A stretch of DNA of 64,000 nucleotides from Natranaerofaba carboxydovora (GTDB taxonomy: Bacteria > Bacillota > Natranaerobiia > Natranaerobiales > Natranaerofabaceae). The stretch lies in assembly GCF_022539405.1 (NCBI RefSeq), contig NZ_CP054394.1, positions 2,116,501 to 2,180,500 of the forward strand. The letters are read 5' to 3'. The notes beneath the pieces are model-generated. The model did no database searches and had not been told where the DNA came from. It was given only the letters and a program-made list of their open reading frames with translations. Below, piece by piece: positions 1-64,000 of the stretch (the first letter of the stretch is position 1; each line of letters begins with the position of its first letter). The translations under genes were made by a program, and so were the position numbers.

Positions 1-365
1 CTCACCAACCCGATAAGGCTAGTTACAGCCAGGACGAACAGTACTGCAAACATAGCCACAAAGCTCCATTCGCCATTTTGGGCATAATAGCCAGAACTGT
101 TGATAACAGTATATAGTAGCATACCAATAGAGGCTAAGTAGATTTTTACACCTAAAAGATGCTCCAGGTAGAGCATTACTCCACCAACAATCAAAAAAAA
201 TGCAGTAACAAATTCCGCAGCCAGGTGAAAAGCAATACTAAAAGGACTTGTTACTAGTTCAGGCACCTGGCTCGTAAAAAGCAACATCGTCCATAGTCCT
301 ATCATAGAGATACCCACCAAAATAGCAAAACTTGCGTACACTTTCCTGAAATTATTCTTTTTCAC
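1..365 (-). CDS. Multi-pass membrane protein, 3' end outside window
   Basis: Partial gene read leftwards off the window edge. About 120 residues are visible, with at least three hydrophobic segments and a short basic N terminus (VKKNNFRKVYASF). I chose the GTG at 365 because it overlaps the TGA of the upstream gene in a GTGA junction and has an AGAGGGG ribosome site nine bases before it; an ATG nine bases earlier sits too close to that site. The tight overlap implies co-translation with the DUF998-like protein upstream. The family was not recognised and no catalytic motif is visible. Confidence 0.7.
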   Translation of the reverse strand, partial: MKKNNFRKVYASFAILVGISMIGLWTMLLFTSQVPELVTSPFSIAFHLAAEFVTAFFLIVGGVMLYLEHLLGVKIYLASIGMLLYTVINSSGYYAQNGEWSFVAMFAVLFVLAVTSLIGLV

Positions 366-1000
366 TTCACCCATCCCCTCTTTCTTTCGGGTAAAAACAG
401 ATAAAAAAACATTGCTGTAATCGCTAACCATTGTTGGTAAGAGCCTATGGTTAGTCGTGCAAAAACCCCCATATAAGCCGATTCGTTTTGGGCACTGAGG
501 GCAGCTATACCCCCTGTTACAAGTATAATAGCCGCAGTAGCCAAGCAATAAATACTATAACCTTTGAATCTGTTAATCTTACGAAAACCTAGTCCAACTA
601 GCATCGGACAAATTATGGTTAGCGGAGAAACAATTCCGGCCAATATCAAATGAATTGCTCCCTGGATGGTAGTATCGGCTCCGCGGAGATCCATAGGGAA
701 AAAGGCCCATAACAAGCTTAAAACACTTATAGTCAAAAGAATCCACATGCTTATATTTAGCAATCTATTTTTAAATTGTTTAATATATTGGAGCGAAGTT
801 ATCGCGAAATAAGCAGCTAAAAGAAGAGAAATACTAAATAAAATATTTAGTGTAAGCCTAAAAGGAGCACCTGCAGCTGTTAATTCACTGATAGCCTGGT
901 TTGCATGGTTATAACCATCTGACAACACTCCTCCCAGGATTACAGTAAAAGCATAAAGAAATGGAGAAACAACACCGGAAAGTAGATAGACTCTTTTCAC
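362..1000 (-). CDS. DUF998-like integral membrane protein
   Basis: A 212-residue protein with about six transmembrane helices. The N-terminal stretch has a first helix, then a loop with NHANQAISELTAAGAP, which matches the conserved ISELGA-type loop of the DUF998 family (established family feature, function unknown). It is followed by the overlapping partial membrane gene, so the two probably form one operon and perhaps one membrane complex. No enzyme motif is seen. It is preceded on the same strand by the truncated ybjQ-like fragment rather than by another gene. Confidence 0.75.
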   Translation of the reverse strand: MKRVYLLSGVVSPFLYAFTVILGGVLSDGYNHANQAISELTAAGAPFRLTLNILFSISLLLAAYFAITSLQYIKQFKNRLLNISMWILLTISVLSLLWAFFPMDLRGADTTIQGAIHLILAGIVSPLTIICPMLVGLGFRKINRFKGYSIYCLATAAIILVTGGIAALSAQNESAYMGVFARLTIGSYQQWLAITAMFFYLFLPERKRGWVK

Positions 1001-1059
1001 ACCAACACTCCTCGCAAAATAGTAATTCTAAGAATTTCTTCATCTCTAATTGGTAATGT

Positions 1060-1224
1060 TATATTTTTATAGCAGTACCATAAACCATTATTTCTGAAGA
1101 ACCAGAAGCTATCTGAGAAGAACTAAATCTGATTCCGATAATAGCATTAGCTCCCAACTTTTCAGCTTCTTTTACCATATCATTTATAGCATTTTCACGT
1201 GTATCTTCCATGAGCTTTGAATAA
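1060..1224 (-). pseudogene. 3'-end fragment of a YbjQ-family gene
   Basis: This stretch repeats the last 165 bases of the intact YbjQ-family gene at 2070-2378, including its stop codon, with about ten base differences (roughly 94% identity by eye). Similarity stops abruptly at 1224. No start codon or 5' part is present, so it is a relic. Together with the intact copy it brackets the toxin-antitoxin pair at 1350-2011 as direct repeats. The rest of 1001-1349 holds only the leader of the antitoxin gene. Confidence 0.85.
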
Positions 1225-1349
1225 ATTTAAAACACTGCGCGTATGCCCTTAAAATTTTTGTAAATCAAAATTAACTTATGGTAGAATATAAACAAGAAGG
1301 CTTTGGGAATATTGTTTTTATGATCCTTAGATAGAAGGAGGAAAAGCAA

Positions 1350-1562
1350 ATGGATTTAAAAGAAAAAATTAAATCTAATATAGATGAGTTAGAACCTCAT
1401 TTGTTACAAGATGTATTAGAATATATTAACTCATTAAAGCAAAAGAAAGATATTAAAGGTTATAATGCAAAAGTTTCCCATAAAGAAGTTCAGAAAATGC
1501 TATCTTCGTCAGAAAGCTCATGGGCGGATGATATATCATCTGAAAGAAAGGAAAGAATATGA
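1350..1562 (+). CDS. Putative antitoxin of a PIN-domain toxin-antitoxin pair
   Basis: Encodes a 70-residue, highly charged protein preceded by an AGGAGG site. The N-terminal half (LKEKIKSNIDELEPHLLQDV) is predicted helical and the C-terminal tail is polar, ending in a basic patch. This layout fits small antitoxins that wrap around PIN ribonucleases, but no named DNA-binding domain is clear. The stop overlaps the next start in an ATGA junction, the usual antitoxin-first order. The function is inferred mainly from the neighbour. Confidence 0.65.
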   Translation: MDLKEKIKSNIDELEPHLLQDVLEYINSLKQKKDIKGYNAKVSHKEVQKMLSSSESSWADDISSERKERI

Positions 1563-2011
1563 ATTCTTATTTTTTTGATACTTCTGCTATAATTAAAATA
1601 TACCACAAAGAAGTAGGAACACCACAAGTCGAAAAAATATATGAAAACTTAAAAAATAAGATTTTTATATCACAACTTACAAAACTAGAGTTTATTTCAA
1701 CATTATACAAAAAGTATAGAACCCATGAAATAAATCAAAAGGCTTTAGGTACAGCCAAAAATATTTTTTTGCAAGACTGTGAAAAAAGATTTACTTTAGT
1801 AGGTTCTTTTGTATCTCACCATCTGAAGGATTCATCAATGGAAATCATCGAATCTTATGGTATGAAAATGGGAATTAGAACCTTAGATGCTTTACAACTT
1901 GCAGCTTTTAAACAAATTAGTGAAAATAATTGTTATTTCGTTTGTGCCGATAAAACACTTAATAAAATTGCTGAAGATATAGGAATAAATATATTTTTTA
2001 AACTTAAATAA
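1559..2011 (+). CDS. PIN-domain ribonuclease toxin (VapC-like)
   Basis: A 150-residue protein with the full PIN acidic set: D7 in FFDTSA, E44 in TKLEF, D110 in RTLDALQLAA and D131 in CADKTL. In this family these residues bind Mg2+ or Mn2+ for RNA cleavage, so the protein is probably an active endoribonuclease neutralised by the preceding 70-residue protein. Length is normal for VapC-like toxins. The pair is plus-strand, against the surrounding minus-strand genes, and lies between two copies of a ybjQ 3' end, which suggests it was acquired as a unit. Confidence 0.85.
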   Translation: MNSYFFDTSAIIKIYHKEVGTPQVEKIYENLKNKIFISQLTKLEFISTLYKKYRTHEINQKALGTAKNIFLQDCEKRFTLVGSFVSHHLKDSSMEIIESYGMKMGIRTLDALQLAAFKQISENNCYFVCADKTLNKIAEDIGINIFFKLK

Positions 2012-2033
2012 ATGCAAATCCTAGCTCTTTTAA

Positions 2034-2063
2034 AAGCGACTATCATTAATTAGGTGGTCGCTT
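2034..2063 (-). terminator. Hairpin between toxin and ybjQ-like genes
   Basis: Arms AAGCGAC (2034-2040) and GTCGCTT (2057-2063) form a 7-bp stem. Read on the minus strand it is followed by TTTTAAAAG, so it best serves the converging ybjQ-like gene. A short T-rich stretch on the plus side leaves a bidirectional role possible. Confidence 0.5.
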
Positions 2064-2069
2064 TGCATG

Positions 2070-2378
2070 TTATATTTTTATAGCAGTACCATAAACCATT
2101 ATTTCAGAAGAACCAGAAGCTATCTGAGAAGAACTAAATCTTATTCCAATAATAGCATTAGCCCCCAACTTTTCAGCTTCTTTTACCATGTCATTGACGG
2201 CATTCTCACGTGTATCTTCCATTAGCTTTGAATAATCCGATACATCTCCTCCAACAATCCCTTTCAAAAAAGCTCTGATATCTTTGCCCAAATGGACAGC
2301 TTTCACTCTACTTCCTCTAACAATTCCAAGAACCTCATAATCTGTTTTCACATCTGTGGTTGTTAATAACATTTCCAT
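2070..2378 (-). CDS. YbjQ/UPF0145 family protein (heavy-metal-binding-like domain)
   Basis: A 102-residue protein with the family's conserved core: YEVLGIVRG near the N terminus, a middle DYSKLMEDTRENAVNDM helix, and GANAIIGIRFSSS followed by EIMVYGTA. Family members are small oligomeric proteins of unknown cellular role and are often called heavy-metal-binding; no Cys/His metal site is seen here. Its start lies at the stop of the broken permease upstream. A second copy of its last 165 bases sits at 1060-1224. Confidence 0.85.
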   Translation of the reverse strand: MEMLLTTTDVKTDYEVLGIVRGSRVKAVHLGKDIRAFLKGIVGGDVSDYSKLMEDTRENAVNDMVKEAEKLGANAIIGIRFSSSQIASGSSEIMVYGTAIKI

Positions 2379-3159
2379 TAGAACTCTCTCCTTTCAAAAC
2401 TTTTATATCCAACATAAAAAATTAATAGTGAGACCACTGCCAACAAAAACAAACTTAAAAATGGAAAACCTTCACCGGCAAAATAATTAGAAGCCCGTAT
2501 ATGATAAAAAGGAGATAAAAATTCTGTCCTTTCAAAGAAACCAAAAAGTGAAATCCCTCCCCATATCAAAGCACTAAAGAGTCCAGCCTTTATTGACTCA
2601 TCAAACTTATTTGAAAAATAGATAGCCGTAAAATAAACAGGCAAGAACCCAATAAGCGAAGGGACAATTCCTATAATTAGCCTTGTTTCATCCACTTCTA
2701 AACCAGTTAACATAGCCAAATAAACAATTATTAATGTAGTTGTTATTATAATTCCATAAAGTATCTAACCCCTGTTGCCACTTTTGTTGTAAAAATCTCA
2801 AATCTACTTACTGGTTTGCTGACTAGAAAGCTTATTGTCCCTTTGGAAGTTTCTTTTGCTATTACACCCATCCCAAGTATTATAGATAATATTGCACCTA
2901 TCTGCACAAGGTTATTCCCATGCCACTGGCTCCAGATATAAGTGGTATGATCTCCAAAAAGTAGCGTAAATTCTTCGATTATGCCCCCAAGAATCCCAAA
3001 GTCCCCTTCAAGCTGCTCTGAAATCCCCTCAATATTTAAAAGTTCAACAAAATTATATGAATACACTATTATCACACCGCTTGCTATGGTAAATAATAGT
3101 CAAATAATCAAAATCCATCTATTTTCCTTTAGTTCTTTTAGAAAAAGGTTTTTCTTCAT
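2378..3159 (-). pseudogene. ABC-2 type transporter permease, broken by a stop and a frameshift
   Basis: The reading frame starts with an ATG at 3159 that overlaps the stop of the upstream ATPase fragment (ATGA). It meets an in-frame TGA at 3100-3102 after about 19 codons, continues in frame to about 2755, and then needs a one-base shift to join the C-terminal part (2378-2719). The assembled product has the usual ABC-2 membrane layout: N-terminal helix, extracellular segment, a KETSKGTISFLVSKPV loop and C-terminal helices. Two independent lesions argue for real decay rather than sequencing error. Confidence 0.75.
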
Positions 3160-3460
3160 CTACTCTGCTTCCCTCCTTTGGTACCTCTATCAATTAATAT
3201 CTCCTCAAGGCTTTGGTCGATTATTTCTATGGTGAAAGTAGGTCTCTCCTTACACCGCTGATATATCTCATCAAAGTTTTCTGAAACAGTAATTATATAA
3301 GAGCTGCCTTTGGTTTCTACTTTTTCTATACCAGGGTACTCGAAAAATTCCGGTTCTACTTTCCCCTGAAACACCACTCTAATTATCTTTTCATTGGTTT
3401 TAATTTCATCAATGTTTTTTAGCTTTATAAGTCTTCCTTTGTCAATAATCCCAACAGCTC
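3156..3460 (-). pseudogene. C-terminal remnant of an ABC transporter ATPase
   Basis: The frame begins inside a gene at a deletion joint near 3455-3463 and reads RAVGIIDKGRLIKLKNIDEI, the typical segment after the H-loop of ABC-2 transporter ATPases. It then has a C-terminal domain ending in IEIIDQSLEEILIDRG. Walker A, the signature motif and Walker B are all missing. It is fused out of frame to the 5' part of a GntR-type regulator and was originally the ATPase partner of the permease that follows. Confidence 0.75.
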
Positions 3461-3628
3461 TTGATAAGCTTTTGAAACAGTATTAGGGTTAACAGTCAGG
3501 TCTTTAGATAACTCCCTGACAGAAGGAAGTTTTTCACCTTCTTCAAGGACTCCTCCGGCTATTGCGTTTTTAATCTGTTCTTTTATATGTACAAAAATCG
3601 GCACTCTTTTCATCATTAGGTCGATCAC
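3461..3628 (-). pseudogene. 5' fragment of a GntR/YtrA-type regulator
   Basis: From a GTG at 3628 the product reads through a complete GntR winged helix-turn-helix core, including EGEKLPSVRELSKDL and NPNTVSKAYQEL. It then runs straight into out-of-frame ATPase sequence and stops at 3425. YtrA-type GntR repressors are normally encoded just before the ABC transporter they control, so the intact ancestor was regulator-ATPase-permease. The deletion removed the end of the regulator and most of the ATPase. The 67-residue stub might still bind DNA but is probably non-functional. Confidence 0.75.
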
Positions 3629-3652
3629 TTAAAACTTCTAATTCTTCTAGCA

Positions 3653-4231
3653 TTAAATTCCAACGGGGCACATGCCTTCAAAATAACCAGATTCTCCTCC
3701 CGGAATTCTCTGTTTAATAACAAAACTATCATTTTGAGGACCATCCACTAGATAATAATACTCCCAAAAAGTATCAAAACTCCCCCCACTTAGTCGTATA
3801 CCATCTACAGGGCTGTTGACAACCTCAACTTTTACTGTATCACCATGGGTATCCTTTAACTTATTCTCTAATTTATTTGAGAAGACTTTTGGCTCTGTTT
3901 CTTCTCTCCATATTTCCATATAAACCTCAGGCAAATGTTCAGGTCTATCTTTACTCTGAATTCTTTCTGTGCTGTTATGTTCTATTAGTTCATATCTTTC
4001 CTGATCAATATAAATAATATAGCCCATATCACTGATATAACGGGAGTGCTCTATCTCGTAGGAGATACCTTCTAACTCCAATTCTAATATCTTTTTTTCA
4101 GGTGCTTTTACTTCATCTTTGGCTTCAGCTAATCCCTCTCCTACAAATATCACTGACAACATCAAAGAAAATAAAAACACCAGAACTACTGATAAACCTT
4201 TCTTCTTGTTAAAATCCTCTTTGAATCTCAT
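3653..4231 (-). CDS. Secreted protein of unknown function
   Basis: The start at 4231 is preferred because it follows an AAGGAG site by nine bases; an ATG 33 bases upstream lacks one. The product of about 192 residues has a basic N terminus (RFKEDFNKKKG), a hydrophobic signal helix, and a probable signal peptidase site after GEGLAEA. The mature part is acidic and rich in E and Y, without recognisable catalytic motifs. I do not recognise the family. It stands alone between small membrane proteins and the decayed ABC operon. Confidence 0.65.
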   Translation of the reverse strand: MRFKEDFNKKKGLSVVLVFLFSLMLSVIFVGEGLAEAKDEVKAPEKKILELELEGISYEIEHSRYISDMGYIIYIDQERYELIEHNSTERIQSKDRPEHLPEVYMEIWREETEPKVFSNKLENKLKDTHGDTVKVEVVNSPVDGIRLSGGSFDTFWEYYYLVDGPQNDSFVIKQRIPGGESGYFEGMCPVGI

Positions 4232-4295
4232 CTTAAATCTCTCCTTGTAATGTACTCCTGGCAAAATAGTATAATTCCTGTATTATAATCAAACC

Positions 4296-4688
4296 TTACT
4301 TTCTAAATTTGTTTCTAATTACGAAGATAGCTGCAATCAACAAATAAATTGGAGTAAAGTTAAAAAAAATGTCGCGATAAGCATCAGGGTGCAGTTCTAT
4401 AAAAAAACTACTAACCCACATCAGCAAAAAAATGATACCCATGGTTGCAGTATAATGCAATGCAAACATTACCCACAGAGGCCAGCGGGGAAATAAATTA
4501 AACATGAGAATACTGCCAATTCCGATAGCTGTTACTGCAAAGCGGGCCAATAAGTGAAAATGCGTCGCCGTGGTAATTCCAACCAAAAGTGCATAGCCAG
4601 AGCTAGTAATGGTAAGCAGTGTATAAACAACACAGATAAGAATTAAGGTGCTTTTCAAGTTAAGGTTAATGCGCATAACGCTAATCAT
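4296..4688 (-). CDS. Four-helix membrane protein, unknown function
   Basis: 130 residues with four hydrophobic segments. The stretch IELHPDAYRDIFFNFTPIYL near the C terminus looks conserved; it resembles what I recall of the DUF6608 group, but this is uncertain. An AGGAG lies only two bases before the first ATG, and the next in-frame ATG (4676) is 14 bases from it, so the exact start is open. No partner gene is evident. Confidence 0.6.
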   Translation of the reverse strand: MISVMRINLNLKSTLILICVVYTLLTITSSGYALLVGITTATHFHLLARFAVTAIGIGSILMFNLFPRWPLWVMFALHYTATMGIIFLLMWVSSFFIELHPDAYRDIFFNFTPIYLLIAAIFVIRNKFRK

Positions 4689-4780
4689 CTCTCCTATTGA
4701 ATTTATCCTTAAAAAGCTATCTCCACCAGTTCAGTGCCAGGAAAATTCCCGATTAAAAACTACTTTGAGTTAAACAAATA

Positions 4781-4796
4781 GGGTCCTGTAGGACCC
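4781..4796 (-). terminator. Weak hairpin after the 279-residue membrane protein gene
   Basis: GGGTCC-TGTA-GGACCC forms a 6-bp perfect stem just past the stop at 4816 on the minus strand. TATTTGTTT follows, giving a modest T-rich tail. Confidence 0.45.
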
Positions 4797-4815
4797 ATAT
4801 GTGGAAGAATTGTCT

Positions 4816-5655
4816 TTAGGATTTAATATTTTTTAATAAGATTACTAAAGATATTAAGCAACCTATAGCGATAGGTCCCCATAATGCTAGTTCAGCAATA
4901 CTATCTGATGCACCGGCCCAAAAGCCACTCACAGTAGCTGCGGACAGTGCAGCCAAATAAACAGCACTCTTAACATTCCATATCACTGCTATAACATATC
5001 CCCATGGTTGACCTTTCCAAAGCAACACAGCTCCTAAGAAACCAAATGAAACTGTTAGTGACAAATCCAATGCAGATATTAAATTAGTAGTCTGTTCTAG
5101 ATTAATGATGAACTCTGGAACCTGCCCGGTAAAAACGTATCTAAGTGATAAAACGACATGAAAAACAGCTAGCAAAAAAGCAACAATCGCCATAAATCCA
5201 CTTATTTTTTTCACTGGAGTATTAGGGGAAAACCGTTGTGCAATAACCTTAACATTAATAGATGATACACCAAGGATTAGAGCAAAAATCGAAAGAGTAA
5301 ATAGTGCAACATAAATCAAAAACATACTGTTATAAGCTGCACCAAAAAGATAAAAAGCATAGTTATAAAGGGTATAAAATAACATCCCTAACCATACCAA
5401 CTGTGCTCGTTCTGAGCCCTTCTCTGAAAGAACTAATGATAAAGTTAATAAAGGCACTGCTAAAAGTAGCGTTACTAAATCATTTCCAAACCATCCTGAA
5501 ATAACCAAGAAGTTATCTTGGTAAAGGTCATTTATGAAGATACCTCCCATAGAAGCAAGAGCCATCAAAATGACAATAATGACGGAAAGAATAAAGGCTG
5601 GTTTATATTTTGTCTTTTGCATTATAGTTTTATTTCCTATTATTTTTTTCTGCAT
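4816..5655 (-). CDS. Eight-helix membrane protein, unknown function
   Basis: 279 residues with about eight hydrophobic helices and short loops. A GGAGG seven bases before the ATG at 5655 fixes the start. The protein contains LVWLGMLFYTLYNYAFYLFG and a conserved-looking LLWKGQPWGY loop between late helices. No transporter signature or enzyme motif is visible and I cannot name the family. It appears to be a single-gene transcript ending at the 4781-4796 hairpin. Confidence 0.65.
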   Translation of the reverse strand: MQKKIIGNKTIMQKTKYKPAFILSVIIVILMALASMGGIFINDLYQDNFLVISGWFGNDLVTLLLAVPLLTLSLVLSEKGSERAQLVWLGMLFYTLYNYAFYLFGAAYNSMFLIYVALFTLSIFALILGVSSINVKVIAQRFSPNTPVKKISGFMAIVAFLLAVFHVVLSLRYVFTGQVPEFIINLEQTTNLISALDLSLTVSFGFLGAVLLWKGQPWGYVIAVIWNVKSAVYLAALSAATVSGFWAGASDSIAELALWGPIAIGCLISLVILLKNIKS

Positions 5656-5702
5656 TTTTATTCCTCCAATTATACTTCTATAGGCAATTTAAGTATCCAC
5701 TT

Positions 5703-5807
5703 TTAGCTATTTTTATTTTCATCAGTTCTCTCTGTTCTCTTCTTTTTCCACTGAATATATAGATAGACAGCCAAAAATCCTCCTACTATAGCAGGAATAT
5801 TGTCCAC
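5703..5807 (-). CDS. Small single-helix membrane protein (34 residues)
   Basis: A GTG at 5807 follows GGAGGAGG by about ten bases. The product reads VDNIPAIVGGFLAVYLYIQW followed by a strongly basic and polar tail (KKKRTERTDENKNS). This is the shape of a small membrane protein with one helix and a cytosolic tail. Its size makes chance coding possible, but the strong ribosome site and sensible topology support it. The remaining bases of 5656-6130 show no other gene or clear signal. Confidence 0.5.
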   Translation of the reverse strand: MDNIPAIVGGFLAVYLYIQWKKKRTERTDENKNS

Positions 5808-6130
5808 TATAATACCACCTCCTCCAAAAAATGTGTCCCATCATTACAAAAATAAATACACTAATTGGATTTTTTTAATCTCTAGCATTTTTGGCATAAA
5901 CTCTTCAACTCCGCTGTTAATTCTTACAGTATTTTACTTTTTAATGAATATATTTCCTTTGCTTACATTTATAATCATACCACATAATTTTGCTGCGAGC
6001 AACGAAATTTAGCAATTATAAATCATTTATTTCCCTGAGAAGAAAATATAATCAATATTCTTATAATTTCATATATTTGCGCCCTCATGCTACGCTTTTC
6101 TAGTCGCTCACCATGTTTTTCACATAAAAT

Positions 6131-6163
6131 AATTGCAGTTCTCCTACTATGAGAACTGCAATT
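6131..6163 (-). terminator. Strong hairpin at the end of the 98-residue protein gene
   Basis: A 13-bp perfect stem (AATTGCAGTTCTC with GAGAACTGCAATT) with a seven-base loop that contains the TAG stop of the minus-strand gene. On the minus strand it is followed by ATTTTATG. The gene thus ends inside its own terminator. Confidence 0.65.
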
Positions 6164-6443
6164 TTGTAAAGATTTTTACCACAAATTTAATAATAAAATA
6201 TATGATTAGTATATTAATTAGTAGAATCGCTGGATTTATAGACAATCCTGCATTACCGTTAAAAAAGTTACCCCCAAACCATATACTTGAAGATTCAGTC
6301 TGAAAAAATGTTATATAGTTAATAGGAAAGCCATATTGATATCGCAATATAGCTGTTGATTGCTCTGGGTTACTTGGTATGATTAATGTAAAGATTAGTG
6401 TAATAATAGTGCTTAATACAAAATATCTTCTAATAATATCCAC
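6147..6443 (-). CDS. Small membrane protein, unknown function
   Basis: 98 residues with a hydrophobic N-terminal helix (LSTIITLIFTLIIPS), a polar central segment of about 45 residues that should face outside, and a C-terminal helix (NPAILLINILIIYFIIKFVV) with a basic tail. It follows the truncated NatB-like permease by 23 bases, so it may once have been part of that operon. No family was recognised. Confidence 0.55.
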   Translation of the reverse strand: MDIIRRYFVLSTIITLIFTLIIPSNPEQSTAILRYQYGFPINYITFFQTESSSIWFGGNFFNGNAGLSINPAILLINILIIYFIIKFVVKIFTKLQFS

Positions 6444-6466
6444 CCCACCATCAAAGTTTCTCTTAA

Positions 6467-7348
6467 TTAATTATACCTAATCCATTTAATTATCTCAGGG
6501 ATAGTTGCATTTTTGCCATACATTAGCATGCCAACCCTAAATAATTTTGCTGCTATAGACATGACCAAAACTATCGAAATTATCAACAATATACCGCTTA
6601 ATAGAAGTTCCCATAAGGGTATTTCAGTTATTCCCATCCTCATAATCGTGATAATCGGTGAGGTGAAAGGAAATAAAGATGCACCGGTGGCAACTGTTCC
6701 AGTAGGGTCACTCATTACAGGCCCCATAATTATTAAGGAAAGTGCAGGAAGTGCCATAGCTACCCCTTGAAAGTTATTTGCACTCCCCATATCTTCCATC
6801 GTGGCACCAAGCCCAACAAAAATTGCAGCATAAAACAGATAACCAGATAAGCCAAAGAAAAGTATCAAGGGAATATTAACTCCCAAGATCATCTCAAGGA
6901 CCGGCCAATCAGTAAAATAAATCACTATAGGAAGCGCTAACAAAATCCAAACACCCATCTGGAATATCCCCAGAAGAAAATCACCGATAATCTTACCACA
7001 CATGAATTGATAAGGCTTTGCTGAAGAAAGAATTATCTCTGACATTTTATTTTGTTTTTCCTGCAGGGCACTTTGAAGCAGCATAGAACATGTCATCATA
7101 ATTAGAACAAATAACAAAATACCAAAAAATAAAGGAACTAAGTTTTCTCCCATTAGAAATCCACCATCAACTGTTTCATCATTATCAGCTTCTAAATCAG
7201 TAGTAGTAAGCTCTACACTCCCTGTTAAATATGAAACCTCCCCTTCATCTAAACCAAGCTGCTCTCCCCTGTATTGCTGTAGAACTTGTGTAAATATAAC
7301 TCCAAGATGTTCAATTGCCATCATATCCATATTCTTTTGTAACACCAT
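6467..7348 (-). pseudogene. C-terminal part of a NatB-like ABC-2 permease
   Basis: The open frame begins with the end of an extracellular domain and has about six C-terminal helices typical of ABC-2/NatB-type permeases, including LQEKQNKMSEIILSSAKPYQ. The N-terminal helix and most of the large external domain that NatB-type proteins carry are missing. Upstream sequence switches directly to what looks like the first codons of the partner ATPase, so an internal deletion is likely. Translation from the GTG at 7348 is possible, but the product would be incomplete. Confidence 0.65.
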
Positions 7349-7370
7349 TCACATTTAATACTATGCTCAC
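7311..7370 (-). pseudogene. 5' stub of an ABC transporter ATPase (NatA-like)
   Basis: A GTG at 7370 with an AAGGAG site starts VSIVLNVNGVTKEYG, the usual N-terminal strand of ABC ATPases, and the frame ends at a TGA 20 codons on. The stub overlaps the truncated permease frame, which fits a deletion from about codon 15 of the ATPase into the permease. A TATAAT-like box lies about 40 bases upstream. The assignment rests on only about 15 residues. Confidence 0.5.
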
Positions 7371-7444
7371 TTATCATATCTCCTTTTTTGTTGACTTAAC
7401 CTTTAATATTATAGCACAAGATATACTTAATTTTTTAAAAAATT

Positions 7445-7545
7445 AAGCGACCTTGTAGCTCCTTAAAAAGTTAGAGCTTTGGCCGCTTAAATTATAAAGC
7501 TTCATTATTAACTTATAACTAAAAAATATTTATTCTTTATTTATC
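7445..7545 (-). repeat. Terminator hairpin plus relic of a yaiI 3' end (copy A)
   Basis: Bases 7445-7488 form a hairpin with ends AAGCGRCC/GGCCGCTT followed on the minus strand by TTAATTTTTT, a good terminator for the aspartic protease gene. The hairpin and about 60 further bases resemble 8415-8515, the terminator and last codons of the YaiI-family gene, with clear base differences and a few gaps. It is therefore a diverged second copy of that 3' region, analogous to the ybjQ fragment at 1060. Confidence 0.6.
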
Positions 7546-7598
7546 CAGCCTGGATATTATCTCAAACTTGTTATGTAAAGTTATCAAAGTTATCTCTT

Positions 7599-7982
7599 TC
7601 AATTGCTACTTGAAATATATAAATTATATGTATCAATCACTGATTTACTTTGTATTAGATAGTCCATTCCCAATATACCATCTATTTCAAGACCATAATC
7701 CATGGCACCAATTTGAACTAAAAATTCTGTAAGTATAAGATTGCATAACTTTATTTCTTCTATCTTCTTTTCATATACAAACTCATTGCCTCCAACGCCA
7801 CTAATAGTGTATATTTTGTCTTCGGGATTTGGTCCTAAACCTAGATTCATAGCTACATCTGCTGATAATAAAGTAGACGCCGCTCCAGTATCTACTAAAA
7901 CATTAGACAATAATTTATTATTGTCTCCTTGTTTTAAATCAACTTTAACAAACGATAGTCCATACTTCAATTTCATATTCAT
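7599..7982 (-). CDS. Retropepsin-like aspartic protease
   Basis: 127 residues. The VLVDTGAASTLLSADVA segment carries the D-T-G active-site triad of single-domain retroviral-type aspartic proteases, and IDGILGMDYL near the C terminus is the second conserved glycine-rich strand. Such proteins work as homodimers, each giving one catalytic Asp. There is no signal peptide, so it should be cytosolic. It overlaps the upstream 86-residue gene by four bases and is translated with it; its substrate is unknown. Confidence 0.8.
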   Translation of the reverse strand: MNMKLKYGLSFVKVDLKQGDNNKLLSNVLVDTGAASTLLSADVAMNLGLGPNPEDKIYTISGVGGNEFVYEKKIEEIKLCNLILTEFLVQIGAMDYGLEIDGILGMDYLIQSKSVIDTYNLYISSSN

Positions 7983-8239
7983 CTCGCTGTCCTAACTCCT
8001 GTCCAAGTTAACTCTTCTATATCCAATTCAATACGAGAAGTATGAACAACATACATCTCTTTATCTGGATATTTTTTATGCAATTGAATATATTCTTTTA
8101 ATGCTTCATTACTGTCATCGAATGAGTTAATCACTGTCAATTCTTCTACAATTCTTTTATTATCTTTTGTTCTTGCTGATATAGACTCAATAACTAGCCA
8201 CTTCTCAGGGTAGCTATCTCGAACTTCTTTCCATTTCAT
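7979..8239 (-). CDS. Conserved partner of the aspartic protease
   Basis: 86 residues, soluble and mixed charged: MKWKEVRDSYPEKWLVIES at the start, a central FDDSNEALKEYIQLHKKYP helix, and YVVHTSRIELDIEE before the C terminus. From memory, small proteins of this pattern are often encoded next to retropepsin-like genes, so the two probably act together, for example as substrate, inhibitor or adaptor. The ATGA overlap shows translational coupling. The function is unknown; this is not a named toxin or antitoxin. Confidence 0.7.
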   Translation of the reverse strand: MKWKEVRDSYPEKWLVIESISARTKDNKRIVEELTVINSFDDSNEALKEYIQLHKKYPDKEMYVVHTSRIELDIEELTWTGVRTAR

Positions 8240-8414
8240 TAGGTTCTCCCCCTTTTCTTTATACTATTCACCTTTATTATATCATCTTATTTAAACATAG
8301 AAACCTATTATATCATATCCTTTTTGGGAATCCGGGCAATTATTATTAAAAATACCCATCTGAAATATCTAAACAAGAAGGAGACAATTTTTAGAAGACT
8401 ACTACTAAAAAATC

Positions 8415-8458
8415 AAGCGGCCTTGTAGCTCCTTAAAAATTTGGAACTTTAGCCGCTT
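8415..8458 (-). terminator. Terminator of the YaiI-family gene (repeat copy B)
   Basis: Ends AAGCGGC/GCCGCTT pair, with a partly paired inner part around TAGCTCC. On the minus strand the stem is followed by GATTTTTTAG. It closely matches the hairpin at 7445-7488. Confidence 0.7.
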
Positions 8459-8498
8459 AACTCATAGAGCTTATTGTTAACTTATTGCTAAACCATAT

Positions 8499-8954
8499 CT
8501 ATTCTTGATTTCCTTGACTTTGCAATTTAGATATTATCTCTCTTAACAATTTTTCAAATTTGATAGTATCTTCTTTTTTCCTCTTTGGTGTTTTGGTATG
8601 TCTGCCATTTTTTCGGCGTACTTGTTGGTTAATATATCTATTCATCAATAAGCTTTCTATATTCTCGTTTGTGTACTTCCAACCATTTGGATGAATAACT
8701 ATAGCATCTTTTGATAGAGCAAGTGAAGCCAATCCATAATCACCGGTTACAACTATATCACCCTTTTTAGTTTTGTTAACTATTACAAAATCCACAGAAT
8801 CTCTACCTTTATCTACTGTAATGATTTCTGCATAGTCGCTATTAATATCGTGGGATAAGTTTTTTACAACTACCAGTTCGACAGAGTATTCCTTAGCCAC
8901 TTGAAACAAAATATCTTTTACAGGGCAGCTATCTGCATCCACTAGTATCTTCAT
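8499..8954 (-). CDS. YaiI/YqxD family protein (UPF0178, DUF188)
   Basis: 151 residues. The N terminus MKILVDADSCPVK and the central GDIVVTGDYGLASLAL and HPNGWKYTNENIE are the hallmark motifs of the DUF188 family, a PIN-like fold protein of unclear role. The acidic residues D6, D8 and the D in GDYGLA could bind metal as in PIN nucleases (inference). Length is normal. The final codons and 3' terminator have a diverged second copy at 7445-7545. Confidence 0.85.
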   Translation of the reverse strand: MKILVDADSCPVKDILFQVAKEYSVELVVVKNLSHDINSDYAEIITVDKGRDSVDFVIVNKTKKGDIVVTGDYGLASLALSKDAIVIHPNGWKYTNENIESLLMNRYINQQVRRKNGRHTKTPKRKKEDTIKFEKLLREIISKLQSQGNQE

Positions 8955-8998
8955 AAAAGCATCAAATCCTTTAAAAATTCCATATTATCCTCCGGTAT

Positions 8999-9877
8999 CT
9001 ATTTTAGATCAAAAGAAAGTAAACGAAATAACTTTAATATCAGGCTAAATAATTTATTCTTTTCTTCTTTTATTTCTTTTTCTTCTTTTTCTTCTTCATC
9101 CAACTTTTCTTCTTCATCTAATTTGTTATGCTCTAGAAGATTTAGTTCTATTTCATCAAATTCTCTCATCTCTGATGGTATAGTTTTAGTATCAGTAGGG
9201 TGTGTTATAACTTGTATTACGGGAGCATCCCCCGGAGATGTGAGAGCATAGTCTACTATAAGCTTGTCATCATCTATAGAAAAATCTTCAATTGATATCT
9301 CATATCCCCCTGTGTTTTTTTCTCCCCAATCTAGTTTTAGTTCTCCATTTTTGTATATATAAGTAATATCGTCCTGGGTCCCTTCGATGGTTTCATCTTT
9401 TGATGTTTTGGGGATAATTTCAAATTCTTCCTGCAGCTCAAATTCTTTTCCCGTATCAAAGCATTGAATATCTTTGTTGATTCTGTACAAACCTTTTTTA
9501 GCCTCTTGGGCAAAGTTGTCCTGATTAAGTGTTTGAGTATGGCTTTCTCCCGGGAGCAGCATAATCATATCTTGAGGCCAAACAATATCTAATTCTATAG
9601 CTTCCCAATTTTCACTTTCTTCGTTATAATATTCTACTTCAAACATCCTGGCAAATGTCAATTCCGTTTCCCCTACATTTTTAATATCAAATTTTATCTC
9701 TTTCCCTTTTTCAAATTCTTCAGTTTTCATTTCTAAAACTGCACCTGGTTCTAAATCTTTCTCACCCTCCGCTTCAAGTGATTCCCCATAGGCAAATGCC
9801 CCTTGCGAAAGCAAAACTAGTACTAATACTAATACTTTTATACACAGCTTGTTTTTACTTAGAATAATTTTACCCAT
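8999..9877 (-). CDS. Secreted protein with Ig-like and PrcB-like domains
   Basis: The start at 9877 has an AGGAGGGG site; an upstream in-frame TTG would only add an unlikely hydrophobic lead. It has a signal peptide up to about residue 30 (LVLVLVLLSQGAFA), then an Ig-like domain of the type that reads FDIKNVGETELTFA and LLPGESHTQTL. Next comes a PrcB-like segment with NTGGYEISIEDFSIDDDKL and SPGDAPVIQV. The C-terminal tail is a run of E/K repeats and a hydrophobic end. In relatives, PrcB-type domains stabilise surface proteases (family knowledge). It is probably extracellular. Confidence 0.7.
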   Translation of the reverse strand: MGKIILSKNKLCIKVLVLVLVLLSQGAFAYGESLEAEGEKDLEPGAVLEMKTEEFEKGKEIKFDIKNVGETELTFARMFEVEYYNEESENWEAIELDIVWPQDMIMLLPGESHTQTLNQDNFAQEAKKGLYRINKDIQCFDTGKEFELQEEFEIIPKTSKDETIEGTQDDITYIYKNGELKLDWGEKNTGGYEISIEDFSIDDDKLIVDYALTSPGDAPVIQVITHPTDTKTIPSEMREFDEIELNLLEHNKLDEEEKLDEEEKEEKEIKEEKNKLFSLILKLFRLLSFDLK

Positions 9878-9952
9878 AAAAATTCCCCTCCTATAAGATT
9901 TGTCATCTATCAAGACGAATAAAATTAAAAAAAGTTGCTTTAACACTTATTT

Positions 9953-11767
9953 CTAATGACTAAACAAAGAATCATACTCTATCTGATAAACAGATTCGTC
10001 TCTCTTTAAGTAAATATCATGATCTTCAGGGTCAACTTGGATAAGCTTAGTATTATCTTTAAGATAAACCAATTCTATATCTAAGCTATTCTCTTCTAGA
10101 TTAGCCAACGCAAAAATTGGTGCTTCAATATAGGGGCGAGAATCGTCAAATGTATAGTGTAAGTGACCTTTATCTGTATCTTTTGTAATAACCGGAAGTT
10201 GGTCAATCTCTCCATTATCTAAAATTTGGGCAAAATCCAATTCTTTGTGTAGATACTCACTCAATTTAGAATTATTTTCACCAACATCTTTCATCACTTC
10301 ATCATTATCTAAACTTACAAAAGCAGATATCTGTAATGAAGATCTTCTTTCGCCTTCCTCAATTTGCTCAGATTCAGTCATATTAGTAGGCCATAAATTG
10401 TTTTTAATCCCTTTCTCATCTGGGATGGCACCTACCAGCATTACATCATCCTTTTCCTCTTCAAAGCCACCGGGAAGGTGCTGTACAGTGCTCGCTGTTA
10501 AATCAAGAGATTTATTGCTATCCGGAGCCCATATTTCTATACTTCTAGCGGAACAGGCATGTATTGGCACTTCACTTTTAGTAAGTAAAATGCCATATTC
10601 ATTGCGCCCCATAATTTTATGGGACACAAAGTTTGAATCACCTTCGTTAGGGACTTCACCCTCGCGTTTAGTGCCACCTGCTTCTAAATGTTCTAAAGAG
10701 AAATTGTTTAAATCTATTAGGCTAAATCCTTTATCACCACTAGCTATAATAGCGGTATTATCATCATATTTTGCTATATCTGTAATTAACGGAGCCACTT
10801 CAAACTCCTCTTCAAAATTAATATCTTTTTCTTTAAATCCATCTTCAGATATTTCGAATACTTTTAAAAAAGGTTTTTCAGCCCTGGGTGGCTCTTCATG
10901 CCTTACTATCCAAGAATGATCTGCGTAAAGAAATAGGTAATTTTCTATAACACTAGTTTGAAAGTGTAGATTGTCATGTATGTTTATAAAGAATTTTCCA
11001 CTCTCGTCTTTCTCTAAATCCTCTGGTATGTCCCATTCTAAATCTTGTATATTTAATTTATTTTCTTTTAAAGCTTGACCCTCTTCGAGACTATAAAAAT
11101 GCGCTTTTTGACCGGTATTTGGGATATAAATCAACTGATCTTCAATAATTAGACATTTCTCATTATTTCCTTCTTTTGTAACTATTCCTTCTACAGTATC
11201 AAAATGTTCTAAACTATCTTTTTGGTAGATGACCAAGTCACCTTCTTCTTCATCAGATTGAGCAATATAATTTTCCCCTACATAAAATGGCTCGTCAGTT
11301 AATGCATTTGATTTAACAGGGTCTAATTCATCTAATAAATTTGCTCCCATGATAGTTTCTTTAATAGTACCATCATCTGTTTCTGTTGTTATTTGTTCAA
11401 ACTTATCCGAATCATATTCTGTCTCAAATACTGCCTGTAACTTTATATCTTTTTCCATTGTAAAATGATATTCTTGATCCTCACTAACTTCTTCCCCGTC
11501 TTCTTCCCATTTTAAAAATTCATAACCTTCCTTTGGTTCAGCTTCTACAGTTACCTCTTCTCCCTCTTCATAAGTTCCTTCACCTTTAATTTCTCCTGCA
11601 TCTTCTGGACCAGCTTTTACTTCTACTTTGTATTCATTTGGTTCATCTTCATCCTGTTTAGCTTGTTCATCTTCTGCTTTTTCCTCTTGAGCACAGCCTG
11701 CTATAAAGATTGTAAAAACTATTAAACTTATTACTATTGATATATAAGCTAATTTTCTTACTGACAC
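9953..11767 (-). CDS. Large acidic lipoprotein with InlB-type repeat and propeller-like body
   Basis: Start chosen at the GTG at 11767, five bases after a GAGGTGG site. The signal ends in a lipobox (FIAGC) about 25 residues in, so the protein is lipid-anchored. It is followed by a low-complexity acidic linker and a divergent InlB-type repeat (YKVEVKAGPEDAGEIKGEGT, then GYEFLKWEEDGEEV). A long region of repeated beta strands resembles a propeller (LVIYQKDSLEHFD, CLIIEDQLIYIPN, GFSLIDLNNFSLEHLE). Its role is unknown. Its leader resembles that of the lipoprotein at 13280-14005. Confidence 0.7.
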   Translation of the reverse strand: MSVRKLAYISIVISLIVFTIFIAGCAQEEKAEDEQAKQDEDEPNEYKVEVKAGPEDAGEIKGEGTYEEGEEVTVEAEPKEGYEFLKWEEDGEEVSEDQEYHFTMEKDIKLQAVFETEYDSDKFEQITTETDDGTIKETIMGANLLDELDPVKSNALTDEPFYVGENYIAQSDEEEGDLVIYQKDSLEHFDTVEGIVTKEGNNEKCLIIEDQLIYIPNTGQKAHFYSLEEGQALKENKLNIQDLEWDIPEDLEKDESGKFFINIHDNLHFQTSVIENYLFLYADHSWIVRHEEPPRAEKPFLKVFEISEDGFKEKDINFEEEFEVAPLITDIAKYDDNTAIIASGDKGFSLIDLNNFSLEHLEAGGTKREGEVPNEGDSNFVSHKIMGRNEYGILLTKSEVPIHACSARSIEIWAPDSNKSLDLTASTVQHLPGGFEEEKDDVMLVGAIPDEKGIKNNLWPTNMTESEQIEEGERRSSLQISAFVSLDNDEVMKDVGENNSKLSEYLHKELDFAQILDNGEIDQLPVITKDTDKGHLHYTFDDSRPYIEAPIFALANLEENSLDIELVYLKDNTKLIQVDPEDHDIYLKRDESVYQIEYDSLFSH

Positions 11768-11870
11768 TTTAACCACCTCACCCCAAAGTATTCAAAAAGA
11801 TCATTTCTATACACCAGTTATTTATCATCTCCAAAACTTCTAACTCTCTAAAATATATTCTGTTAATACA

Positions 11871-12030
11871 GGTTGACACTCCAACACGCATAAATGCGTG
11901 GGATTCTTGGGTAGCTTACCGTCCTCAATCCATTTCTGCTTTGGACAGCTCCCAAGCCAAGGGTATGCCAGTACCCTTCCCATACCAGTGCATATAGCAG
12001 TATGGGCTGATAGACTGCAGTTTAAGCTGC
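11871..12030 (-). ncRNA. Probable omegaRNA region at the right end of the tnpB element
   Basis: In IS605-type elements the guide RNA overlaps the 3' end of tnpB and runs to the right end, where the guide begins. Here that stretch keeps paired segments (a pair around GGTATGGGAAGGGTACTGG, and the terminal CACGCA/TGCGTG hairpin). The assignment is by position and family knowledge; the ends are not mapped. Confidence 0.5.
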
Positions 12031-13072
12031 TCCATCTATCACAGGTGCATGAATGATATTCATCCCTGCTACCCGGTCTCTGTGCGAACTAAAACCGCAG
12101 GTGCATCGATATTTTCTATCTTTTGCTTGGTTTAGTACTTCACATACAGGACATGTTTGACTGGTGTATTTAGGGTTTACATATTCTACTAATATGCCTG
12201 CTAATTTCGCTTTGTACTCAATGTATGATGCTAGACGATAGAAAGACCATGCATGAAGGTTCTTTTCGTTTTTACGGCTTGTCCTTGCCGTGGTTCTGAT
12301 ATTAGATAGTTTTTCTAATCTAATGATGGAAACTTTATTATGTATTGCAAAGTCAACCACTTTACGGCTGATTTTATGGTCTTGGTCTTTCATCCAGCGT
12401 TGTTCTTTGTCGTTGAGGTTTTTGATGGCATTTAATTTTTTTGCTTTTCCTAGTTCACGTCGTTTTGTTTTGAATTTTCTACGAATATATTTGTTTTGTC
12501 TGCCGTTACCGGTGAATTTTGTTTTGCCGGTACTTGTTACTGCGACTGCTGGAGATTTTAGGCCTAAGTCTACGCCCATTATTATATCTGTTTCTTTAGG
12601 TTTAGGGTCTGGTAGTGTTACACATATTTGGGCTATCCATTTGTTTGATTTCTTTGTGATGCGCAGTGTGCCCAGTTTGTTTTTAAGTAGCTCGTTTTGA
12701 TATTCGGTTAATACGGCTTTTATGGCTATACGCTTTGTTTTAGCATTGATAAATACTGGAAATCAGGTGGTGTTTTCTTTGATTTTGTAGTTTTGATTGT
12801 TCCATATACAGACAGGCTTTTTTAGAATAGGGACTCTTTTTAATTTTTTGGATCTACGATAAACACTTTTTGCATCACGGATTGCTTGATTTTTGACAGC
12901 ACTTGGCATCGGTACTTGGACATCTTTTGATGATAGATTTAATGCTTTTTTTAGCTTGTACTATTTTAGATACCAGGGTATTGACGGTTTTTATGTATTC
13001 TTTTGATATATCTAGTAGGTGTTTTTCTTGTTCTTTTGTTGGTAGTAGTTTGATCTGCGCTGTTTTTTCCAT
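12022..13072 (-). pseudogene. tnpB: TnpB RNA-guided nuclease gene, broken
   Basis: The N-terminal part starts at the ATG at 13072 (MEKTAQIKLLPTKEQEKHLL). Near 12940 a one-base shift is needed to keep the TnpB frame, and an in-frame TGA follows near 12760 just after KENTT. The C-terminal half (from 12579) is intact and carries the RuvC acidic residues in GVDLGLK, IRLEKLSNI and HRDRVAG, plus a CPVC/CTC zinc ribbon. The two lesions suggest that full-length nuclease is no longer made. Confidence 0.85.
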
Positions 13073-13279
13073 AAGTTCACCCTCTTGTTTAGTTGATTAA
13101 TGATACGGTAGTTTTAGTTGTTCTATATTCTTGTTTCATAATTCTATTGTATATGTTTTTTCTTTGCACTGCACGATAATTTATAAAAAAATGGGCTTTC
13201 ATCCCACGATTGAAAACCGTGGCCTTTTCGCCCTAATACTGTAAAAATCGGATAAAATACATCATCCCAACAATCTATA

Positions 13280-14005
13280 CTATTTTTCAACATTAATGAT
13301 TAAATTGCTTGTATCCAATCCAAAATAATCCTTCACTTCTGATGTTATCTCTACCTCGATACTACTACCATCTGAAATATTTTCAAATTCATAACCTATC
13401 GAAAATCCAGTTGCTCCTTCTGCAGCCTTTTCATCATGGACTTTTTCTTCATCCAAAATTTCAATATCGTTTAAACTATATAACCAATTTTCATGTGATC
13501 CAATTCCTGCAGCACTTAAATCAGCGTTAGATGCTGGTGCTATATCCCCTGAAAAATGTAAAACAAATTCAGAACTGTCGATTGTTATCTCTCCATCGCT
13601 TGAAAATTCTTTCTCTTTGCTTTTGTCATTTTCTGGAACATTAACCTGAAGTTCAACATCCCACAAATTACTTTCATGCTGTAGTTCGTAAATTTTTCCC
13701 TCCGATAACACCTCATGAGCTCTTACACCTTCAGTTTGAGCCATTTCAAGCAAAACACCTGAATAAAATCTAGCTATATTAAGTTGACGCTCTTTCGACT
13801 CTAACTCTTGTTCTAGATTTTCTATTCTAGACTCTTTTCTAGATAATTCATCTTTAAACTCTTCTTTTGTTTCTTCTTTTATCTCTTCTTTATCATTCTT
13901 TCCGTACTCTTCACCTTTTTCCTCTGGAGCACAGCCTGTCACAAAAACTGTTAAAACCATTAAGCTTATTACTATTACTAAATAAGCTAATTTTCTTCCT
14001 AACAC
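13280..14005 (-). CDS. Lipoprotein with coiled-coil stalk, unknown function
   Basis: The GTG at 14005 follows a GAGGTGG site by five bases, like the large lipoprotein gene beyond the insertion element. It has a signal peptide with a VTGC lipobox, then a strongly charged coiled coil (IKEETKEEFKDELSRKESRI onward) of about 50 residues. A globular C-terminal domain of beta strands follows (ELQVNVPEN, SSEFVLHFSGDIAP, YEFENISDGSSIEVEITSEV). The family was not recognised. The shared leader with the 9953-11767 gene suggests a related origin or common regulation. Confidence 0.65.
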   Translation of the reverse strand: MLGRKLAYLVIVISLMVLTVFVTGCAPEEKGEEYGKNDKEEIKEETKEEFKDELSRKESRIENLEQELESKERQLNIARFYSGVLLEMAQTEGVRAHEVLSEGKIYELQHESNLWDVELQVNVPENDKSKEKEFSSDGEITIDSSEFVLHFSGDIAPASNADLSAAGIGSHENWLYSLNDIEILDEEKVHDEKAAEGATGFSIGYEFENISDGSSIEVEITSEVKDYFGLDTSNLIINVEK

Positions 14006-14142
14006 TCTTACCACCTCGCTTAAAATCATCAAAAAATATACCCTGTTAGCTCAGGGATAGAAACTTAAAGATGACCAATATTTAACAATAAGTTTTAAAG
14101 ACATTATTTTGTTGGACTAATTTTTTGATTTATAACTTTCCC

Positions 14143-14924
14143 TTAGTATTTTTTCTTGTTAGGGTTTGTCTTTTCACAGGGTACAGCCGTCTGACATTTT
14201 CCGCAGCCGTAACGTGGGAAATATTCAGGATATATTTTTTCATCAAAGTATTTTTTACAAACATTACTATCCTTACCTTCTTCTGTTATTGCTTTTTCAG
14301 GGCAACGAGAAATACATACACCACACATTGTACAATATTCATATACTTTTTCGTATTCTCTTGTAGTAGGAGTTATTTCCAAAGTTGTTATAACACTACC
14401 AAAACGGCCTGCAGACCCTTTTTGAGTAATAAGAGATTTGCTTAAACCAAATGTTCCTAGTCCTGCTATAAATGCAGCATGTCTTTCAGACCAGTTGCTT
14501 TTGACACCCTCATCTCTAAAAGTAGTATCTAATATAGGGGCTACAGCTTTTTCTCCAGAATTATTTAATTCTTTAGTGAGATATTTTAGTAAACCTATAT
14601 TACAGTCTTCACCTTCAAAACGTCCATATAACCATTCGGCTGCAGGAAGTCCTGATTTGTGATTGGCTTTACGTATTTGTGAGGAAAAAGGTAAAAAATA
14701 TGTTATTACAGACTTTGCATTTGTAAGCCATTCTTTAGGAGACTTATGATTAGGGCCAATTACCTGAGAATCTTTAAGTTTATCGAATAATAAATCATTA
14801 GCATCTGCAACACCGATTAACAGCTTTTTTCATAAATCTTTCCTATGTCTTTTTCCTCTACTTTATTAAGATTAGTTTGCTCAATAAATTTAGATAGCAT
14901 ATTATTTATATCAATTAATTTCAT
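14143..14924 (-). pseudogene. QueG-like 4Fe-4S protein with an N-terminal frameshift
   Basis: From the ATG at 14924 (AGGAG site) the frame runs about 30 codons, then needs a one-base shift at an A-run near 14830. After it the frame is open to 14143. The assembled protein matches the intact paralogue at 29894-30703: EWLTNAKSVITYFLPFS, SNWSERHAAFIAGLGTFG, then CTMCGVCISRCP and CGKCQTAVPCE ferredoxin-like clusters. Because only one homopolymer base is affected, a sequencing error or recent mutation are both possible. Confidence 0.7.
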
Positions 14925-14969
14925 AATTTTTCTCCTAACATTAGAGTATTTGGTGAATCCCGTTTATGT

Positions 14970-15130
14970 TTATTTTTGTTCAGTTTCGCTAACACATTCA
15001 TTTTTTAGTTTTCCCACTAAAAGTTCCAAGGCATCAATGACGTGCGGCCTAATATCTCCCCCTATCATCACATACATGATGTCGTCACCAACTTCGAGCT
15101 GACCTTTATTAAGCCAAACCCTGACATGGA
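14970..15130 (-). pseudogene. C-terminal fragment of MoaE (molybdopterin synthase large subunit)
   Basis: The frame ending at 14970 reads HVRVWLNKGQLEVGDDIMYV, then GGDIRPHVIDALELLVGKLK. This resembles the C-terminal half of clostridial MoaE proteins. The N-terminal half is absent and stop codons precede it. The rest of 15131-15275 shows no gene. Confidence 0.5.
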
Positions 15131-15275
15131 AACTAAGATATTGAAATTATCCGCCTTAAATATTTCTAGTTAAAACATATCTCACCTTGCAGAAATAATG
15201 AAGTTGACAAAAATTTGACTGTCTATAATCAACTAGATAAATCTTCATTTTTTTTAAAAATTTTAATAAAACCTA

Positions 15276-15304
15276 TTGCATAATAGCCTTCGCCTTGTTA
15301 TAAT
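15276..15304 (+). promoter_or_regulatory. Sigma-A type promoter for the small Cys protein gene
   Basis: TTGCAT (15276-15281), a 17-base spacer, and a perfect TATAAT (15299-15304), about 70 bases before the start at 15374. Confidence 0.7.
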
Positions 15305-15373
15305 ACAGCTTACAATCAAAATATAATCATCAATGGTTATTGAGATTGTATAAATTAAATGGAGGTGCTTAAA

Positions 15374-15607
15374 ATGAAAAGGTTTTTAGATAGGTTGGCA
15401 AAGGCGAATGAAAGGGAGTTTGGGAAAGGAAGAATTAATTATCAAAAAATGTACAACAGCAGTGCGAGAGTTGTTTCCGAGCTGCCAAGTCATGAACCTA
15501 CAACCCCACCAAGTACTTCTGTTATTCAGGCAATGAAAGCTGCTGATTCAATCAACACTCCAAAGTGCGATATCTGCTACTTAGGCGAACCATCCGCCCA
15601 GTGTTAA
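15374..15607 (+). CDS. Small Cys-containing protein, LDCC-motif-like N terminus
   Basis: The start at 15374 follows GGAGGTG by six bases; an ATG 15 bases upstream is part of the ribosome site. The 77-residue product begins MKRFLDRLAKANEREFGKGR, close to what I recall of the small LDCC-motif putative metal-binding proteins of clostridia. However, the LDCC residues are replaced by INYQK. Two cysteines and a third near the end form CDIC and AQC, possibly a metal site. It is a single gene with its own promoter and terminator. The role is unknown. Confidence 0.65.
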   Translation: MKRFLDRLAKANEREFGKGRINYQKMYNSSARVVSELPSHEPTTPPSTSVIQAMKAADSINTPKCDICYLGEPSAQC

Positions 15608-15647
15608 TCTAAAGTAACTCGGGATCAAAAATTTATAGTAATAAAAA

Positions 15648-15676
15648 AATCGGTGTGAAAAACACCGATAATTTTT
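15648..15676. terminator. Bidirectional terminator
   Basis: Stem TCGGTGT/ACACCGA with a GAAAA loop, flanked by T-runs on both sides (TTTTTTT on the minus strand). It lies between two converging genes. Confidence 0.8.
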
Positions 15677-15705
15677 TGTCATTTTTACTCTACTGGTCTT
15701 AATAT

Positions 15706-16524
15706 TTACTCTACTGATCTTACTATATTTTTTAGTTCTTCTTTTGATAATCCACTCTTATACTCCCTAAACTCAAATTCTTGACCATCTTCCTGCCAAA
15801 CCAACTGATAGCCGATTTCTACTTTTGGTTCATCTTTTCCCACTTTGCCTGTATCCAAGATTGGATATTCAATTATTCTCACCTTTTTGTCATTGATATA
15901 AACTTCATCAATCACTTTATCTTCGTCCACATCCGCTCTTCTTGGATAATTCGAAATAATAAGGGTCAGTCTCTCGGCATCATCACTTTCGGTATTTTCA
16001 TAGCGCATCCGTACATTTTCTCTTTCAACAGATGAATTATGATCTCCTCCTGCAATATACTCTAGAGAATAGTCTTCTGGCAGTTTTTGTGGAGATTTTA
16101 TATCAAGGGAAGTATTTTCCCTAGCCTCTTCGAAGGTATCATATTCTGGCACTTTTGCTGATTCAACTTTTTCTTCATTAATTTCTACTTTATTAAATTC
16201 TTGTTCGGTTTTTTGGGCTTCGTACCCATCGTCTGTTTCTTCTATTTGATAGACAACTACACTCCCAAAAGGTAAGTTGTTACTAGCCCATGTCCTAGCT
16301 TCACTAGACATTGCAAAAATAGACCCTGTCATAAGAATTGTCAGACATGCTGCCGCAGAAGCCTTTTTAAGAATAGTTTTAGGATTCTTTTTGGGCTTTT
16401 TTTCTATATTGTTTTTCACCTTTTCCCATGAAATATCAGATATATATTTATCATCGACTTCTTCATCCATTGTGCTTTTCAGTTCCTCTTCAAGTCTTGG
16501 GTCAAAATTATTATTATCTAACAT
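15706..16524 (-). CDS. Anti-sigma-factor-like membrane protein with DUF4367-like domain
   Basis: The start at 16524 has a GAGGAGGGG site and overlaps the sigma gene by 11 bases. About 272 residues: a cytosolic N-terminal segment of about 45 residues (DPRLEEELKSTMDEEV, DISWEKVKNNIEKK), one helix (KASAAACLTILMTGSIFAMS), then an external domain including PQKLPEDYSLEYI. This is the layout of anti-sigma factors that hold an ECF sigma at the membrane. The last codons are part of a 21-bp tandem duplication (15685-15726). Confidence 0.75.
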   Translation of the reverse strand: MLDNNNFDPRLEEELKSTMDEEVDDKYISDISWEKVKNNIEKKPKKNPKTILKKASAAACLTILMTGSIFAMSSEARTWASNNLPFGSVVVYQIEETDDGYEAQKTEQEFNKVEINEEKVESAKVPEYDTFEEARENTSLDIKSPQKLPEDYSLEYIAGGDHNSSVERENVRMRYENTESDDAERLTLIISNYPRRADVDEDKVIDEVYINDKKVRIIEYPILDTGKVGKDEPKVEIGYQLVWQEDGQEFEFREYKSGLSKEELKNIVRSVE

Positions 16525-17101
16525 TAATATTCCCCTCCTCAAAATAATTTTCGCCCAGTTCTTCACTATAGGGGTTCACCCCTTCATTTTTAAGTAGATA
16601 AGCAAGTTTCTTACGAGCTCGGTGTAGTCTCGTCTTAGCTCCTGCCGTACTACAACCAAGAACCTGTGACATTTCTTTTGTTGTTAGTCCATTAAAATAA
16701 TAAAGGACTAAAGCTGTTCTATGAGAAGGTTTTAGTTTCCCCATGGACTTGCGGATTATATCCCTAGTGAGAAATACATCTACATCACTAACTTTTTTTG
16801 AAACCTGAATGTTTCCTTCATCCAAAGGCACATATTTCTTTTCTTTTTTTACCAAATCCCAGCAGGTCCTAACTAGAGTTCTATATAACCAGGTCTGAAA
16901 GGCATCAGGATCTTTTAATTGATGAATTCTGTTAAAACATTTAATAAACGCCTCCTGCACTGCATCTTCTGCAATTTTTTCATTTCGTATTATCAAAAAA
17001 GCTGTCCTATAGGCTTTATCGCTAAACTGCATAAACAATCTTTCAAAAGCATCCATGTCTCCATCTTTGCATTTTTCAACAATAAATGCGATGTCATCCA
17101 T
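16514..17101 (-). CDS. ECF-type RNA polymerase sigma factor
   Basis: 195 residues. Region 2 (residues about 10-80) contains YRTAFLIIRNEKIAEDAVQE and FQTWLYRTLVRTCWDLVKK. Region 4 (about 120-175) carries LKPSHRTALVLYYFNGLTTK and the helix-turn-helix EMSQVLGCSTAGAKTRLHRA. It directs polymerase to a small regulon and is probably held by the co-translated membrane protein downstream. A candidate self-recognised promoter lies at 17136-17172. Confidence 0.9.
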   Translation of the reverse strand: MDDIAFIVEKCKDGDMDAFERLFMQFSDKAYRTAFLIIRNEKIAEDAVQEAFIKCFNRIHQLKDPDAFQTWLYRTLVRTCWDLVKKEKKYVPLDEGNIQVSKKVSDVDVFLTRDIIRKSMGKLKPSHRTALVLYYFNGLTTKEMSQVLGCSTAGAKTRLHRARKKLAYLLKNEGVNPYSEELGENYFEEGNINVR

Positions 17102-17135
17102 TTTATTCCTCCTTTTATTTTTTATTGTCCTTTTT

Positions 17136-17172
17136 CTACACTATAGAGGAATTAAAAAGTAAAAAGGTTACA
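17136..17172 (-). promoter_or_regulatory. Candidate ECF-type promoter of the sigma operon
   Basis: On the minus strand TGTAACC is followed after a T-rich spacer by CTCTATAG, about 40 bases before the sigma start. The -35 element resembles ECF promoters with an AAC core, which would fit autoregulation. Only one copy is visible. Confidence 0.45.
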
Positions 17173-17355
17173 CTAATTAAAAAAGAACCTTCATAATTTT
17201 TATTTTTAAGAATGTATTTTCACTTCATTCGTTGATAAAATATAATTTTCCTTTTCAATTATACCTACATTTATACAAAATTAATTCTTTATCCCAAGGA
17301 AAATTAGAAATCTGTTGATATTTTTTACATTATAAAAAGGTTTTTCTTGATTTAT

Positions 17356-17385
17356 TTAGAATTATTATTTAGAATAATTATTAAT
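17356..17385 (+). promoter_or_regulatory. PerR/Fur-family box before desulfoferrodoxin
   Basis: Two TTAGAAT half-sites (17356-17362 and 17369-17375). The second continues into AATTATTAA, so that TTAGAATAATTATTA matches the PerR consensus TTATAATNATTATAA at nearly all positions. A PerR-type peroxide regulator controlling a superoxide reductase is a familiar arrangement. The rest of 17173-17421 is A/T-rich without a gene. Confidence 0.55.
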
Positions 17386-17421
17386 AAGTTTGATTTTTGA
17401 AATTTAAAGGAGGAATTTTAA

Positions 17422-17796
17422 TTGGCAAAGCTTAATGAAGTTTATAGGTGTAACATCTGCGGGAATATCGTTGAGGTATTACAGGGAGGTAAAGGTCAGT
17501 TGGTCTGCTGTGGCGAGAATATGGAACTTTTAGAAGAAAACACTAAAGATGCTTCACTAGAAAAGCATGTTCCTGTTAAAGAAGTTGAGGGAGATAAGGT
17601 TACTGTTACGGTAGGAAGTGCCGAGCATCCAATGGATGACGATCATTATATTACCTGGATAGAAGTCTTAGTAGATGACAAAGTATATAGACAAAACTTG
17701 AAGCCTGGAGACAAACCGGTAGCTGTATTCAATGTTTCAGGTAGCGATATTAAGGCAAGAGCATACTGTAACCTGCATGATCTTTGGAGCACGTAA
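17422..17796 (+). CDS. dfx: Desulfoferrodoxin (superoxide reductase)
   Basis: 124 residues starting at a TTG with a GGAGG site. The N-terminal rubredoxin-like centre has C10, C13, C29 and C30 (CNIC and VCCGEN). The catalytic iron centre has E48-K-H49, H69 and H75 in EHPMDDDHYITW, then C116 and H119 in YCNLHDLW. It reduces superoxide to peroxide in the cytosol without releasing oxygen, the usual anaerobe defence. All ligands are present and the length is normal. It has its own terminator and a PerR-like upstream box. Confidence 0.95.
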   Translation: MAKLNEVYRCNICGNIVEVLQGGKGQLVCCGENMELLEENTKDASLEKHVPVKEVEGDKVTVTVGSAEHPMDDDHYITWIEVLVDDKVYRQNLKPGDKPVAVFNVSGSDIKARAYCNLHDLWST

Positions 17797-17809
17797 GAAA
17801 AAGTCTACA

Positions 17810-17836
17810 AAAACCCCTCGCAATGAGGGGTTTTTC
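17810..17836 (+). terminator. Rho-independent terminator of dfx
   Basis: AAAAACCCCTC / GAGGGGTTTTT stem with a five-base loop and a T-run, just after the stop. Confidence 0.9.
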
Positions 17837-17910
17837 TTTGTATAATATAATTAAAGAAAATATATTTTACCAAATATTTTAATATTTTAGTCCAGAGAGG
17901 AGATAGCTAT

Positions 17911-19881
17911 GTGAAAAAAGTTATGAATTATCCCAAGTTATTTTACTTATTTATAATAGTAATTCTTATATTTGTTTTCACAAGCTATCTAATTATTAAT
18001 AATTCTAACTATACTTTGGCATCAAGCAGTAATGGTAATGACCCGACAGCAGCCACAGCTGCTGTCTTAGATTTGAGCAGCTGGCAACCAGGTGATAGTT
18101 TAATCTCTATAGACGGTGAGTGGGAATTTTATTGGAATGAGCTATTAGAGCCAAAAGATTTTGCTAGCTTACAAACAACTCAAGAAAAGAGTTCGGAGAA
18201 TTCTCATCAAAAGTATATCAACTTTCCAAGAGCCTGGAATGGTATTTTGATAGATGACCATGAGCTAGAAGGCACAGGCTATGCCACATATAGACTTAAT
18301 CTAATTACAGATAATACAGGAACTGCAGGCGAAAGCAACCCCCTCTTAGGCCTAAAGATTCCCAGAGTTTTAACTTCTTATAACATTTGGGTAAATGATG
18401 AGTTAATTGCATCTGCTGGTACTGTGGGTAGTAACATACAAGACAGTAGACCGCAATATCTTCCCCAGGTAGCTTTTTTTGAGCAAAGAGAAAACAACGA
18501 GATAATAATTCAGGTATCTAATTTTAGTCACCGTAGTGGAGGTGTCTTAGAAAGTATAACTCTTGGCAGTACTGAAGATATCATTTCTCTTAGAAATTAT
18601 AATATAGCTGCAGAAATCTTTATCTTTGGAAGCTTATTAAGCATGGGACTTTATCAGATCTTTTTGTTTAGCTTTAGAAGAAAAGAATTAGCATCGTTAT
18701 ATTTTGGTCTTTTCTGTATTTTAGTTGCTTTGAGGACAGTTTTGGTGGGAGAGATATTTCTCATTGAGCTGTTTCCTGATTTGGACTGGGAGCTAGCCCA
18801 TAAGCTTCAAACCCTTAGCTACTATCTTGGTGTGCCTTTGATTTTTATGTTTTTTAAGTCCGCTTTTCCTGAGAATATTTCAACTTTTTTCTTAAGAATA
18901 TGTCAGGTTATGGGGGTGCTTTTTGGTCTTTTAGTACTTTTTACTTCTGCAAGAGTTTTTACTAACTACAATATGATATATCAAGTTTTCACCGTTGTAA
19001 TGATTATTTACTTAACTTATGCCCTTGCAAAAATAATCTCCAAACAAAAAGAGGGAGCTAATTACATTGTTATTGGTGCACTTGCTTTATTTATAACTAC
19101 TTTTCATGATGCAATTTTTTTGAGCACCTGGTTTAGTGATCAAAGTAATAGTATTGCAAGATCTATAATTACCAGGGGAAATTTATCTTCTTATGGACAA
19201 CTTATTTTTGTATTTTCCCACTCTTTAGTTCTTGGCAAAAGGTTTTCCAATGCTTTGATCAAAGAAGAAGAAATATCAAATTACAGAAAAGAACTAAATG
19301 AAAATCTAGAAAAACAAGTAAAGGAAAGAACCGAAGAGCTAGAAGAGGCCAACAAAACCCTAAAGCAGCTTTCTACTATAGATCCTTTAACAGGTATTTC
19401 GAACCGCAGGCATTTTGACGAAGTTTTGAATTTAGAATGGCGAAGAGTTCTTCGAGACAAAAACCCTATTTCACTTATTTTCGTAGATCTTGACTGTTTT
19501 AAATATTACAATGACTATTATGGACACAGTGCAGGGGATACATGCCTTAAAATGGTAGCAAAAGTTCTAAAAGATTCGCTAAACAGAGCAAGTGATTTAG
19601 TAGCACGCTATGGAGGCGAAGAATTTGTAGTTGTTTTGCCGAATATGGCTGAAGATGAAGCTTTGCAGGTGGCAGAACATCTGAGGAAAGATATTGAGAA
19701 GCTAAAAATTGAACACATCAGCTCTCCAGTATATAAATATGTCACTGCAAGTTTTGGCGTGTCGACTATGATCCCAGACGAGAACCTTTCACCAGAAGAT
19801 TTGATCAACACAGCAGACAAAGCATTATACATGGCCAAAGATGAAGGGCGAAACAGGGTGAGATATGTAGCTATAACTTAA
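17911..19881 (+). CDS. Membrane diguanylate cyclase (7TMR-DISM sensor plus GGDEF)
   Basis: 656 residues from a GTG with a GAGAGGAG site. An N-terminal helix (8-30) and an external jelly-roll-like domain (about 50-225, with SIDGEWEFYW and WVNDELIASAG) come first. Seven transmembrane helices (about 230-445) follow in the 7TMR-DISM style, then a coiled coil (about 448-490) and a GGDEF domain (about 490-655). That domain contains DPLTGISNRRHFDE and the active-site RYGGEEF. The GGEEF variant is normally active, so it likely makes c-di-GMP in response to an external ligand, perhaps a carbohydrate. Confidence 0.9.
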   Translation: MKKVMNYPKLFYLFIIVILIFVFTSYLIINNSNYTLASSSNGNDPTAATAAVLDLSSWQPGDSLISIDGEWEFYWNELLEPKDFASLQTTQEKSSENSHQKYINFPRAWNGILIDDHELEGTGYATYRLNLITDNTGTAGESNPLLGLKIPRVLTSYNIWVNDELIASAGTVGSNIQDSRPQYLPQVAFFEQRENNEIIIQVSNFSHRSGGVLESITLGSTEDIISLRNYNIAAEIFIFGSLLSMGLYQIFLFSFRRKELASLYFGLFCILVALRTVLVGEIFLIELFPDLDWELAHKLQTLSYYLGVPLIFMFFKSAFPENISTFFLRICQVMGVLFGLLVLFTSARVFTNYNMIYQVFTVVMIIYLTYALAKIISKQKEGANYIVIGALALFITTFHDAIFLSTWFSDQSNSIARSIITRGNLSSYGQLIFVFSHSLVLGKRFSNALIKEEEISNYRKELNENLEKQVKERTEELEEANKTLKQLSTIDPLTGISNRRHFDEVLNLEWRRVLRDKNPISLIFVDLDCFKYYNDYYGHSAGDTCLKMVAKVLKDSLNRASDLVARYGGEEFVVVLPNMAEDEALQVAEHLRKDIEKLKIEHISSPVYKYVTASFGVSTMIPDENLSPEDLINTADKALYMAKDEGRNRVRYVAIT

Positions 19882-19887
19882 AAAACA

Positions 19888-22257
19888 TTATCTGTATCTT
19901 TCCAAAATCAAATATGCTTTATTACCTTTGGTGTTATAAAACAAGCCTTCACACATTATCCGAGTCATTTTTATCCCTCGACCTCTTTCTCCTTCACAGT
20001 TTAATTCTTTTTTGCAGTAGATTTTCTCTGTCCAATCAAAGCCATCACCTTCATCAGCAACACTAGCGTAAATATATTTATCTGCGATTATCACTTCTAT
20101 ATGAACTTTTTTGTCAGGATGAAACTTGTTCCCATGCTCGATAGCATTTATGACTAGTTCTAGTAACCCTTGAAAGCAGGCAGAGTTTTTGGCATAAGCC
20201 TGAATTCGGGGAAAGATCACAGAGTTATATTCGGCTATCCCTTGAGGGCTGCTATTTATCTCCCAATAATAATACTTTCTATCTTTTGGTTCTATTTGCA
20301 TAATAACGTAAGTTATATCATCTTCACCCTGAAGGGAACCATCATTAAACTCCATAAAATCTTTATTAATGGCGTTTTTTAATAGCTCGGGTGGATAATC
20401 ACAGTAATTATAAAAAACATCATTTAATTTTTTTTCGTAAGCTTCACCATCAGAATTTACCTGTTCTGAAATTCCATCAGTGTTAAATAGTATTGTGGAG
20501 CCAGGTGTTAAAGTAATAACCTCGTTACTAAAGCTTATCAACTCTTTTGGAATTGCTGAAGATATTGGAAGCCCCTGGCTTTTCAAGGTGATTTTTTTGC
20601 CATCTCCTAGTTTTGCCATTGGTGAGAATTGCATCCCACCTGAACTATAGCTTAACTCATATTTTTCTAAATCTAATACCGCCAAAAAAACACAGACAAA
20701 ATAGTCATCAGGATAATTATGTTTGCGGTATTGCCTATTAATATGATGCATAATTTTATCAGGGCATATATCATCAGGTTTTAACGTGACATAACTCTCA
20801 ATTGTTTCTTTTACAAAAACACTTATTATAGTTCCATCTAGGCCGTGACCAGAAACATCTGATAGATAAATAATAAATTTGTTGTTATCTGTTTTGATAA
20901 AATTATAAAAATCGCCACCTAGACTTTGAGCTGGGTAAAAATGGCTTTCTAGGGTCACTTCTTTAGGTGAGTCTACTTCAGAATAATCACCCAAAAGCAT
21001 CCTTTTGTGAATATGTTTAGCTTTATTAACTTCTTCATCAAGCATATTATAGAGTTCTTCAATCTCCATATTCTTTAGTTCAGTTTCTACGATGTATTCT
21101 GATAGTTTTTTGTCAGCTTCTTTTCTATTTGTTATATTTCTAACAGAAGCTACAAACAAATATTCACTCTCCTGTGTTTTTGTCTCAGATAGATGTATGG
21201 ATACTTCTACAGGGAACTCACTGCCATCTTTTCTTTGATGATAAGTTTCAAAGCTTCGACCGTGCTTGAGTTTACCCGCTGCATTGCTATTTTTAATGTT
21301 ATTTATAACTTCATCGAATTCTTTCTTCAATTCGCTCTCCGACATATATGGTTTTATATCAAATGGGGTTAAATTAAGTAGCTCTTCTTTACCGTAGCCA
21401 AGTTCGTAACTGGCTGTTTCATTTACATCGAGAATTTTTAAGGAAGGGTGACTTATTAAGAAAATACTATCCCCTGAGCTATCTAAAGCATTTCTAAACA
21501 TTGTAAGTGACTTTTCTGCCTTTTTGCGCTCGGTAACATCAAACACCGTTTCTATCACTTGTATTAACTCACCATCATCATTAAACACTGGATATGCAAG
21601 TACTTCAACTAAGCGTTCTCTTCCTTTGCTATCATAGTGGATATGTTCTACTCTTGTAGGTTCTTTTGTTTTTTTGATAATCTCTACTGGACAGGGGTGC
21701 TCATCTCCACTACAGGGCACTTCACTATCGTGAGTTAATTCATGACATGTTATACTCTCTTTATTTTTTATCCCTGAAGCTTTGTTTGCAAGAAGTATAG
21801 AATAATCTTTTATATCTATTAACAAAAACGAATGTTTAAAAGCTTCTATTGCACCATTAAATAATGTTTTTTGATAATTTATTTCCCTTTCAAATTGTAT
21901 TTGCTTTGTTATATCCCTTGCAAAACCTATATACTGGCTATCATCTATCTTAACAGCTAACATATACTCCCAAAAAAGGCTCCCATCTTTTCGCTTTGCC
22001 ATAAAAGTTCTCTCCGAACGACCCGTCTCTACCAACTCGTTAAAATGCTCCATCCCCTCAGCAAAAGTCTCAGGAGCAGTTACATCCTTTATTGTCAGGT
22101 TCAAAAGTTCTTCTCTAGAGTAGCCTGTCATGTTGCAAGCTTCTTTGTTAACTTCAATATAATTACCTTCTCTATCCACAACAAATACACCAATCGGAGC
22201 TTCATCTATATAAGCTTTAAATTTCTTTAAGTTATTGTTAATTTGTTCACCAGACAT
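19888..22257 (-). CDS. PAS-PAS-PAS-PP2C phosphatase with C-terminal ATPase domain
   Basis: About 789 residues, start chosen at the ATG at 22257. PAS 1 is about 10-130, PAS 2 about 130-250, and PAS 3 about 250-390. PAS 2 carries CHELTH and PCSGDEHPCP, a Cys-rich pattern that could hold a metal or act as redox sensor. Then a coiled linker, a SpoIIE/RsbU-type PP2C domain (about 430-640: GGDFYNF, LSDVSGHGLDGT) and a GHKL ATPase domain (about 670-785: ELVINAIEHGN, DEGDGFDW) follow. Such proteins usually control anti-sigma or anti-anti-sigma partners. No STAS partner lies nearby. It resembles the phosphatase of the Kai operon. Confidence 0.88.
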   Translation of the reverse strand: MSGEQINNNLKKFKAYIDEAPIGVFVVDREGNYIEVNKEACNMTGYSREELLNLTIKDVTAPETFAEGMEHFNELVETGRSERTFMAKRKDGSLFWEYMLAVKIDDSQYIGFARDITKQIQFEREINYQKTLFNGAIEAFKHSFLLIDIKDYSILLANKASGIKNKESITCHELTHDSEVPCSGDEHPCPVEIIKKTKEPTRVEHIHYDSKGRERLVEVLAYPVFNDDGELIQVIETVFDVTERKKAEKSLTMFRNALDSSGDSIFLISHPSLKILDVNETASYELGYGKEELLNLTPFDIKPYMSESELKKEFDEVINNIKNSNAAGKLKHGRSFETYHQRKDGSEFPVEVSIHLSETKTQESEYLFVASVRNITNRKEADKKLSEYIVETELKNMEIEELYNMLDEEVNKAKHIHKRMLLGDYSEVDSPKEVTLESHFYPAQSLGGDFYNFIKTDNNKFIIYLSDVSGHGLDGTIISVFVKETIESYVTLKPDDICPDKIMHHINRQYRKHNYPDDYFVCVFLAVLDLEKYELSYSSGGMQFSPMAKLGDGKKITLKSQGLPISSAIPKELISFSNEVITLTPGSTILFNTDGISEQVNSDGEAYEKKLNDVFYNYCDYPPELLKNAINKDFMEFNDGSLQGEDDITYVIMQIEPKDRKYYYWEINSSPQGIAEYNSVIFPRIQAYAKNSACFQGLLELVINAIEHGNKFHPDKKVHIEVIIADKYIYASVADEGDGFDWTEKIYCKKELNCEGERGRGIKMTRIMCEGLFYNTKGNKAYLILERYR

Positions 22258-22401
22258 TTTAATCACCAATCCTTAAAAACTTCTTTACAAAAAATCAACA
22301 ACAAATAAAAAACTAGAAATACAAATTTTATTTATTTCTATAAGATGTATTTCTAGTAATAACATTCATTCTCCTTTTTATCTCTTCATTTGTAACAACA
22401 T

Positions 22402-22435
22402 AAAAAGACTTCAGCAAATTCTATGAAGTCTTTTT
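22402..22435 (-). terminator. Terminator of the chemoreceptor gene
   Basis: A 12-bp perfect stem (AAAAAGACTTCA / TGAAGTCTTTTT) with a ten-base loop, about 90 bases past the stop at 22528. The other bases of 22258-22527 hold no gene. Confidence 0.8.
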
Positions 22436-22527
22436 ATATTGAAACTAAATTATCAAGGTTTAATATCACTAGACCAACTCGGTCTATAGGATCAATTTTA
22501 GTAATAAATTAGCCCTTTAGTTATTAT

Positions 22528-24258
22528 TTATAATTTGAACTTTGAAATTTCTTCCTGCATATTTTGAGCTAGTTCTGCCAAATTTTCACTTGCTTTTGAT
22601 ATTTCCTCCATAGAAGCATTTTGCTCTTCCATAGAAGCAGATGACTCTTCAGTATTAGATGAGTTTTCTTCTGCAATTGCAGTTAAATTTTGTATTTTTT
22701 CTACAATTACGTTTTTATTATCTAACATTTTGTTGCTAACTTCATTCAATTGATTGATTAACTCATTGGTTTGTTCTATAGATTTTGAAATACTTTCAAA
22801 CTTTTCTCCAGTATCCTTTACGCTTGCATTTTGTGACTCAAATGTTTCACTCATTGTATCCATAGTAGATACGGCTTTAGTTGTTTTGTCCGAGAGATCT
22901 TTAACTATCTTGAAGATATTATCCGAATACTCATTTGACTGTTCTGCTAATTTTCTAATTTCATCAGCTACAACTGCAAAGCCTTCACCATATTCTCCTG
23001 CTCTGGCAGCTTCAATTGAAGCATTAAGTGCAAGCAAGTTGGTTTGTTCGGCTATATCAGCAACCTGCCCACTAGCCTCTTCTATTTTTTTGGTGCTTTC
23101 ATTGGTATCGTTTATAACTTCTTGTATTTCACTTGTAGCTTCATTACTTTCTTTAGTTTTTTCATAGAGGTTTTGTAGCACTTCTGTGCTCTCTGCTTTT
23201 AATTTATCAACTTCTTCAATTGCTTTGTTCAAATTTGTTAAATAGTTTTGGCTCTCTTCGATAAATGAACCAAGTTCTTCGGTTTTTTGGGAGGTTTCCT
23301 CTGTTTCATAAGCTTGATTTGATGCTCCTTCAGAAATGTCTTCTATTGCCTTTGATACTTCATTTGCAGCCTTAGATGTTTCCTGGCTATTTGCTGTAAG
23401 TTCTTCAGAAGAAGCTGCAACTTGCTCTGCCTGACTATTAATTCCTTTAATTAAATTTGATATATTGTAGACCATATTATCAAGTGCTTTAGAGATTAAG
23501 CCAATTTCATCTTTTCTTTGATAAAATTTCTTTGTTTCTTGAATCGCCTCTGCAGAAAAATCGGAGTTAGCCATCTTATCAATAGAGTTTTTCAAAGCAT
23601 TTATTGGATTTGAAATATTTCTACTTATCATAACAGCAGCTCCTATACCAATGATCAAAGAGGCTATAGAACCAATAATAATTACAGTTTGGGCAAAGCT
23701 TTCCTGGCGACTCGCCGACTGATTAAGCTCATCCCTCTGGGCATAAAGAATTTCCTCTAGCTGATTTAAATTTTGTCTTATCTCTTCAAGAGCTGGCTGT
23801 GTCTCATTAGTATATATTTCCCTCGCATTCTCCTGTCCTACCTCAGAATCAGGTCCATATTCATTGTATATTTGCACTATATCTTCGGCAGAGGTGTGCA
23901 AATTAACATGAGGTTCCTCCAAAGCTAAAAAAGCCTCTTGAAAATCTTGAGGTGTTTGCTCGAACTCATCAGAATCAATTGTCTCATAAAACCAAACTCC
24001 AAAAGTACACTCGGTATAATCTAGCTCACCTTCAAATTGTTCTTCTAGAATAAACGTATCAGCCAGCTCATTAGTCCAAGAAAGATGGGCTACCTCGGTT
24101 TCTACTGATTGAACAATTGTTTCCATACTTTCTGCTGCTTCTTCATTAGCTTCAGTAACACTTGAAAGCATATAATAACTTACTATGCTTATTATAAAAA
24201 GTAGCAATAGAACTAATCCGAAACCAAATAGAAGCTTTCCTCTAATATTAAAACTCAT
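22528..24258 (-). CDS. Methyl-accepting chemotaxis protein with extracellular CZB-type zinc domain
   Basis: 576 residues: helix 1 (about 8-30), an external domain to about 190, helix 2 (about 192-212), HAMP (about 215-267) and a signalling hairpin with the conserved [20 protein letters not shown] near the tip. The external part carries H58, C84 (in the [10 protein letters not shown] motif), H117 and H121. This is the Zn-binding set of CZB domains, which are usually cytosolic; here the set lies between the two membrane helices. It could sense zinc or hypochlorous-type oxidants. Confidence 0.85.
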
Positions 24259-24471
24259 AAAATTAATACCCCCATTAAAAAATAATTTATTATAATTAAA
24301 TTTTTAATATGTTACAAAAAAATCAACGCCCGATATCACAAATTGAAAACGTCTTTACATATTTTTCGACAAAAACCACTTACTTCCTTTTAATTTTTAT
24401 CTTTTTATAAAAACAAATTGTAATATCTTATAATATTTATAGAAGCTAGACTAGAAAGGCCAAAAAAAAGG

Positions 24472-24499
24472 TAAAGGAGAAATTAGTTTCAGCCGATAT
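24472..24499 (+). promoter_or_regulatory. Candidate SigD (flagellar) promoter
   Basis: TAAA (24472-24475), a 16-base spacer and a perfect GCCGATAT (24492-24499), about 40 bases before the DUF5610-like gene. The spacer is one base longer than the usual 15. The rest of 24259-24536 shows no gene. Confidence 0.5.
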
Positions 24500-24536
24500 A
24501 AATATTAACAACCAGATGAAAGTGAGGTGAAAATAG

Positions 24537-25079
24537 TTGATTAATTCGAAGCTAAACCTTAACAAAGAATCAGGCTCGAGTTCAAGTATGGTAGATATGA
24601 TCAAGTTTCAAAGTACAAAGTTAAAATATCAAAAAACTTCATTAGCTTCAAAACAAGTTTTTCCTAATAACAAAGGAGAAAAGACACTTTTAAAGACTTC
24701 TAACACTTATGCTAATTTAAGCTTCACCCAAAACAAGATCAAAATGTTTCAAGACAAAAGCACTGAATATATTTATATACAGAGCAGCACTTTGAATATC
24801 GAAATCGAAACTAGTGAGTTACACTTAGAAAAAAATATCGAGGATACAAATACTTTCCCTTCTTCAAAAGAAATAGCAGAGAGGATTATAAACTTTGCCA
24901 AAAACTTAGCAGGCGATGATAATAACAAAATTGATCTTTTAGAAGAAGCGTTCGAAAAAGGTTTTTCACAAGCTAAAAGAATGCTTGGAGGCTGGCTTCC
25001 AGATAGATGTTATGATACCTATGATATTGTGAAAGAAAAATTTGACAACTGGAGAGAAGTTACTGAAACAGAAATTTAA
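24537..25079 (+). CDS. DUF5610-like protein
   Basis: 180 residues from a TTG with a GAGGTG site. The N-terminal half is polar and rich in S, K and N, probably disordered. The C-terminal part (about 105-180) reads SSKEIAERIINFAKNLAG, then LLEEAFEKGFSQAKRMLGG and a YDTYDIVKEKFDNW helix. This matches the pattern of the DUF5610 domain (function unknown). The upstream GCCGATAT box suggests it belongs to the motility regulon, next to a chemoreceptor. Confidence 0.65.
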   Translation: MINSKLNLNKESGSSSSMVDMIKFQSTKLKYQKTSLASKQVFPNNKGEKTLLKTSNTYANLSFTQNKIKMFQDKSTEYIYIQSSTLNIEIETSELHLEKNIEDTNTFPSSKEIAERIINFAKNLAGDDNNKIDLLEEAFEKGFSQAKRMLGGWLPDRCYDTYDIVKEKFDNWREVTETEI

Positions 25080-25168
25080 TTCAGATAGGAAATGTGCATC
25101 CGGTTGCAGAAATATAGATATAATTCAGATATTTAAGTTCTCTATAATTAATTTTGGAGGTTATAAAT

Positions 25169-27238
25169 ATGTGTGATATGGAGGTCAAAAATCCAGCAGT
25201 ATGCCCAAGAGACTGCCCGGATGTATGCAGCATAAATGTAACCAAAGAGAATAATAAATTAACCAAAATATCGGGAAACAAAGAGCACCCCATTACCAAA
25301 GGGTTTCTCTGTAACAAGGCCTATCGCTATCTTGATAGAACCTACAGCAAAAAAAGACTAAAAAAACCACTTAAGAGGATTGGTACAAAGGGAAATAAAG
25401 AAAATTTCGAAGAGATAGAGTGGGATGAAGCCCTTGATATTATCGTAAATAATTTTAAAGAAATCATAGAAAAATGGGGAAGTGAAGCCATACTACCCTA
25501 TAGCTACAAAGGTACTATGGGAATGTTAAACTCCGAAGGCATGGACCGTAGATTTTTTCATAAGTTAGGCGCAAGTAAACTAGAAAGAACTATCTGTTCT
25601 GAAGCAGGAAAAGAAGCTTTCAAAGACGTCATGGGAGATCTGTGTGCAACTGATCCAGAGAATACCAAAGAAGTGGACCTGATGATTCTATGGGGGGCTA
25701 ATTCTGCAACAACAGGTATCCATCAGATGGCTTATGCCAAAAGTGTCTCTCAAAAAGGCGGCAGTGTTATCTGCATTGATGTCTACGAAAATCTTACCGC
25801 CAAAAAATCTGATCATTTTATTAAAATAAATCCTGCTACTGACGGGGCTCTTGCCCTTGGTTTGATAAATATTATTATAAATGAAGAGCTATATGATAAA
25901 GATTTTGTAGATAGATGGACCTATGGTTTTGACAAGTTAAGTGAAAGGGTTAAAGATTATCCTGCAGAATATGTTTCTAAAATAACCGGTATAGATATAA
26001 AGACTATCAGATGGCTTGCCCATGAATACGCAAATAACCCCCATTCTTTTATCATGATTGGCAACGGACCACAGCATTATCTTAACGGAGATTTGACTGT
26101 CAGAAACATCACCTGCCTTCCTGCTCTAACAGGCTCCTGGAAATACAAAGGTGGAGGTGCAATTAGAAGTAACGGCGGGTATTTCAAATTAAATAGCAGA
26201 TCTTTGTATAGAGAAGACCTACTACCAAAAGAAACAAGAAAAATCAACATGAATCAGCTTGGCCATGCCCTTCTAAAAGTTGATGACCCACCTATAAAAA
26301 GTCTAGTAGTATACAGTGCAAATCCCATGGCATCAGCTCCAGCCGGAAGGCTTATCCGTGAGGGGTTAAAAAGAGAAGATCTTTTCACTGTGGTAATAGA
26401 GCAGTTTATGACCGATACTGCAGCTTACGCTGACGTTGTACTTCCTACCACTACATTCTTTGAGCATACAGATATATACAAATCATACTGGCACACATAT
26501 CTTCAACTTGGAGAGGCAAAAATACCTCCTCTTTATGAATCTAAATCAAATTTCGATATATTCAAAGAACTTGCACAAAAGATGGGATTTGGAGAAGAGT
26601 GCTTTTATCAAACTGAAGAGGACGTTATAAAAGAGATTATAGATTCTGAAAGTCCTTATCTTGAGGGTTTAACATTTGATAAGCTAAAAGAAAATGGCTT
26701 TTTCAAATTAAATATAACCGGCAATTACCTAAAAGATATAGGGGGGATTTTTTCAACTCCTTCAGGAAAAATTGAATTTTATTCTAACAGAAGAGAAAAT
26801 GACGGGTTAGACCCTCTCCCTGCTTTTAAATATGACACTGATGTGGACATTGAAACGATTAATGTTAGCAGCACTAACAGTTTTCGTCTGGTAAGCCCAC
26901 CTAATCATTATTTTCTTAACTCAACTTTCAATGAAGTAGATAGTCTTAGAAACAAAGCTAAAAACCCAACAGTGAAGATACACCCAAATGATGCAAAAAA
27001 ACTAGGGATTATTTCAGGCGAGATGATAACATTGAAGAATGAATATGGAGATATAGATATTGAAGCTAAAGTTTCTGATGTGTCAATGCCTGGGGTGCTA
27101 ATTGGCGAGAGTATCTGGGGACCCTCCTACTGTCCTGGCGGCAAAAACTTAAATGAGCTAACTTATGACAAGCTATCTCCTCGAGGGAGGGGAGCTGTAT
27201 TCTTTTCAACATTTGTTGAGATTGAAAGCGGGCGTTAA
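25169..27238 (+). CDS. Molybdopterin-dependent oxidoreductase (4Fe-4S, bis-MGD family)
   Basis: 689 residues from the ATG at 25169 after a GGAGG site. The N-terminal cluster motif is CPRDCPDVC with a fourth cysteine in GFLCNKAY. The body has the DMSO-reductase fold pattern: WGANSATTGIHQM, a QHYLNGDLTVRNI loop, SANPMASAPAG, and the C-terminal SPRGRGAVFF. The residue near the Mo ligand position is in RTICSEAGKEA, so Cys or Ser is likely. There is no twin-arginine signal, so it is cytosolic. No electron-transfer subunit is adjacent, so the substrate cannot be named. Confidence 0.85.
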   Translation: MCDMEVKNPAVCPRDCPDVCSINVTKENNKLTKISGNKEHPITKGFLCNKAYRYLDRTYSKKRLKKPLKRIGTKGNKENFEEIEWDEALDIIVNNFKEIIEKWGSEAILPYSYKGTMGMLNSEGMDRRFFHKLGASKLERTICSEAGKEAFKDVMGDLCATDPENTKEVDLMILWGANSATTGIHQMAYAKSVSQKGGSVICIDVYENLTAKKSDHFIKINPATDGALALGLINIIINEELYDKDFVDRWTYGFDKLSERVKDYPAEYVSKITGIDIKTIRWLAHEYANNPHSFIMIGNGPQHYLNGDLTVRNITCLPALTGSWKYKGGGAIRSNGGYFKLNSRSLYREDLLPKETRKINMNQLGHALLKVDDPPIKSLVVYSANPMASAPAGRLIREGLKREDLFTVVIEQFMTDTAAYADVVLPTTTFFEHTDIYKSYWHTYLQLGEAKIPPLYESKSNFDIFKELAQKMGFGEECFYQTEEDVIKEIIDSESPYLEGLTFDKLKENGFFKLNITGNYLKDIGGIFSTPSGKIEFYSNRRENDGLDPLPAFKYDTDVDIETINVSSTNSFRLVSPPNHYFLNSTFNEVDSLRNKAKNPTVKIHPNDAKKLGIISGEMITLKNEYGDIDIEAKVSDVSMPGVLIGESIWGPSYCPGGKNLNELTYDKLSPRGRGAVFFSTFVEIESGR

Positions 27239-27271
27239 AATCAAACCACCATATGAAAGCAGGAATGTTAA

Positions 27272-28816
27272 GTGAAAAACTTTTTAGTAAAGTATAAAAA
27301 TATTTTTGTAGTTTTAACTTTTGTGTTCATAACATATCTATTTTATTTAAGTTATATAAACACAAGAAGTATAATCATTGAAAAAAACACTTTCCAAAAA
27401 AACCTGGTAAAAATAAATATACTTGAATCTTTAAGGTATGCAGATAACAGTTTTGATATTCTAGAAAAATATTTAAACAATGAGATGGAGCAAAATTCAA
27501 TACTAATGCTTGAAAAATACAACCATAACTCAGATATTCTTACCTGGAATTTAGAGGATTTAAAAGATCAATTTGAAAAATATGATATCTATATTTTAGA
27601 TAAAGAGCTAAAGATAATTAAGACAACTTTTGCAGAAGATTTGGGGTTGGATTTTTCTGATTTTCCAAGCTTTGCAGCACTGTTACAAGAAAGGTTAGAA
27701 GGGAATAACTTTATCTCTGACAGACTAGATATATCTCCTACCACTGGCAAAATCAAAAAATACAGCTACATCCCAACTCCTGATAACAAATATCTTTTTG
27801 AATTAAGCATTGATATATCAAAGTACTTTCCGGCTTTAAAAGAGCTTAATATCTTTTCTAATGCTGAAATAATCAAAGAAGAATATGATCTAATCGAAGA
27901 TATTTTATTTTATAAGTTTAATGAAGATGGTAGTGAGATAGGACTTGTTAGTCAAGAGGGTGGTCTTTATTTAGATACAGATAGTATATCAACTAGGGAA
28001 AGAGATCTTGTGTCAAAAGCAATTTCATCAAACTCTATCCAGGTCGTCAGTAGCAATTACAATCATACTACTCAAACGGAAAAATCCCTTGAATTTATAC
28101 CTTATTTAAACTATTTTGATGATGAATATAATGATGAGCAAAAAGCACAACTTGATTGGTGGAGTTCTTACGTAGTAGGAATAACCTATGATGATAGTAT
28201 AACCGAAAAAGAATTACTAAGAGAACGAAACTTGTTTATAGCAAAGATCACGATTATTTCCATAGTTTTTGTGGCTTTTACTTTTTCACTTAATTACCTT
28301 ATAAATCATACAGAAAAAGTTGCTTCTTCTGATCCTCTGACAGGTCTTGTAAGCAGAAAACATTTCATGAATTATTTAAGCAAATTAATAAATAATAATA
28401 CCAATAATGAATTAGTTGCTGTAACTTTTATAGATCTTAATAGTTTTAAATATATCAATGACACCCACGGACATGAAGCAGGAGATATTGTTTTGAAAGA
28501 AGTAGCAAAGAGGTTAAAGAGCTCATTAAGAAAAAATGATATGGTTACAAGAGCAGGTGGAGACGAGTTTTTAGTCCTTATCAATGGATTATCATCTAAT
28601 AGGGACGTCGAAACAATAGCAAATAAAATCAAAGATCTCTTTAGTTATCCTGCAATTATAAATGATATTGAAATTAATATAGAAGCAAGTATAGGTATAA
28701 GTGTTTTCCCAAATGATGCTGTCCATCCAGAAGAGCTATTACAAAAGGCAGACTCTGCCATGTATAAAGCCAAGAAAAACAAAATACCTGGAAGTTCCGA
28801 TTACGAAATATATTAA
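27272..28816 (+). CDS. Membrane diguanylate cyclase with external sensor domain
   Basis: 514 residues from a GTG. Helix 1 is about 10-28, followed by a large external domain (about 30-320) of Cache-like look (WNLEDLKDQFEKYDIYILDK, then VSQEGGLYLDTDS). Helix 2 is about 320-342, then a GGDEF domain from about 345 with SSDPLTGLVSRKHF and the active motif RAGGDEF. It should make c-di-GMP in response to an outside signal. It follows the molybdoenzyme by 33 bases and may be co-transcribed with it. Confidence 0.88.
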   Translation: MKNFLVKYKNIFVVLTFVFITYLFYLSYINTRSIIIEKNTFQKNLVKINILESLRYADNSFDILEKYLNNEMEQNSILMLEKYNHNSDILTWNLEDLKDQFEKYDIYILDKELKIIKTTFAEDLGLDFSDFPSFAALLQERLEGNNFISDRLDISPTTGKIKKYSYIPTPDNKYLFELSIDISKYFPALKELNIFSNAEIIKEEYDLIEDILFYKFNEDGSEIGLVSQEGGLYLDTDSISTRERDLVSKAISSNSIQVVSSNYNHTTQTEKSLEFIPYLNYFDDEYNDEQKAQLDWWSSYVVGITYDDSITEKELLRERNLFIAKITIISIVFVAFTFSLNYLINHTEKVASSDPLTGLVSRKHFMNYLSKLINNNTNNELVAVTFIDLNSFKYINDTHGHEAGDIVLKEVAKRLKSSLRKNDMVTRAGGDEFLVLINGLSSNRDVETIANKIKDLFSYPAIINDIEINIEASIGISVFPNDAVHPEELLQKADSAMYKAKKNKIPGSSDYEIY

Positions 28817-28838
28817 ACTTTCCAAACCAAAAAAGACA

Positions 28839-28878
28839 GGGACAACCCTAAAAAAAGTTAAAAGTTGAGGGCTGTCCC
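28839..28878. terminator. Hairpin between converging genes (GGGACA type)
   Basis: GGGACAACCCT (28839-28849) pairs with AGGGCTGTCCC (28868-28878). It is A-rich on one side of the loop. A similar hairpin lies at 33192-33238, also between converging genes. Confidence 0.6.
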
Positions 28879-28912
28879 CTAAAAGTTCAAACGATTGATT
28901 TGCCGATAAAAA

Positions 28913-29416
28913 CTAACTTCTTATTGCCATTTCAGCAGTTAATTTTCCTACAAATTCATCTATGTTTTCTTCAATTATACCAGGTGGTTTAGCTTTATCG
29001 GACCTAGAAACAACTTTTACAATAAGTTTTTCTGCAAAATTCATTTTTTCTGTATTAAACATAGCCCCAAAATATTCTTTGACTCTAGCACTATCATAAA
29101 GCTCACCAAATGCTTCTTTCATCTGTTCCATTGCCTTATCTTGAAAACCACAACACACGAATAATCCCAAGGGCTTTTCTTTGATTAAGTAGCCACTTTG
29201 CTGAATTAATTCTTTAATCTCTTTTTGAATCCTTCCAGCATAGATAGAACCACCTAAGATAATACAATCAAATTCAATAAGATCAGGCGTTTCTTGTGTT
29301 TTTAGGTTTACTTTTGTTACATCACTACTAATTTGCTCTGAAATCTTTTCTGTCAATTTAGCAGCTGCTTTCTCAGTACAACCATATTTAGTTGCATACA
29401 ATATAACGGTTTTCAT
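28913..29416 (-). CDS. Flavodoxin-domain protein (HemG-like)
   Basis: The start at 29416 gives MKTVILYATKYGCTEKAA, the N-terminal strand and FMN phosphate loop of flavodoxin-domain proteins. It is followed by DCIILGGSIYAGRIQKEIKE and LGLFVCCGFQDKAM, the pattern of the menaquinone-dependent protoporphyrinogen dehydrogenase group and its anaerobe relatives. About 167 residues, soluble. In clostridia such proteins are often simple FMN electron carriers, so a role in haem synthesis is not claimed. Confidence 0.75.
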   Translation of the reverse strand: MKTVILYATKYGCTEKAAAKLTEKISEQISSDVTKVNLKTQETPDLIEFDCIILGGSIYAGRIQKEIKELIQQSGYLIKEKPLGLFVCCGFQDKAMEQMKEAFGELYDSARVKEYFGAMFNTEKMNFAEKLIVKVVSRSDKAKPPGIIEENIDEFVGKLTAEMAIRS

Positions 29417-29523
29417 CTTTTCTATCCCCATTCTGATATATTTTTGCAAATCACTATTTGAACGTCATCATTTTGATCATTCTAATTATATTTTTTCCAA
29501 ATTATTCACTATTTATCACCTTG

Positions 29524-29757
29524 TTACCTGCCAGGCTCATAATCATGCCTGATAATTAAATATACGATAAGCCCAATCACCGGGAAAAACAAAGTAGCTA
29601 TTAACACAAGCATTGAATACTCTTTGCTGTTTCCTTTGCTTAATGCGTCTCTGTATGCCCAGATACTTGTGATAACATTTAGCACAAGTATCCCTAGTGC
29701 AAAAGCTAGAAAAAAGGGTAATGCTAACATCCTCAAAGTAACTTCAGCTCCTCTCAT
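29524..29757 (-). CDS. Small two-helix membrane protein, PLDc_N-like
   Basis: 77 residues with two hydrophobic helices linked by IWAYRDALSKGNSKEY and ending in LIVYLIIRHDYEPGR. The pattern of helix, WAY.DA, helix with PVIGLIVYLI is that of phospholipase-D-nuclease N-terminal-type small membrane proteins (family knowledge; role unclear). It sits alone between a flavodoxin and a 4Fe-4S protein gene. Confidence 0.6.
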   Translation of the reverse strand: MRGAEVTLRMLALPFFLAFALGILVLNVITSIWAYRDALSKGNSKEYSMLVLIATLFFPVIGLIVYLIIRHDYEPGR

Positions 29758-29893
29758 AACTGTGATAAAGCTTAACTATATTTCATATTGCATTTAATAT
29801 TACTTTAATGTACCTCGATTTGGTTTGTTTATATTAATTATATCATCTTTTCTGCAGTTAATAACATTAATTAATTTTTATTTTTGAATTATT

Positions 29894-30703
29894 TTACTTT
29901 GGAATCCCGGATTCACAAGGTACTTTAGTCTGACATTTGCCACAAGGGCTGTAGGGATAGCCAAATTCTTCTCTTTCTTTTTTAGTCAAATCTGTTTCTA
30001 ATAGATGCTTAGCACAGATCGATTTATCTTTAGTTTCCTTAGATATAGCACCGGCCGGGCAGCGATCTATACATTTTCCACACTTTCCTTCTGTGGTATA
30101 TGGACAATAGGAATATGGATCATCATATTCTCTTTTGGTAGGTATTAATTCCAGATCTGTGATTATACTTCCAAAACGCCCTGCTGTTCCTTTTGCTGTG
30201 ATCAAGCTTCTAGAATGACTAAAAGTACCAAGTCCTGCAATATAAGCTACATGTCTCTCTGACCAGTTGCTAGTATACACCTCAAAATCCTTGAAAAATT
30301 TTTCCTCAAGTAATGGCCCCACAGCTTCTCCGCCTCTAATCTGAATTTCCTCAATTATCAATCGCCTGACATTATTATTGAATTCTTCACCTTGAAATCT
30401 AGCATGAAGCCACTCCGTTGAACAAGGACCATCAGAATAATTTGAACTTTTTACTTTTTCACTAAAGGGTAAGAAGTATGATATTACTGACTTTGCTCCA
30501 GACAACCATTCTTCGGGCATACAGAATATATCACCAATAATACTCTCATCTTCTTTAAACTTTTTAAAAAGTGGGTCATCAGTTTTGGTCACTCCGACTA
30601 TAGGTACATCATAAATATTTGTCTGCCCATCAATAAAATTGGCGTCATCTCTCTCAGCCAACCTTGAAATACTTTCTTTTAATTCTTTAACTATTTCATC
30701 CAT
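29894..30703 (-). CDS. QueG-like 4Fe-4S double-cluster protein
   Basis: 269 residues. It has the epoxyqueuosine-reductase-like body (WLSGAKSVISYFLPFS, SNWSERHVAYIAGLGTFS, GRFGSIITDLELIPT) and two C-terminal 4Fe-4S motifs: CGKCIDRCP with a partner Cys, and CGKCQTKVPCE. True QueG carries extra cobalamin-contact residues and is longer, so this is probably a relative of unknown substrate. A frameshifted paralogue lies at 14143-14924. A palindromic operator lies upstream, shared with the divergent gene. Confidence 0.8.
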   Translation of the reverse strand: MDEIVKELKESISRLAERDDANFIDGQTNIYDVPIVGVTKTDDPLFKKFKEDESIIGDIFCMPEEWLSGAKSVISYFLPFSEKVKSSNYSDGPCSTEWLHARFQGEEFNNNVRRLIIEEIQIRGGEAVGPLLEEKFFKDFEVYTSNWSERHVAYIAGLGTFSHSRSLITAKGTAGRFGSIITDLELIPTKREYDDPYSYCPYTTEGKCGKCIDRCPAGAISKETKDKSICAKHLLETDLTKKEREEFGYPYSPCGKCQTKVPCESGIPK

Positions 30704-30837
30704 GACCTTTCCCCCCTATTTGATAAAAATACAAACGTGATTCTAGTGCAATATAAAACACTATAACTCATAACTTCTGTTTTTATATTACAATTCCTCT
30801 GTTATACGACATAATTGGCAGGTTTTTTTTGTTTGTT

Positions 30838-30856
30838 TTAGAATTAATTATTCTAA
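30838..30856. promoter_or_regulatory. TTAGAAT palindrome between divergent genes
   Basis: TTAGAAT-TAATT-ATTCTAA is a perfect inverted repeat, in the style of PerR/Fur-family boxes. The same TTAGAAT half-site occurs twice before desulfoferrodoxin at 17356-17375. It can act on the minus-strand 4Fe-4S gene and the plus-strand DUF1576 gene. Nothing else is seen in 30704-30915. Confidence 0.5.
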
Positions 30857-30915
30857 ATATTTAAAATTATAATGGCTTACACATTTAATTAAATTATATA
30901 ACGGGGTGATAATAA

Positions 30916-32154
30916 TTGACCAATTTGCTTAGAATAAATCTTTCTAAAGTCTCAGTAGTAATAGCTTTTTATATGTTTATCCTCATCGGAGCCGGTTTTT
31001 GGTATGGCTTTGAAAAAAGTTTTATACAGGATCTGTATAATATTTCAATAGCACCTTCAGTTTTGATAACTGACTTTTTTGTCGTTGGTAGTGTTGGTAT
31101 TTCTCTTGTTAATGCAGGACTTGTTGGCTTAAGCGGGATAGTAATTACAAAGCTTTGCCAGGTAAATATTAGAGGTCCGGTGATAGCAGCAGTTTTTACA
31201 ATGGCCGGATTCTCTTTTTTGGGCAAAACTATTATTAATATTTGGCCAATTATTCTTGGGGTTTTCTTGTATTCAAAATATATGAAAGATACTTTTACGC
31301 ATTATCTTTTAAACGCATTATTTGGGACCGCCCTTGCCCCTATCGTAACAAGTACTGCAGTTGCTTTAGAGTTAGGGATAATAGGTGGGATATTGACCGG
31401 CATTATAGCAGGATTTTTGGTTCCACCCCTGGCAGGCCATCTATTAAGTGCTCATCAAGGACTTAATCTATATAACATTGGATTTACTGCCGGCTTTATA
31501 GGAACACTTTTTACAGGTATTTTTAGAGGATTTGGGTATGACAAAGAATTGGTATTAATATGGGGCGAAGGATATACTTCTACAGTATTACCTTTCTTCC
31601 TAGTATACATAGCTTCCATGACTTTAGTTGGATTAATATATAGCAGGGGAAGTTTTAGCTCTTTTTTTAAAATCCATAAGATGTCGGGAGCTCTTGTATC
31701 TGACTTTGTAGAGCAAAGAGGTTTTGGAGCTACTTTTATTAATATGGGTGCTGTAGGAATTTGGGGAATAATATATTTACTCCTTATTGGCGCAGAAATT
31801 AATGGCCCAAGTCTTGCGGGTATATTCACTATGATAGGATTTGGAGCTTTTGGGAAGCACAGCAAAAACATCTTACCCATTATGCTTGGGGCATATATAT
31901 CTCTGTTATTATTCAAATGGCATCCAACAGAACCTGGACCTGTACTAGGAGTATTATTTGGCACCACTCTCTCACCTATATCAGGGACATACGGTCCTTT
32001 GCTAGGGATAATAACAGGAGGATTGCATATTTCGATGGTTATGAACGTAGGTTACCTACACGGTGGTCTCAACTTATATAATAATGGCTTTGCAGGAGGT
32101 ATTGTTGCTACAATTATGGCAGGTCTAATTAAAAATTTAGAGAGGGGCGATTAA
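30916..32154 (+). CDS. DUF1576 integral membrane protein
   Basis: 412 residues from a TTG with a GGGGTG site, with about ten hydrophobic helices. The two halves look alike: GLVGLSGIVITKLCQVNIRG and NMGAVGIWGIIYLLLIGAEI, and HQGLNLYNIGFTAGFIGTLF and HGGLNLYNNGFAGGIVATIM, suggesting internal duplication. This pattern is that of the DUF1576 family, of unknown function. It is followed two bases later by a small ATPase-domain gene, so they probably form a pair. Confidence 0.8.
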   Translation: MTNLLRINLSKVSVVIAFYMFILIGAGFWYGFEKSFIQDLYNISIAPSVLITDFFVVGSVGISLVNAGLVGLSGIVITKLCQVNIRGPVIAAVFTMAGFSFLGKTIINIWPIILGVFLYSKYMKDTFTHYLLNALFGTALAPIVTSTAVALELGIIGGILTGIIAGFLVPPLAGHLLSAHQGLNLYNIGFTAGFIGTLFTGIFRGFGYDKELVLIWGEGYTSTVLPFFLVYIASMTLVGLIYSRGSFSSFFKIHKMSGALVSDFVEQRGFGATFINMGAVGIWGIIYLLLIGAEINGPSLAGIFTMIGFGAFGKHSKNILPIMLGAYISLLLFKWHPTEPGPVLGVLFGTTLSPISGTYGPLLGIITGGLHISMVMNVGYLHGGLNLYNNGFAGGIVATIMAGLIKNLERGD

Positions 32155-32155
32155 T

Positions 32156-32509
32156 ATGGGGCCTGAATGGAGAAAAATAAAAGGCATATTAGATGAGCTT
32201 ATTCGTAACTCGATGAAAGCTGGAGCCAAAATTTTAGAGGCGAAAATAGAAGAAAAAGATGATCACTTTGAGATATATATTAAGGATAATGGAGAAGGTA
32301 TGGATGATAAAACCTTAGAACATGTTAAAGAAGCATTGTCTATGCCCCGTCGTTGCGAAATAGAAGAGTATTATGGCAATCTAGTTGGACACAGTAGTGG
32401 AGACTTTGGGCTTTCTATGATAGGAATGATGACTGATGATTTTTATATCAATTCCAAAAAAGGTAAAGGTACCGAAATTAAAATTATTAGGAAAAAAGAG
32501 TGCCGATAA
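32156..32509 (+). CDS. Small GHKL ATPase-domain protein
   Basis: 117 residues consisting only of a histidine-kinase-type ATPase fold: the N-box in LDELIRNSMKAGA, DNGEGMDD as G1 box, a lid with SSGDFGLSMIGMM, and KGKGTEIKI at the end. No phosphoacceptor domain is present. It resembles stand-alone ATPase domains used as anti-sigma or chaperone-like modules. Tight spacing to the DUF1576 gene implies a joint function at the membrane. The real role is unknown. Confidence 0.8.
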   Translation: MGPEWRKIKGILDELIRNSMKAGAKILEAKIEEKDDHFEIYIKDNGEGMDDKTLEHVKEALSMPRRCEIEEYYGNLVGHSSGDFGLSMIGMMTDDFYINSKKGKGTEIKIIRKKECR

Positions 32510-32635
32510 ACTAATTCTAACAGTTAAAAACTAGTTTAACTTTAGGCCTATCGAACTGTATGGTAGGTATAATTTGTATGATATAATTAATGTCAGGGTT
32601 AGATAGAATTAATTACTAACAAGGGGGAATGAATC

Positions 32636-33163
32636 ATGGATATCTATTCTGCGCTTCAAAATAGGCGAAGTGTAAGAAAGTACACAGAAGATCAAGTCCC
32701 TGAGGATAAACTTAATAAAATATTGGAAGCAGCAAGAATTGCACCTTCATGGGCAAACAAACAGTGCTGGCGCTATATTGTAGTAAAAGACGATAACAAA
32801 AAGAAAGAATTACAAGCTGCAATCCCAGAAAAAAACCCAGCAGCGAAATCATTGGCTGACGCTCCAGTCGTTATAGTACAGTGTGCTAATCCAGAAGAGT
32901 CCGGCAATATGAACGGAAAAGAATATTACTTACTAGACTGCGGTATCTCCATGCAGCAGTTAATGTTAGCAGCCCACGCTGAAGGCCTTGGCACCTGCTG
33001 GATAGCATGGATAGAAGATGAAGATAAAATTAGAAACGCGTGTAAAGTTCCTGAAGATTTGGAAATCGTCTCAGTAACACCTCTTGGCTATCCTGCCAAA
33101 GAATCAAAAATGCCCCAAAGAAAAGAACTAACAGAAATTGTATCAGAAGAAGAGTGGAGCTAG
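32636..33163 (+). CDS. Nitroreductase-family flavoprotein
   Basis: 175 residues from an ATG with a GGGGG-type site. It shows the family N terminus YSALQNRRSVRKYTEDQVP, an ILEAARIAPSWANKQCW segment that binds FMN phosphate and the substrate side, and LAAHAEGLGTCWIAW near the C terminus. It is FMN-dependent, cytosolic and probably NAD(P)H-using. Physiological substrates vary widely in this family. Single gene, ended by the 33192 hairpin. Confidence 0.9.
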   Translation: MDIYSALQNRRSVRKYTEDQVPEDKLNKILEAARIAPSWANKQCWRYIVVKDDNKKKELQAAIPEKNPAAKSLADAPVVIVQCANPEESGNMNGKEYYLLDCGISMQQLMLAAHAEGLGTCWIAWIEDEDKIRNACKVPEDLEIVSVTPLGYPAKESKMPQRKELTEIVSEEEWS

Positions 33164-33191
33164 TAAGTTAAGTTAGACTCTCTAAAAAAAT

Positions 33192-33238
33192 AAGGGACCG
33201 TTCCCAAAGTAATTAAAGTTTTTGGGTTAGGGTCCCTT
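33192..33238. terminator. Hairpin between nitroreductase and MFS genes
   Basis: AAGGGACCGTTCCCAAA pairs with TTTGGGTTAGGGTCCCTT apart from a small internal bulge. Both neighbouring genes converge on it. Confidence 0.65.
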
Positions 33239-33264
33239 ACCCCTAAGTTGGTCAAAACCACGAC

Positions 33265-34416
33265 TTATAAAGGCTTAAGCACTACTCTTGTAGTTAAAAA
33301 AGCTACGAAAAACATTATAACCCCAGCTAATAAAAATATATTACTCATCCTTGTTGCATCTAATATTATCCCATTTGTAAATGTTCCTACAGCTCCTCCT
33401 ACAAACATATTAAAAGATGCTAAGGACATGGCCGTTCCTTTTAGCTGAGGCATCACCTGTTGAGCACGCATAATCATTGATGATTGAAGTAATACAAAAG
33501 ATAAGCCAAAGCCAAACAAGAAGATTATTAAAGTAAAGACAGAGCTTGATATTGAAAGTAATAATAAAGATATACTGCCCAAGATACCTGCAAAAATAAA
33601 GTATTTATCTTTAGCTTTTTCTCTAAACCAGCTGGCTTTTCTACCACCCAAAACTGTAGCTGCTCCAAATGATGACAGAATTACGCCCACCATCAAAAGA
33701 TTTAAACCAGTCTGTTCTTCAACATAACTACCTGCATATGTGAAGCTTCCAAATATAGCAAATCCTATAATGAATATAGTTCCAACAGTTTTTAATAATA
33801 ACTTGTTACCAAATGCTTTTCCATAGACCTCTCGATATTTTAATTCATCTACTACACCCTTACTTTTTACTAGAACTTTTATCATAATAAGGGCTGTTAC
33901 AAGCTCGGCAATTCCATAAAAGCCATATACCAGTCTCCAGTTGCCTAAATAAGCCAAAGCTCCACCAAGGGCAGTAGCTGAAGCCGCTCCCATAAACATC
34001 ATTCCCATTACTTTTCCTATTGCGTTTTGCCTGTGTTCATCAGAGAAAGTCTCGCCTATAAGTGCCATAGTAACGGGAAAAATACCCGCTGCAAAAGCTC
34101 CGTTAATTCCTCTTAGAATTATTAAAGATGGAAGGTTAAAAGAAAAAGCAGCCAAGGTACTAAAAATCGCAGTACCAAAGGCAGCAATATTTATAATTTT
34201 GGACTTCCCAAATCTATCACCTAACGGCCCAAATATTATCGTAAAAAGCCCAAATGAAGCCATGTAAGCAGTTACCGAAAACGCAGCCTGGGAAATACTA
34301 ATATCAAGATCTCTAGCTATGTCCGGAAGTAGCGGTGCTGCAGCATAGTTATCACCGTTTGCAAAAAAGGCGATTATCCCTAGTATTAATAACATTTTTT
34401 TGTGTTTTTCTTGCAT
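33265..34416 (-). CDS. Major facilitator superfamily transporter
   Basis: 383 residues with twelve predicted helices. The loop between helices 2 and 3, FGPLGDRFGKSKII, is the MFS signature. The first helix pair, NGDNYAAAPLLPDIARDLDI, is typical of the drug-efflux-like subgroup. It follows the polyferredoxin/reductase gene by 64 bases containing a CCTGCAT/ATGCAGG hairpin (34438-34473), so co-expression is possible. The substrate cannot be deduced. Confidence 0.85.
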   Translation of the reverse strand: MQEKHKKMLLILGIIAFFANGDNYAAAPLLPDIARDLDISISQAAFSVTAYMASFGLFTIIFGPLGDRFGKSKIINIAAFGTAIFSTLAAFSFNLPSLIILRGINGAFAAGIFPVTMALIGETFSDEHRQNAIGKVMGMMFMGAASATALGGALAYLGNWRLVYGFYGIAELVTALIMIKVLVKSKGVVDELKYREVYGKAFGNKLLLKTVGTIFIIGFAIFGSFTYAGSYVEEQTGLNLLMVGVILSSFGAATVLGGRKASWFREKAKDKYFIFAGILGSISLLLLSISSSVFTLIIFLFGFGLSFVLLQSSMIMRAQQVMPQLKGTAMSLASFNMFVGGAVGTFTNGIILDATRMSNIFLLAGVIMFFVAFLTTRVVLKPL

Positions 34417-34480
34417 GATACCACTCCTTTATATTTGCCTGCATACTAACAATACTAAACTTTTGAATGCAGGTTATTCA

Positions 34481-35971
34481 TTAAGCTACAAAATTTTCGT
34501 AATGTATAGCTTCTTTTGATAGACCTTTTTCTTCAAGTATTTTTGTCACATCGTCAGCCATAGCTTTTGTCCCACATATATAAACTACTGTGTTTGGAGC
34601 TATATCAATCTCTTTTAGAATTTCTGTCACATAGCCATTAGGAATATTTTCTTTGTCTTCTCTTGAGAGTGTTCTATGGTAATTAAAGTTATAATGTTTA
34701 GAGTCAAGTTCAGTAAAAAGATCATCGTAGATTAGATCTTTCTCATATCTCGCCCCATATAAAAGAGTGATCTCTCCATCAAAATTATACTTATCTTTAT
34801 ATTCTAACAAAGTCTTAGAAGCAGCAGCAAAAGGGGTAATCCCTATACCATTAGCTACAAATAATAACTTAGCTGCTTTTTGGTCTATCATTAGTTCTTT
34901 ACCCATAGGGCCTTTGAGCTCTACTTCATCGCCTTCTCTAAATTTGTTAAAAATAATATTTGTTCCATAACCATCTTCTAACTTCTTGATAGTTAAACTT
35001 ATTTCGTCTCCTTTTTCGTTAATTGAGGAAACGCTGTAAGCCCTATATAGTTCTTCGTTGGCATCTATTTTAATTATTACAAACTGTCCTGGAACAAGGT
35101 TCATTTTTTCTGGTTTATTCAATTTGATATTGTATTCTTTAATATCTTCTGTTAAGTCTCTTATTTTTGTTATCTCACCTTTGTAATAAGTGCTCTCTTC
35201 AAACCCAGTCAGGTCAGCATTTTCTTTACTGTCCTTTGCTTTTTCTTCATTAGTAATTTCTAATATTCCTGCTGGACAGTTTTCTACACAGGTATAGCAC
35301 CTGATACATTTTTCTTCATGATACTGGTTATTATCACCTTTAAAAGATTTGTAAGGGGCTAACTGCATAGGACATACCCTTGAACACATACCGCAGGAGT
35401 GACATAGCTCAGAATGCTCGGCGGTAACTTTTTCGTCTGTCTTTTTAGTGGCACCAATGGCTTTGCCTAATTTGTAAAAGATTATCTGAATTGTACCCAT
35501 TGGGCAAAAGTGGCACCAAGCCCTTGAACTAAAAAGAATACCTAATATTCCTCCGAATATTAACACCATCAAATAAGTGTTTGAAAATATTGAGCCTGCA
35601 CTATATATAAGTGAAATCTCTCCAATATTCTTAAATGCATTAATAAAATTACCTGTAAAGTTATACATGAAGAATAAAAAGAATAATACCAACACAACTT
35701 TTGACCGTAAAATTCCCGGTATATTTTTGTTCCTGGTGAATGGTAATATTATAAAGTCATAAAAACTACCATGAGGACAAAAATTACCACACCAGTACCT
35801 TCCTTTGAAAAAACTCATTGCCATCAAAGCTATCATTATAAATGGAACAATAAGACCAATCGGTGGGAAAAATTGCCCCCCTATTGCAACTGCAACGGTT
35901 ACTATCCATGCTGTCTTTCTTATGCTAGTAAAAGTTCTATTTGCTTTAATATAAAATTCAGGACTTTTCAT
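34481..35971 (-). CDS. Polyferredoxin membrane protein fused to a ferredoxin-NAD(P) reductase
   Basis: 496 residues from the ATG at 35971 (GGAGG site). The N-terminal part (about 1-190) has five or six helices with NapH/RnfA-like loops CGNFCPHGS and CHFCPMG. Two 4Fe-4S motifs follow: CHSCGMCSRVCP and CIRCYTCVENCP. The C-terminal half (about 265-496) is an FNR module with RAYSVSS (FAD), GNGIGITPF-like NAD site (ANGIGITPFAA) and YICGTKAMADDV. It would move electrons between NAD(P)H, flavin and the membrane cysteines. A CsoR/CstR-like operator controls it. Confidence 0.85.
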   Translation of the reverse strand: MKSPEFYIKANRTFTSIRKTAWIVTVAVAIGGQFFPPIGLIVPFIMIALMAMSFFKGRYWCGNFCPHGSFYDFIILPFTRNKNIPGILRSKVVLVLFFLFFMYNFTGNFINAFKNIGEISLIYSAGSIFSNTYLMVLIFGGILGILFSSRAWCHFCPMGTIQIIFYKLGKAIGATKKTDEKVTAEHSELCHSCGMCSRVCPMQLAPYKSFKGDNNQYHEEKCIRCYTCVENCPAGILEITNEEKAKDSKENADLTGFEESTYYKGEITKIRDLTEDIKEYNIKLNKPEKMNLVPGQFVIIKIDANEELYRAYSVSSINEKGDEISLTIKKLEDGYGTNIIFNKFREGDEVELKGPMGKELMIDQKAAKLLFVANGIGITPFAAASKTLLEYKDKYNFDGEITLLYGARYEKDLIYDDLFTELDSKHYNFNYHRTLSREDKENIPNGYVTEILKEIDIAPNTVVYICGTKAMADDVTKILEEKGLSKEAIHYENFVA

Positions 35972-36007
35972 AATTAATACCTCCAAGTTTGATTCCCCCT
36001 TGCCTTG

Positions 36008-36056
36008 TACCCCCAGGGGGTATATTTATAATATAAGATTTCCACTTATTTGTCAA
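36008..36056 (-). promoter_or_regulatory. Sigma-A promoter with CsoR/CstR-like operator
   Basis: On the minus strand TTGACA (36051-36056), 17 bases, TATTAT (36028-36033). Directly after the -10 lies TACCCCC-T-GGGGGTA (36008-36022), a perfect palindrome of the kind bound by the CsoR/CstR/RcnR repressors (copper or persulfide sensing). Bound protein would block initiation. No such regulator is encoded in the window. Confidence 0.7.
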
Positions 36057-36130
36057 ATATTAATCCTAACAATTAATCCTGAACAAAGTAACCTGATAAA
36101 TCTATAAATTTAATCTTATCAGTGTATATT

Positions 36131-38296
36131 TCAAACAATATTCTCAACTTTCCCCATTCTAAAAATAGGTTCAAAATCATTTCGAGGTAGAGGCTTACTG
36201 AACAAATACCCTTGGGCTAGGTAACAACCATATTGGGTTAATAACTCAATATGCTTTTCTTCTTCTACTCCTTCTGCTATTACATCAACATTCAAACTTT
36301 TTGCCATAGATATTATAGCTTTTGTAATAGCAGAGTCTTTTTGACTATCTATCATTTGATGGATAAAGCTCTGGTCAATCTTTAATTTGCTGATGGGAAA
36401 ATTTTTGAAACTGTTAAGGGAGGAGTATTCAATTCCAAAGTCATCTATCGATACATTAATCCCTAATTTTTTCAACTCGTTCAGTTTTTCTAATGCAGTT
36501 TCCAAATTATACATAGCTACACTTTCAGTTATTTCTAACTCCAAGTATCTAGCTTCTAAGCCAGTTTGGTTAAGTACATCCTTGACCATTTGGACAAAAT
36601 CCCCGTGATAGAATTGCTTAGCAGATACATTTACTGCAATATTAAGACAGGCAAAGCCATTTTCCTGCCATTCTTTGTTCTGCAAACAGGCATTCTCCAA
36701 AACCCATCTGCCAAGAGGGATTATAAACCCTGAATCTTCAGCTACAGGTATAAAGTCTCCTGGAGAAACAATACCCCATTCAGAGTGATACCAGCGTACT
36801 AACGTTTCTACACCAATTATTTCCATTGTTCTCGTATCTATCTGTGGCTGATAATATAATGCAAAATCATTATTATCTAGAGCTCTGACAAGCTCCCTTT
36901 CAATTGTTAGTCTTTTTTCAACTTTCTCTCTCATTTCAGGAGAAAATATTTGAATTCTATTTTTCCCTTTTGATTTTGCCTCGTGAAGTGCCAGGTCAGC
37001 GTTACTGATCAGCTTATCTAAATCATCTGCATGCTGTGGATAAAAACCTATCCCTACACTAGCTGACAAATTTAGTTGATAGTTATTAACTTCAAAGTGT
37101 TCCTGAAAGACATTTAATATAGAATGTGCAATTGGCTTGGCATTTTCTTGGCCTTTAATAATAATTACAAAAATGTCCCCGCCAAACCTATAGATATTTT
37201 GGTTCTCTGAATAGTTTTTCATAACAGTTTCTAATCTAAGAGAAACATTTTTAAGCAGTATATCGCCAACTTTGTGACCTAATGTGTCATTTATATTCTT
37301 GAACCTGTCTAAGTCTACGAAAAATAACGAACCTTCATTACCATGTTCAGAGGCCTGTTTAATCATATCACGCAAATCATCATAAAACTTTATCTTATTA
37401 GGTAGTCCAGTCAAAAAGTCATAATAAGCACTTTCCCTAAGCTTTTTATATGGATATTTTACACTACTAATAAAAATAGCCTTATAAATAAATACATAGG
37501 CTATAATCTTAAATATATGACCTACAATATTATAGATTTCACTTACATCTTTATATAAAGTAAATAAAAAGCTGCTTAGAGCCATAACTGACACAGCTGC
37601 AAGTAAGTTTACTTTATCATAAGGCTGTGGCATATTACGCATCAAAACTAAAGCCAATAAAGTTGCTACATGGATTCCAATGATTATATATTCTATACCA
37701 ATTTTGAAAGATGTTAGACCTATATTTTCTATATAGGTAGGCGGGAAAATACCAGGATAGTATAATATTAATCCATACATCAACAAAGTAACTATTAAGG
37801 TAATAATTAAAAATATATATTTTGACAAACTTTTCTTTAAGGGCTTCCAAGGCAAGATCACAGCAGTTAATAGTCCAACAGCTGCAGCGAACCGAGCCGC
37901 AAGCCAAAATAATAGCATCTTATGGGTATTATTAGGCGTTATGAAGTCTGGCATACCGGGAAAAGACAAGGTATGGCCTAAGTCAAACAATCCTACCATT
38001 AAAAAAACACAGGCTATAATAATTATATTTACGTCCCTTTCTCTAGTATAAGCATGCCATCCAATGCTAAAGACCATTACTGATACAATTATAGAAAACA
38101 GTTCAGTTATATTGTGAAGAAGCAAGTACAAATCATAATCTTCGAGTACGTAGGAAGGACCAAAGATCAACATAGCTACTGTAAATAAAAAAGATAAAGC
38201 TACTATGAATACAGTGACATTAGTTGGTCTATGAATATAATAATGTTCATTATCAATATTAGGATAGATTTTTTGATCATCATTTTTATTAATCAT
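36131..38296 (-). CDS. MASE3-like membrane protein with GGDEF-type and EAL domains
   Basis: About 721 residues; the start is uncertain (ATG at 38296 or 38335). About eight helices up to residue ~275 form a MASE3-type sensor. A GGDEF domain follows with YDFLTGLPNKIKFYDD but a degenerate FGGDIF motif, so cyclase activity is doubtful. The EAL domain reads ETLVRW, ELEITES, DDFGIEYSSL, KIDQSFI and QGYLFSKPL, retaining the metal ligands. It is probably a c-di-GMP phosphodiesterase, with GGDIF as a possible GTP sensor. Confidence 0.85.
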   Translation of the reverse strand: MINKNDDQKIYPNIDNEHYYIHRPTNVTVFIVALSFLFTVAMLIFGPSYVLEDYDLYLLLHNITELFSIIVSVMVFSIGWHAYTRERDVNIIIIACVFLMVGLFDLGHTLSFPGMPDFITPNNTHKMLLFWLAARFAAAVGLLTAVILPWKPLKKSLSKYIFLIITLIVTLLMYGLILYYPGIFPPTYIENIGLTSFKIGIEYIIIGIHVATLLALVLMRNMPQPYDKVNLLAAVSVMALSSFLFTLYKDVSEIYNIVGHIFKIIAYVFIYKAIFISSVKYPYKKLRESAYYDFLTGLPNKIKFYDDLRDMIKQASEHGNEGSLFFVDLDRFKNINDTLGHKVGDILLKNVSLRLETVMKNYSENQNIYRFGGDIFVIIIKGQENAKPIAHSILNVFQEHFEVNNYQLNLSASVGIGFYPQHADDLDKLISNADLALHEAKSKGKNRIQIFSPEMREKVEKRLTIERELVRALDNNDFALYYQPQIDTRTMEIIGVETLVRWYHSEWGIVSPGDFIPVAEDSGFIIPLGRWVLENACLQNKEWQENGFACLNIAVNVSAKQFYHGDFVQMVKDVLNQTGLEARYLELEITESVAMYNLETALEKLNELKKLGINVSIDDFGIEYSSLNSFKNFPISKLKIDQSFIHQMIDSQKDSAITKAIISMAKSLNVDVIAEGVEEEKHIELLTQYGCYLAQGYLFSKPLPRNDFEPIFRMGKVENIV

Positions 38297-38424
38297 AATG
38301 TTCACATCCCATTCAACAATAATATTCATATTCAACTATATTTCTATATCTTTCTATCTGATTAGTCAAATTACCTCCAGGGCTATAACTTTTGTTCTAC
38401 AATTTTTAAAATTTCGAGAAATAT

Positions 38425-38462
38425 TAACGGCCTTATAATATCTAACCATTACAAGGCCGTTA
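38425..38462 (-). terminator. Terminator of the acyl-CoA dehydrogenase gene
   Basis: TAACGGCCTT (38425-38434) pairs with AAGGCCGTTA (38453-38462). On the minus strand a short T-rich stretch follows. Confidence 0.6.
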
Positions 38463-38492
38463 ATTGCCGCATAATAAGTTTAATTTGTCTAT

Positions 38493-39743
38493 TTATTCAT
38501 ATATCTTTTCTTCTTTTGCTTCTGCCTCTCTTGCATCTTGTTCATAATCACGTTCTTTTGTTATCTGTCTGTTTTTCTCATACTCTCTATACCATTCATG
38601 GGCTGTTACTACCGACATGACTTCATTTGTACCTACCCAGATTGAAGCAAGACCAAGGTCTCTTGAGTGACGTTCAATAGGATAGATATCAGTATATCCT
38701 ATCCCTCCCATCACCTGCATACATTTCCTAACTGCCTCCTGACAGGACTCAGTAACAAATTTTTTGGTCTGGCAGATAAATCTTCTAATCTTTTTCTCTT
38801 CAACACCGTTATCAACAGCCGAACCAGTAGTATAAACTTGTGATCTGCAGGCATCTACTAATTTCACTGCGTCAGCCACTTGAAAACTAACTCCCTGAAA
38901 ACGATTAATAGGCTGACCAAACTGCTTACGACGGCTGGTATATTTCGTAGCGACATCAAGGGCTGAACGAGCAGGTCCTATTGTCATAGCAGAAGTCCCT
39001 AGTCTCTCGGGAATCATCATGGTGTTAAAGACAGGATAAGCTCCGTGTAGCTCACCAACTATATTTTCTTTAGGAACTTTTACATTATCAAAAACTAACC
39101 TTCCTGTGCCTCCACCTCTACAACCCATCAGGCCATATATATAATCAACTCTAACATCATCTGTCCTGTCAACGATAAAGCATGTAAGAGCTTTTCTTGG
39201 ATCTACATTTGGATCACTATTTGTCCTTGCATAAGCCAGGAAAAAATCCGCTCCCTCTGCCCCAACGATAAATCTTTTTTGGCCATTAAGCACAAAATGA
39301 TCGCCTTTATCCTCGGCAATAGTCGACGTCCCAAAAAAATCAGAACCTCCTCTTGGCTCCGTCAGACACTCAGCAGCGAATTTTTCTCCAGCAAGCAAGG
39401 GTTTTACGTACTTTTCTTTTTGGTAGTCCGTGCCATGCTGAATAATTGCATCACATACAAGCTCAGCTCCTACTCCAAAGGTACAGGCAAATATATAACC
39501 AAGGGTTCCTATCTCTTCCATTACCATAGTCGTTGTCACCCAGTCCATGTCTCTTCCGCCCCACTTCTCAGGATATCTACAACCCATAAGATTTCTTCTA
39601 CCAGCTTCCTGTAAAAATTCTTTTGGAAATTTAATTTCATCTGCATCCATATCAAGGATCATTTGCCTTGGCACCTGGGAAACAAAGTCTCTTACCTCTT
39701 CCCGAAATTTTAGCTGTTTTTCACTCAAAAGATGATCAAACAT
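38493..39743 (-). CDS. Acyl-CoA dehydrogenase family protein
   Basis: 416 residues of the FAD acyl-CoA dehydrogenase fold: AAECLTEPRGGSDFFGT (FAD and acyl binding), RRKQFGQPINRFQGV, CMQVMGGIGYTDIYPIERHSR and the C-terminal WVGTNEVMSVVTAHE, where the Glu of TNE would be the catalytic base. The tail ends in a charged KEEK helix. The specific acyl substrate cannot be read; electron-transfer flavoprotein genes are not nearby. It follows the MerR regulator by 49 bases on the same strand. Confidence 0.9.
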   Translation of the reverse strand: MFDHLLSEKQLKFREEVRDFVSQVPRQMILDMDADEIKFPKEFLQEAGRRNLMGCRYPEKWGGRDMDWVTTTMVMEEIGTLGYIFACTFGVGAELVCDAIIQHGTDYQKEKYVKPLLAGEKFAAECLTEPRGGSDFFGTSTIAEDKGDHFVLNGQKRFIVGAEGADFFLAYARTNSDPNVDPRKALTCFIVDRTDDVRVDYIYGLMGCRGGGTGRLVFDNVKVPKENIVGELHGAYPVFNTMMIPERLGTSAMTIGPARSALDVATKYTSRRKQFGQPINRFQGVSFQVADAVKLVDACRSQVYTTGSAVDNGVEEKKIRRFICQTKKFVTESCQEAVRKCMQVMGGIGYTDIYPIERHSRDLGLASIWVGTNEVMSVVTAHEWYREYEKNRQITKERDYEQDAREAEAKEEKIYE

Positions 39744-39792
39744 TTAAATATACCTCCATTTGATTTAATAAAATTCTATTCATAATCTCCAG

Positions 39793-40176
39793 TCATCTAT
39801 CTAGTTCCTTTAGTTTCTCAACAAACTTAGAACGTAGATTTAGAATTTCTTCTTTTAAAAGTGTCAATTCTTCAATTTTTTCTTCTATTTCTTCAAGTTT
39901 TTGATCTCCGTATTCAATGGTTTTTTTTAGCTGTTCTTTTTCTGTTGGGTCTACTTCGTAGAGTTCAATCATTTCTTTAATCTCATTTAGTGAAAAGCCA
40001 AATTTTTTACCGCGAAGGATAAGTTTTAACCTTGCCCTGGCCTTTCGATCATAAAGACGCTGCTTACCTACTTGTCTTTCTAATGGCTGTATCAACCCAA
40101 CTTCCTCATAATAGCGAATAGTACGTGTACTAATATCAAATTCATCTGCTAAGTCCGATATTGTAAAGACATTCAT
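39793..40176 (-). CDS. MerR-family transcriptional regulator
   Basis: 127 residues. The N-terminal winged helix reads MNVFTISDLADEFDISTRTI then RYYEEVGLIQPLER. The middle LKLILRGKKFGFSLNEIKEM is the typical second recognition part, and a long antiparallel coil (EQLKKTIEYGDQKLEEIEEK) forms the dimer interface. No metal-binding Cys are visible. Its promoter carries an ACGTTAACGT palindrome, and the next gene is an acyl-CoA dehydrogenase, which points to fatty-acid or branched-chain acyl-CoA control. Confidence 0.85.
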   Translation of the reverse strand: MNVFTISDLADEFDISTRTIRYYEEVGLIQPLERQVGKQRLYDRKARARLKLILRGKKFGFSLNEIKEMIELYEVDPTEKEQLKKTIEYGDQKLEEIEEKIEELTLLKEEILNLRSKFVEKLKELDR

Positions 40177-40199
40177 AATTCAAACAACTCCTTCCTTTT

Positions 40200-40228
40200 A
40201 TTTTAACTCTAGTTAACGTTAACGTCAA
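40200..40228 (-). promoter_or_regulatory. Promoter and LiuR-like palindrome of the merR gene
   Basis: On the minus strand TTGACG (-35, 40223-40228), 17 bases, TAAAAT (-10, 40200-40205). The -35 overlaps TTGACGTTAACGTTAA (40213-40228), a palindrome of the LiuR-type MerR sites reported for acyl-CoA degradation genes. Autoregulation is likely. Confidence 0.55.
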
Positions 40229-40277
40229 TATGTTAAATTTTCTAACAACTTAGAGCAAGCTTTACCTTATGTACTAT

Positions 40278-40359
40278 GTTTACCTTTCATGCCATAAGGA
40301 GTTTTTAAATTAGCATGTATTTTGCTAATTTTTTATGAGCGTTGGCATGAGAGGCAAAC
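40278..40359. ncRNA. Structured element, copy 1 (conserved internal loop)
   Basis: Outer arms GTTTACCTTTCATGCC (40278-40293) and GGCATGAGAGGCAAAC (40344-40359) pair with one mismatch and one wobble. Between them lie ATAAG (40294-40298), an inner hairpin AAATTAGC/GCTAATTT (40307-40331), and CGTT (40340-40343). The same ATAAG...CGTT junction with different stems occurs at 49902-49985. Transcription and strand are unknown. Confidence 0.45.
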
Positions 40360-40373
40360 ATTTGCTAGCTATT

Positions 40374-41077
40374 TTACAGGAATATATTAGCAATTACACC
40401 TGCTATTAATATAGCTGGCAATAAATTTGCAATCTTTATCTCTATAATATTTAGTATATTAAGACCTATAGCCATAATCAAAAGCCCACCTACTGATGTC
40501 ATCTCTGCTATCACTTCATCTGCCAAAAATCCAGAGATGCTTCCTGCCAAAAGAGCAATACTACCCTGATACAAAAAAACCGGGATAGCTGAAAACATAA
40601 CACCTATCCCTAAACTAGAAGTAAATGCGATAGCAGAAGTCCCATCTAAAAGAGATTTGGTATATAATATTTCATGATTATTATTAATTCCACTTTCAAG
40701 GGAACCAACCACTGCAAGTGCACCTACGCAGTATATCAGACTAGCAAATACAAAACCTTCCGTAAATTGACCTTCTTCACTTCCGACCTTAGCTTTTAGT
40801 CTATCCCCTAGAGAGTTAAGCCGTTTTTCAATTCCAAAAGCCTCTCCTAATATCCCACCAAGGACCATACTAAAGATAGTTATCAGGATCTCAGCTCCTT
40901 CAAATGCCATAGACATTCCAAGATAAATAACCACGAGGGCAATCCCCTGCATAACTGTTGTTTTTATGTTTTCTGGTATTCCTTTTTTTAATATTACTCC
41001 AGCAAAGAACCCAAAATTACAGCACCAAAGTTAACTGCAGTGCCTGTAAGAGCATTTGCTAGTTCGAAGAACTGCAT
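40374..41077 (-). pseudogene. DUF554 family membrane protein, one frameshift
   Basis: From the ATG at 41077 (AAGGAG site) the product starts MQFFELANALTGTAVNFGA, VILGSLL, then needs a one-base insertion near 41000 to continue GVILKKGIPENIKTTVMQGI and the intact 192-residue remainder. The whole forms a normal DUF554 protein of about 234 residues with several helices. Because only one base is affected, a sequence error is possible; otherwise it has decayed recently or the shortened frame (40374-40952) is used. Confidence 0.65.
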
Positions 41078-41112
41078 GATATTACTCCTTCCTGCCCAAA
41101 TTACTTAGACAA

Positions 41113-42471
41113 TTATGCCTGATTCCTTTTAATTGAAAATTGTTTTTGTAGTTTGAATTCCCATAAAACCAATATACCTGTTACTATAAAAGCAAGAAAA
41201 TCACTTAAAGGACGCGAAAACCAAACTCCTTCCAAACCATATATGTTTGATAACAACAAAACTATAGGAATAAAGAGCATGGCTTCTCTTAGTAAAGACA
41301 GAAACAGCGAAGGAAGTCCTTTTCCCACGGCTTGAAAATACACAGAAGCCATATTATGAAGCCCAAGCAAGGGAAACATAATAACCATTATCCTTAGAGC
41401 ACCCGTTCCAAGTTCAAGAAGCTCTGGATCCGTGGTGAAAAGGCCCAAGAAAAATCCAGGACTGATAAAATAGGCAGCACCAAAAACAGTTATGAATAAA
41501 GTGCTAATACCCACCCCTTTGACAAGTACTTCTCTAATTCTATCGTTATACCCTGCCCCATAATTATAACCGATAAGAGGAAGAAGCCCTTGCTTGAACC
41601 CAATAGCAGGCATTATCGCTAACATCTGAAGCCTGAAAAATAACCCCATTACTGCTACAGGCACATGACCATAGCCTGCAAGAATACTATTTGCCACCAT
41701 GTGCGATATATTTATTGAAAAAGGAAGTACCATTGCCGGGACACCTATCCTATAAATTTCTAGAACTGTTTTAACAGTAGGTTTAATATTTTTTAATCTA
41801 AGTTTTAAAACACTATTTGGGCCTAGAAACCTCCAGAATATAATAATTATACCTGCAACTTTGGCAAGGACTGTAGCAACTGCAGCACCCTGAACTCCAA
41901 GGCCAAATAAAAAAATAAAAATTGGGTCTAAGATAATATTAACAACTGCAGAAACAATCATCACTTTCATAGAAAGAATAGGGCTCCCCTCTGCCCTAAG
42001 CACATTATTAAGTCCCATAAGAAGGAAAAACATTATTGATCCACTTGTAATAACTATTATATATTCCCACGCAAGAGGCAAAATTTCAGGTGTTGCTCCT
42101 GCCATAACCAAAATGGGTTCTAAAACAAATAACCCTCCAACAAAAACAATAATACTATAGATTATAGATAAACCAATCACCTGACCAAGAGCTTTTTCTG
42201 CTTCTTCATTATCTCCGCTTCCAAGGGACCTAGAAATCAAAGAAGCTGCCCCCACTCCAGTTCCTATAGCAACAGAACCAAGAAGCATCTGAATAGGATG
42301 GGCAACAGTTAAGGCAGCTATGGCTTCGCTTCCTAACATCCCGATGAAAAAAGTATCCATGATATTATATGTGGCCATTACCACCATACCTACAGTAGAA
42401 GGAAGGGAAAACTGAAGCATAAGCTTCATAATATTTTCTGTACCCATCCTTGCCGTATCATTTTGCTGCAT
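41113..42471 (-). CDS. MATE-family efflux transporter
   Basis: 452 residues with twelve helices in two halves. It shows the family features at the start (MLQFSLPSTVGMVVMATYNI), GVGAASLISRSLGSGDNEEA, and MGLNNVLRAEGSP before helix 6. The second half begins RIGVPAMVLPFSINISHMV. MATE pumps export organic cations or drugs using Na+ or H+ gradients. The C terminus is short and basic. No neighbouring regulator points to its substrate. Confidence 0.9.
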   Translation of the reverse strand: MQQNDTARMGTENIMKLMLQFSLPSTVGMVVMATYNIMDTFFIGMLGSEAIAALTVAHPIQMLLGSVAIGTGVGAASLISRSLGSGDNEEAEKALGQVIGLSIIYSIIVFVGGLFVLEPILVMAGATPEILPLAWEYIIVITSGSIMFFLLMGLNNVLRAEGSPILSMKVMIVSAVVNIILDPIFIFLFGLGVQGAAVATVLAKVAGIIIIFWRFLGPNSVLKLRLKNIKPTVKTVLEIYRIGVPAMVLPFSINISHMVANSILAGYGHVPVAVMGLFFRLQMLAIMPAIGFKQGLLPLIGYNYGAGYNDRIREVLVKGVGISTLFITVFGAAYFISPGFFLGLFTTDPELLELGTGALRIMVIMFPLLGLHNMASVYFQAVGKGLPSLFLSLLREAMLFIPIVLLLSNIYGLEGVWFSRPLSDFLAFIVTGILVLWEFKLQKQFSIKRNQA

Positions 42472-42496
42472 TATTAATAATCCTCCCCAATCATAT

Positions 42497-43549
42497 CTAC
42501 GTAAATATCATATCAACTATATTAACTGAATAATCCTGGCTCAAATCTTTAAATGTTTCTCCCACTCTTATTAACGGTCTTGTAAGAGAATGCATGTTTA
42601 ACATTACAATCTCTCCAATTTCATCATTATCTAATACTACACTTGCTCCAACAAACATATCAGATATTTTTTCCAAAAAGGTTCTGGCAGCTTTTGGGTC
42701 TAGTTTATGAAAGCTGTCATCATGAAGCTGTTCTACAGCCTTAAATGGGGAATCTTTAGATTTGTAAACCCTATTGCTTGTCATAGCATCAAAAATATCA
42801 GCAACAGCAACAATTTTGGCAATTGGATTTATTTCACTTCCTTTAATTCCTTTGGGATAACCGCTTCCATCCCTTTTCTCGTGATGCTGCAGAGCGCTCA
42901 CAGTTATACTAGAACCATACTTTTCTTTCAATTCTTCTGCCTCATTTAAAATTTCGTATCCATAGACCGTATGTTTTTTTATCTCCGCAAACTCTTCTTT
43001 ATTCAAAGGACCTGGCTTCTTTAAAATATTATCAGGAACATGGTATTTCCCAATATCGTGTAAAAGCCCTGCTATCATAAGAATTTGCTGATTTTCGTCA
43101 GAAACTCCAAGCCATCTGCCAAGCATGGCTGAATATATCCCAACGTTCATTCCATGCTGATAAGTATAACTATCTTTTCGCTTCAATTGATTTATTAACT
43201 TTAAATTGAAAAAACTTTCACTATAACCTAAAAGTTCATCCCCTAAAGTTTCAACTTCTTTTGCTGGAATATTATCTCCTTTTTTTACACCATCAAACAG
43301 GCTTTTTACCGAATCTAAGGATTTGTTATAACTTTCTTTGAACTCTTCATACTCCTGTTGTCTTTCCTGTTGAACCTCTTTTTCTTCTTTTTTTATCACA
43401 ACTTTTTCAAATCTCCAACTTCTTATATATGAAATTATCTTTTCATTTAATATGGTATCTATAGGAATCAAGGTAACACCTTGAGAAGATACTATGTCCT
43501 GCCCCAATTTCATTCCCGGGGTAAGCTCTGACACCTTGTAAGTAGGCAA
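42497..43549 (-). CDS. HD-GYP domain phosphodiesterase
   Basis: About 350 residues from a TTG at 43549 preceded by an AAAGGGG site; an upstream TTG at 43627 would fall just after a TATAAT box and is unlikely. The N-terminal DUF3391-like part includes VSELTPGMKLGQDI. The HD-GYP domain carries LLHDIGKYHVPDNI, the HTVYGYEIL helix, LQHHEKRDGSGYPKGI and VAVADIFDAMTSNRVY, so metal ligands and the GYP loop are intact. It should hydrolyse c-di-GMP. It counterbalances the cyclases in the window. Confidence 0.88.
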   Translation of the reverse strand: MPTYKVSELTPGMKLGQDIVSSQGVTLIPIDTILNEKIISYIRSWRFEKVVIKKEEKEVQQERQQEYEEFKESYNKSLDSVKSLFDGVKKGDNIPAKEVETLGDELLGYSESFFNLKLINQLKRKDSYTYQHGMNVGIYSAMLGRWLGVSDENQQILMIAGLLHDIGKYHVPDNILKKPGPLNKEEFAEIKKHTVYGYEILNEAEELKEKYGSSITVSALQHHEKRDGSGYPKGIKGSEINPIAKIVAVADIFDAMTSNRVYKSKDSPFKAVEQLHDDSFHKLDPKAARTFLEKISDMFVGASVVLDNDEIGEIVMLNMHSLTRPLIRVGETFKDLSQDYSVNIVDMIFT

Positions 43550-43669
43550 AACTAGCGCCCCTTTCTTTTTGACATGGTCATAATAATGGCGAAAATAATT
43601 ATTTGCAATAGCGGAAATACTATGCAATAATATTATAACACAAGAACAAAATTTAAGGAGGGTCTACAA

Positions 43670-44020
43670 GTGCTAAAATTTTACTGCTACACTAAATGAA
43701 GAACCTGTCAAAAAGCGAAAGCGTGGCTTTCAGAAAAGGAAGTTGACTTCGATTATATTGATCTTGTTAAAAATCCACCAGAAGAAGACGAGTTAAAAAA
43801 CCTGGCAAAACTAGCAGGTGAAGAAACTGATAAGTTAGTAAATAAAAAAAGTAAGGCCTATAAAGAATTAGATATAGATGTTAATTCTCTTAATGAAGAT
43901 GATCTGGCAAAAACATTAACAAATAACCCAAAAGCAATTAAACGACCTATAATAACAGACGGTGAAAAAGCGCTAATAGGTTATGATGAAGATAAAATAA
44001 AAGATACTTTTTCAATCTAA
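43670..44020 (+). CDS. Spx/ArsC-family protein, probable selenoprotein (UxxC)
   Basis: Read through an in-frame TGA at 43697-43699 this is a 116-residue protein from a GTG with an AAGGAGGG site. It begins VLKFYCYTK-U-RTCQKAKAWL. In the Spx/ArsC family this place holds the catalytic Cys of the CxxC pair (positions 10 and 13), so the TGA replaces exactly the redox Cys and gives U10-x-x-C13. The downstream frame stays intact, with KSKAYKELDIDV and NPKAIKRPIITDGEKALIGY as in the family. A small hairpin follows the TGA. It is most likely a selenocysteine oxidoreductase rather than a broken gene. Confidence 0.75.
43717..43731 (+). promoter_or_regulatory. Candidate bacterial SECIS hairpin
   Basis: GAAAGC-GTG-GCTTTC, a 6-bp perfect stem with a loop that starts with G. 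It lies 23 bases after the TGA, within the distance normally seen for bacterial SECIS apical loops. Confidence 0.5.
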
Positions 44021-44035
44021 AAAAACAACGCTATA

Positions 44036-44521
44036 TTAATCTAAAAACCTTCCATCATCCTCAGATCCCTGAAGTCTATCAATATTTTTTTCTAGCCAGC
44101 CAATCCTTGTGTCTTTTCTTGCATCATATTCATTTACATAAGGTTTAATATCTAATAAAGGAGTTCCATCAACTACATCAATATCTCCAACATGGAGAAT
44201 ATTATCTTCTATGCCCATTAATTTTACAACAGAAAAACCTATAGGATTGGGCCTGGCAGGTCCTCTAACAGAAAATATTCCGCGTTCTTTGTCATCTAAG
44301 AAAGGAACACATCTTAATCTTGATCTTTTGATCAAATGAAAATGATATATAAGATAAATATGAGAAAAACCATCTAAGTCCTTAAGTCCATCCACATAAT
44401 CTGAAAACACCTCAACTTCGCCTTTGTAACCCATTGCAGCTGTAGGCTGTATTGGAGTCCCTTCCGGTTTTTTGTGAGGCGATCTAATAATCCCTATTGG
44501 ACTATATTCAATCTTTCTCAT
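44036..44521 (-). CDS. trmO: tRNA m6t6A37 methyltransferase TrmO
   Basis: 161 residues of the TsaA/YaeB fold: EYSPIGIIRSPHKKPEGTPI at the start, DGFSHIYLIYHFH, RGPARPNPIGFSVVKLMGIE and LLDIKPYVNEYD. This is the full set of TrmO motifs. It uses S-adenosylmethionine to N6-methylate t6A37 of tRNA-Thr (family knowledge). It converges with the selenoprotein gene, 15 bases apart, without a clear terminator between. Confidence 0.88.
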   Translation of the reverse strand: MRKIEYSPIGIIRSPHKKPEGTPIQPTAAMGYKGEVEVFSDYVDGLKDLDGFSHIYLIYHFHLIKRSRLRCVPFLDDKERGIFSVRGPARPNPIGFSVVKLMGIEDNILHVGDIDVVDGTPLLDIKPYVNEYDARKDTRIGWLEKNIDRLQGSEDDGRFLD

Positions 44522-44778
44522 TTTTTAATCCACACCTCCCTTTTACTATATTTTAACTTATAAAGCAAAGTTAAACACTATAAAAATAATTTTCTTTAAA
44601 TTACTTAAAACACTATTAATGTAGATTTAAATATAAGACACAAAAAATCAGTTGCAGATTGAAACCGTTGATTTTAAAATTATTAGTAAGTATGGGACAG
44701 ATATTTTATCATTTCAGGATATTTGTCCTCTTTACAATTAATATTAAAGAGAATATAATCAATCCATAGCAACAGTTT

Positions 44779-44868
44779 GAGAATGATTCTCATTCTATGA
44801 GTTATTAAGCAATATTATGTGTTAATAAATCAAACAAAAATTTTTCACATTCATTGAGAATCATTCTC
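44779..44868 (+). promoter_or_regulatory. Two Fur boxes before the iron ABC operon
   Basis: GAGAAT-G-ATTCTC (44779-44791, extended by ATTCT) and GAGAAT-C-ATTCTC (44856-44868) are perfect 6-1-6 repeats matching the core of the Fur consensus. The second lies about 50 bases before the first gene and overlaps a likely -35 region. The remaining bases of 44522-44917 show no gene. Confidence 0.8.
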
Positions 44869-44917
44869 GCTGTTTCTGTTAAAATAATGCTTCTTAAAAA
44901 TTCAGGGGGGAAGAGAT

Positions 44918-45979
44918 ATGAATTCAAAAAAACTAATAATTATTATGCTAGTGGGGGGACTATCACTCGGCTTATTACTTACAGGTTGCGGAGATGAAGC
45001 AGGTGGAAGTTCTGATGAGTTAGTAGTATATTCTGCTAGAAATGAAAGGTTTGTAGAAAACTTACTAGACAAATTCACTGAAGATACCGGTATTGAAGTA
45101 AGAGCGCTACACGGAGCAGACCCTTTGCAGGTAAAGGAAGAAGCAAATAATGTTCAGGCTGATGTTTTTATATCAAATGATTTGGGAGCTTTGGGATATT
45201 TGGATCAAGAGGGTTTACTACAGGGTGCAGACTTTGATGGAATAGAAAGTATCCCTGAAAACTTCCGATCCGAAGATAATTCATTCTTTGCAATCTCATC
45301 TAGATCAAGAGGGTTTATCTACAACAAAGATATGATAAGTGAAGAGGAAATGCCTGATAGTATTGAAGACTTGAAAGATCCAAAATGGACAGATATTGAA
45401 GGTGGTTATGCAATCACTAGAGGCGGTAATGGCGGTATGATAGGTAATGTATCAGCACTTCGTTATGAGTGGGGTGATGAGAAAACTTCTGAGTGGATTC
45501 AGGCAATTAGGGAAAATGCCGCCAGTATTAACCAGGGGCATAGTGATATTAGAAGAGCGGTAGGAGCTGGAGAACATGCCTTTGGTCTCGTTAATAACTA
45601 TTATTTCCACCAGCAGTTAGTAGAGCCGGATAATAACAATGTAGGTTTCATCTACCCAGATCAGGGAGAAGATGAAATGGGAACTATAGCTAACGCAGCA
45701 GGGGCAGGGCTTATTAATAATGCCCCGAATGAAGAAAACGCCAAGTTATTTTTGGAGTGGTTATTAGAACCAGAAAACCAGGTTGCCTTCGTTGGAGAAT
45801 CATTAGAGCTTCTAATAAATTCAGAATATGGAGCAGAATACCCTTCAGAGATCGAGCCTTATATAGTCGATTTTGACGATCTGAAAGTACAAGATATGCC
45901 AATCAAAGAGCTTGGCAACTATTATGATGATACCACCGATTTGATTGAAGATTCAGGGCTAGATCTTGATTTAAGATAA
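44918..45979 (+). CDS. fbpA: Iron(III) ABC transporter substrate-binding lipoprotein
   Basis: 353 residues with signal peptide and lipobox (LLTGC, C24). The mature part is an FbpA/FutA-like binding protein: ELVVYSARNERFVENLLDKF, FFAISSRSRGFIYNKDMI, a TRGGNGGMIGNVSALRYEWG loop and EENAKLFLEWLLEPENQ near the end. It presents ferric iron to the permease encoded next. Fur boxes upstream support iron control. The gap to the permease gene is about 100 bases. Confidence 0.9.
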   Translation: MNSKKLIIIMLVGGLSLGLLLTGCGDEAGGSSDELVVYSARNERFVENLLDKFTEDTGIEVRALHGADPLQVKEEANNVQADVFISNDLGALGYLDQEGLLQGADFDGIESIPENFRSEDNSFFAISSRSRGFIYNKDMISEEEMPDSIEDLKDPKWTDIEGGYAITRGGNGGMIGNVSALRYEWGDEKTSEWIQAIRENAASINQGHSDIRRAVGAGEHAFGLVNNYYFHQQLVEPDNNNVGFIYPDQGEDEMGTIANAAGAGLINNAPNEENAKLFLEWLLEPENQVAFVGESLELLINSEYGAEYPSEIEPYIVDFDDLKVQDMPIKELGNYYDDTTDLIEDSGLDLDLR

Positions 45980-46080
45980 GGAACCAAAAGGCCAAAGGAT
46001 AGCAATGATAATTTTACAGGTAGTATAGTGTGAAATAAGTTAATATGTAGATGGTTGGCAATAACTAGGAGGAAACAGTT

Positions 46081-47760
46081 ATGAAAAAACTTGCAGAAAA
46101 GATTAACGAAAATCAAAATATTACTGAGGTTGGAGAAAAAAACTCTCCAACCTTTCTCCAATTTCTAAATAGAAAGTGGTTGCAGATTTGGAAAGGAAAT
46201 CCACCTGGCTTTTTACTTCTTTTGATTGGTTTAATTATTGCTTCAATCATGATAATCCCAACTATATACGTGTTGTGGCAATCTGTCTTTGCAGGTGCAG
46301 AACGATGGATGAGGCTTTTGGACGAAAGAATTCCAGTGCTATTATGGAACACTATCTCTCTCACTGCTGCCGTATCACTATGTGCAGTAGTAATTGGAGT
46401 CTCTCTTGCCTTTATCGTTGTAAGAACCGATTTGCCGGGCAAAAAGTTATGGCGATGGCTCCTGGCATTACCTTTGGTCATACCTCCTTATGTTGGTGCT
46501 GTTACTTTCATTATTGTATTTGGTAGAAGCGGGTGGCTTAGAGATTTGTGGATAGAGTCTTCCTTTTTAACTAGCTTATTTGGGGAGTATCCTGTTGATA
46601 TTTACTCATTTTGGGGAGTCTTTTTTGTTTTAACTATGTTTACTTACCCTTACGTTTATCTTATTACAAGTGCCTCTCTTCGAAAGATGAATAATAACTT
46701 TGAAGAAGCAGCTAGAATCCAGGGGTTAAATACAAAACAGGTTTTTTGGAATGTGACCCTACCTATGCTTCGCCCGGCAATAGGGGCAGGAGCTATTCTT
46801 GTCTCCCTTTATGTTCTGTCTGACTTTGGCGCTATTGCAATGCTTAGGTATGTTACTTTTACTGCTGCTATTTATTTTCAAAGAACAGGTTTTGATACAG
46901 CTTCTGCAGCAGTTTTAAGCCTGGTTCTTATTTTATTGACAGTTATTATAATGTGGCTTGAGTCCAGTACTAGAAAAACTAACAAATATTATCAGACTTC
47001 AAACAGCTTTAGAGAGCCTGCTATTTTACAATTAGGAAAATACAAACCTATCGCTTTATTCTACGTAAGCCTTGTGTTTATTTTTTCTGTTTTAATTCCT
47101 ATCAGTGTATTAGCTTACTGGTCAAATATTGGAATACAAATGGGAGCTCTAAACAACCGGTTCTTTAATGCTGTTTTGAATAGTCTGCAGGTTTCAGTTA
47201 TAACTTCTTTAATCTGCATGTTTCTTTCTGTACCGGTGATTTATCTAAAAGCCAGATACCCTTCAGTAATCTCAAGCGTTATTGATAGATTTAGTTATGC
47301 AGGTTACGCACTTCCCGGAGTAATAGTGGCTCTTGGTGTGGTTTTTATCTTTAACAACCATATCCCCTGGTTGTATGGCACATTCATAGTTATAGCAATA
47401 GCTCTGGTTATTCGTTTTCTACCTCAAGCGATGCAGGCAGGCGAAGCATCCTTAAGTCTTATCTCACCCAAAATTGATGAGGCTGCAAGAAGCTTAGGTT
47501 GTCCACCGTGGAAGGTGATGTTTAAAGTCATCCTGCCAAATATGCTCCCAGGGATTTTGGCCGGTGGGGCACTTGTTTTTGTAAGCTCAATCAAAGAGCT
47601 TCCAGCTTCGCTAATGCTAAGACCACCTGGCTTTGACACTCTTGCTATACGAGTATATTTTGAAGCACATGACGGCATCTACCACTTTGCAGCACCAGGC
47701 GCACTTTTGATCATTTTGGTGTCGATTATTCCTTTAAGGTATATGTTAAGTAAATACTGA
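46081..47760 (+). CDS. fbpB: Iron(III) ABC transporter permease (two-domain)
   Basis: 559 residues with about twelve helices. The sequence is an FbpB-type fusion of two permease halves, each with a coupling loop: EEAARIQGLNTKQVFWNVTL and DEAARSLGCPPWKVMFKVIL. The conserved EAA and following G are present in both. The N-terminal 40 residues form a polar cytosolic lead. It works with the lipoprotein before it and the ATPase after it. Confidence 0.9.
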   Translation: MKKLAEKINENQNITEVGEKNSPTFLQFLNRKWLQIWKGNPPGFLLLLIGLIIASIMIIPTIYVLWQSVFAGAERWMRLLDERIPVLLWNTISLTAAVSLCAVVIGVSLAFIVVRTDLPGKKLWRWLLALPLVIPPYVGAVTFIIVFGRSGWLRDLWIESSFLTSLFGEYPVDIYSFWGVFFVLTMFTYPYVYLITSASLRKMNNNFEEAARIQGLNTKQVFWNVTLPMLRPAIGAGAILVSLYVLSDFGAIAMLRYVTFTAAIYFQRTGFDTASAAVLSLVLILLTVIIMWLESSTRKTNKYYQTSNSFREPAILQLGKYKPIALFYVSLVFIFSVLIPISVLAYWSNIGIQMGALNNRFFNAVLNSLQVSVITSLICMFLSVPVIYLKARYPSVISSVIDRFSYAGYALPGVIVALGVVFIFNNHIPWLYGTFIVIAIALVIRFLPQAMQAGEASLSLISPKIDEAARSLGCPPWKVMFKVILPNMLPGILAGGALVFVSSIKELPASLMLRPPGFDTLAIRVYFEAHDGIYHFAAPGALLIILVSIIPLRYMLSKY

Positions 47761-47835
47761 TACAATTACAAACAAAACTTTGTTCATATAATTTTTTGCA
47801 GTAGAATCAATGCTAAATTTTCTATAAGGAGTGGT

Positions 47836-48897
47836 ATGATCATGTATGATATAGAGTTAAAGAATGTTACTAAAACATATATTGGTACAGAAGAACCGGC
47901 GGTAAAAAATCTTAATCTAAATGTCAATGAAGGTTCAATAGTAACCTTACTTGGACCTAGTGGTTGTGGTAAATCTACTACCCTCAGGCTTATTGCAGGT
48001 TTTGAACAACCCGAAGAAGGAAGTATTGCACTTGCAGGAAAAACAGTATGTGATCACAGCACCCATATCCCGCCTGAAAATCGGGGAGTAGGGATGGTAT
48101 TTCAGGACTATGCTCTTTTCCCTCATTTAAATGTTTTTAAAAATATTGGCTTTGGCTATAAAGGAAAAGACTATAATTCCAGAGTTAAGCAAGTTATAGA
48201 ATCTGTTGGCCTAAATGGGTATGAAGATAGGTATCCAAATGAATTGTCAGGAGGTCAGCAGCAAAGAGTGGCCCTGGCTAGAGCTCTAGTTAGAAAACCT
48301 GTTGTCATTTTGTTAGATGAACCTTTTAGTAACTTAGATGCTGATATGAGAGTACAGATGCGCCTTCAGGTCAAAAGAATTATTAAGGAAGCTGGAGCAA
48401 CTGCGGTCTTTGTATCCCATGACCAAAAAGATGCACTGGCTATATCTGATAAAATTGTAGTCATGAATGAAGGTGTTATTCAGCAGTACGGCACACCAAA
48501 AGAAATCTATCAGTATCCTGAAAATAAGTTTGTAGCTAATTTTGTAGGTCAGTCTAACATTTTGGAAGGTAAGATGAATAAAGACGAAAAGTCTGTAATT
48601 ACGAATATAGGAGTTATACCCTGTAACCATACTCACGGTTTTAAATCCGGAGAAGAAGTTTATATATCTATTAGGCCAGACAGCCTAGAGATGGATAAAA
48701 AAGGCAGTATGACAGGCTGTATAAAAGAAACAATCTTTACCGGTGAATCCATTGATGCAGTGGTAGAAGTAAAATTAGATGATGGTTCCAAGCAGGAATT
48801 ATTAACACATATACACCCTGAAGAAGAAGTTAATATTGGAGACACTGTTAAACTCACAGTACTACCTCACTTTGTTGCAGTTATCAGACATGATTAA
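47836..48897 (+). CDS. fbpC: Iron(III) ABC transporter ATPase
   Basis: 353 residues: Walker A GPSGCGKST, Q-loop FQDYALFPHL, signature LSGGQQQR, Walker B VILLDEP and H-loop VSHDQ, all intact. A C-terminal TOBE-like regulatory part (about 240-353) has GQSNILEGKM and ISIRPDSLEM. It energises import of ferric iron through the preceding permease. Two ATG codons (47836 and 47842) are possible starts after an AAGGAG site. Confidence 0.93.
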   Translation: MIMYDIELKNVTKTYIGTEEPAVKNLNLNVNEGSIVTLLGPSGCGKSTTLRLIAGFEQPEEGSIALAGKTVCDHSTHIPPENRGVGMVFQDYALFPHLNVFKNIGFGYKGKDYNSRVKQVIESVGLNGYEDRYPNELSGGQQQRVALARALVRKPVVILLDEPFSNLDADMRVQMRLQVKRIIKEAGATAVFVSHDQKDALAISDKIVVMNEGVIQQYGTPKEIYQYPENKFVANFVGQSNILEGKMNKDEKSVITNIGVIPCNHTHGFKSGEEVYISIRPDSLEMDKKGSMTGCIKETIFTGESIDAVVEVKLDDGSKQELLTHIHPEEEVNIGDTVKLTVLPHFVAVIRHD

Positions 48898-49017
48898 TAG
48901 ATGTATTAATAAAAAGACTAAATCAAAATTTAATTTTGCTATTGCCTATCACCTACTATATGTTATAATAGGTTTATAATATTTCATATACTACTATAGG
49001 ATTGTAGGTGATTTGCT

Positions 49018-49857
49018 GTGAGGCATCTTTTTAGCGTCGGACCTTTTGATGTGCATTTTTTTGGGGTAATGGCTGCAATAGCAATACTAACAAGTATGTT
49101 TGTGTTCCTTTTTGAAGCTAAAAGAAGAAATTTAGAAACTGAGATATTAATTGATGCGTCATTATATGCTTTAGTCGGTATTTTTATTGGCGCAAGGTTA
49201 GCTTATGTGATCTTTTATAATCCTCTACACTTCATACAAAATCCCATAGAAATATTGTTTATCCATCAAGGTGGGCTTTCAGTACATGGGGGGATAATCG
49301 GAGGGTTTTTGACGGCTTATATATTTAGCAGAAAAAACAGTCTTCCGTTAATGAAAATATTGGACACAATAGCACCTGTGTTAGCTCTTGGACTTGCTAT
49401 TGGAAGGATAGGCTGTGATGTTTTTGGTGCTCCAATAGAAGGGGCACTTCCCTTTGGAGTTGAAATCGAAGGAACGCAGTACCATCCGGCTCAAATATAT
49501 GAAGCAGTTTTAAATTATTCTCTTTTTGCTTTCTTATGGATCAAAAGAAAAACTATTTTATATGAAGGTCAATTATTCTTGATCTTTGTCCTGGGGTATT
49601 CTGTTAATAGGGCAGTTGTAGAGTTCAGTCGTATCAACCCCGAAATAATAGGCCCTATAACTATCAGCCATCTACTAAGTGGTATTGGAATAGTGGTGGC
49701 TATATACTTCATGAACAAAATGAAAGCTGAAAGTATAAGCAATAATTCATTAAAAAACAAAAAAGCCGAACTCGAAGTTCGACCTATACAGACAATTCTG
49801 CTTACACTTGCATTAATAATCGTCTCCACCTTTATCTTTTATTTTGTTCACGGCTAA
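49018..49857 (+). CDS. lgt: Prolipoprotein diacylglyceryl transferase
   Basis: 279 residues with seven helices from a GTG. Key motifs are ARLAYVIFYNP, GGLSVHGGIIGG (the conserved His-Gly-Gly loop), GLAIGRIGCDVFGAP and YHPAQIYEAVLNY. The common GRxGNFIN motif is altered to GRIGCDVFG. It transfers diacylglyceryl from phosphatidylglycerol to the lipobox Cys of preprolipoproteins, such as those in this window. It sits 120 bases after the iron operon and probably has its own promoter. Confidence 0.9.
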   Translation: MRHLFSVGPFDVHFFGVMAAIAILTSMFVFLFEAKRRNLETEILIDASLYALVGIFIGARLAYVIFYNPLHFIQNPIEILFIHQGGLSVHGGIIGGFLTAYIFSRKNSLPLMKILDTIAPVLALGLAIGRIGCDVFGAPIEGALPFGVEIEGTQYHPAQIYEAVLNYSLFAFLWIKRKTILYEGQLFLIFVLGYSVNRAVVEFSRINPEIIGPITISHLLSGIGIVVAIYFMNKMKAESISNNSLKNKKAELEVRPIQTILLTLALIIVSTFIFYFVHG

Positions 49858-49901
49858 AGACAGCTTGACTCTCCCGCCGACTAAACCTAGTATCAATAAA
49901 A

Positions 49902-49985
49902 ACACATGCCCTGCTACCATAAGCTTTTAATTTGCGAGATTTTTAGCAAATAAATTCCCCCGACACGTTGGTAGCAGGCAGGTGT
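49902..49985. ncRNA. Structured element, copy 2 (conserved internal loop)
   Basis: Outer arms 49902-49918 and 49970-49985 pair over about 15 positions (CTGCTACC with GGTAGCAG at the closing end). They enclose ATAAG (49919-49923), an inner hairpin ATTTGC/GCAAAT (49930-49951), and CGTT (49966-49969). Stems differ from copy 1 at 40278 but the junction sequences are the same. On the minus strand it is followed by GTTTTTATT and may end the downstream DJ-1-type gene. Confidence 0.5.
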
Positions 49986-50546
49986 TTAAGTTTGATAATC
50001 CATTCTTTTTCTGATTTTTTCTTTTACTTCGTGCCCTGCAATTTTTTCACAAATATATAAACCAACATCTATAGAAGAAGTTACACCCCTTGCTGTTATT
50101 ATTTCACCTTCATCCACGATCCTCTCATTCAAAGATTCTTTGCAGTAGTCTTTAAGAAGGTCAAAATAATCTGGATGTGTGGTAGCTCTTTTATCATGTA
50201 AAAATCCTGCCGCTCCTAAAATCAAAGACCCTGTGCAAACAGACACGAGCTGTTTGCAGTCTTTTGCAGTTTTTATCCACTCGACAAAGTCCTTGTCACC
50301 AGTAAACTCTTTGGCCTTTAATCCTCCAGGTATAATTAGCATATCATACTGTCCTAGGTCAGTTCCCATCTTATCAGGCTTAAAACATAAACCATTAATA
50401 TCCCGAATTTCATCTTTTGAATGTGATATTATATCAAAATCAAAATCTTCAACAAATCCCATTCCTTTTAGCCTTACAATTGGATCATAAGCTCCTACAA
50501 AATCTAAAGATGTCATCCCTTCAAAAATAACAAATCCTAATTTCAA
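49986..50546 (-). CDS. DJ-1/PfpI family protein
   Basis: 186 residues of the class-I glutamine-amidotransferase-like fold: KLGFVIFEGMTSLDFVGAYD at the start, YDMLIIPGGLKAKEF, and SVCTGSLILGAAGFL, where the Cys is the nucleophile elbow. It ends RGVTSSIDVGLYICEKIAG. The DJ-1 superfamily includes glyoxalases, chaperones and transcriptional sensors; this subgroup is uncharacterised. It converges with lgt over the 49902-49985 element. Confidence 0.85.
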   Translation of the reverse strand: MKLGFVIFEGMTSLDFVGAYDPIVRLKGMGFVEDFDFDIISHSKDEIRDINGLCFKPDKMGTDLGQYDMLIIPGGLKAKEFTGDKDFVEWIKTAKDCKQLVSVCTGSLILGAAGFLHDKRATTHPDYFDLLKDYCKESLNERIVDEGEIITARGVTSSIDVGLYICEKIAGHEVKEKIRKRMDYQT

Positions 50547-50585
50547 CTATATCATCTCCTTAATCTAACTAACTAAATAATTTTG

Positions 50586-51359
50586 CTAAGATTTTATAAT
50601 TTTGGTATTAAATTCTTCAATAACTTTTAGCAGGTGACTATCTAATTTTTCTTTAACTTTTGTTAAAATGGACTCTGGTACCTCATTGTAATATGCGTAT
50701 GCTATACTTCCTGCTATACAAGCAATTGTATCACTATCTCCACCTAAAGATATTCCTTTTCTAATGGCATCTTCTAGATCTTTAGATTCCAAAAAACATA
50801 TTATTGACTCTGGCACAGAACCCTGACAGGTAACGTCAAATGAATACCCAGGTCTGATCTCTTCAACACATCTTTCTAAATCGTAGCTAAAATTGTTTGT
50901 TATATATTCTTTTATCTCGCTCTTATCATGATTATTTCTTGCTAAATAAACAGCTGCGGCTGTTGCCTGTGCCCCTTTTATGCCCTCAGGGTGGTCGTGA
51001 GTAGCTGCCGAACTCTTTTTAGCCTCTTCATTTACTTTTTCTAAATTATCATAAGCAAAACCTACAGGGCTAACTCTCATTGCCGATCCATTGCCAAAAC
51101 TGCCATAGGGCTCGTAACTATCACTAAATATCCAACGCATAAAGTTTCCACCATAACCGGCATTAGGGTATTTTCTACCGTATTCTTTAAGTTTTTTGGC
51201 ATAGTTAATATCATTAAGAATCGCATCAGCTACAGCCACTGTCAAAACACTATCGTCTGTATAAACACTCCCCATAGGGAAAAGATCGATCTCTTCTGAT
51301 TTGACAGGATTTCCCTCATATGTCGAACCTATAATGTCCCCACAAATAGCTCCCCACAA
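50586..51359 (-). CDS. ADP-ribosylglycohydrolase family protein
   Basis: About 257 residues from a TTG at 51359, seven bases after a GAGGTG site (a GTG at 51374 is the alternative). Motifs are GAICGDIIGSTYEG, SVYTDDSVLTVAVADA, AATHDHPEGIKGA and ISLGGDSDTIACIAGS, which hold the two-metal site. The family removes ADP-ribose from Arg, Ser or dinitrogenase reductase. No nitrogenase genes are nearby, so a general role is likely. It starts where the 51374-51895 gene ends. Confidence 0.87.
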   Translation of the reverse strand: MWGAICGDIIGSTYEGNPVKSEEIDLFPMGSVYTDDSVLTVAVADAILNDINYAKKLKEYGRKYPNAGYGGNFMRWIFSDSYEPYGSFGNGSAMRVSPVGFAYDNLEKVNEEAKKSSAATHDHPEGIKGAQATAAAVYLARNNHDKSEIKEYITNNFSYDLERCVEEIRPGYSFDVTCQGSVPESIICFLESKDLEDAIRKGISLGGDSDTIACIAGSIAYAYYNEVPESILTKVKEKLDSHLLKVIEEFNTKIIKS

Positions 51360-51373
51360 CAAAGAACACCTCA

Positions 51374-51895
51374 CTAATGCTTCGATTTTCCATGATTTTC
51401 TAAGTAAAGGCTGTAAGTCAATGAAATTATAATTATCCCAAGAACAGGGGGGAAATATTCATAATTGATGTCTACATTGGCCCCCACTATTTTCCCTCCC
51501 AGTCTTCCGGTTATTTTACCGTCATTTTTAAAAACTTTTAGCTCTACATTATAGCCGACCTCTTCACCAATTCGGCCAGAAAACCCTTCAGTTATTGAAC
51601 CTTCTAAAGAAACATCGCAGTAAGAAGCTTTTTCATTTAACTTGCCAATTATGTCGTAATAAATATTATTCTTAGGGCCCTCTTTATGAAGGGATAACTT
51701 TAGGTTTTTCTCCAAATTATCTCGCCCTAAACGACCAGATATTTCAGTTAGCTCTGACGATAAGTTAAGATCTATATCATGTCCTTGAAGCTTTCCTCCA
51801 AGGTTTCCTTTTATTTCAAGTTCATCGGATGAAATCTCGCTTTCAATATAATATCCTTTTGATTTTCCTCCTACTTTTCCATAAAGCCTACCCAA
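51374..51895 (-). CDS. Protein of repeated beta segments with a C-terminal helix, unknown
   Basis: 173 residues built of similar short units: YGKVGGKSKGYYIESEIS, IKGNLGGKLQGHDIDLNLSS, ISGRLGRDNLEKNLKLSL, FSGRIGEEVGYNVELKVF and ITGRLGGKIVGANVDINYEY. Each is about 25-30 residues with a GKLGG/GRLG core, suggesting a stack of beta hairpins. The last 20 residues are hydrophobic (PVLGIIIISLTYSLYLE) and could anchor it in the membrane. No family was recognised. It is coupled to the ADP-ribosylglycohydrolase gene. Confidence 0.6.
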   Translation of the reverse strand: MGRLYGKVGGKSKGYYIESEISSDELEIKGNLGGKLQGHDIDLNLSSELTEISGRLGRDNLEKNLKLSLHKEGPKNNIYYDIIGKLNEKASYCDVSLEGSITEGFSGRIGEEVGYNVELKVFKNDGKITGRLGGKIVGANVDINYEYFPPVLGIIIISLTYSLYLENHGKSKH

Positions 51896-51921
51896 TTATA
51901 AACCACCCCGCATTCAACGCT

Positions 51922-52245
51922 TTATTTTATAAACCTGATAGCAAAAGGGTATCTGTATGCATTACCTTTACTAGATTCAACTGCAGCAATAATACAAAAG
52001 ATAAAGGAAAATATTCCTACAGCAAAAGCAAGTAAAAATCCGATTAATACTAACATTAAAACACCAGAAATTAAATAACCAATAATTATTGTTAACTGAA
52101 AGTTCAGTGCTTCAATGATTTGATCCCTATTAAAATCATTTTCTTTGTACACCAGATACATAACAAGCGGCCCCAAAAATCCAGTCAAAAGTCCCAAAAC
52201 ATGTGCTACCACAGACATGCTAGTATCTTTTGCCATTTGCCCCAT
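51922..52245 (-). CDS. DUF4870 small membrane protein
   Basis: About 107 residues from the ATG at 52245 (GAGG site nine bases before). Three hydrophobic segments follow a short polar start: VVAHVLGLLTGFLGPLVMYL, LTIIIGYLISGVLMLVLIGF and FSFIFCIIAAVESSKGNAYR. The loop with ALNFQ is typical of the DUF4870/Tic20-like family of unknown function. Upstream in-frame codons overlap the radical SAM gene and lack a ribosome site. Confidence 0.75.
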   Translation of the reverse strand: MGQMAKDTSMSVVAHVLGLLTGFLGPLVMYLVYKENDFNRDQIIEALNFQLTIIIGYLISGVLMLVLIGFLLAFAVGIFSFIFCIIAAVESSKGNAYRYPFAIRFIK

Positions 52246-52282
52246 ATCATAAAACCTCACTTTGAAATATTTTTGAATAAAT

Positions 52283-53413
52283 TTAAATGAATTTTCCACC
52301 AAGTTCACATATTAACCTTTCCGGTGATTTCCCCCGGTTTTCAAGATCCTCCTTTAATATATCTACTCTGTTAAACAATTCCTTATTTCCCATATCTCCA
52401 GCATAACGATAAAGTCCTAATCTTCTTCCAACACAAAAGTTCTGCTGTTCTTCCTCAGTTAGTTCTAAAAATTCATCTATAATACTAATCATTTTCTCTT
52501 TATCTTCAGGCAGTTTGCCATTTACTTCTTCAAGCAAATTCAAAATATGATCACTTCTAAAATAACTGTCTACATCCAAATTTTCAATCAGTAGTTTCTT
52601 TTCTTTAAGAATTTCTATATCACTGGCAAGCTTTAAACCTCCGTCTCTTACTTTTTCTACAAGAGGTATCCCCTCTCTTACTCCAAGGGTTCTAACTCTA
52701 ATATAGTGAGGATTAATTTTGGATAATACCCTTGCAGTATCCAAAGCATGCTCTGTTGTCAAATCCTGACCTCCAAGACCTAGGATTACATATTCACTTA
52801 AAGACAAGCCAGCTTCTTTTAATTTTAGCCCACCTTCAATATGCTCATCAGGAGTAACACCTTTTTTTATATATTCGAGAAGTGGGCCGTGACCTGTCTC
52901 AAGTCCCAAATGAACTCTTGTCAAACCCGCTTTTTTTAATTCTTTTAATTCTTCAAGTGATTTCTTTGAAGCAGTTTTGGCTCTAGCATAAGTCGTTATC
53001 CTTTCCACCTGGGGAAAAGTTTCTTTTATGTTTCGTAGTATCTGGGCTAAATCTTCTGTTTTTACAGCAAGATTATCAGCATCCTGCAAAAATACATTCT
53101 TGCCTCCACCCTGTAACCATAATGCTATTTGTAAAAATCTTCTCTCATGGCTATACACTTCTTTTACTACTTCTTTTGTCACTTCCTCTTTGCCTGTTAG
53201 TTTGACTGCCATCTCTCTGACCTTCTTTTCTCCTTCTTTTATGTTATTTATGTCTGATAGTACCTCTTCCACAGATCTTTTAGAGAATTTCCGATTTTTA
53301 TAAACAGGGCAAAACAAACATTTATTCCAGGGACAATTCCTAGTAACTCTAATCAGTAAGCTCTCTGCCTCATTAGGAGGCCTTATAGGCCCCATTTCAT
53401 ATATTTCCACCAT
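52283..53413 (-). CDS. Radical SAM protein
   Basis: 376 residues. RNCPWNKCLFCPVY near residue 30 is the CxxxCxxC-type site for the 4Fe-4S cluster that cleaves S-adenosylmethionine. The next parts (LWLQGGGKNVFLQDADN, VHLGLETGH, YVILGLGGQDLTTEHALDTA) form the partial barrel of Elp3/HemN-type radical SAM enzymes that act on coproporphyrin-like or tRNA substrates. The exact reaction cannot be assigned. The C terminus (FCVGRRLGLYRYAGDM) is helical. Confidence 0.85.
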   Translation of the reverse strand: MVEIYEMGPIRPPNEAESLLIRVTRNCPWNKCLFCPVYKNRKFSKRSVEEVLSDINNIKEGEKKVREMAVKLTGKEEVTKEVVKEVYSHERRFLQIALWLQGGGKNVFLQDADNLAVKTEDLAQILRNIKETFPQVERITTYARAKTASKKSLEELKELKKAGLTRVHLGLETGHGPLLEYIKKGVTPDEHIEGGLKLKEAGLSLSEYVILGLGGQDLTTEHALDTARVLSKINPHYIRVRTLGVREGIPLVEKVRDGGLKLASDIEILKEKKLLIENLDVDSYFRSDHILNLLEEVNGKLPEDKEKMISIIDEFLELTEEEQQNFCVGRRLGLYRYAGDMGNKELFNRVDILKEDLENRGKSPERLICELGGKFI

Positions 53414-53474
53414 CTTTTTCCACCTCCCAAAGGGCTTTCTTGGAGGTTCTATTTTATCTTAAATTCTTTAAAAT

Positions 53475-53726
53475 CTAAAATGTTATAGAGCTATACAGAA
53501 AGAAAAATTTTAAGCCCATAAAAGAAAATATTACAATCAGGGCAATTACCGCGCCAACTTTAGCTAGGTTATTCTTTTTTTCGTACTTTTTAGTACATTC
53601 ATCACATAAAACAACATTCTCATATTCAACAGGAAAGGTTTTACCAAATGAAAATTTTGTTCGTATCATTTGAGTCGAGAGTCTTTGATCTGCCACTCCA
53701 CAAAAATTGCAGTGTTTTTCGTCCAA
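53475..53726 (-). CDS. Small zinc-ribbon membrane protein
   Basis: 83 residues from a TTG after a GGGGG site. The N-terminal HCNFCGVADQ and the later VLCDECTKKYEKK form a four-cysteine zinc ribbon. A hydrophobic helix (VGAVIALIVIFSFMGLKFFF) follows. Probably a single-helix membrane protein with a cytosolic metal knuckle. Function unknown. Confidence 0.65.
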   Translation of the reverse strand: MDEKHCNFCGVADQRLSTQMIRTKFSFGKTFPVEYENVVLCDECTKKYEKKNNLAKVGAVIALIVIFSFMGLKFFFLYSSITF

Positions 53727-53773
53727 AAGTAGAGTCCCCCGATCATTAATAAATATTGTTTTATGACATTATA

Positions 53774-55786
53774 TCATAAAGTCTTAACCAATTTCACAGT
53801 ATTACCTTTATCATTATAATACAAATAGTCACAACCTTGTCTGGCTATATTTATACCCAGGCCTCTCCCATCTATCTCCTCCAGTTTTAACTCTTTACCA
53901 ACCCTGCTTTTCCAGTGAAATCCACTTCCTTCATCTTGAATGCTGGTTTTTAAATAAAGATTAGATTTAGTAAGCCAAACCTTTACTTTTTTATCAAAGT
54001 CCAGGTTATTACCATGCTCCATAGCATTTAAAATCATTTCATTAATACTCATTATATAGGTATCAATATCTGGATTATAAGGCCAATCCTTTACATAGAA
54101 GTTTTTTATTTTTTCTAACAATTCTGGTACCAGGACAAAATCACTATTAATTTCAAAGCAGGTAGTTTCTGTGTCTTCTGGTATACTCTGAACAATCAGA
54201 TATGTGATATCATCTTCTCCCTGATAATACCCGGTAAATTCTTTAAACCCTTCATTTATATTATGCTTTATAAGGTCTGGCGGTAAGTAATAATTTTTTT
54301 CAAAAATTTTTATAGATTTTTCTTCAAAATACTCGCCATTTTTTTCTTCTTCTGTAAGACCATCAGTTGTAATCAAAAGAGTCGAACCAGGAGAAAGCTT
54401 TTGGGTATATTCACTAAAATCATTAAACTCCGAGGAAATTAATTTAGATATTGGTAGTCCACCGGTTGGAAGGTGTTGTAAGTTATTGTTAGTAGAAGCA
54501 AACAAAACAGGAGTTTGAAATCCCACAGTTGAATATTTAAGCTCTAATGCGTTAAGATCAATAACACCTATAAATATACAGATAAAGAACTCCTGGGGGA
54601 AATTTTCATTATAATATCTTTTTTGAAGGTGTTTCATTAGTTTTTTTGGGGTTATATTTTTTTCATAATCGGAATCAAAAAATTCCATCACCGTAGATAT
54701 ATATCCATCCAAAGTATTTTTTATAAAGTTTGCCATTATAGTACTATCTAAACCATGACCCGTCACATCTGTTAGATAAAAGAATAGTTTATCCCCAACA
54801 TTAATTACATTATAAAAGTCTCCTCCTATATCTTCTGCAGCTTGATAGTAGCCTTCTATAGAAATATTCTTTAGAGCCGGAAAATTCTGAGGTAGTGTAT
54901 TTAAGTGAAGTATTCTAGCTTTTTTGACCTGATTGTTGATACGCTCATATAAAGAGCTTAGCTCTTCATTTTTGGTCTCAATTCTTTTTGTGTATTCTTT
55001 GATCTTTTTGTCTGCCCATTTCTTATCAGTTATATCCCTTATAAAACATGTCACCTCGCTACCTTCATTAGGGGCAAGTCTAACTTCATAAAAATTATTA
55101 CTAAAAATCTCGTTACCATCATTCATAACACCAAACTCAAAGGTATTTAAACTGTTTTCGGATAGAGTTTTTTCTATGTATTCATACATTTTTTCTGTAA
55201 AATCATCAGGTAAAATCTCGTCAATTTTTTTGCCAAGCAAATCCTGACCATTATTAAAAAAGTATTCTTTATCTTTTTCCCATATTCCGATTAGTCTACC
55301 TTCCTCATTAATTCTTAAAAGGGTATCTGGAATAGCATCCACAATGGAACGGTTAAAAGTTTCATTTTCTTTCAAAGCCTGAAAGGCTTCCACCTTCTCA
55401 GTAATATCATAGCCGATTGCTAAATATTCCTTTGCTTTACCCTTATAATTAAAGAACCCCCTTAAGCTCCATTTAACCCACCGTAAGGTATCATCTCCAG
55501 AAAATATGCTATTTTCCAAAGTCCTAATAGAATTATTTTCATTTAATTCACTAACAAAGTCTTTAAATTCTTTTCTATAATGCTTTGGCATTAAATTCAA
55601 AAAACTTCTTCCCAGGAGATGTGAAGGAATAGTATTAAAAAAATAACAAAAGTATCCGTTTACATATACAACAGTTAATTTGTCATCAGCTGTAAATCGA
55701 CATACCAATGCAGGTACATCATGAGCTAAATCATACGAACCGCTTTTTAGTTTTTCAATTAAAGAAGAAAATATTAATCTAACCAT
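53774..55786 (-). CDS. PAS-PAS-PP2C phosphatase with ATPase domain, Kai operon output candidate
   Basis: 670 residues from the ATG at 55786 (AGGAG site), 11 bases after kaiC. PAS 1 is about 20-130 and PAS 2 about 140-262, then a coiled coil. A PP2C domain (about 305-515) has AAEDIGGDFYNV and LTDVTGHGLDSTIM, and a GHKL ATPase domain (about 530-670) has MNEMILNAMEHGN-type N-box and DEGSGFHW. This is an RsbU/SpoIIE-type phosphatase with an RsbW-like tail. In the Kai operon it is the probable output, setting partner phosphorylation by clock state. Its sibling is at 19888-22257. Confidence 0.85.
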   Translation of the reverse strand: MVRLIFSSLIEKLKSGSYDLAHDVPALVCRFTADDKLTVVYVNGYFCYFFNTIPSHLLGRSFLNLMPKHYRKEFKDFVSELNENNSIRTLENSIFSGDDTLRWVKWSLRGFFNYKGKAKEYLAIGYDITEKVEAFQALKENETFNRSIVDAIPDTLLRINEEGRLIGIWEKDKEYFFNNGQDLLGKKIDEILPDDFTEKMYEYIEKTLSENSLNTFEFGVMNDGNEIFSNNFYEVRLAPNEGSEVTCFIRDITDKKWADKKIKEYTKRIETKNEELSSLYERINNQVKKARILHLNTLPQNFPALKNISIEGYYQAAEDIGGDFYNVINVGDKLFFYLTDVTGHGLDSTIMANFIKNTLDGYISTVMEFFDSDYEKNITPKKLMKHLQKRYYNENFPQEFFICIFIGVIDLNALELKYSTVGFQTPVLFASTNNNLQHLPTGGLPISKLISSEFNDFSEYTQKLSPGSTLLITTDGLTEEEKNGEYFEEKSIKIFEKNYYLPPDLIKHNINEGFKEFTGYYQGEDDITYLIVQSIPEDTETTCFEINSDFVLVPELLEKIKNFYVKDWPYNPDIDTYIMSINEMILNAMEHGNNLDFDKKVKVWLTKSNLYLKTSIQDEGSGFHWKSRVGKELKLEEIDGRGLGINIARQGCDYLYYNDKGNTVKLVKTL

Positions 55787-55797
55787 GACAAGTTCTC

Positions 55798-57333
55798 CTA
55801 TTCATCAAATAAGTCGTCTAATCTTTCAATCTCCTCTGGAACCGTAGGCTGAAATACCCCTGAAAGAATACCTGACATATTCTCAAAAGGCCTCCCTATC
55901 GTCATTCCTCTACCATCTATGTTATATTCTCTTATCCTCTTATCGTGGGTAGAACCTCTCATCTTTAGTAAAGTTATAGCTCTTTTCATCTCACCAAAAG
56001 CTTCAACATATCTTAATAAAATAATTAAATCTGTTATAGTCGATATATGAGCTTCGGTTATAGTTGGACCACCTAGCAAGCTTGGGGTAGTAGAGGTAAA
56101 TAAACCTGTTATTTGCATTTCCTTTAAAAATGAGGAAAGAGAAACTACAAATTCTCTAAAACCTTTGGTAGTAGAAACCCTTTCTAACGCTGACAAACTA
56201 TCAACCGCTACCCTTGTTGGCTGAAATTCTTTTATGTAGTCTTGTATCAAAGTTAAGTGTTCTTCTAAAGTACTTGTTTCTGGATATTCACAAATAATTT
56301 TTAATTTTCCTTCTTTCTCCATACTTTCAAAGTCAACACCCCAGCCACTTGCATTTCTTAAAAGTTGATCCCTGCTTTCCTCAAATGCAAATAACATACA
56401 CTTATCCCCTGTTTCTGTACCACCAGAAATAAATTCAGTGGTTATCAATGTTTTACCTGTACCAGTAGCGCCTGAGATTAATGCAACACAGTCTCTGAAA
56501 AATCCACCATCACACATCTTATCTAAACCTTTATTACCTGAAGTTATCCTTATATTTGTTGAGCGCTGTTCCATTTTCATAGCAGAAAGAGGAATAGCAA
56601 CGATACCACTTGAGGGGTCTATAGTAAAAGGAAACTCACCCTTTTGGTGCATTGTTCCTCGAAATTTTAATATTTCAACCGTTCTTCTTCTTTTCTCTTT
56701 ATCCATTGCATTTCTAAGCACAATGACATTATCCGTTACAAATTCTTCTATTCCAAAACGTGAGATATCACCATATTCTGCGCTTCGCTCTGCTGTTAAA
56801 ACTGCAGTCACGCCCATTTTTTTAAGTGTATAAGCTATTTTATATATTTCATGTCTAACCAAAGAAGCATCTTCAAAATGGTAAAATATAGAACCAAGAG
56901 AATCTAAAGTCACTCTTTTTGCATCTACTTTTTTGACCGCGTGCTTTATTCTAGCAAGTAAAGCTTCTAGGTCAAACTCTCCGGTAAAATTTAATTCCTC
57001 TTCTGGCGAAGGCGAACCATCTACAAATACCCACTTGTTGTCTTCTTCCCACTTTTCTACATCCCAGTTAAAACTTTTTAGATTAGCTTTAATATCTTCC
57101 GGGGTTTCTTCAAATGTGACAAATACTCCCGCTTCTCCAATTTCAATCCCACCTACCAAAAACTGAGCTCCAAAAACAGTTTTAGCACTACCCGCAGTCC
57201 CACTAACAAGTGTAGTCCTTCCTCTTGGAATTCCGCCTAAACATATTAAATCAAATCCAGGAACACCTGTTTCGACTTTAGGCAAGCTATTTTTGTTAGA
57301 ATTTTTCATTTGTTTAGTTTTCACTCCCAGCAC
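55798..57333 (-). CDS. kaiC: KaiC-type clock ATPase, two RecA domains
   Basis: 511 residues if counted from the GTG at 57333; an ATG at 57309 is an alternative. CI domain: Walker [10 protein letters not shown] (44-52) and E75-E76 in [12 protein letters not shown] domain: SGATGTGKT (287-295) and E318-E319 in FAFEES. The stretch [12 protein letters not shown] holds T426, S431 and T432, the three residues that are phosphorylated in cyanobacterial Kai[14 protein letters not shown] and a shortened C-terminal tail follow. Autokinase and ATPase activity are therefore expected. It overlaps kaiB by 20 bases at most. Confidence 0.9.
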
Positions 57334-57601
57334 TATAAGGTTTTAAGTCAAGCCCAAGTAAAACTTTTTCTCTATCTGACAGATCTCCAATAACTCTTCT
57401 TAAAGGCGGTGGAAGCTGCTTAACAAGAGTTGGAGTTGCCATTATTTTTTCATCTTCAGCAAGTTGAGGACGTTCTAAAACATCGACAACTTCCATTTCG
57501 TACTTTGTATCAAGTTCTTCTTCACATATTTTTCTTAAGTTTGCAATTGCCCTCTGAGAGCGAGGAGTCTTACCGGTCACATAAAGCCTAAGTAGATACA
57601 A
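57314..57601 (-). CDS. kaiB: KaiB-type clock protein
   Basis: About 95 residues from a TTG at 57601 with GAGAGG eight bases before; a GTG at 57610 has no spacing for that site. The sequence [60 protein letters not shown] and [13 protein letters not shown] follows cyanobacterial KaiB along its whole length. KaiB switches fold and binds phosphorylated KaiC to sequester KaiA. It lies 40 bases after the KaiA-like gene and overlaps kaiC. Confidence 0.92.
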
Positions 57602-57641
57602 AAATAGCACCTCTCTTAAAATTAAATAAATAAATTTTGAT

Positions 57642-58472
57642 TCATATAACGTATAACATTCTGTAATAAAGCATTAAATAACCTAAAATTTCAATAACTA
57701 AGATCCTTCCCTCATCAATATAAATTTTTATATTGTGCTCAAGCATACTTTTATTAAGCTTCCTTAAAGCTTCTGTATAAATATCTAAAATATCTTTGGG
57801 CAGCGCCATCAAGTGATATAGTTCTCTAGCCATCTTATTTATTTCTTTTGATATTTCAAAATCTCCATTGCTTTTTTCCTGATAAATTCTTTTTCTTACA
57901 GCCTCTGTTAGTAATTTATAAAACTTTTCTAAGAGGTTTTTAAATGTATCCGGCAAAGTTACTTTGATTGGCAATTCTTTTGTTTGCTCTAAAACTTTAT
58001 CCCCAAATTCTTTTTTTGCAAAAAAATCTTCTTTGATATTTAATTCGCCTTTTAATAACGATGATTTAAATGAATGTTCAGTTTTGTTATTTTTCCTAAA
58101 CTTTTTCTCCTTTAAGATTAGCTCCATTTGATGGACAAGTTCTGATTCTTCAGGGGCTTTTAATAAAGCATCAATTTTACTTAACAGATAATAGTTTTGA
58201 TCACTTTGTCCTTTAACTTCATATGAATTATAAATAACAAATATACTTAGCTCGCTATCTAATCTCTTCAAGTAGGAAACCTTATCCAATATTTTATCAT
58301 CTAGTCTTAGAGTTACAAAAAAAACATTAGTAGTCTGAAACTCATTCCATAATAATTGACTAATCTCGTTAAAGCTACACTGGCAGATTTTTTCATCAAT
58401 ATAATTTTTTGTAATATAATTTACTACCTGTTCATAAAAATCATTCTTTTCACCAATTATCAAAAAACTCAT
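57642..58472 (-). CDS. KaiA-like protein: pseudo-receiver plus KaiA/RsbU-type helical domain
   Basis: 276 residues from the ATG at 58472 (AAAGGA site). The N-terminal part (about 1-120) has the alternating pattern of a receiver domain ([36 protein letters not shown]), but the phosphoacceptor place is occupied by T54, so it is a pseudo-receiver. After a linker, the last about 100 residues read [31 protein letters not shown], and [18 protein letters not shown]. This follows the KaiA C-terminal four-helix pattern, including LP..I.+I and the final R..+I++..L...YR. Length and order match KaiA. Similarity is weak, so the name is not assigned. Confidence 0.65.
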
Positions 58473-58580
58473 TTTACTAGTTCCTTTCAAAATTATATCT
58501 ACTTTCTATTTATTTGACGTAGTATAATTCTACGAAAATCATGAAAATTCCTACAAAAAAGCATAAATTAATAAAAATTA

Positions 58581-59714
58581 TTATTCCAAATTTTCATCAA
58601 GGTCTTCTATTAAATCATTTACATCTTCTAAGCCAACTGACAGCCTGATCAAATTATCCTCAATTCCTAACCCTTTTCTCACATCGTCTGGCACAGAACC
58701 GTGGGACATAGTAGTAGGATAAGATATAATGCTTTCAACTGCTCCAAGGCTAACAGCCAAAACTGGGATTTTTACATTTTCCATCACTTTCAAAGCCTTA
58801 TTTTTGTTTTTAACTTTAAAGCCAAGCACCGCGCCAAAACCATCTGCCTGCTCCAAATGTATCTCCCTACCAGGATGAGAGGGCAGTCCTGGATAGAAAA
58901 CTTCTGCAACCCTACTATCTTCGCTAAGCCACTCGGCAATTTTTATCGCAGATTCTTCCTGCTCTTTCATTCTAGCTTTTAGGGTTTTAATACCTCTTAA
59001 TGTCAACCAGCAGTCCTGGGGTCCAAGAACAGCACCAAAAGATGTTTGTACAAATTTCAACCTCTTAGCTAGCTTTTCATCATTCACAACTGCAAGCCCA
59101 GCCAAAACATCACTGTGCCCTGCCAAGAATTTAGTAGCACTGTGCACAACAATATCTATCCCAAGGTCAACAGGCCTTTGAAGAAGGGGTGACATAAAGG
59201 TATTATCTATTATTGATAAAAGGTTATTATCTCTAGCTATTTGGGCAGCCCCCTTCAAATCTGTAATCTTTAACAAGGGATTACTAGGAGTTTCTAAATA
59301 AACAGCTTTTGTGTTATTTTGAATAGCTTTTTCGATATTTGATAGATCTGTAGTATCCACAAAGGTTACTTCTATATCAAATCTATTAAATAATCCGGTT
59401 AAAGCCCTATAGGCTCCTCCATAGATATCAGCACATGCAACTATATGATCACCGGGGGCAAACAGCATGAATACCGATGAAATTGCAGCCATCCCAGATG
59501 AAAATGCAAATCCATGCGAGCCATTCTCCAAACTCGCTATGCTTTCTTCAAGAATCTCTCTAGTAGGGTTCTGTCCTCTAGAATACTCATACGGACCAAT
59601 ATCTGTAGCTTTTGTTTGCTTATAGGTAGAAGCATAATGGACAGGAGGTACGACAGCCCCAGTCATCTTATCAACTTCGTTACCAATATGAAGTAGTTTG
59701 GTTCCAATGTTCAT
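58581..59714 (-). CDS. Cystathionine gamma-synthase/beta-lyase family PLP enzyme
   Basis: 377 residues of the Cys/Met-metabolism PLP family: YEYSRGQNPTREILEESIAS, AFSSGMAAISSVFMLFAPGD, YLETPSNPLLKITDLKGAAQ and VVHSATKFLAGHSDVLAGL, with the PLP lysine in SATKF. The C-terminal SLGAVESIISYPTTMSHGSV is normal. It overlaps the next upstream paralogue by four bases (ATGA). Members interconvert homocysteine, cysteine and cystathionine. Which of the two is synthase and which lyase cannot be read. Confidence 0.88.
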   Translation of the reverse strand: MNIGTKLLHIGNEVDKMTGAVVPPVHYASTYKQTKATDIGPYEYSRGQNPTREILEESIASLENGSHGFAFSSGMAAISSVFMLFAPGDHIVACADIYGGAYRALTGLFNRFDIEVTFVDTTDLSNIEKAIQNNTKAVYLETPSNPLLKITDLKGAAQIARDNNLLSIIDNTFMSPLLQRPVDLGIDIVVHSATKFLAGHSDVLAGLAVVNDEKLAKRLKFVQTSFGAVLGPQDCWLTLRGIKTLKARMKEQEESAIKIAEWLSEDSRVAEVFYPGLPSHPGREIHLEQADGFGAVLGFKVKNKNKALKVMENVKIPVLAVSLGAVESIISYPTTMSHGSVPDDVRKGLGIEDNLIRLSVGLEDVNDLIEDLDENLE

Positions 59715-60877
59715 TGATTTTTGCCTCCTTCTAAAGCTTTTTCTAAATCATAAATTAAATCTGACACACCTTCAATGCCAACAGACAGACGAAGAAGCTC
59801 ATCTGTTATACCGATTTTTTCCCTGGTTTCTTTAGGAATATCTCCGTGCGTCTGCTCAGAAGGAAAAGTTATCAGTGATTCAACACCGCCAAGGCTTTCG
59901 GCAAATGAGATTAAATTTAATTTATTTAAAACTTTTGGCACTAGAGATCTATCTTTTACTGTAAAAGATATCATAGCACCATATCCCTGTGCCTGTTTAT
60001 TCATAATTTCATATCCCGGGTGCTCGGGTAATCCAGGGTAAAACACTTTTTCTATTAAAGGGTGCTTATCAAGCCACCCGGCAATTTCTTTGGCATTTTG
60101 TTCCTGTCTGTCAAGTCTAATACCAAGGGTCTTTAGCCCCCTTAGCAAAAGCCAGCTATCCTGAGGTCCAAGCACTGCTCCAATAGAGTTTTGTAAGAAC
60201 TCTATCTTTTCACCTAACTTTTCATCCTTCACAGCTACTATCCCGGCAACAAGGTCATTATGTCCGCCCAAATATTTCGTTGCACTGTGAATAACAATAT
60301 CTGCTCCAAGCTGTATTGGCTTTTGAAAATAAGGGGTTAAAAAAGTATTATCTACAATTGTCATAAGATCATAACTTTTGGCAAGTTCATTAACCGCCTT
60401 TAAATCTGTTATTTTCATCAATGGGTTTGTAGGGGTTTCTACAAATATTGCTCTGGTATTTTTGTTAATGTTTTTCTCCACTTCTTCTAAATTATCTGTC
60501 GGAACATATGATACTCTCAAATCAAACTGACTAAAAACCTGATCAAATAACCTGTATGTTCCACCGTATAAGTCATCAGATACTATTATGTGATCATTAC
60601 TCCTAAAAAGAGGTAATATACTTGTTATTGCCGCCATTCCAGAAGAATAGGCAAATGCTCTGCTTGCATTTTCAATTTCTGCAGCTGTCTTTTCTAAAGC
60701 TTCTCTTGTAGGGTTTAGGCTTCTAGAATAATCATAACCTGTGCTTTCTCCTTTTGACGGATGGCTAAAGGTAGCTGATTGATATACGGGAACGCTAATA
60801 GCACCTGTCTTAGAGTCAAAGTTAACTCCACATCTAGCAAGGATAGTATCTAGCTTCAATTCTTTCTCTTCTCTCAT
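59711..60877 (-). CDS. Cystathionine gamma-synthase/lyase family PLP enzyme, first of pair
   Basis: 388 residues with the same signatures as its downstream neighbour: YDYSRSLNPTREALEKTAAE, AYSSGMAAITSILPLF, FVETPTNPLMKITDLKAVNE and VIHSATKYLGGHNDLVAGIV, with the PLP lysine in SATKY. It has its own sigma-A promoter (60919-60948) and no S-box riboswitch in the short leader. The pair probably forms a transsulfuration unit (as MetI/MetC do in Bacillus); this is inference. Confidence 0.88.
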   Translation of the reverse strand: MREEKELKLDTILARCGVNFDSKTGAISVPVYQSATFSHPSKGESTGYDYSRSLNPTREALEKTAAEIENASRAFAYSSGMAAITSILPLFRSNDHIIVSDDLYGGTYRLFDQVFSQFDLRVSYVPTDNLEEVEKNINKNTRAIFVETPTNPLMKITDLKAVNELAKSYDLMTIVDNTFLTPYFQKPIQLGADIVIHSATKYLGGHNDLVAGIVAVKDEKLGEKIEFLQNSIGAVLGPQDSWLLLRGLKTLGIRLDRQEQNAKEIAGWLDKHPLIEKVFYPGLPEHPGYEIMNKQAQGYGAMISFTVKDRSLVPKVLNKLNLISFAESLGGVESLITFPSEQTHGDIPKETREKIGITDELLRLSVGIEGVSDLIYDLEKALEGGKNQ

Positions 60878-60918
60878 TTAGTCACACCTCCGGTTCACAC
60901 CCATTTAATATTCCTTTA

Positions 60919-60948
60919 ATCATATAGGAGTGAGGGTGATTTTGTCAA
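60919..60948 (-). promoter_or_regulatory. Sigma-A promoter of the PLP enzyme pair
   Basis: On the minus strand TTGACA (60943-60948), an 18-base spacer and TATGAT (60919-60924), about 40 bases before the start at 60877. Confidence 0.75.
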
Positions 60949-60952
60949 GAAA

Positions 60953-60980
60953 AAAACAAAGCCTTGATAAGCTTTGTTTT
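60953..60980 (-). terminator. Terminator of the arginine deiminase gene
   Basis: AAAACAAAGC / GCTTTGTTTT perfect 10-bp stem with an eight-base loop, about 55 bases past the stop at 61034. Confidence 0.8.
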
Positions 60981-61033
60981 GTATAATGTGAATAAACTTT
61001 TTGCAGTACAATCATATTTTTACTTGTCTTAAT

Positions 61034-62263
61034 TTAAGGCTCACGCCTTTGTATTGGCATGCTCATACATCTTGGGCCACCCATACCTCGTATCAACTCA
61101 GATCCTTCAAAGTCTAAGACCTTTACTCCGTTACGAGATAATATTTCGTTAGTGATTTCATTCCTGTTATAGGCCACTACTTTACCCGGGGAAACAACAA
61201 GAATATTATTAGAACCGCTCTGCTGTTCCCTGGATGATGTTAAATCATCACTTCCTCCCGAGTAAATTATTTGTATAGAAAAGCCAAATGCATTTTCTAA
61301 TAATTTTCTAAGAGAGTTTTCTTTTTCGCACCTAATATATCCTTCTCCATCTTGATAGCCAGACGTTAATCTATAACAATGGACTTTATTCTCAATCCCT
61401 GGAAAAAGCAAAAATTTGTCCCGGTCTACCTGATTTAACACCATATCTAAATGAAGATACTGTTTCTTGAAAGGAATCTGAACAACAAGAACTTGCTTAC
61501 AAATCCCTTTATCAATCAAAAGGTGTCTGGCTGCTTTTTCTATTGCTTCTTCAGTAGTTCTTTGACTTAAACCAACCATCACCGTATCCGAAGAAAGTAC
61601 TAGTACATCTCCGCCTTCTAAACCTTTTGGCAGCGAAAATTCCATGCCTTTATCAGCGTTTGAAAATAAGGGATGATAGTAAGTCAAATATTTTATAAAT
61701 AAACTTTCCCGTTTTCTTACTGGGTATACCATTGATGTTAACAAAATATTGTTATCAAGCATAACCCCTTGGTCTCTAGTAAAATACATACTGGGAAGAG
61801 GGGGAATATAAAAAGGAAATGAATGCTGTGTATAGTCACTCAATGATTTAGTTTTTTTTAAGTTTTGCACAAAGTTTTTGTTAAGCCCTCTTATCAAGGC
61901 ATCAACTGTCTCAGATGGCGTTAACTGAAGTAAATAGTTATAAATAGCTTCCATTGTAAAGGGTTCAGTAATTCTAGATTCTTTTAGATTTTCTTTTATG
62001 AAGCTTACCCTTATTTCTTCATCTCTTAATATCTCCTCCATCAACTGATCTAAAAGAAGTACTTCAACGCCTTCTCCCCTCAACCTTTCAATAAATTGTT
62101 CATGCTCTTTTCTCGCACCATGAAGCCATGGTATTTCATTAAAAAGCATTTGTTCTAAATATGTAGGATATATATGCAGTAATTCTTTACCTGGTTTATG
62201 TAGTATGACCTTTTCAAGATATCCTATTTCGCTTGTCACCTTTGGATATGTTCCTACTTTCAT
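61034..62263 (-). CDS. arcA: Arginine deiminase
   Basis: About 409 residues from the ATG at 62263 (GGGGG site); an upstream ATG at 62329 has no site. Motifs are GYLEKVILHKPGKELLHIYP, MYFTRDQGVMLDN, GLEGGDVLVLSSDTVMVG (Asp/Glu of the active site), LHLDMVLNQVDRDKFLLFPG (catalytic His) and the C-terminal MGGPRCMSMPI with the nucleophilic Cys. It converts arginine to citrulline and ammonia. No other arginine-fermentation genes are adjacent. A long leader hairpin precedes it. Confidence 0.9.
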   Translation of the reverse strand: MKVGTYPKVTSEIGYLEKVILHKPGKELLHIYPTYLEQMLFNEIPWLHGARKEHEQFIERLRGEGVEVLLLDQLMEEILRDEEIRVSFIKENLKESRITEPFTMEAIYNYLLQLTPSETVDALIRGLNKNFVQNLKKTKSLSDYTQHSFPFYIPPLPSMYFTRDQGVMLDNNILLTSMVYPVRKRESLFIKYLTYYHPLFSNADKGMEFSLPKGLEGGDVLVLSSDTVMVGLSQRTTEEAIEKAARHLLIDKGICKQVLVVQIPFKKQYLHLDMVLNQVDRDKFLLFPGIENKVHCYRLTSGYQDGEGYIRCEKENSLRKLLENAFGFSIQIIYSGGSDDLTSSREQQSGSNNILVVSPGKVVAYNRNEITNEILSRNGVKVLDFEGSELIRGMGGPRCMSMPIQRREP

Positions 62264-62340
62264 GTTATTCCCCCATTTGAAGAAATTTAAATAATAAAAC
62301 TTTGAATCTGGTGCAAAAAGTCTATTCACATAAGTAGAGT

Positions 62341-62417
62341 GTTTTTAATTAATACATCTAAAACTCGTCAGCAGTCGAAATAAGGCTTCCGCATCAAGAT
62401 GTATTATAATTAAAAAC
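62341..62417 (-). promoter_or_regulatory. Long leader hairpin upstream of arginine deiminase
   Basis: Arms 62341-62359 and 62397-62417 pair over 19 positions (GTTTTTAATTA with TAATTAAAAAC at the base) with a two-base bulge. The 37-base loop is unusually G/C-rich for its surroundings. No T-run follows on the minus strand, so it is not an evident terminator. It could regulate the next gene or be a small mobile repeat. Confidence 0.4.
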
Positions 62418-62469
62418 AAAACTTTGCTCATATGACTTTTTCCTCAGTATTAGTTGTTCCCATTAAACA

Positions 62470-62501
62470 AAAAAAGATGCTAGCTTAGCTAGCATCTTTT
62501 T
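62470..62501 (-). terminator. Terminator of the polysaccharide deacetylase gene
   Basis: AAAAAGATGCTAGC / GCTAGCATCTTTTT, 14-bp perfect stem with a three-base loop and T-run on the minus strand. The stop codon lies inside the stem. Confidence 0.88.
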
Positions 62502-63342
62502 GGGATATTTCCTGTTTTTCCATAAGTTCTGTTAGGGTTAATATCTCTATATCTTGATCTACTGCATACTCTACAACAGATTTAAACTTATCCGTAGTTA
62601 TACCGTAATCAAAAGGGTCGTCTTGAACATCATGGGTAAAAAATATAACTATTTTACGCTTCTCTATTGCCTTATCTATTAATCTTTTAAGTCCATCTGT
62701 CGAATGTATCCCCATATCAACCGCATCTAAAAATTTGTCCTCAAGAGGGAAAGGATTTAATGTGTTCTCTGCTTTTCTTACAGTTGTTCTATATGAAAAA
62801 AGTAAATCTTTTACTGTGTCATTGTAAGCACCGTGGGGTAGAGCATGATGTTCTGGTATATCTAATCCTTTCTTTTCAAAAGTTTCATTTACTTTCTCCA
62901 TCTCCTGGTGTATATCTTGTTCGGTCAGTTCTGTCATATTTGGGTGGGAATATGTGTGATCTTCCACGTCCCATCCGGCTTCATCTAATGCTTTTATCTG
63001 CTCCCAATTCATATATTCACCTAATTTTTTTTCGGCAAAAATAGGAGATATATAGGTCACAGCTTGTATACCCTTTTCTTCTAAAATAGGATACACCACT
63101 TCATAATCTGTCTTATATCCGTCATCAAAGGTTAATATCATTCCGCCGTTGTCTAATACTTCTCCACTTTCATTATTCCTACCGTTATTGCGATCATTAT
63201 TACTTTTACTTTCACCATTTCTATCAACATTTTGCTTTTCGTTATTTGTAGTCTCTTCATTAGTGTTGCAGGCAGTAAAATTTAAAAGACTTGCAGAAAG
63301 AATTAACATCAAGCTTATAGCTAGTAATCTCTTTTTCATCAT
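62485..63342 (-). CDS. Polysaccharide deacetylase-family lipoprotein
   Basis: 285 residues. The signal ends LLNFTAC with the lipobox Cys at about residue 25, followed by a low-complexity N/E/S/K linker. The NodB-type domain (about 65-280) begins GGMILTFDDGYKTDYEVVYP, where the DD pair binds metal, and continues DVEDHTYSHPNMTEL with the two His ligands and FFTHDVQDDPFDYGIT. It probably removes acetyl groups from cell-wall or surface glycans. Confidence 0.88.
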   Translation of the reverse strand: MMKKRLLAISLMLILSASLLNFTACNTNEETTNNEKQNVDRNGESKSNNDRNNGRNNESGEVLDNGGMILTFDDGYKTDYEVVYPILEEKGIQAVTYISPIFAEKKLGEYMNWEQIKALDEAGWDVEDHTYSHPNMTELTEQDIHQEMEKVNETFEKKGLDIPEHHALPHGAYNDTVKDLLFSYRTTVRKAENTLNPFPLEDKFLDAVDMGIHSTDGLKRLIDKAIEKRKIVIFFTHDVQDDPFDYGITTDKFKSVVEYAVDQDIEILTLTELMEKQEISQKDAS

Positions 63343-63476
63343 ATATCTACTCCTATCCCTATTGTATCATGTTATGCTTCTTTACTCTATCCACTAATTA
63401 TAATAGATATTAACTATAATGTCATCACTCAAAAAGTATTTTAAATTTTAAATTTTTGTTAATTTTTATTTAAAAA

Positions 63477-63944
63477 TCAAAATAAAATATATAAAAGCCA
63501 GTATACCATTGCTGAAATAGCTAGAAAAAAACCTAGTGGTATTTGAAAACGAACTTTTTCTTCATTTTCTAGATCGATCAATTTTAAGTTCAATGATAAT
63601 TTAACTTTCACTTTTCGGCGAAATAAAATATATATTGATATAAATAAAAGTAATATACCTGTTCCTAAAATGGCTGAAGTCAAAATAGTATCCGGACCAA
63701 CAAAAGAACCCAGGGTAGCAATCAACTTAATATCATTAAGACTGACCCAACCTAAAAAATAAGGTACTACCATCAAAATTGCACCAATTAATACCCCTAG
63801 AAACGCTGAATTAAACCCCTGATTTCCATTAAAGCCTACATTCACTAAAAAACCAATAACAAGAAAAACACCTACAAGAATGTTATATATTTTTTTAAAT
63901 TTGACATTACAATACAAAGCCATGCTTAGAAAGATAAGCATCAA
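63477..63944 (-). CDS. A24 prepilin peptidase-like protein with altered active site
   Basis: At least 155 residues and about five helices. The TTG at 63944 has no ribosome site, whereas an in-frame ATT at 63977 lies seven bases after AAAGGAGG and would add eleven residues to complete the first helix; initiation at ATT is unusual. The pattern LYCNVKFKKIYN corresponds to the first catalytic motif of A24 peptidases, but Asn stands for the catalytic Asp. The second motif (SLNDIKLIATLG) keeps Asp. It may be inactive or have another function. No pilus genes are visible here. Confidence 0.65.
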   Translation of the reverse strand: MMLIFLSMALYCNVKFKKIYNILVGVFLVIGFLVNVGFNGNQGFNSAFLGVLIGAILMVVPYFLGWVSLNDIKLIATLGSFVGPDTILTSAILGTGILLLFISIYILFRRKVKVKLSLNLKLIDLENEEKVRFQIPLGFFLAISAMVYWLLYILF

Positions 63945-64000
63945 AAATGTTATTAATAATATATCTATTTTAATAATTGCTTTTCCTCCTTTCCGGTATT

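Follow-up and report, generated by a model that had tools for sequence, protein, structure and literature searches.

Within the window, i.e. the whole stretch of 64,000 nt analysed here from the genome of the anaerobic bacterium Natranaerofaba carboxydovora, one gene carries an in-frame TGA codon that almost certainly directs the insertion of selenocysteine (Sec). With a probability of roughly 0.65, we read its product as a Sec-containing selenol-thiol oxidoreductase of the ArsC/Spx superfamily, which stands apart from Spx and has the Sec-peroxiredoxin PrxU as its likeliest partner. On the level of sequence comparison, the conserved UGA, the hairpin, the insertion machinery, the fold and, in relatives, the linkage to prxU are established. 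The features are collected in Table 1.

Table 1. Features of the selenoprotein gene and loci related to it.
Feature	Position	Strand	Description
Selenoprotein gene (predicted)	43670..44020	+	GTG start, 116 codons, one TGA, TAA stop; UxxC member of the ArsC/Spx superfamily with an additional conserved Cys6
Ribosome-binding site AAGGAGGG	43656..43663	+	about 7 nt 5' of the GTG start; direct sequence reading
TGA, predicted selenocysteine	43697..43699	+	residue 10, catalytic Cys position; 110-locus codon comparison, selA/B/C/D present
Cys13 (TGT)	43706..43708	+	resolving partner in the UxxC pair; conserved in 100% of 56 clade members
Predicted bacterial SECIS hairpin GAAAGC-GUG-GCUUUC	43717..43731	+	within the coding sequence; comparison and bSECIS rules
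prxU, intact, with TGA (L213)	C1:2299826-2300452	-	same genome, outside the window
prxU-linked loci			L066, L068, L069, L070, L080, L083, L088, L089, L093, L094, L096, L099, L107, L120
AmmeMemoRadiSam loci (include)			L038, L040, L067, L071, L092, L102, L103, L104, L110

The translated frame (VLKFYCYTKURTCQKAKAWL...IGYDEDKIKDTFSI) contains exactly one TGA. In an alignment covering residues 4–111 this codon pairs with Cys10 of Bacillus subtilis Spx, while Cys13 of the CxxC motif is intact. The otherwise open frame, the strong ribosome-binding site and the position of the TGA at the catalytic Cys, all of them claimed in the initial annotation, were found as described, and the alignment with Cys-containing Spx/ArsC homologues places Cys opposite the TGA. 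It was also right that standard gene finding misses the gene: the translation table 11 listing has no ORF of at least 60 aa at this place, therefore automatic annotation would overlook it, and gene callers would shorten the members of the whole clade to about nine residues. An open frame alone could also speak for a TGA that is read as another amino acid, through a change of the code or suppression. This is the least probable of all explanations weighed here: 9 of the window's 51 long ORFs terminate with TGA, and for Trp there are 151 TGG codons, hence the genetic code is unchanged, and all homologues lacking the TGA have Cys at codon 10.

Both other genomes of the class possess the gene (47% identity), each time with a single TGA. 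Among 398 genomes of the phylum, the 13 top-scoring matches other than the window gene itself come from many families and all have one TGA; the nearest relatives are 33–47% identical to the window protein and all have it at the same codon. Another 80 named loci came from scanning the genomes of 84,980 species; Syntrophomonadaceae and Desulfotomaculaceae are prominent among them. In 110 aligned loci codon 10 is TGA 69 times, TGT or TGC 41 times and never anything else. Since the TGA is kept in 69 loci of different families, it is neither a sequencing error nor a private mutation. A pseudogene or sequencing error would take a single base change from TGT or TGC to TGA in a Cys codon, and the hairpin of this one sequence is not significant; however, the recurrence of the same TGA, a conserved hairpin and a perfect co-occurrence with selB (both below) make this reading highly improbable. 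Random nonsense, sequencing error and code change are in practice excluded.

From these data a Sec clade of 56 non-redundant sequences was gathered, all with TGA. Cys6, U10, Thr12, Cys13, Lys15 and Arg92 are invariant and Asn58 and Ser61 nearly so among these 56 members. In a tree built from 118 columns, in which many forks are unresolved, the clade does not fall on a single supported branch; at least 8 changes between Sec and Cys are needed, 4 of them forced by starred branches, with their direction and the number of gains being unsure.

The machinery for Sec insertion is encoded in the same genome. All four genes named in the initial annotation were found above their cut-offs, with scores of 70 bits for tRNA-Sec (selC), 377 for SelB, 585 for SelA and 401 for SelD, and selD has an in-frame TGA of its own. 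Across the phylum, selB is present above cut-off in 36 out of 36 TGA-bearing genomes versus 18 out of 44 Cys-only genomes (Fisher p 1.4e-9), a contrast that partly reflects lineage, as the Cys-only set includes many aerobic Bacilli. A single TGA-bearing genome devoid of selB would have weighed against the Sec assignment, and among the 36 there was none.

The G-loop hairpin noted 23 bases after the TGA was recovered as a 6 bp stem (43717–43722/43726–43731) closed by a GUG triloop, with 23 nt from UGA to loop. Taken alone it has -5.8 kcal/mol; a 50 nt stretch folds with -8.1 kcal/mol via an alternative 9 nt loop, which likewise begins with G. The rules for bacterial SECIS elements quoted in PMC13188914 call for a loop of 3–9 nt with G in the first two positions, a stem of 4–16 bp, a distance of 16–37 nt from the UGA and an MFE of at most -7.5. 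Either fold agrees with these rules in loop size, G position, stem and spacing, and the 50 nt fold also reaches the MFE. Over 50 nt the window hairpin is no better than shuffled sequences (z -0.33, single sequence) and an Rfam search of the window at the gathering threshold returned zero matches. As the window sequence alone is not significant, the significance of the hairpin rests on comparison.

A G[G/U]N triloop hairpin with a stem of 5–6 bp, located 20 or 23 nt after the UGA, is possible in 56 out of 56 clade members. In 49 of them it is the same stem with the loop GUG (once GUU), and in the other 7 the stem is displaced by 3 nt and closes on the loop GGC. All six pairs of the R1 stem are formed in 18 of 23 TGA representatives versus 0 of 50 Cys representatives, and a full 6 bp stem in either register occurs in 2 of 47 Cys homologues. 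When codons were randomised synonymously, excess structure was confined to TGA genes, and within them to the region 15–45 nt after the UGA (mean z -1.57 versus 0.06 for Cys genes; Mann-Whitney p 2.3e-6). This restriction to TGA genes distinguishes selection on the RNA from conservation of the protein. SelB charged with Sec-tRNA would bind the hairpin just 3' of the UGA, and insertion of Sec at residue 10 would yield a 116-residue protein of thioredoxin fold with a U10-x-x-C13 active site.

By score and predicted fold the window protein is a member of the ArsC/Spx superfamily. With Cys put at the TGA, it matches Pfam ArsC (PF03960) with an E value of 1.6e-22 (80.1 bits, gathering threshold 24), and its best NCBIfam match is TIGR01617 Spx/MgsR (103.6 bits, cut-off 75). 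An AlphaFold model based on 13 sequences has a pLDDT of 95 and is most similar to Spx (3gfk, TM 0.89), with ArsC-like structures matching as well. The initial assignment to an Spx/ArsC family holds for superfamily and fold, but finds no support in the sense of an Spx transcription factor.

Such a regulator, in which oxidation of the U10-C13 pair would act as a Sec redox switch permitting the binding of the RNA polymerase alpha C-terminal domain, is suggested by the TIGR01617 match, by Spx being the best structural match and by the fact that other ArsC/Spx-family genes were not found in the genome. The RpoA of the genome also keeps the segment RSYNCLKRAG, in which Tyr263 should presumably fall; since a segment of this type is kept, the RpoA check does not discriminate. 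Nor does the name TIGR01617, because this model also catches UxxV ArsC-like proteins; its label "Spx/MgsR RNA polymerase-binding regulatory protein" falls on oxidoreductase-like proteins and should be taken with caution. The models specific for Spx are not reached (NF002459, 92 of 123 bits; NF009210, 72 of 159; NF009885, 62 of 152). Moreover, residue 52 is Glu in the window protein, and it is Gly in 7% of the clade versus all five Spx sequences, in which Gly52 takes part in contacting the alpha C-terminal domain (PMC2801614). The protein also ends about 15 residues before Spx and lacks the Spx C-terminal tail. On score, Gly52 and length, filing as an Spx regulator was rejected, and we regard this role as unlikely.

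Slightly less likely still is that the protein works as an ArsC-type reductase with selenium, acting on arsenate or another small molecule. The Pfam ArsC match, the invariant Arg92 of the clade and the published UxxS arsenate reductase selenoproteins (PMC1088965) are in line with it, whereas the score against the arsenate reductase model TIGR00014 remains at 55.9 bits (cut-off 106), residue 60 is Lys, and ars genes are absent beside the window gene as well as among the recurrent neighbours. We favour a selenol-thiol oxidoreductase, and an oxidoreductase function, as judged from sequence, is probable. The Sec selenolate would attack an oxidised partner, and Cys13, perhaps assisted by Cys6, would resolve the mixed intermediate.

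A candidate for this partner comes from the genomic context of the relatives. In 14 out of 69 clade loci a prxU gene with its own TGA (TxxU, DFTFVUPTE) is located directly upstream on the same strand; one of these peroxiredoxins was tested in full length and passes the PrxU model, and a Fur/PerR-type gene is found nearby in some of the linked loci. PrxU is present in 9 of 16 clade genomes, and among the remaining genomes with selB in 8 of 39 (p 0.02). The window gene itself is solitary: an HD-GYP gene diverges from it, and a gene on the minus strand (44036–44521, 15 nt gap), which we take to be TrmO-like, converges on it. The link to prxU is therefore borrowed from relatives, with the intact prxU of N. 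carboxydovora located elsewhere in the genome, and PrxU as the partner is a tentative proposal with somewhat less than even chances. Other relatives neighbour AmmeMemoRadiSam genes instead, so the partner may differ: a radical SAM gene of this type lies near the Sec gene in 22 loci, in most of them upstream, and in 14 of these an AMMECR1-domain gene is located further up. Possibly the AmmeMemoRadiSam system is tied to the selenoprotein; we found no literature linking the two.

A bolder and still more tentative idea is that the clade constitutes a dedicated electron donor to PrxU, for which the ArsC/Spx fold was recruited in place of thioredoxin. If true, this would be an all-selenium relay for peroxide reduction (selenol to selenol) in strict anaerobes. 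As a precedent for a Sec protein of thioredoxin fold reducing a Sec enzyme one may take the selenoprotein glutaredoxin/MsrA pair of Clostridium (Kim 2011, as referred to in PMC13188914), although those proteins belong to other families and the partner here would be PrxU. The linkage to prxU offers a directly testable partner for the Sec-peroxiredoxin.

ArsC-like UxxC selenoproteins have been predicted earlier (PMC1794560, PMC2398784, PMC9312934, PMC13188914). The "arsenate reductase-like, UxxC" entry of PMC13188914 shares superfamily and motif with the window protein, and "arsenate reductase 2, cd03032, UxxC" of an ocean survey (PMC2398784) is probably of the same kind as the clade. NF041106 (ArsC_rel_Se_1, "ArsC family (seleno)protein") likewise describes UxxC members of the ArsC/Spx superfamily with Sec for the first Cys, but the present clade differs by its invariant extra Cys6 and the prxU linkage. 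With 39 bits, the window protein stays far below the cut-off of 85 and was therefore not filed under NF041106, and 0 of 398 genomes of the phylum rise above this cut-off. Consequently, we consider the clade a new group of members within a known kind of selenoprotein. With B. subtilis Spx (1z3e, 3gfk) the window protein shares the fold, the C10/C13 pair, Arg92 and about 31% identity, while Spx has Cys instead of Sec, besides the differences in Gly52 and length. The UxxS arsenate reductases of the TIGR00014 type from the Sargasso Sea (PMC1088965) resemble it in replacing the catalytic Cys within an ArsC fold by Sec, but the window protein is UxxC and well below that model's cut-off. The Sec clade is apparently undescribed, an earlier mention in two papers by Haft on new selenoprotein families (PMC9879109, PMC12013261) being possible. 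It adds a sizeable Sec clade of the ArsC/Spx superfamily for anaerobic Bacillota, outside the curated selenoprotein model.

Other genomes yielded a further 20 ArsC-like loci with Sec, which are more distant (UxxV, UxxA, UxxC, UxxS). These TGA-bearing genes (L166–L185) of other Bacillota have motifs such as YPRUSTV, YPSUTSA, YPNUSTA and CYPRUTTC; the second Cys is absent in some, and a G-first triloop hairpin follows the TGA in most. In one genome, two such genes are located about 2.7 kb from each other (L170, G359 C145:12015-16466).
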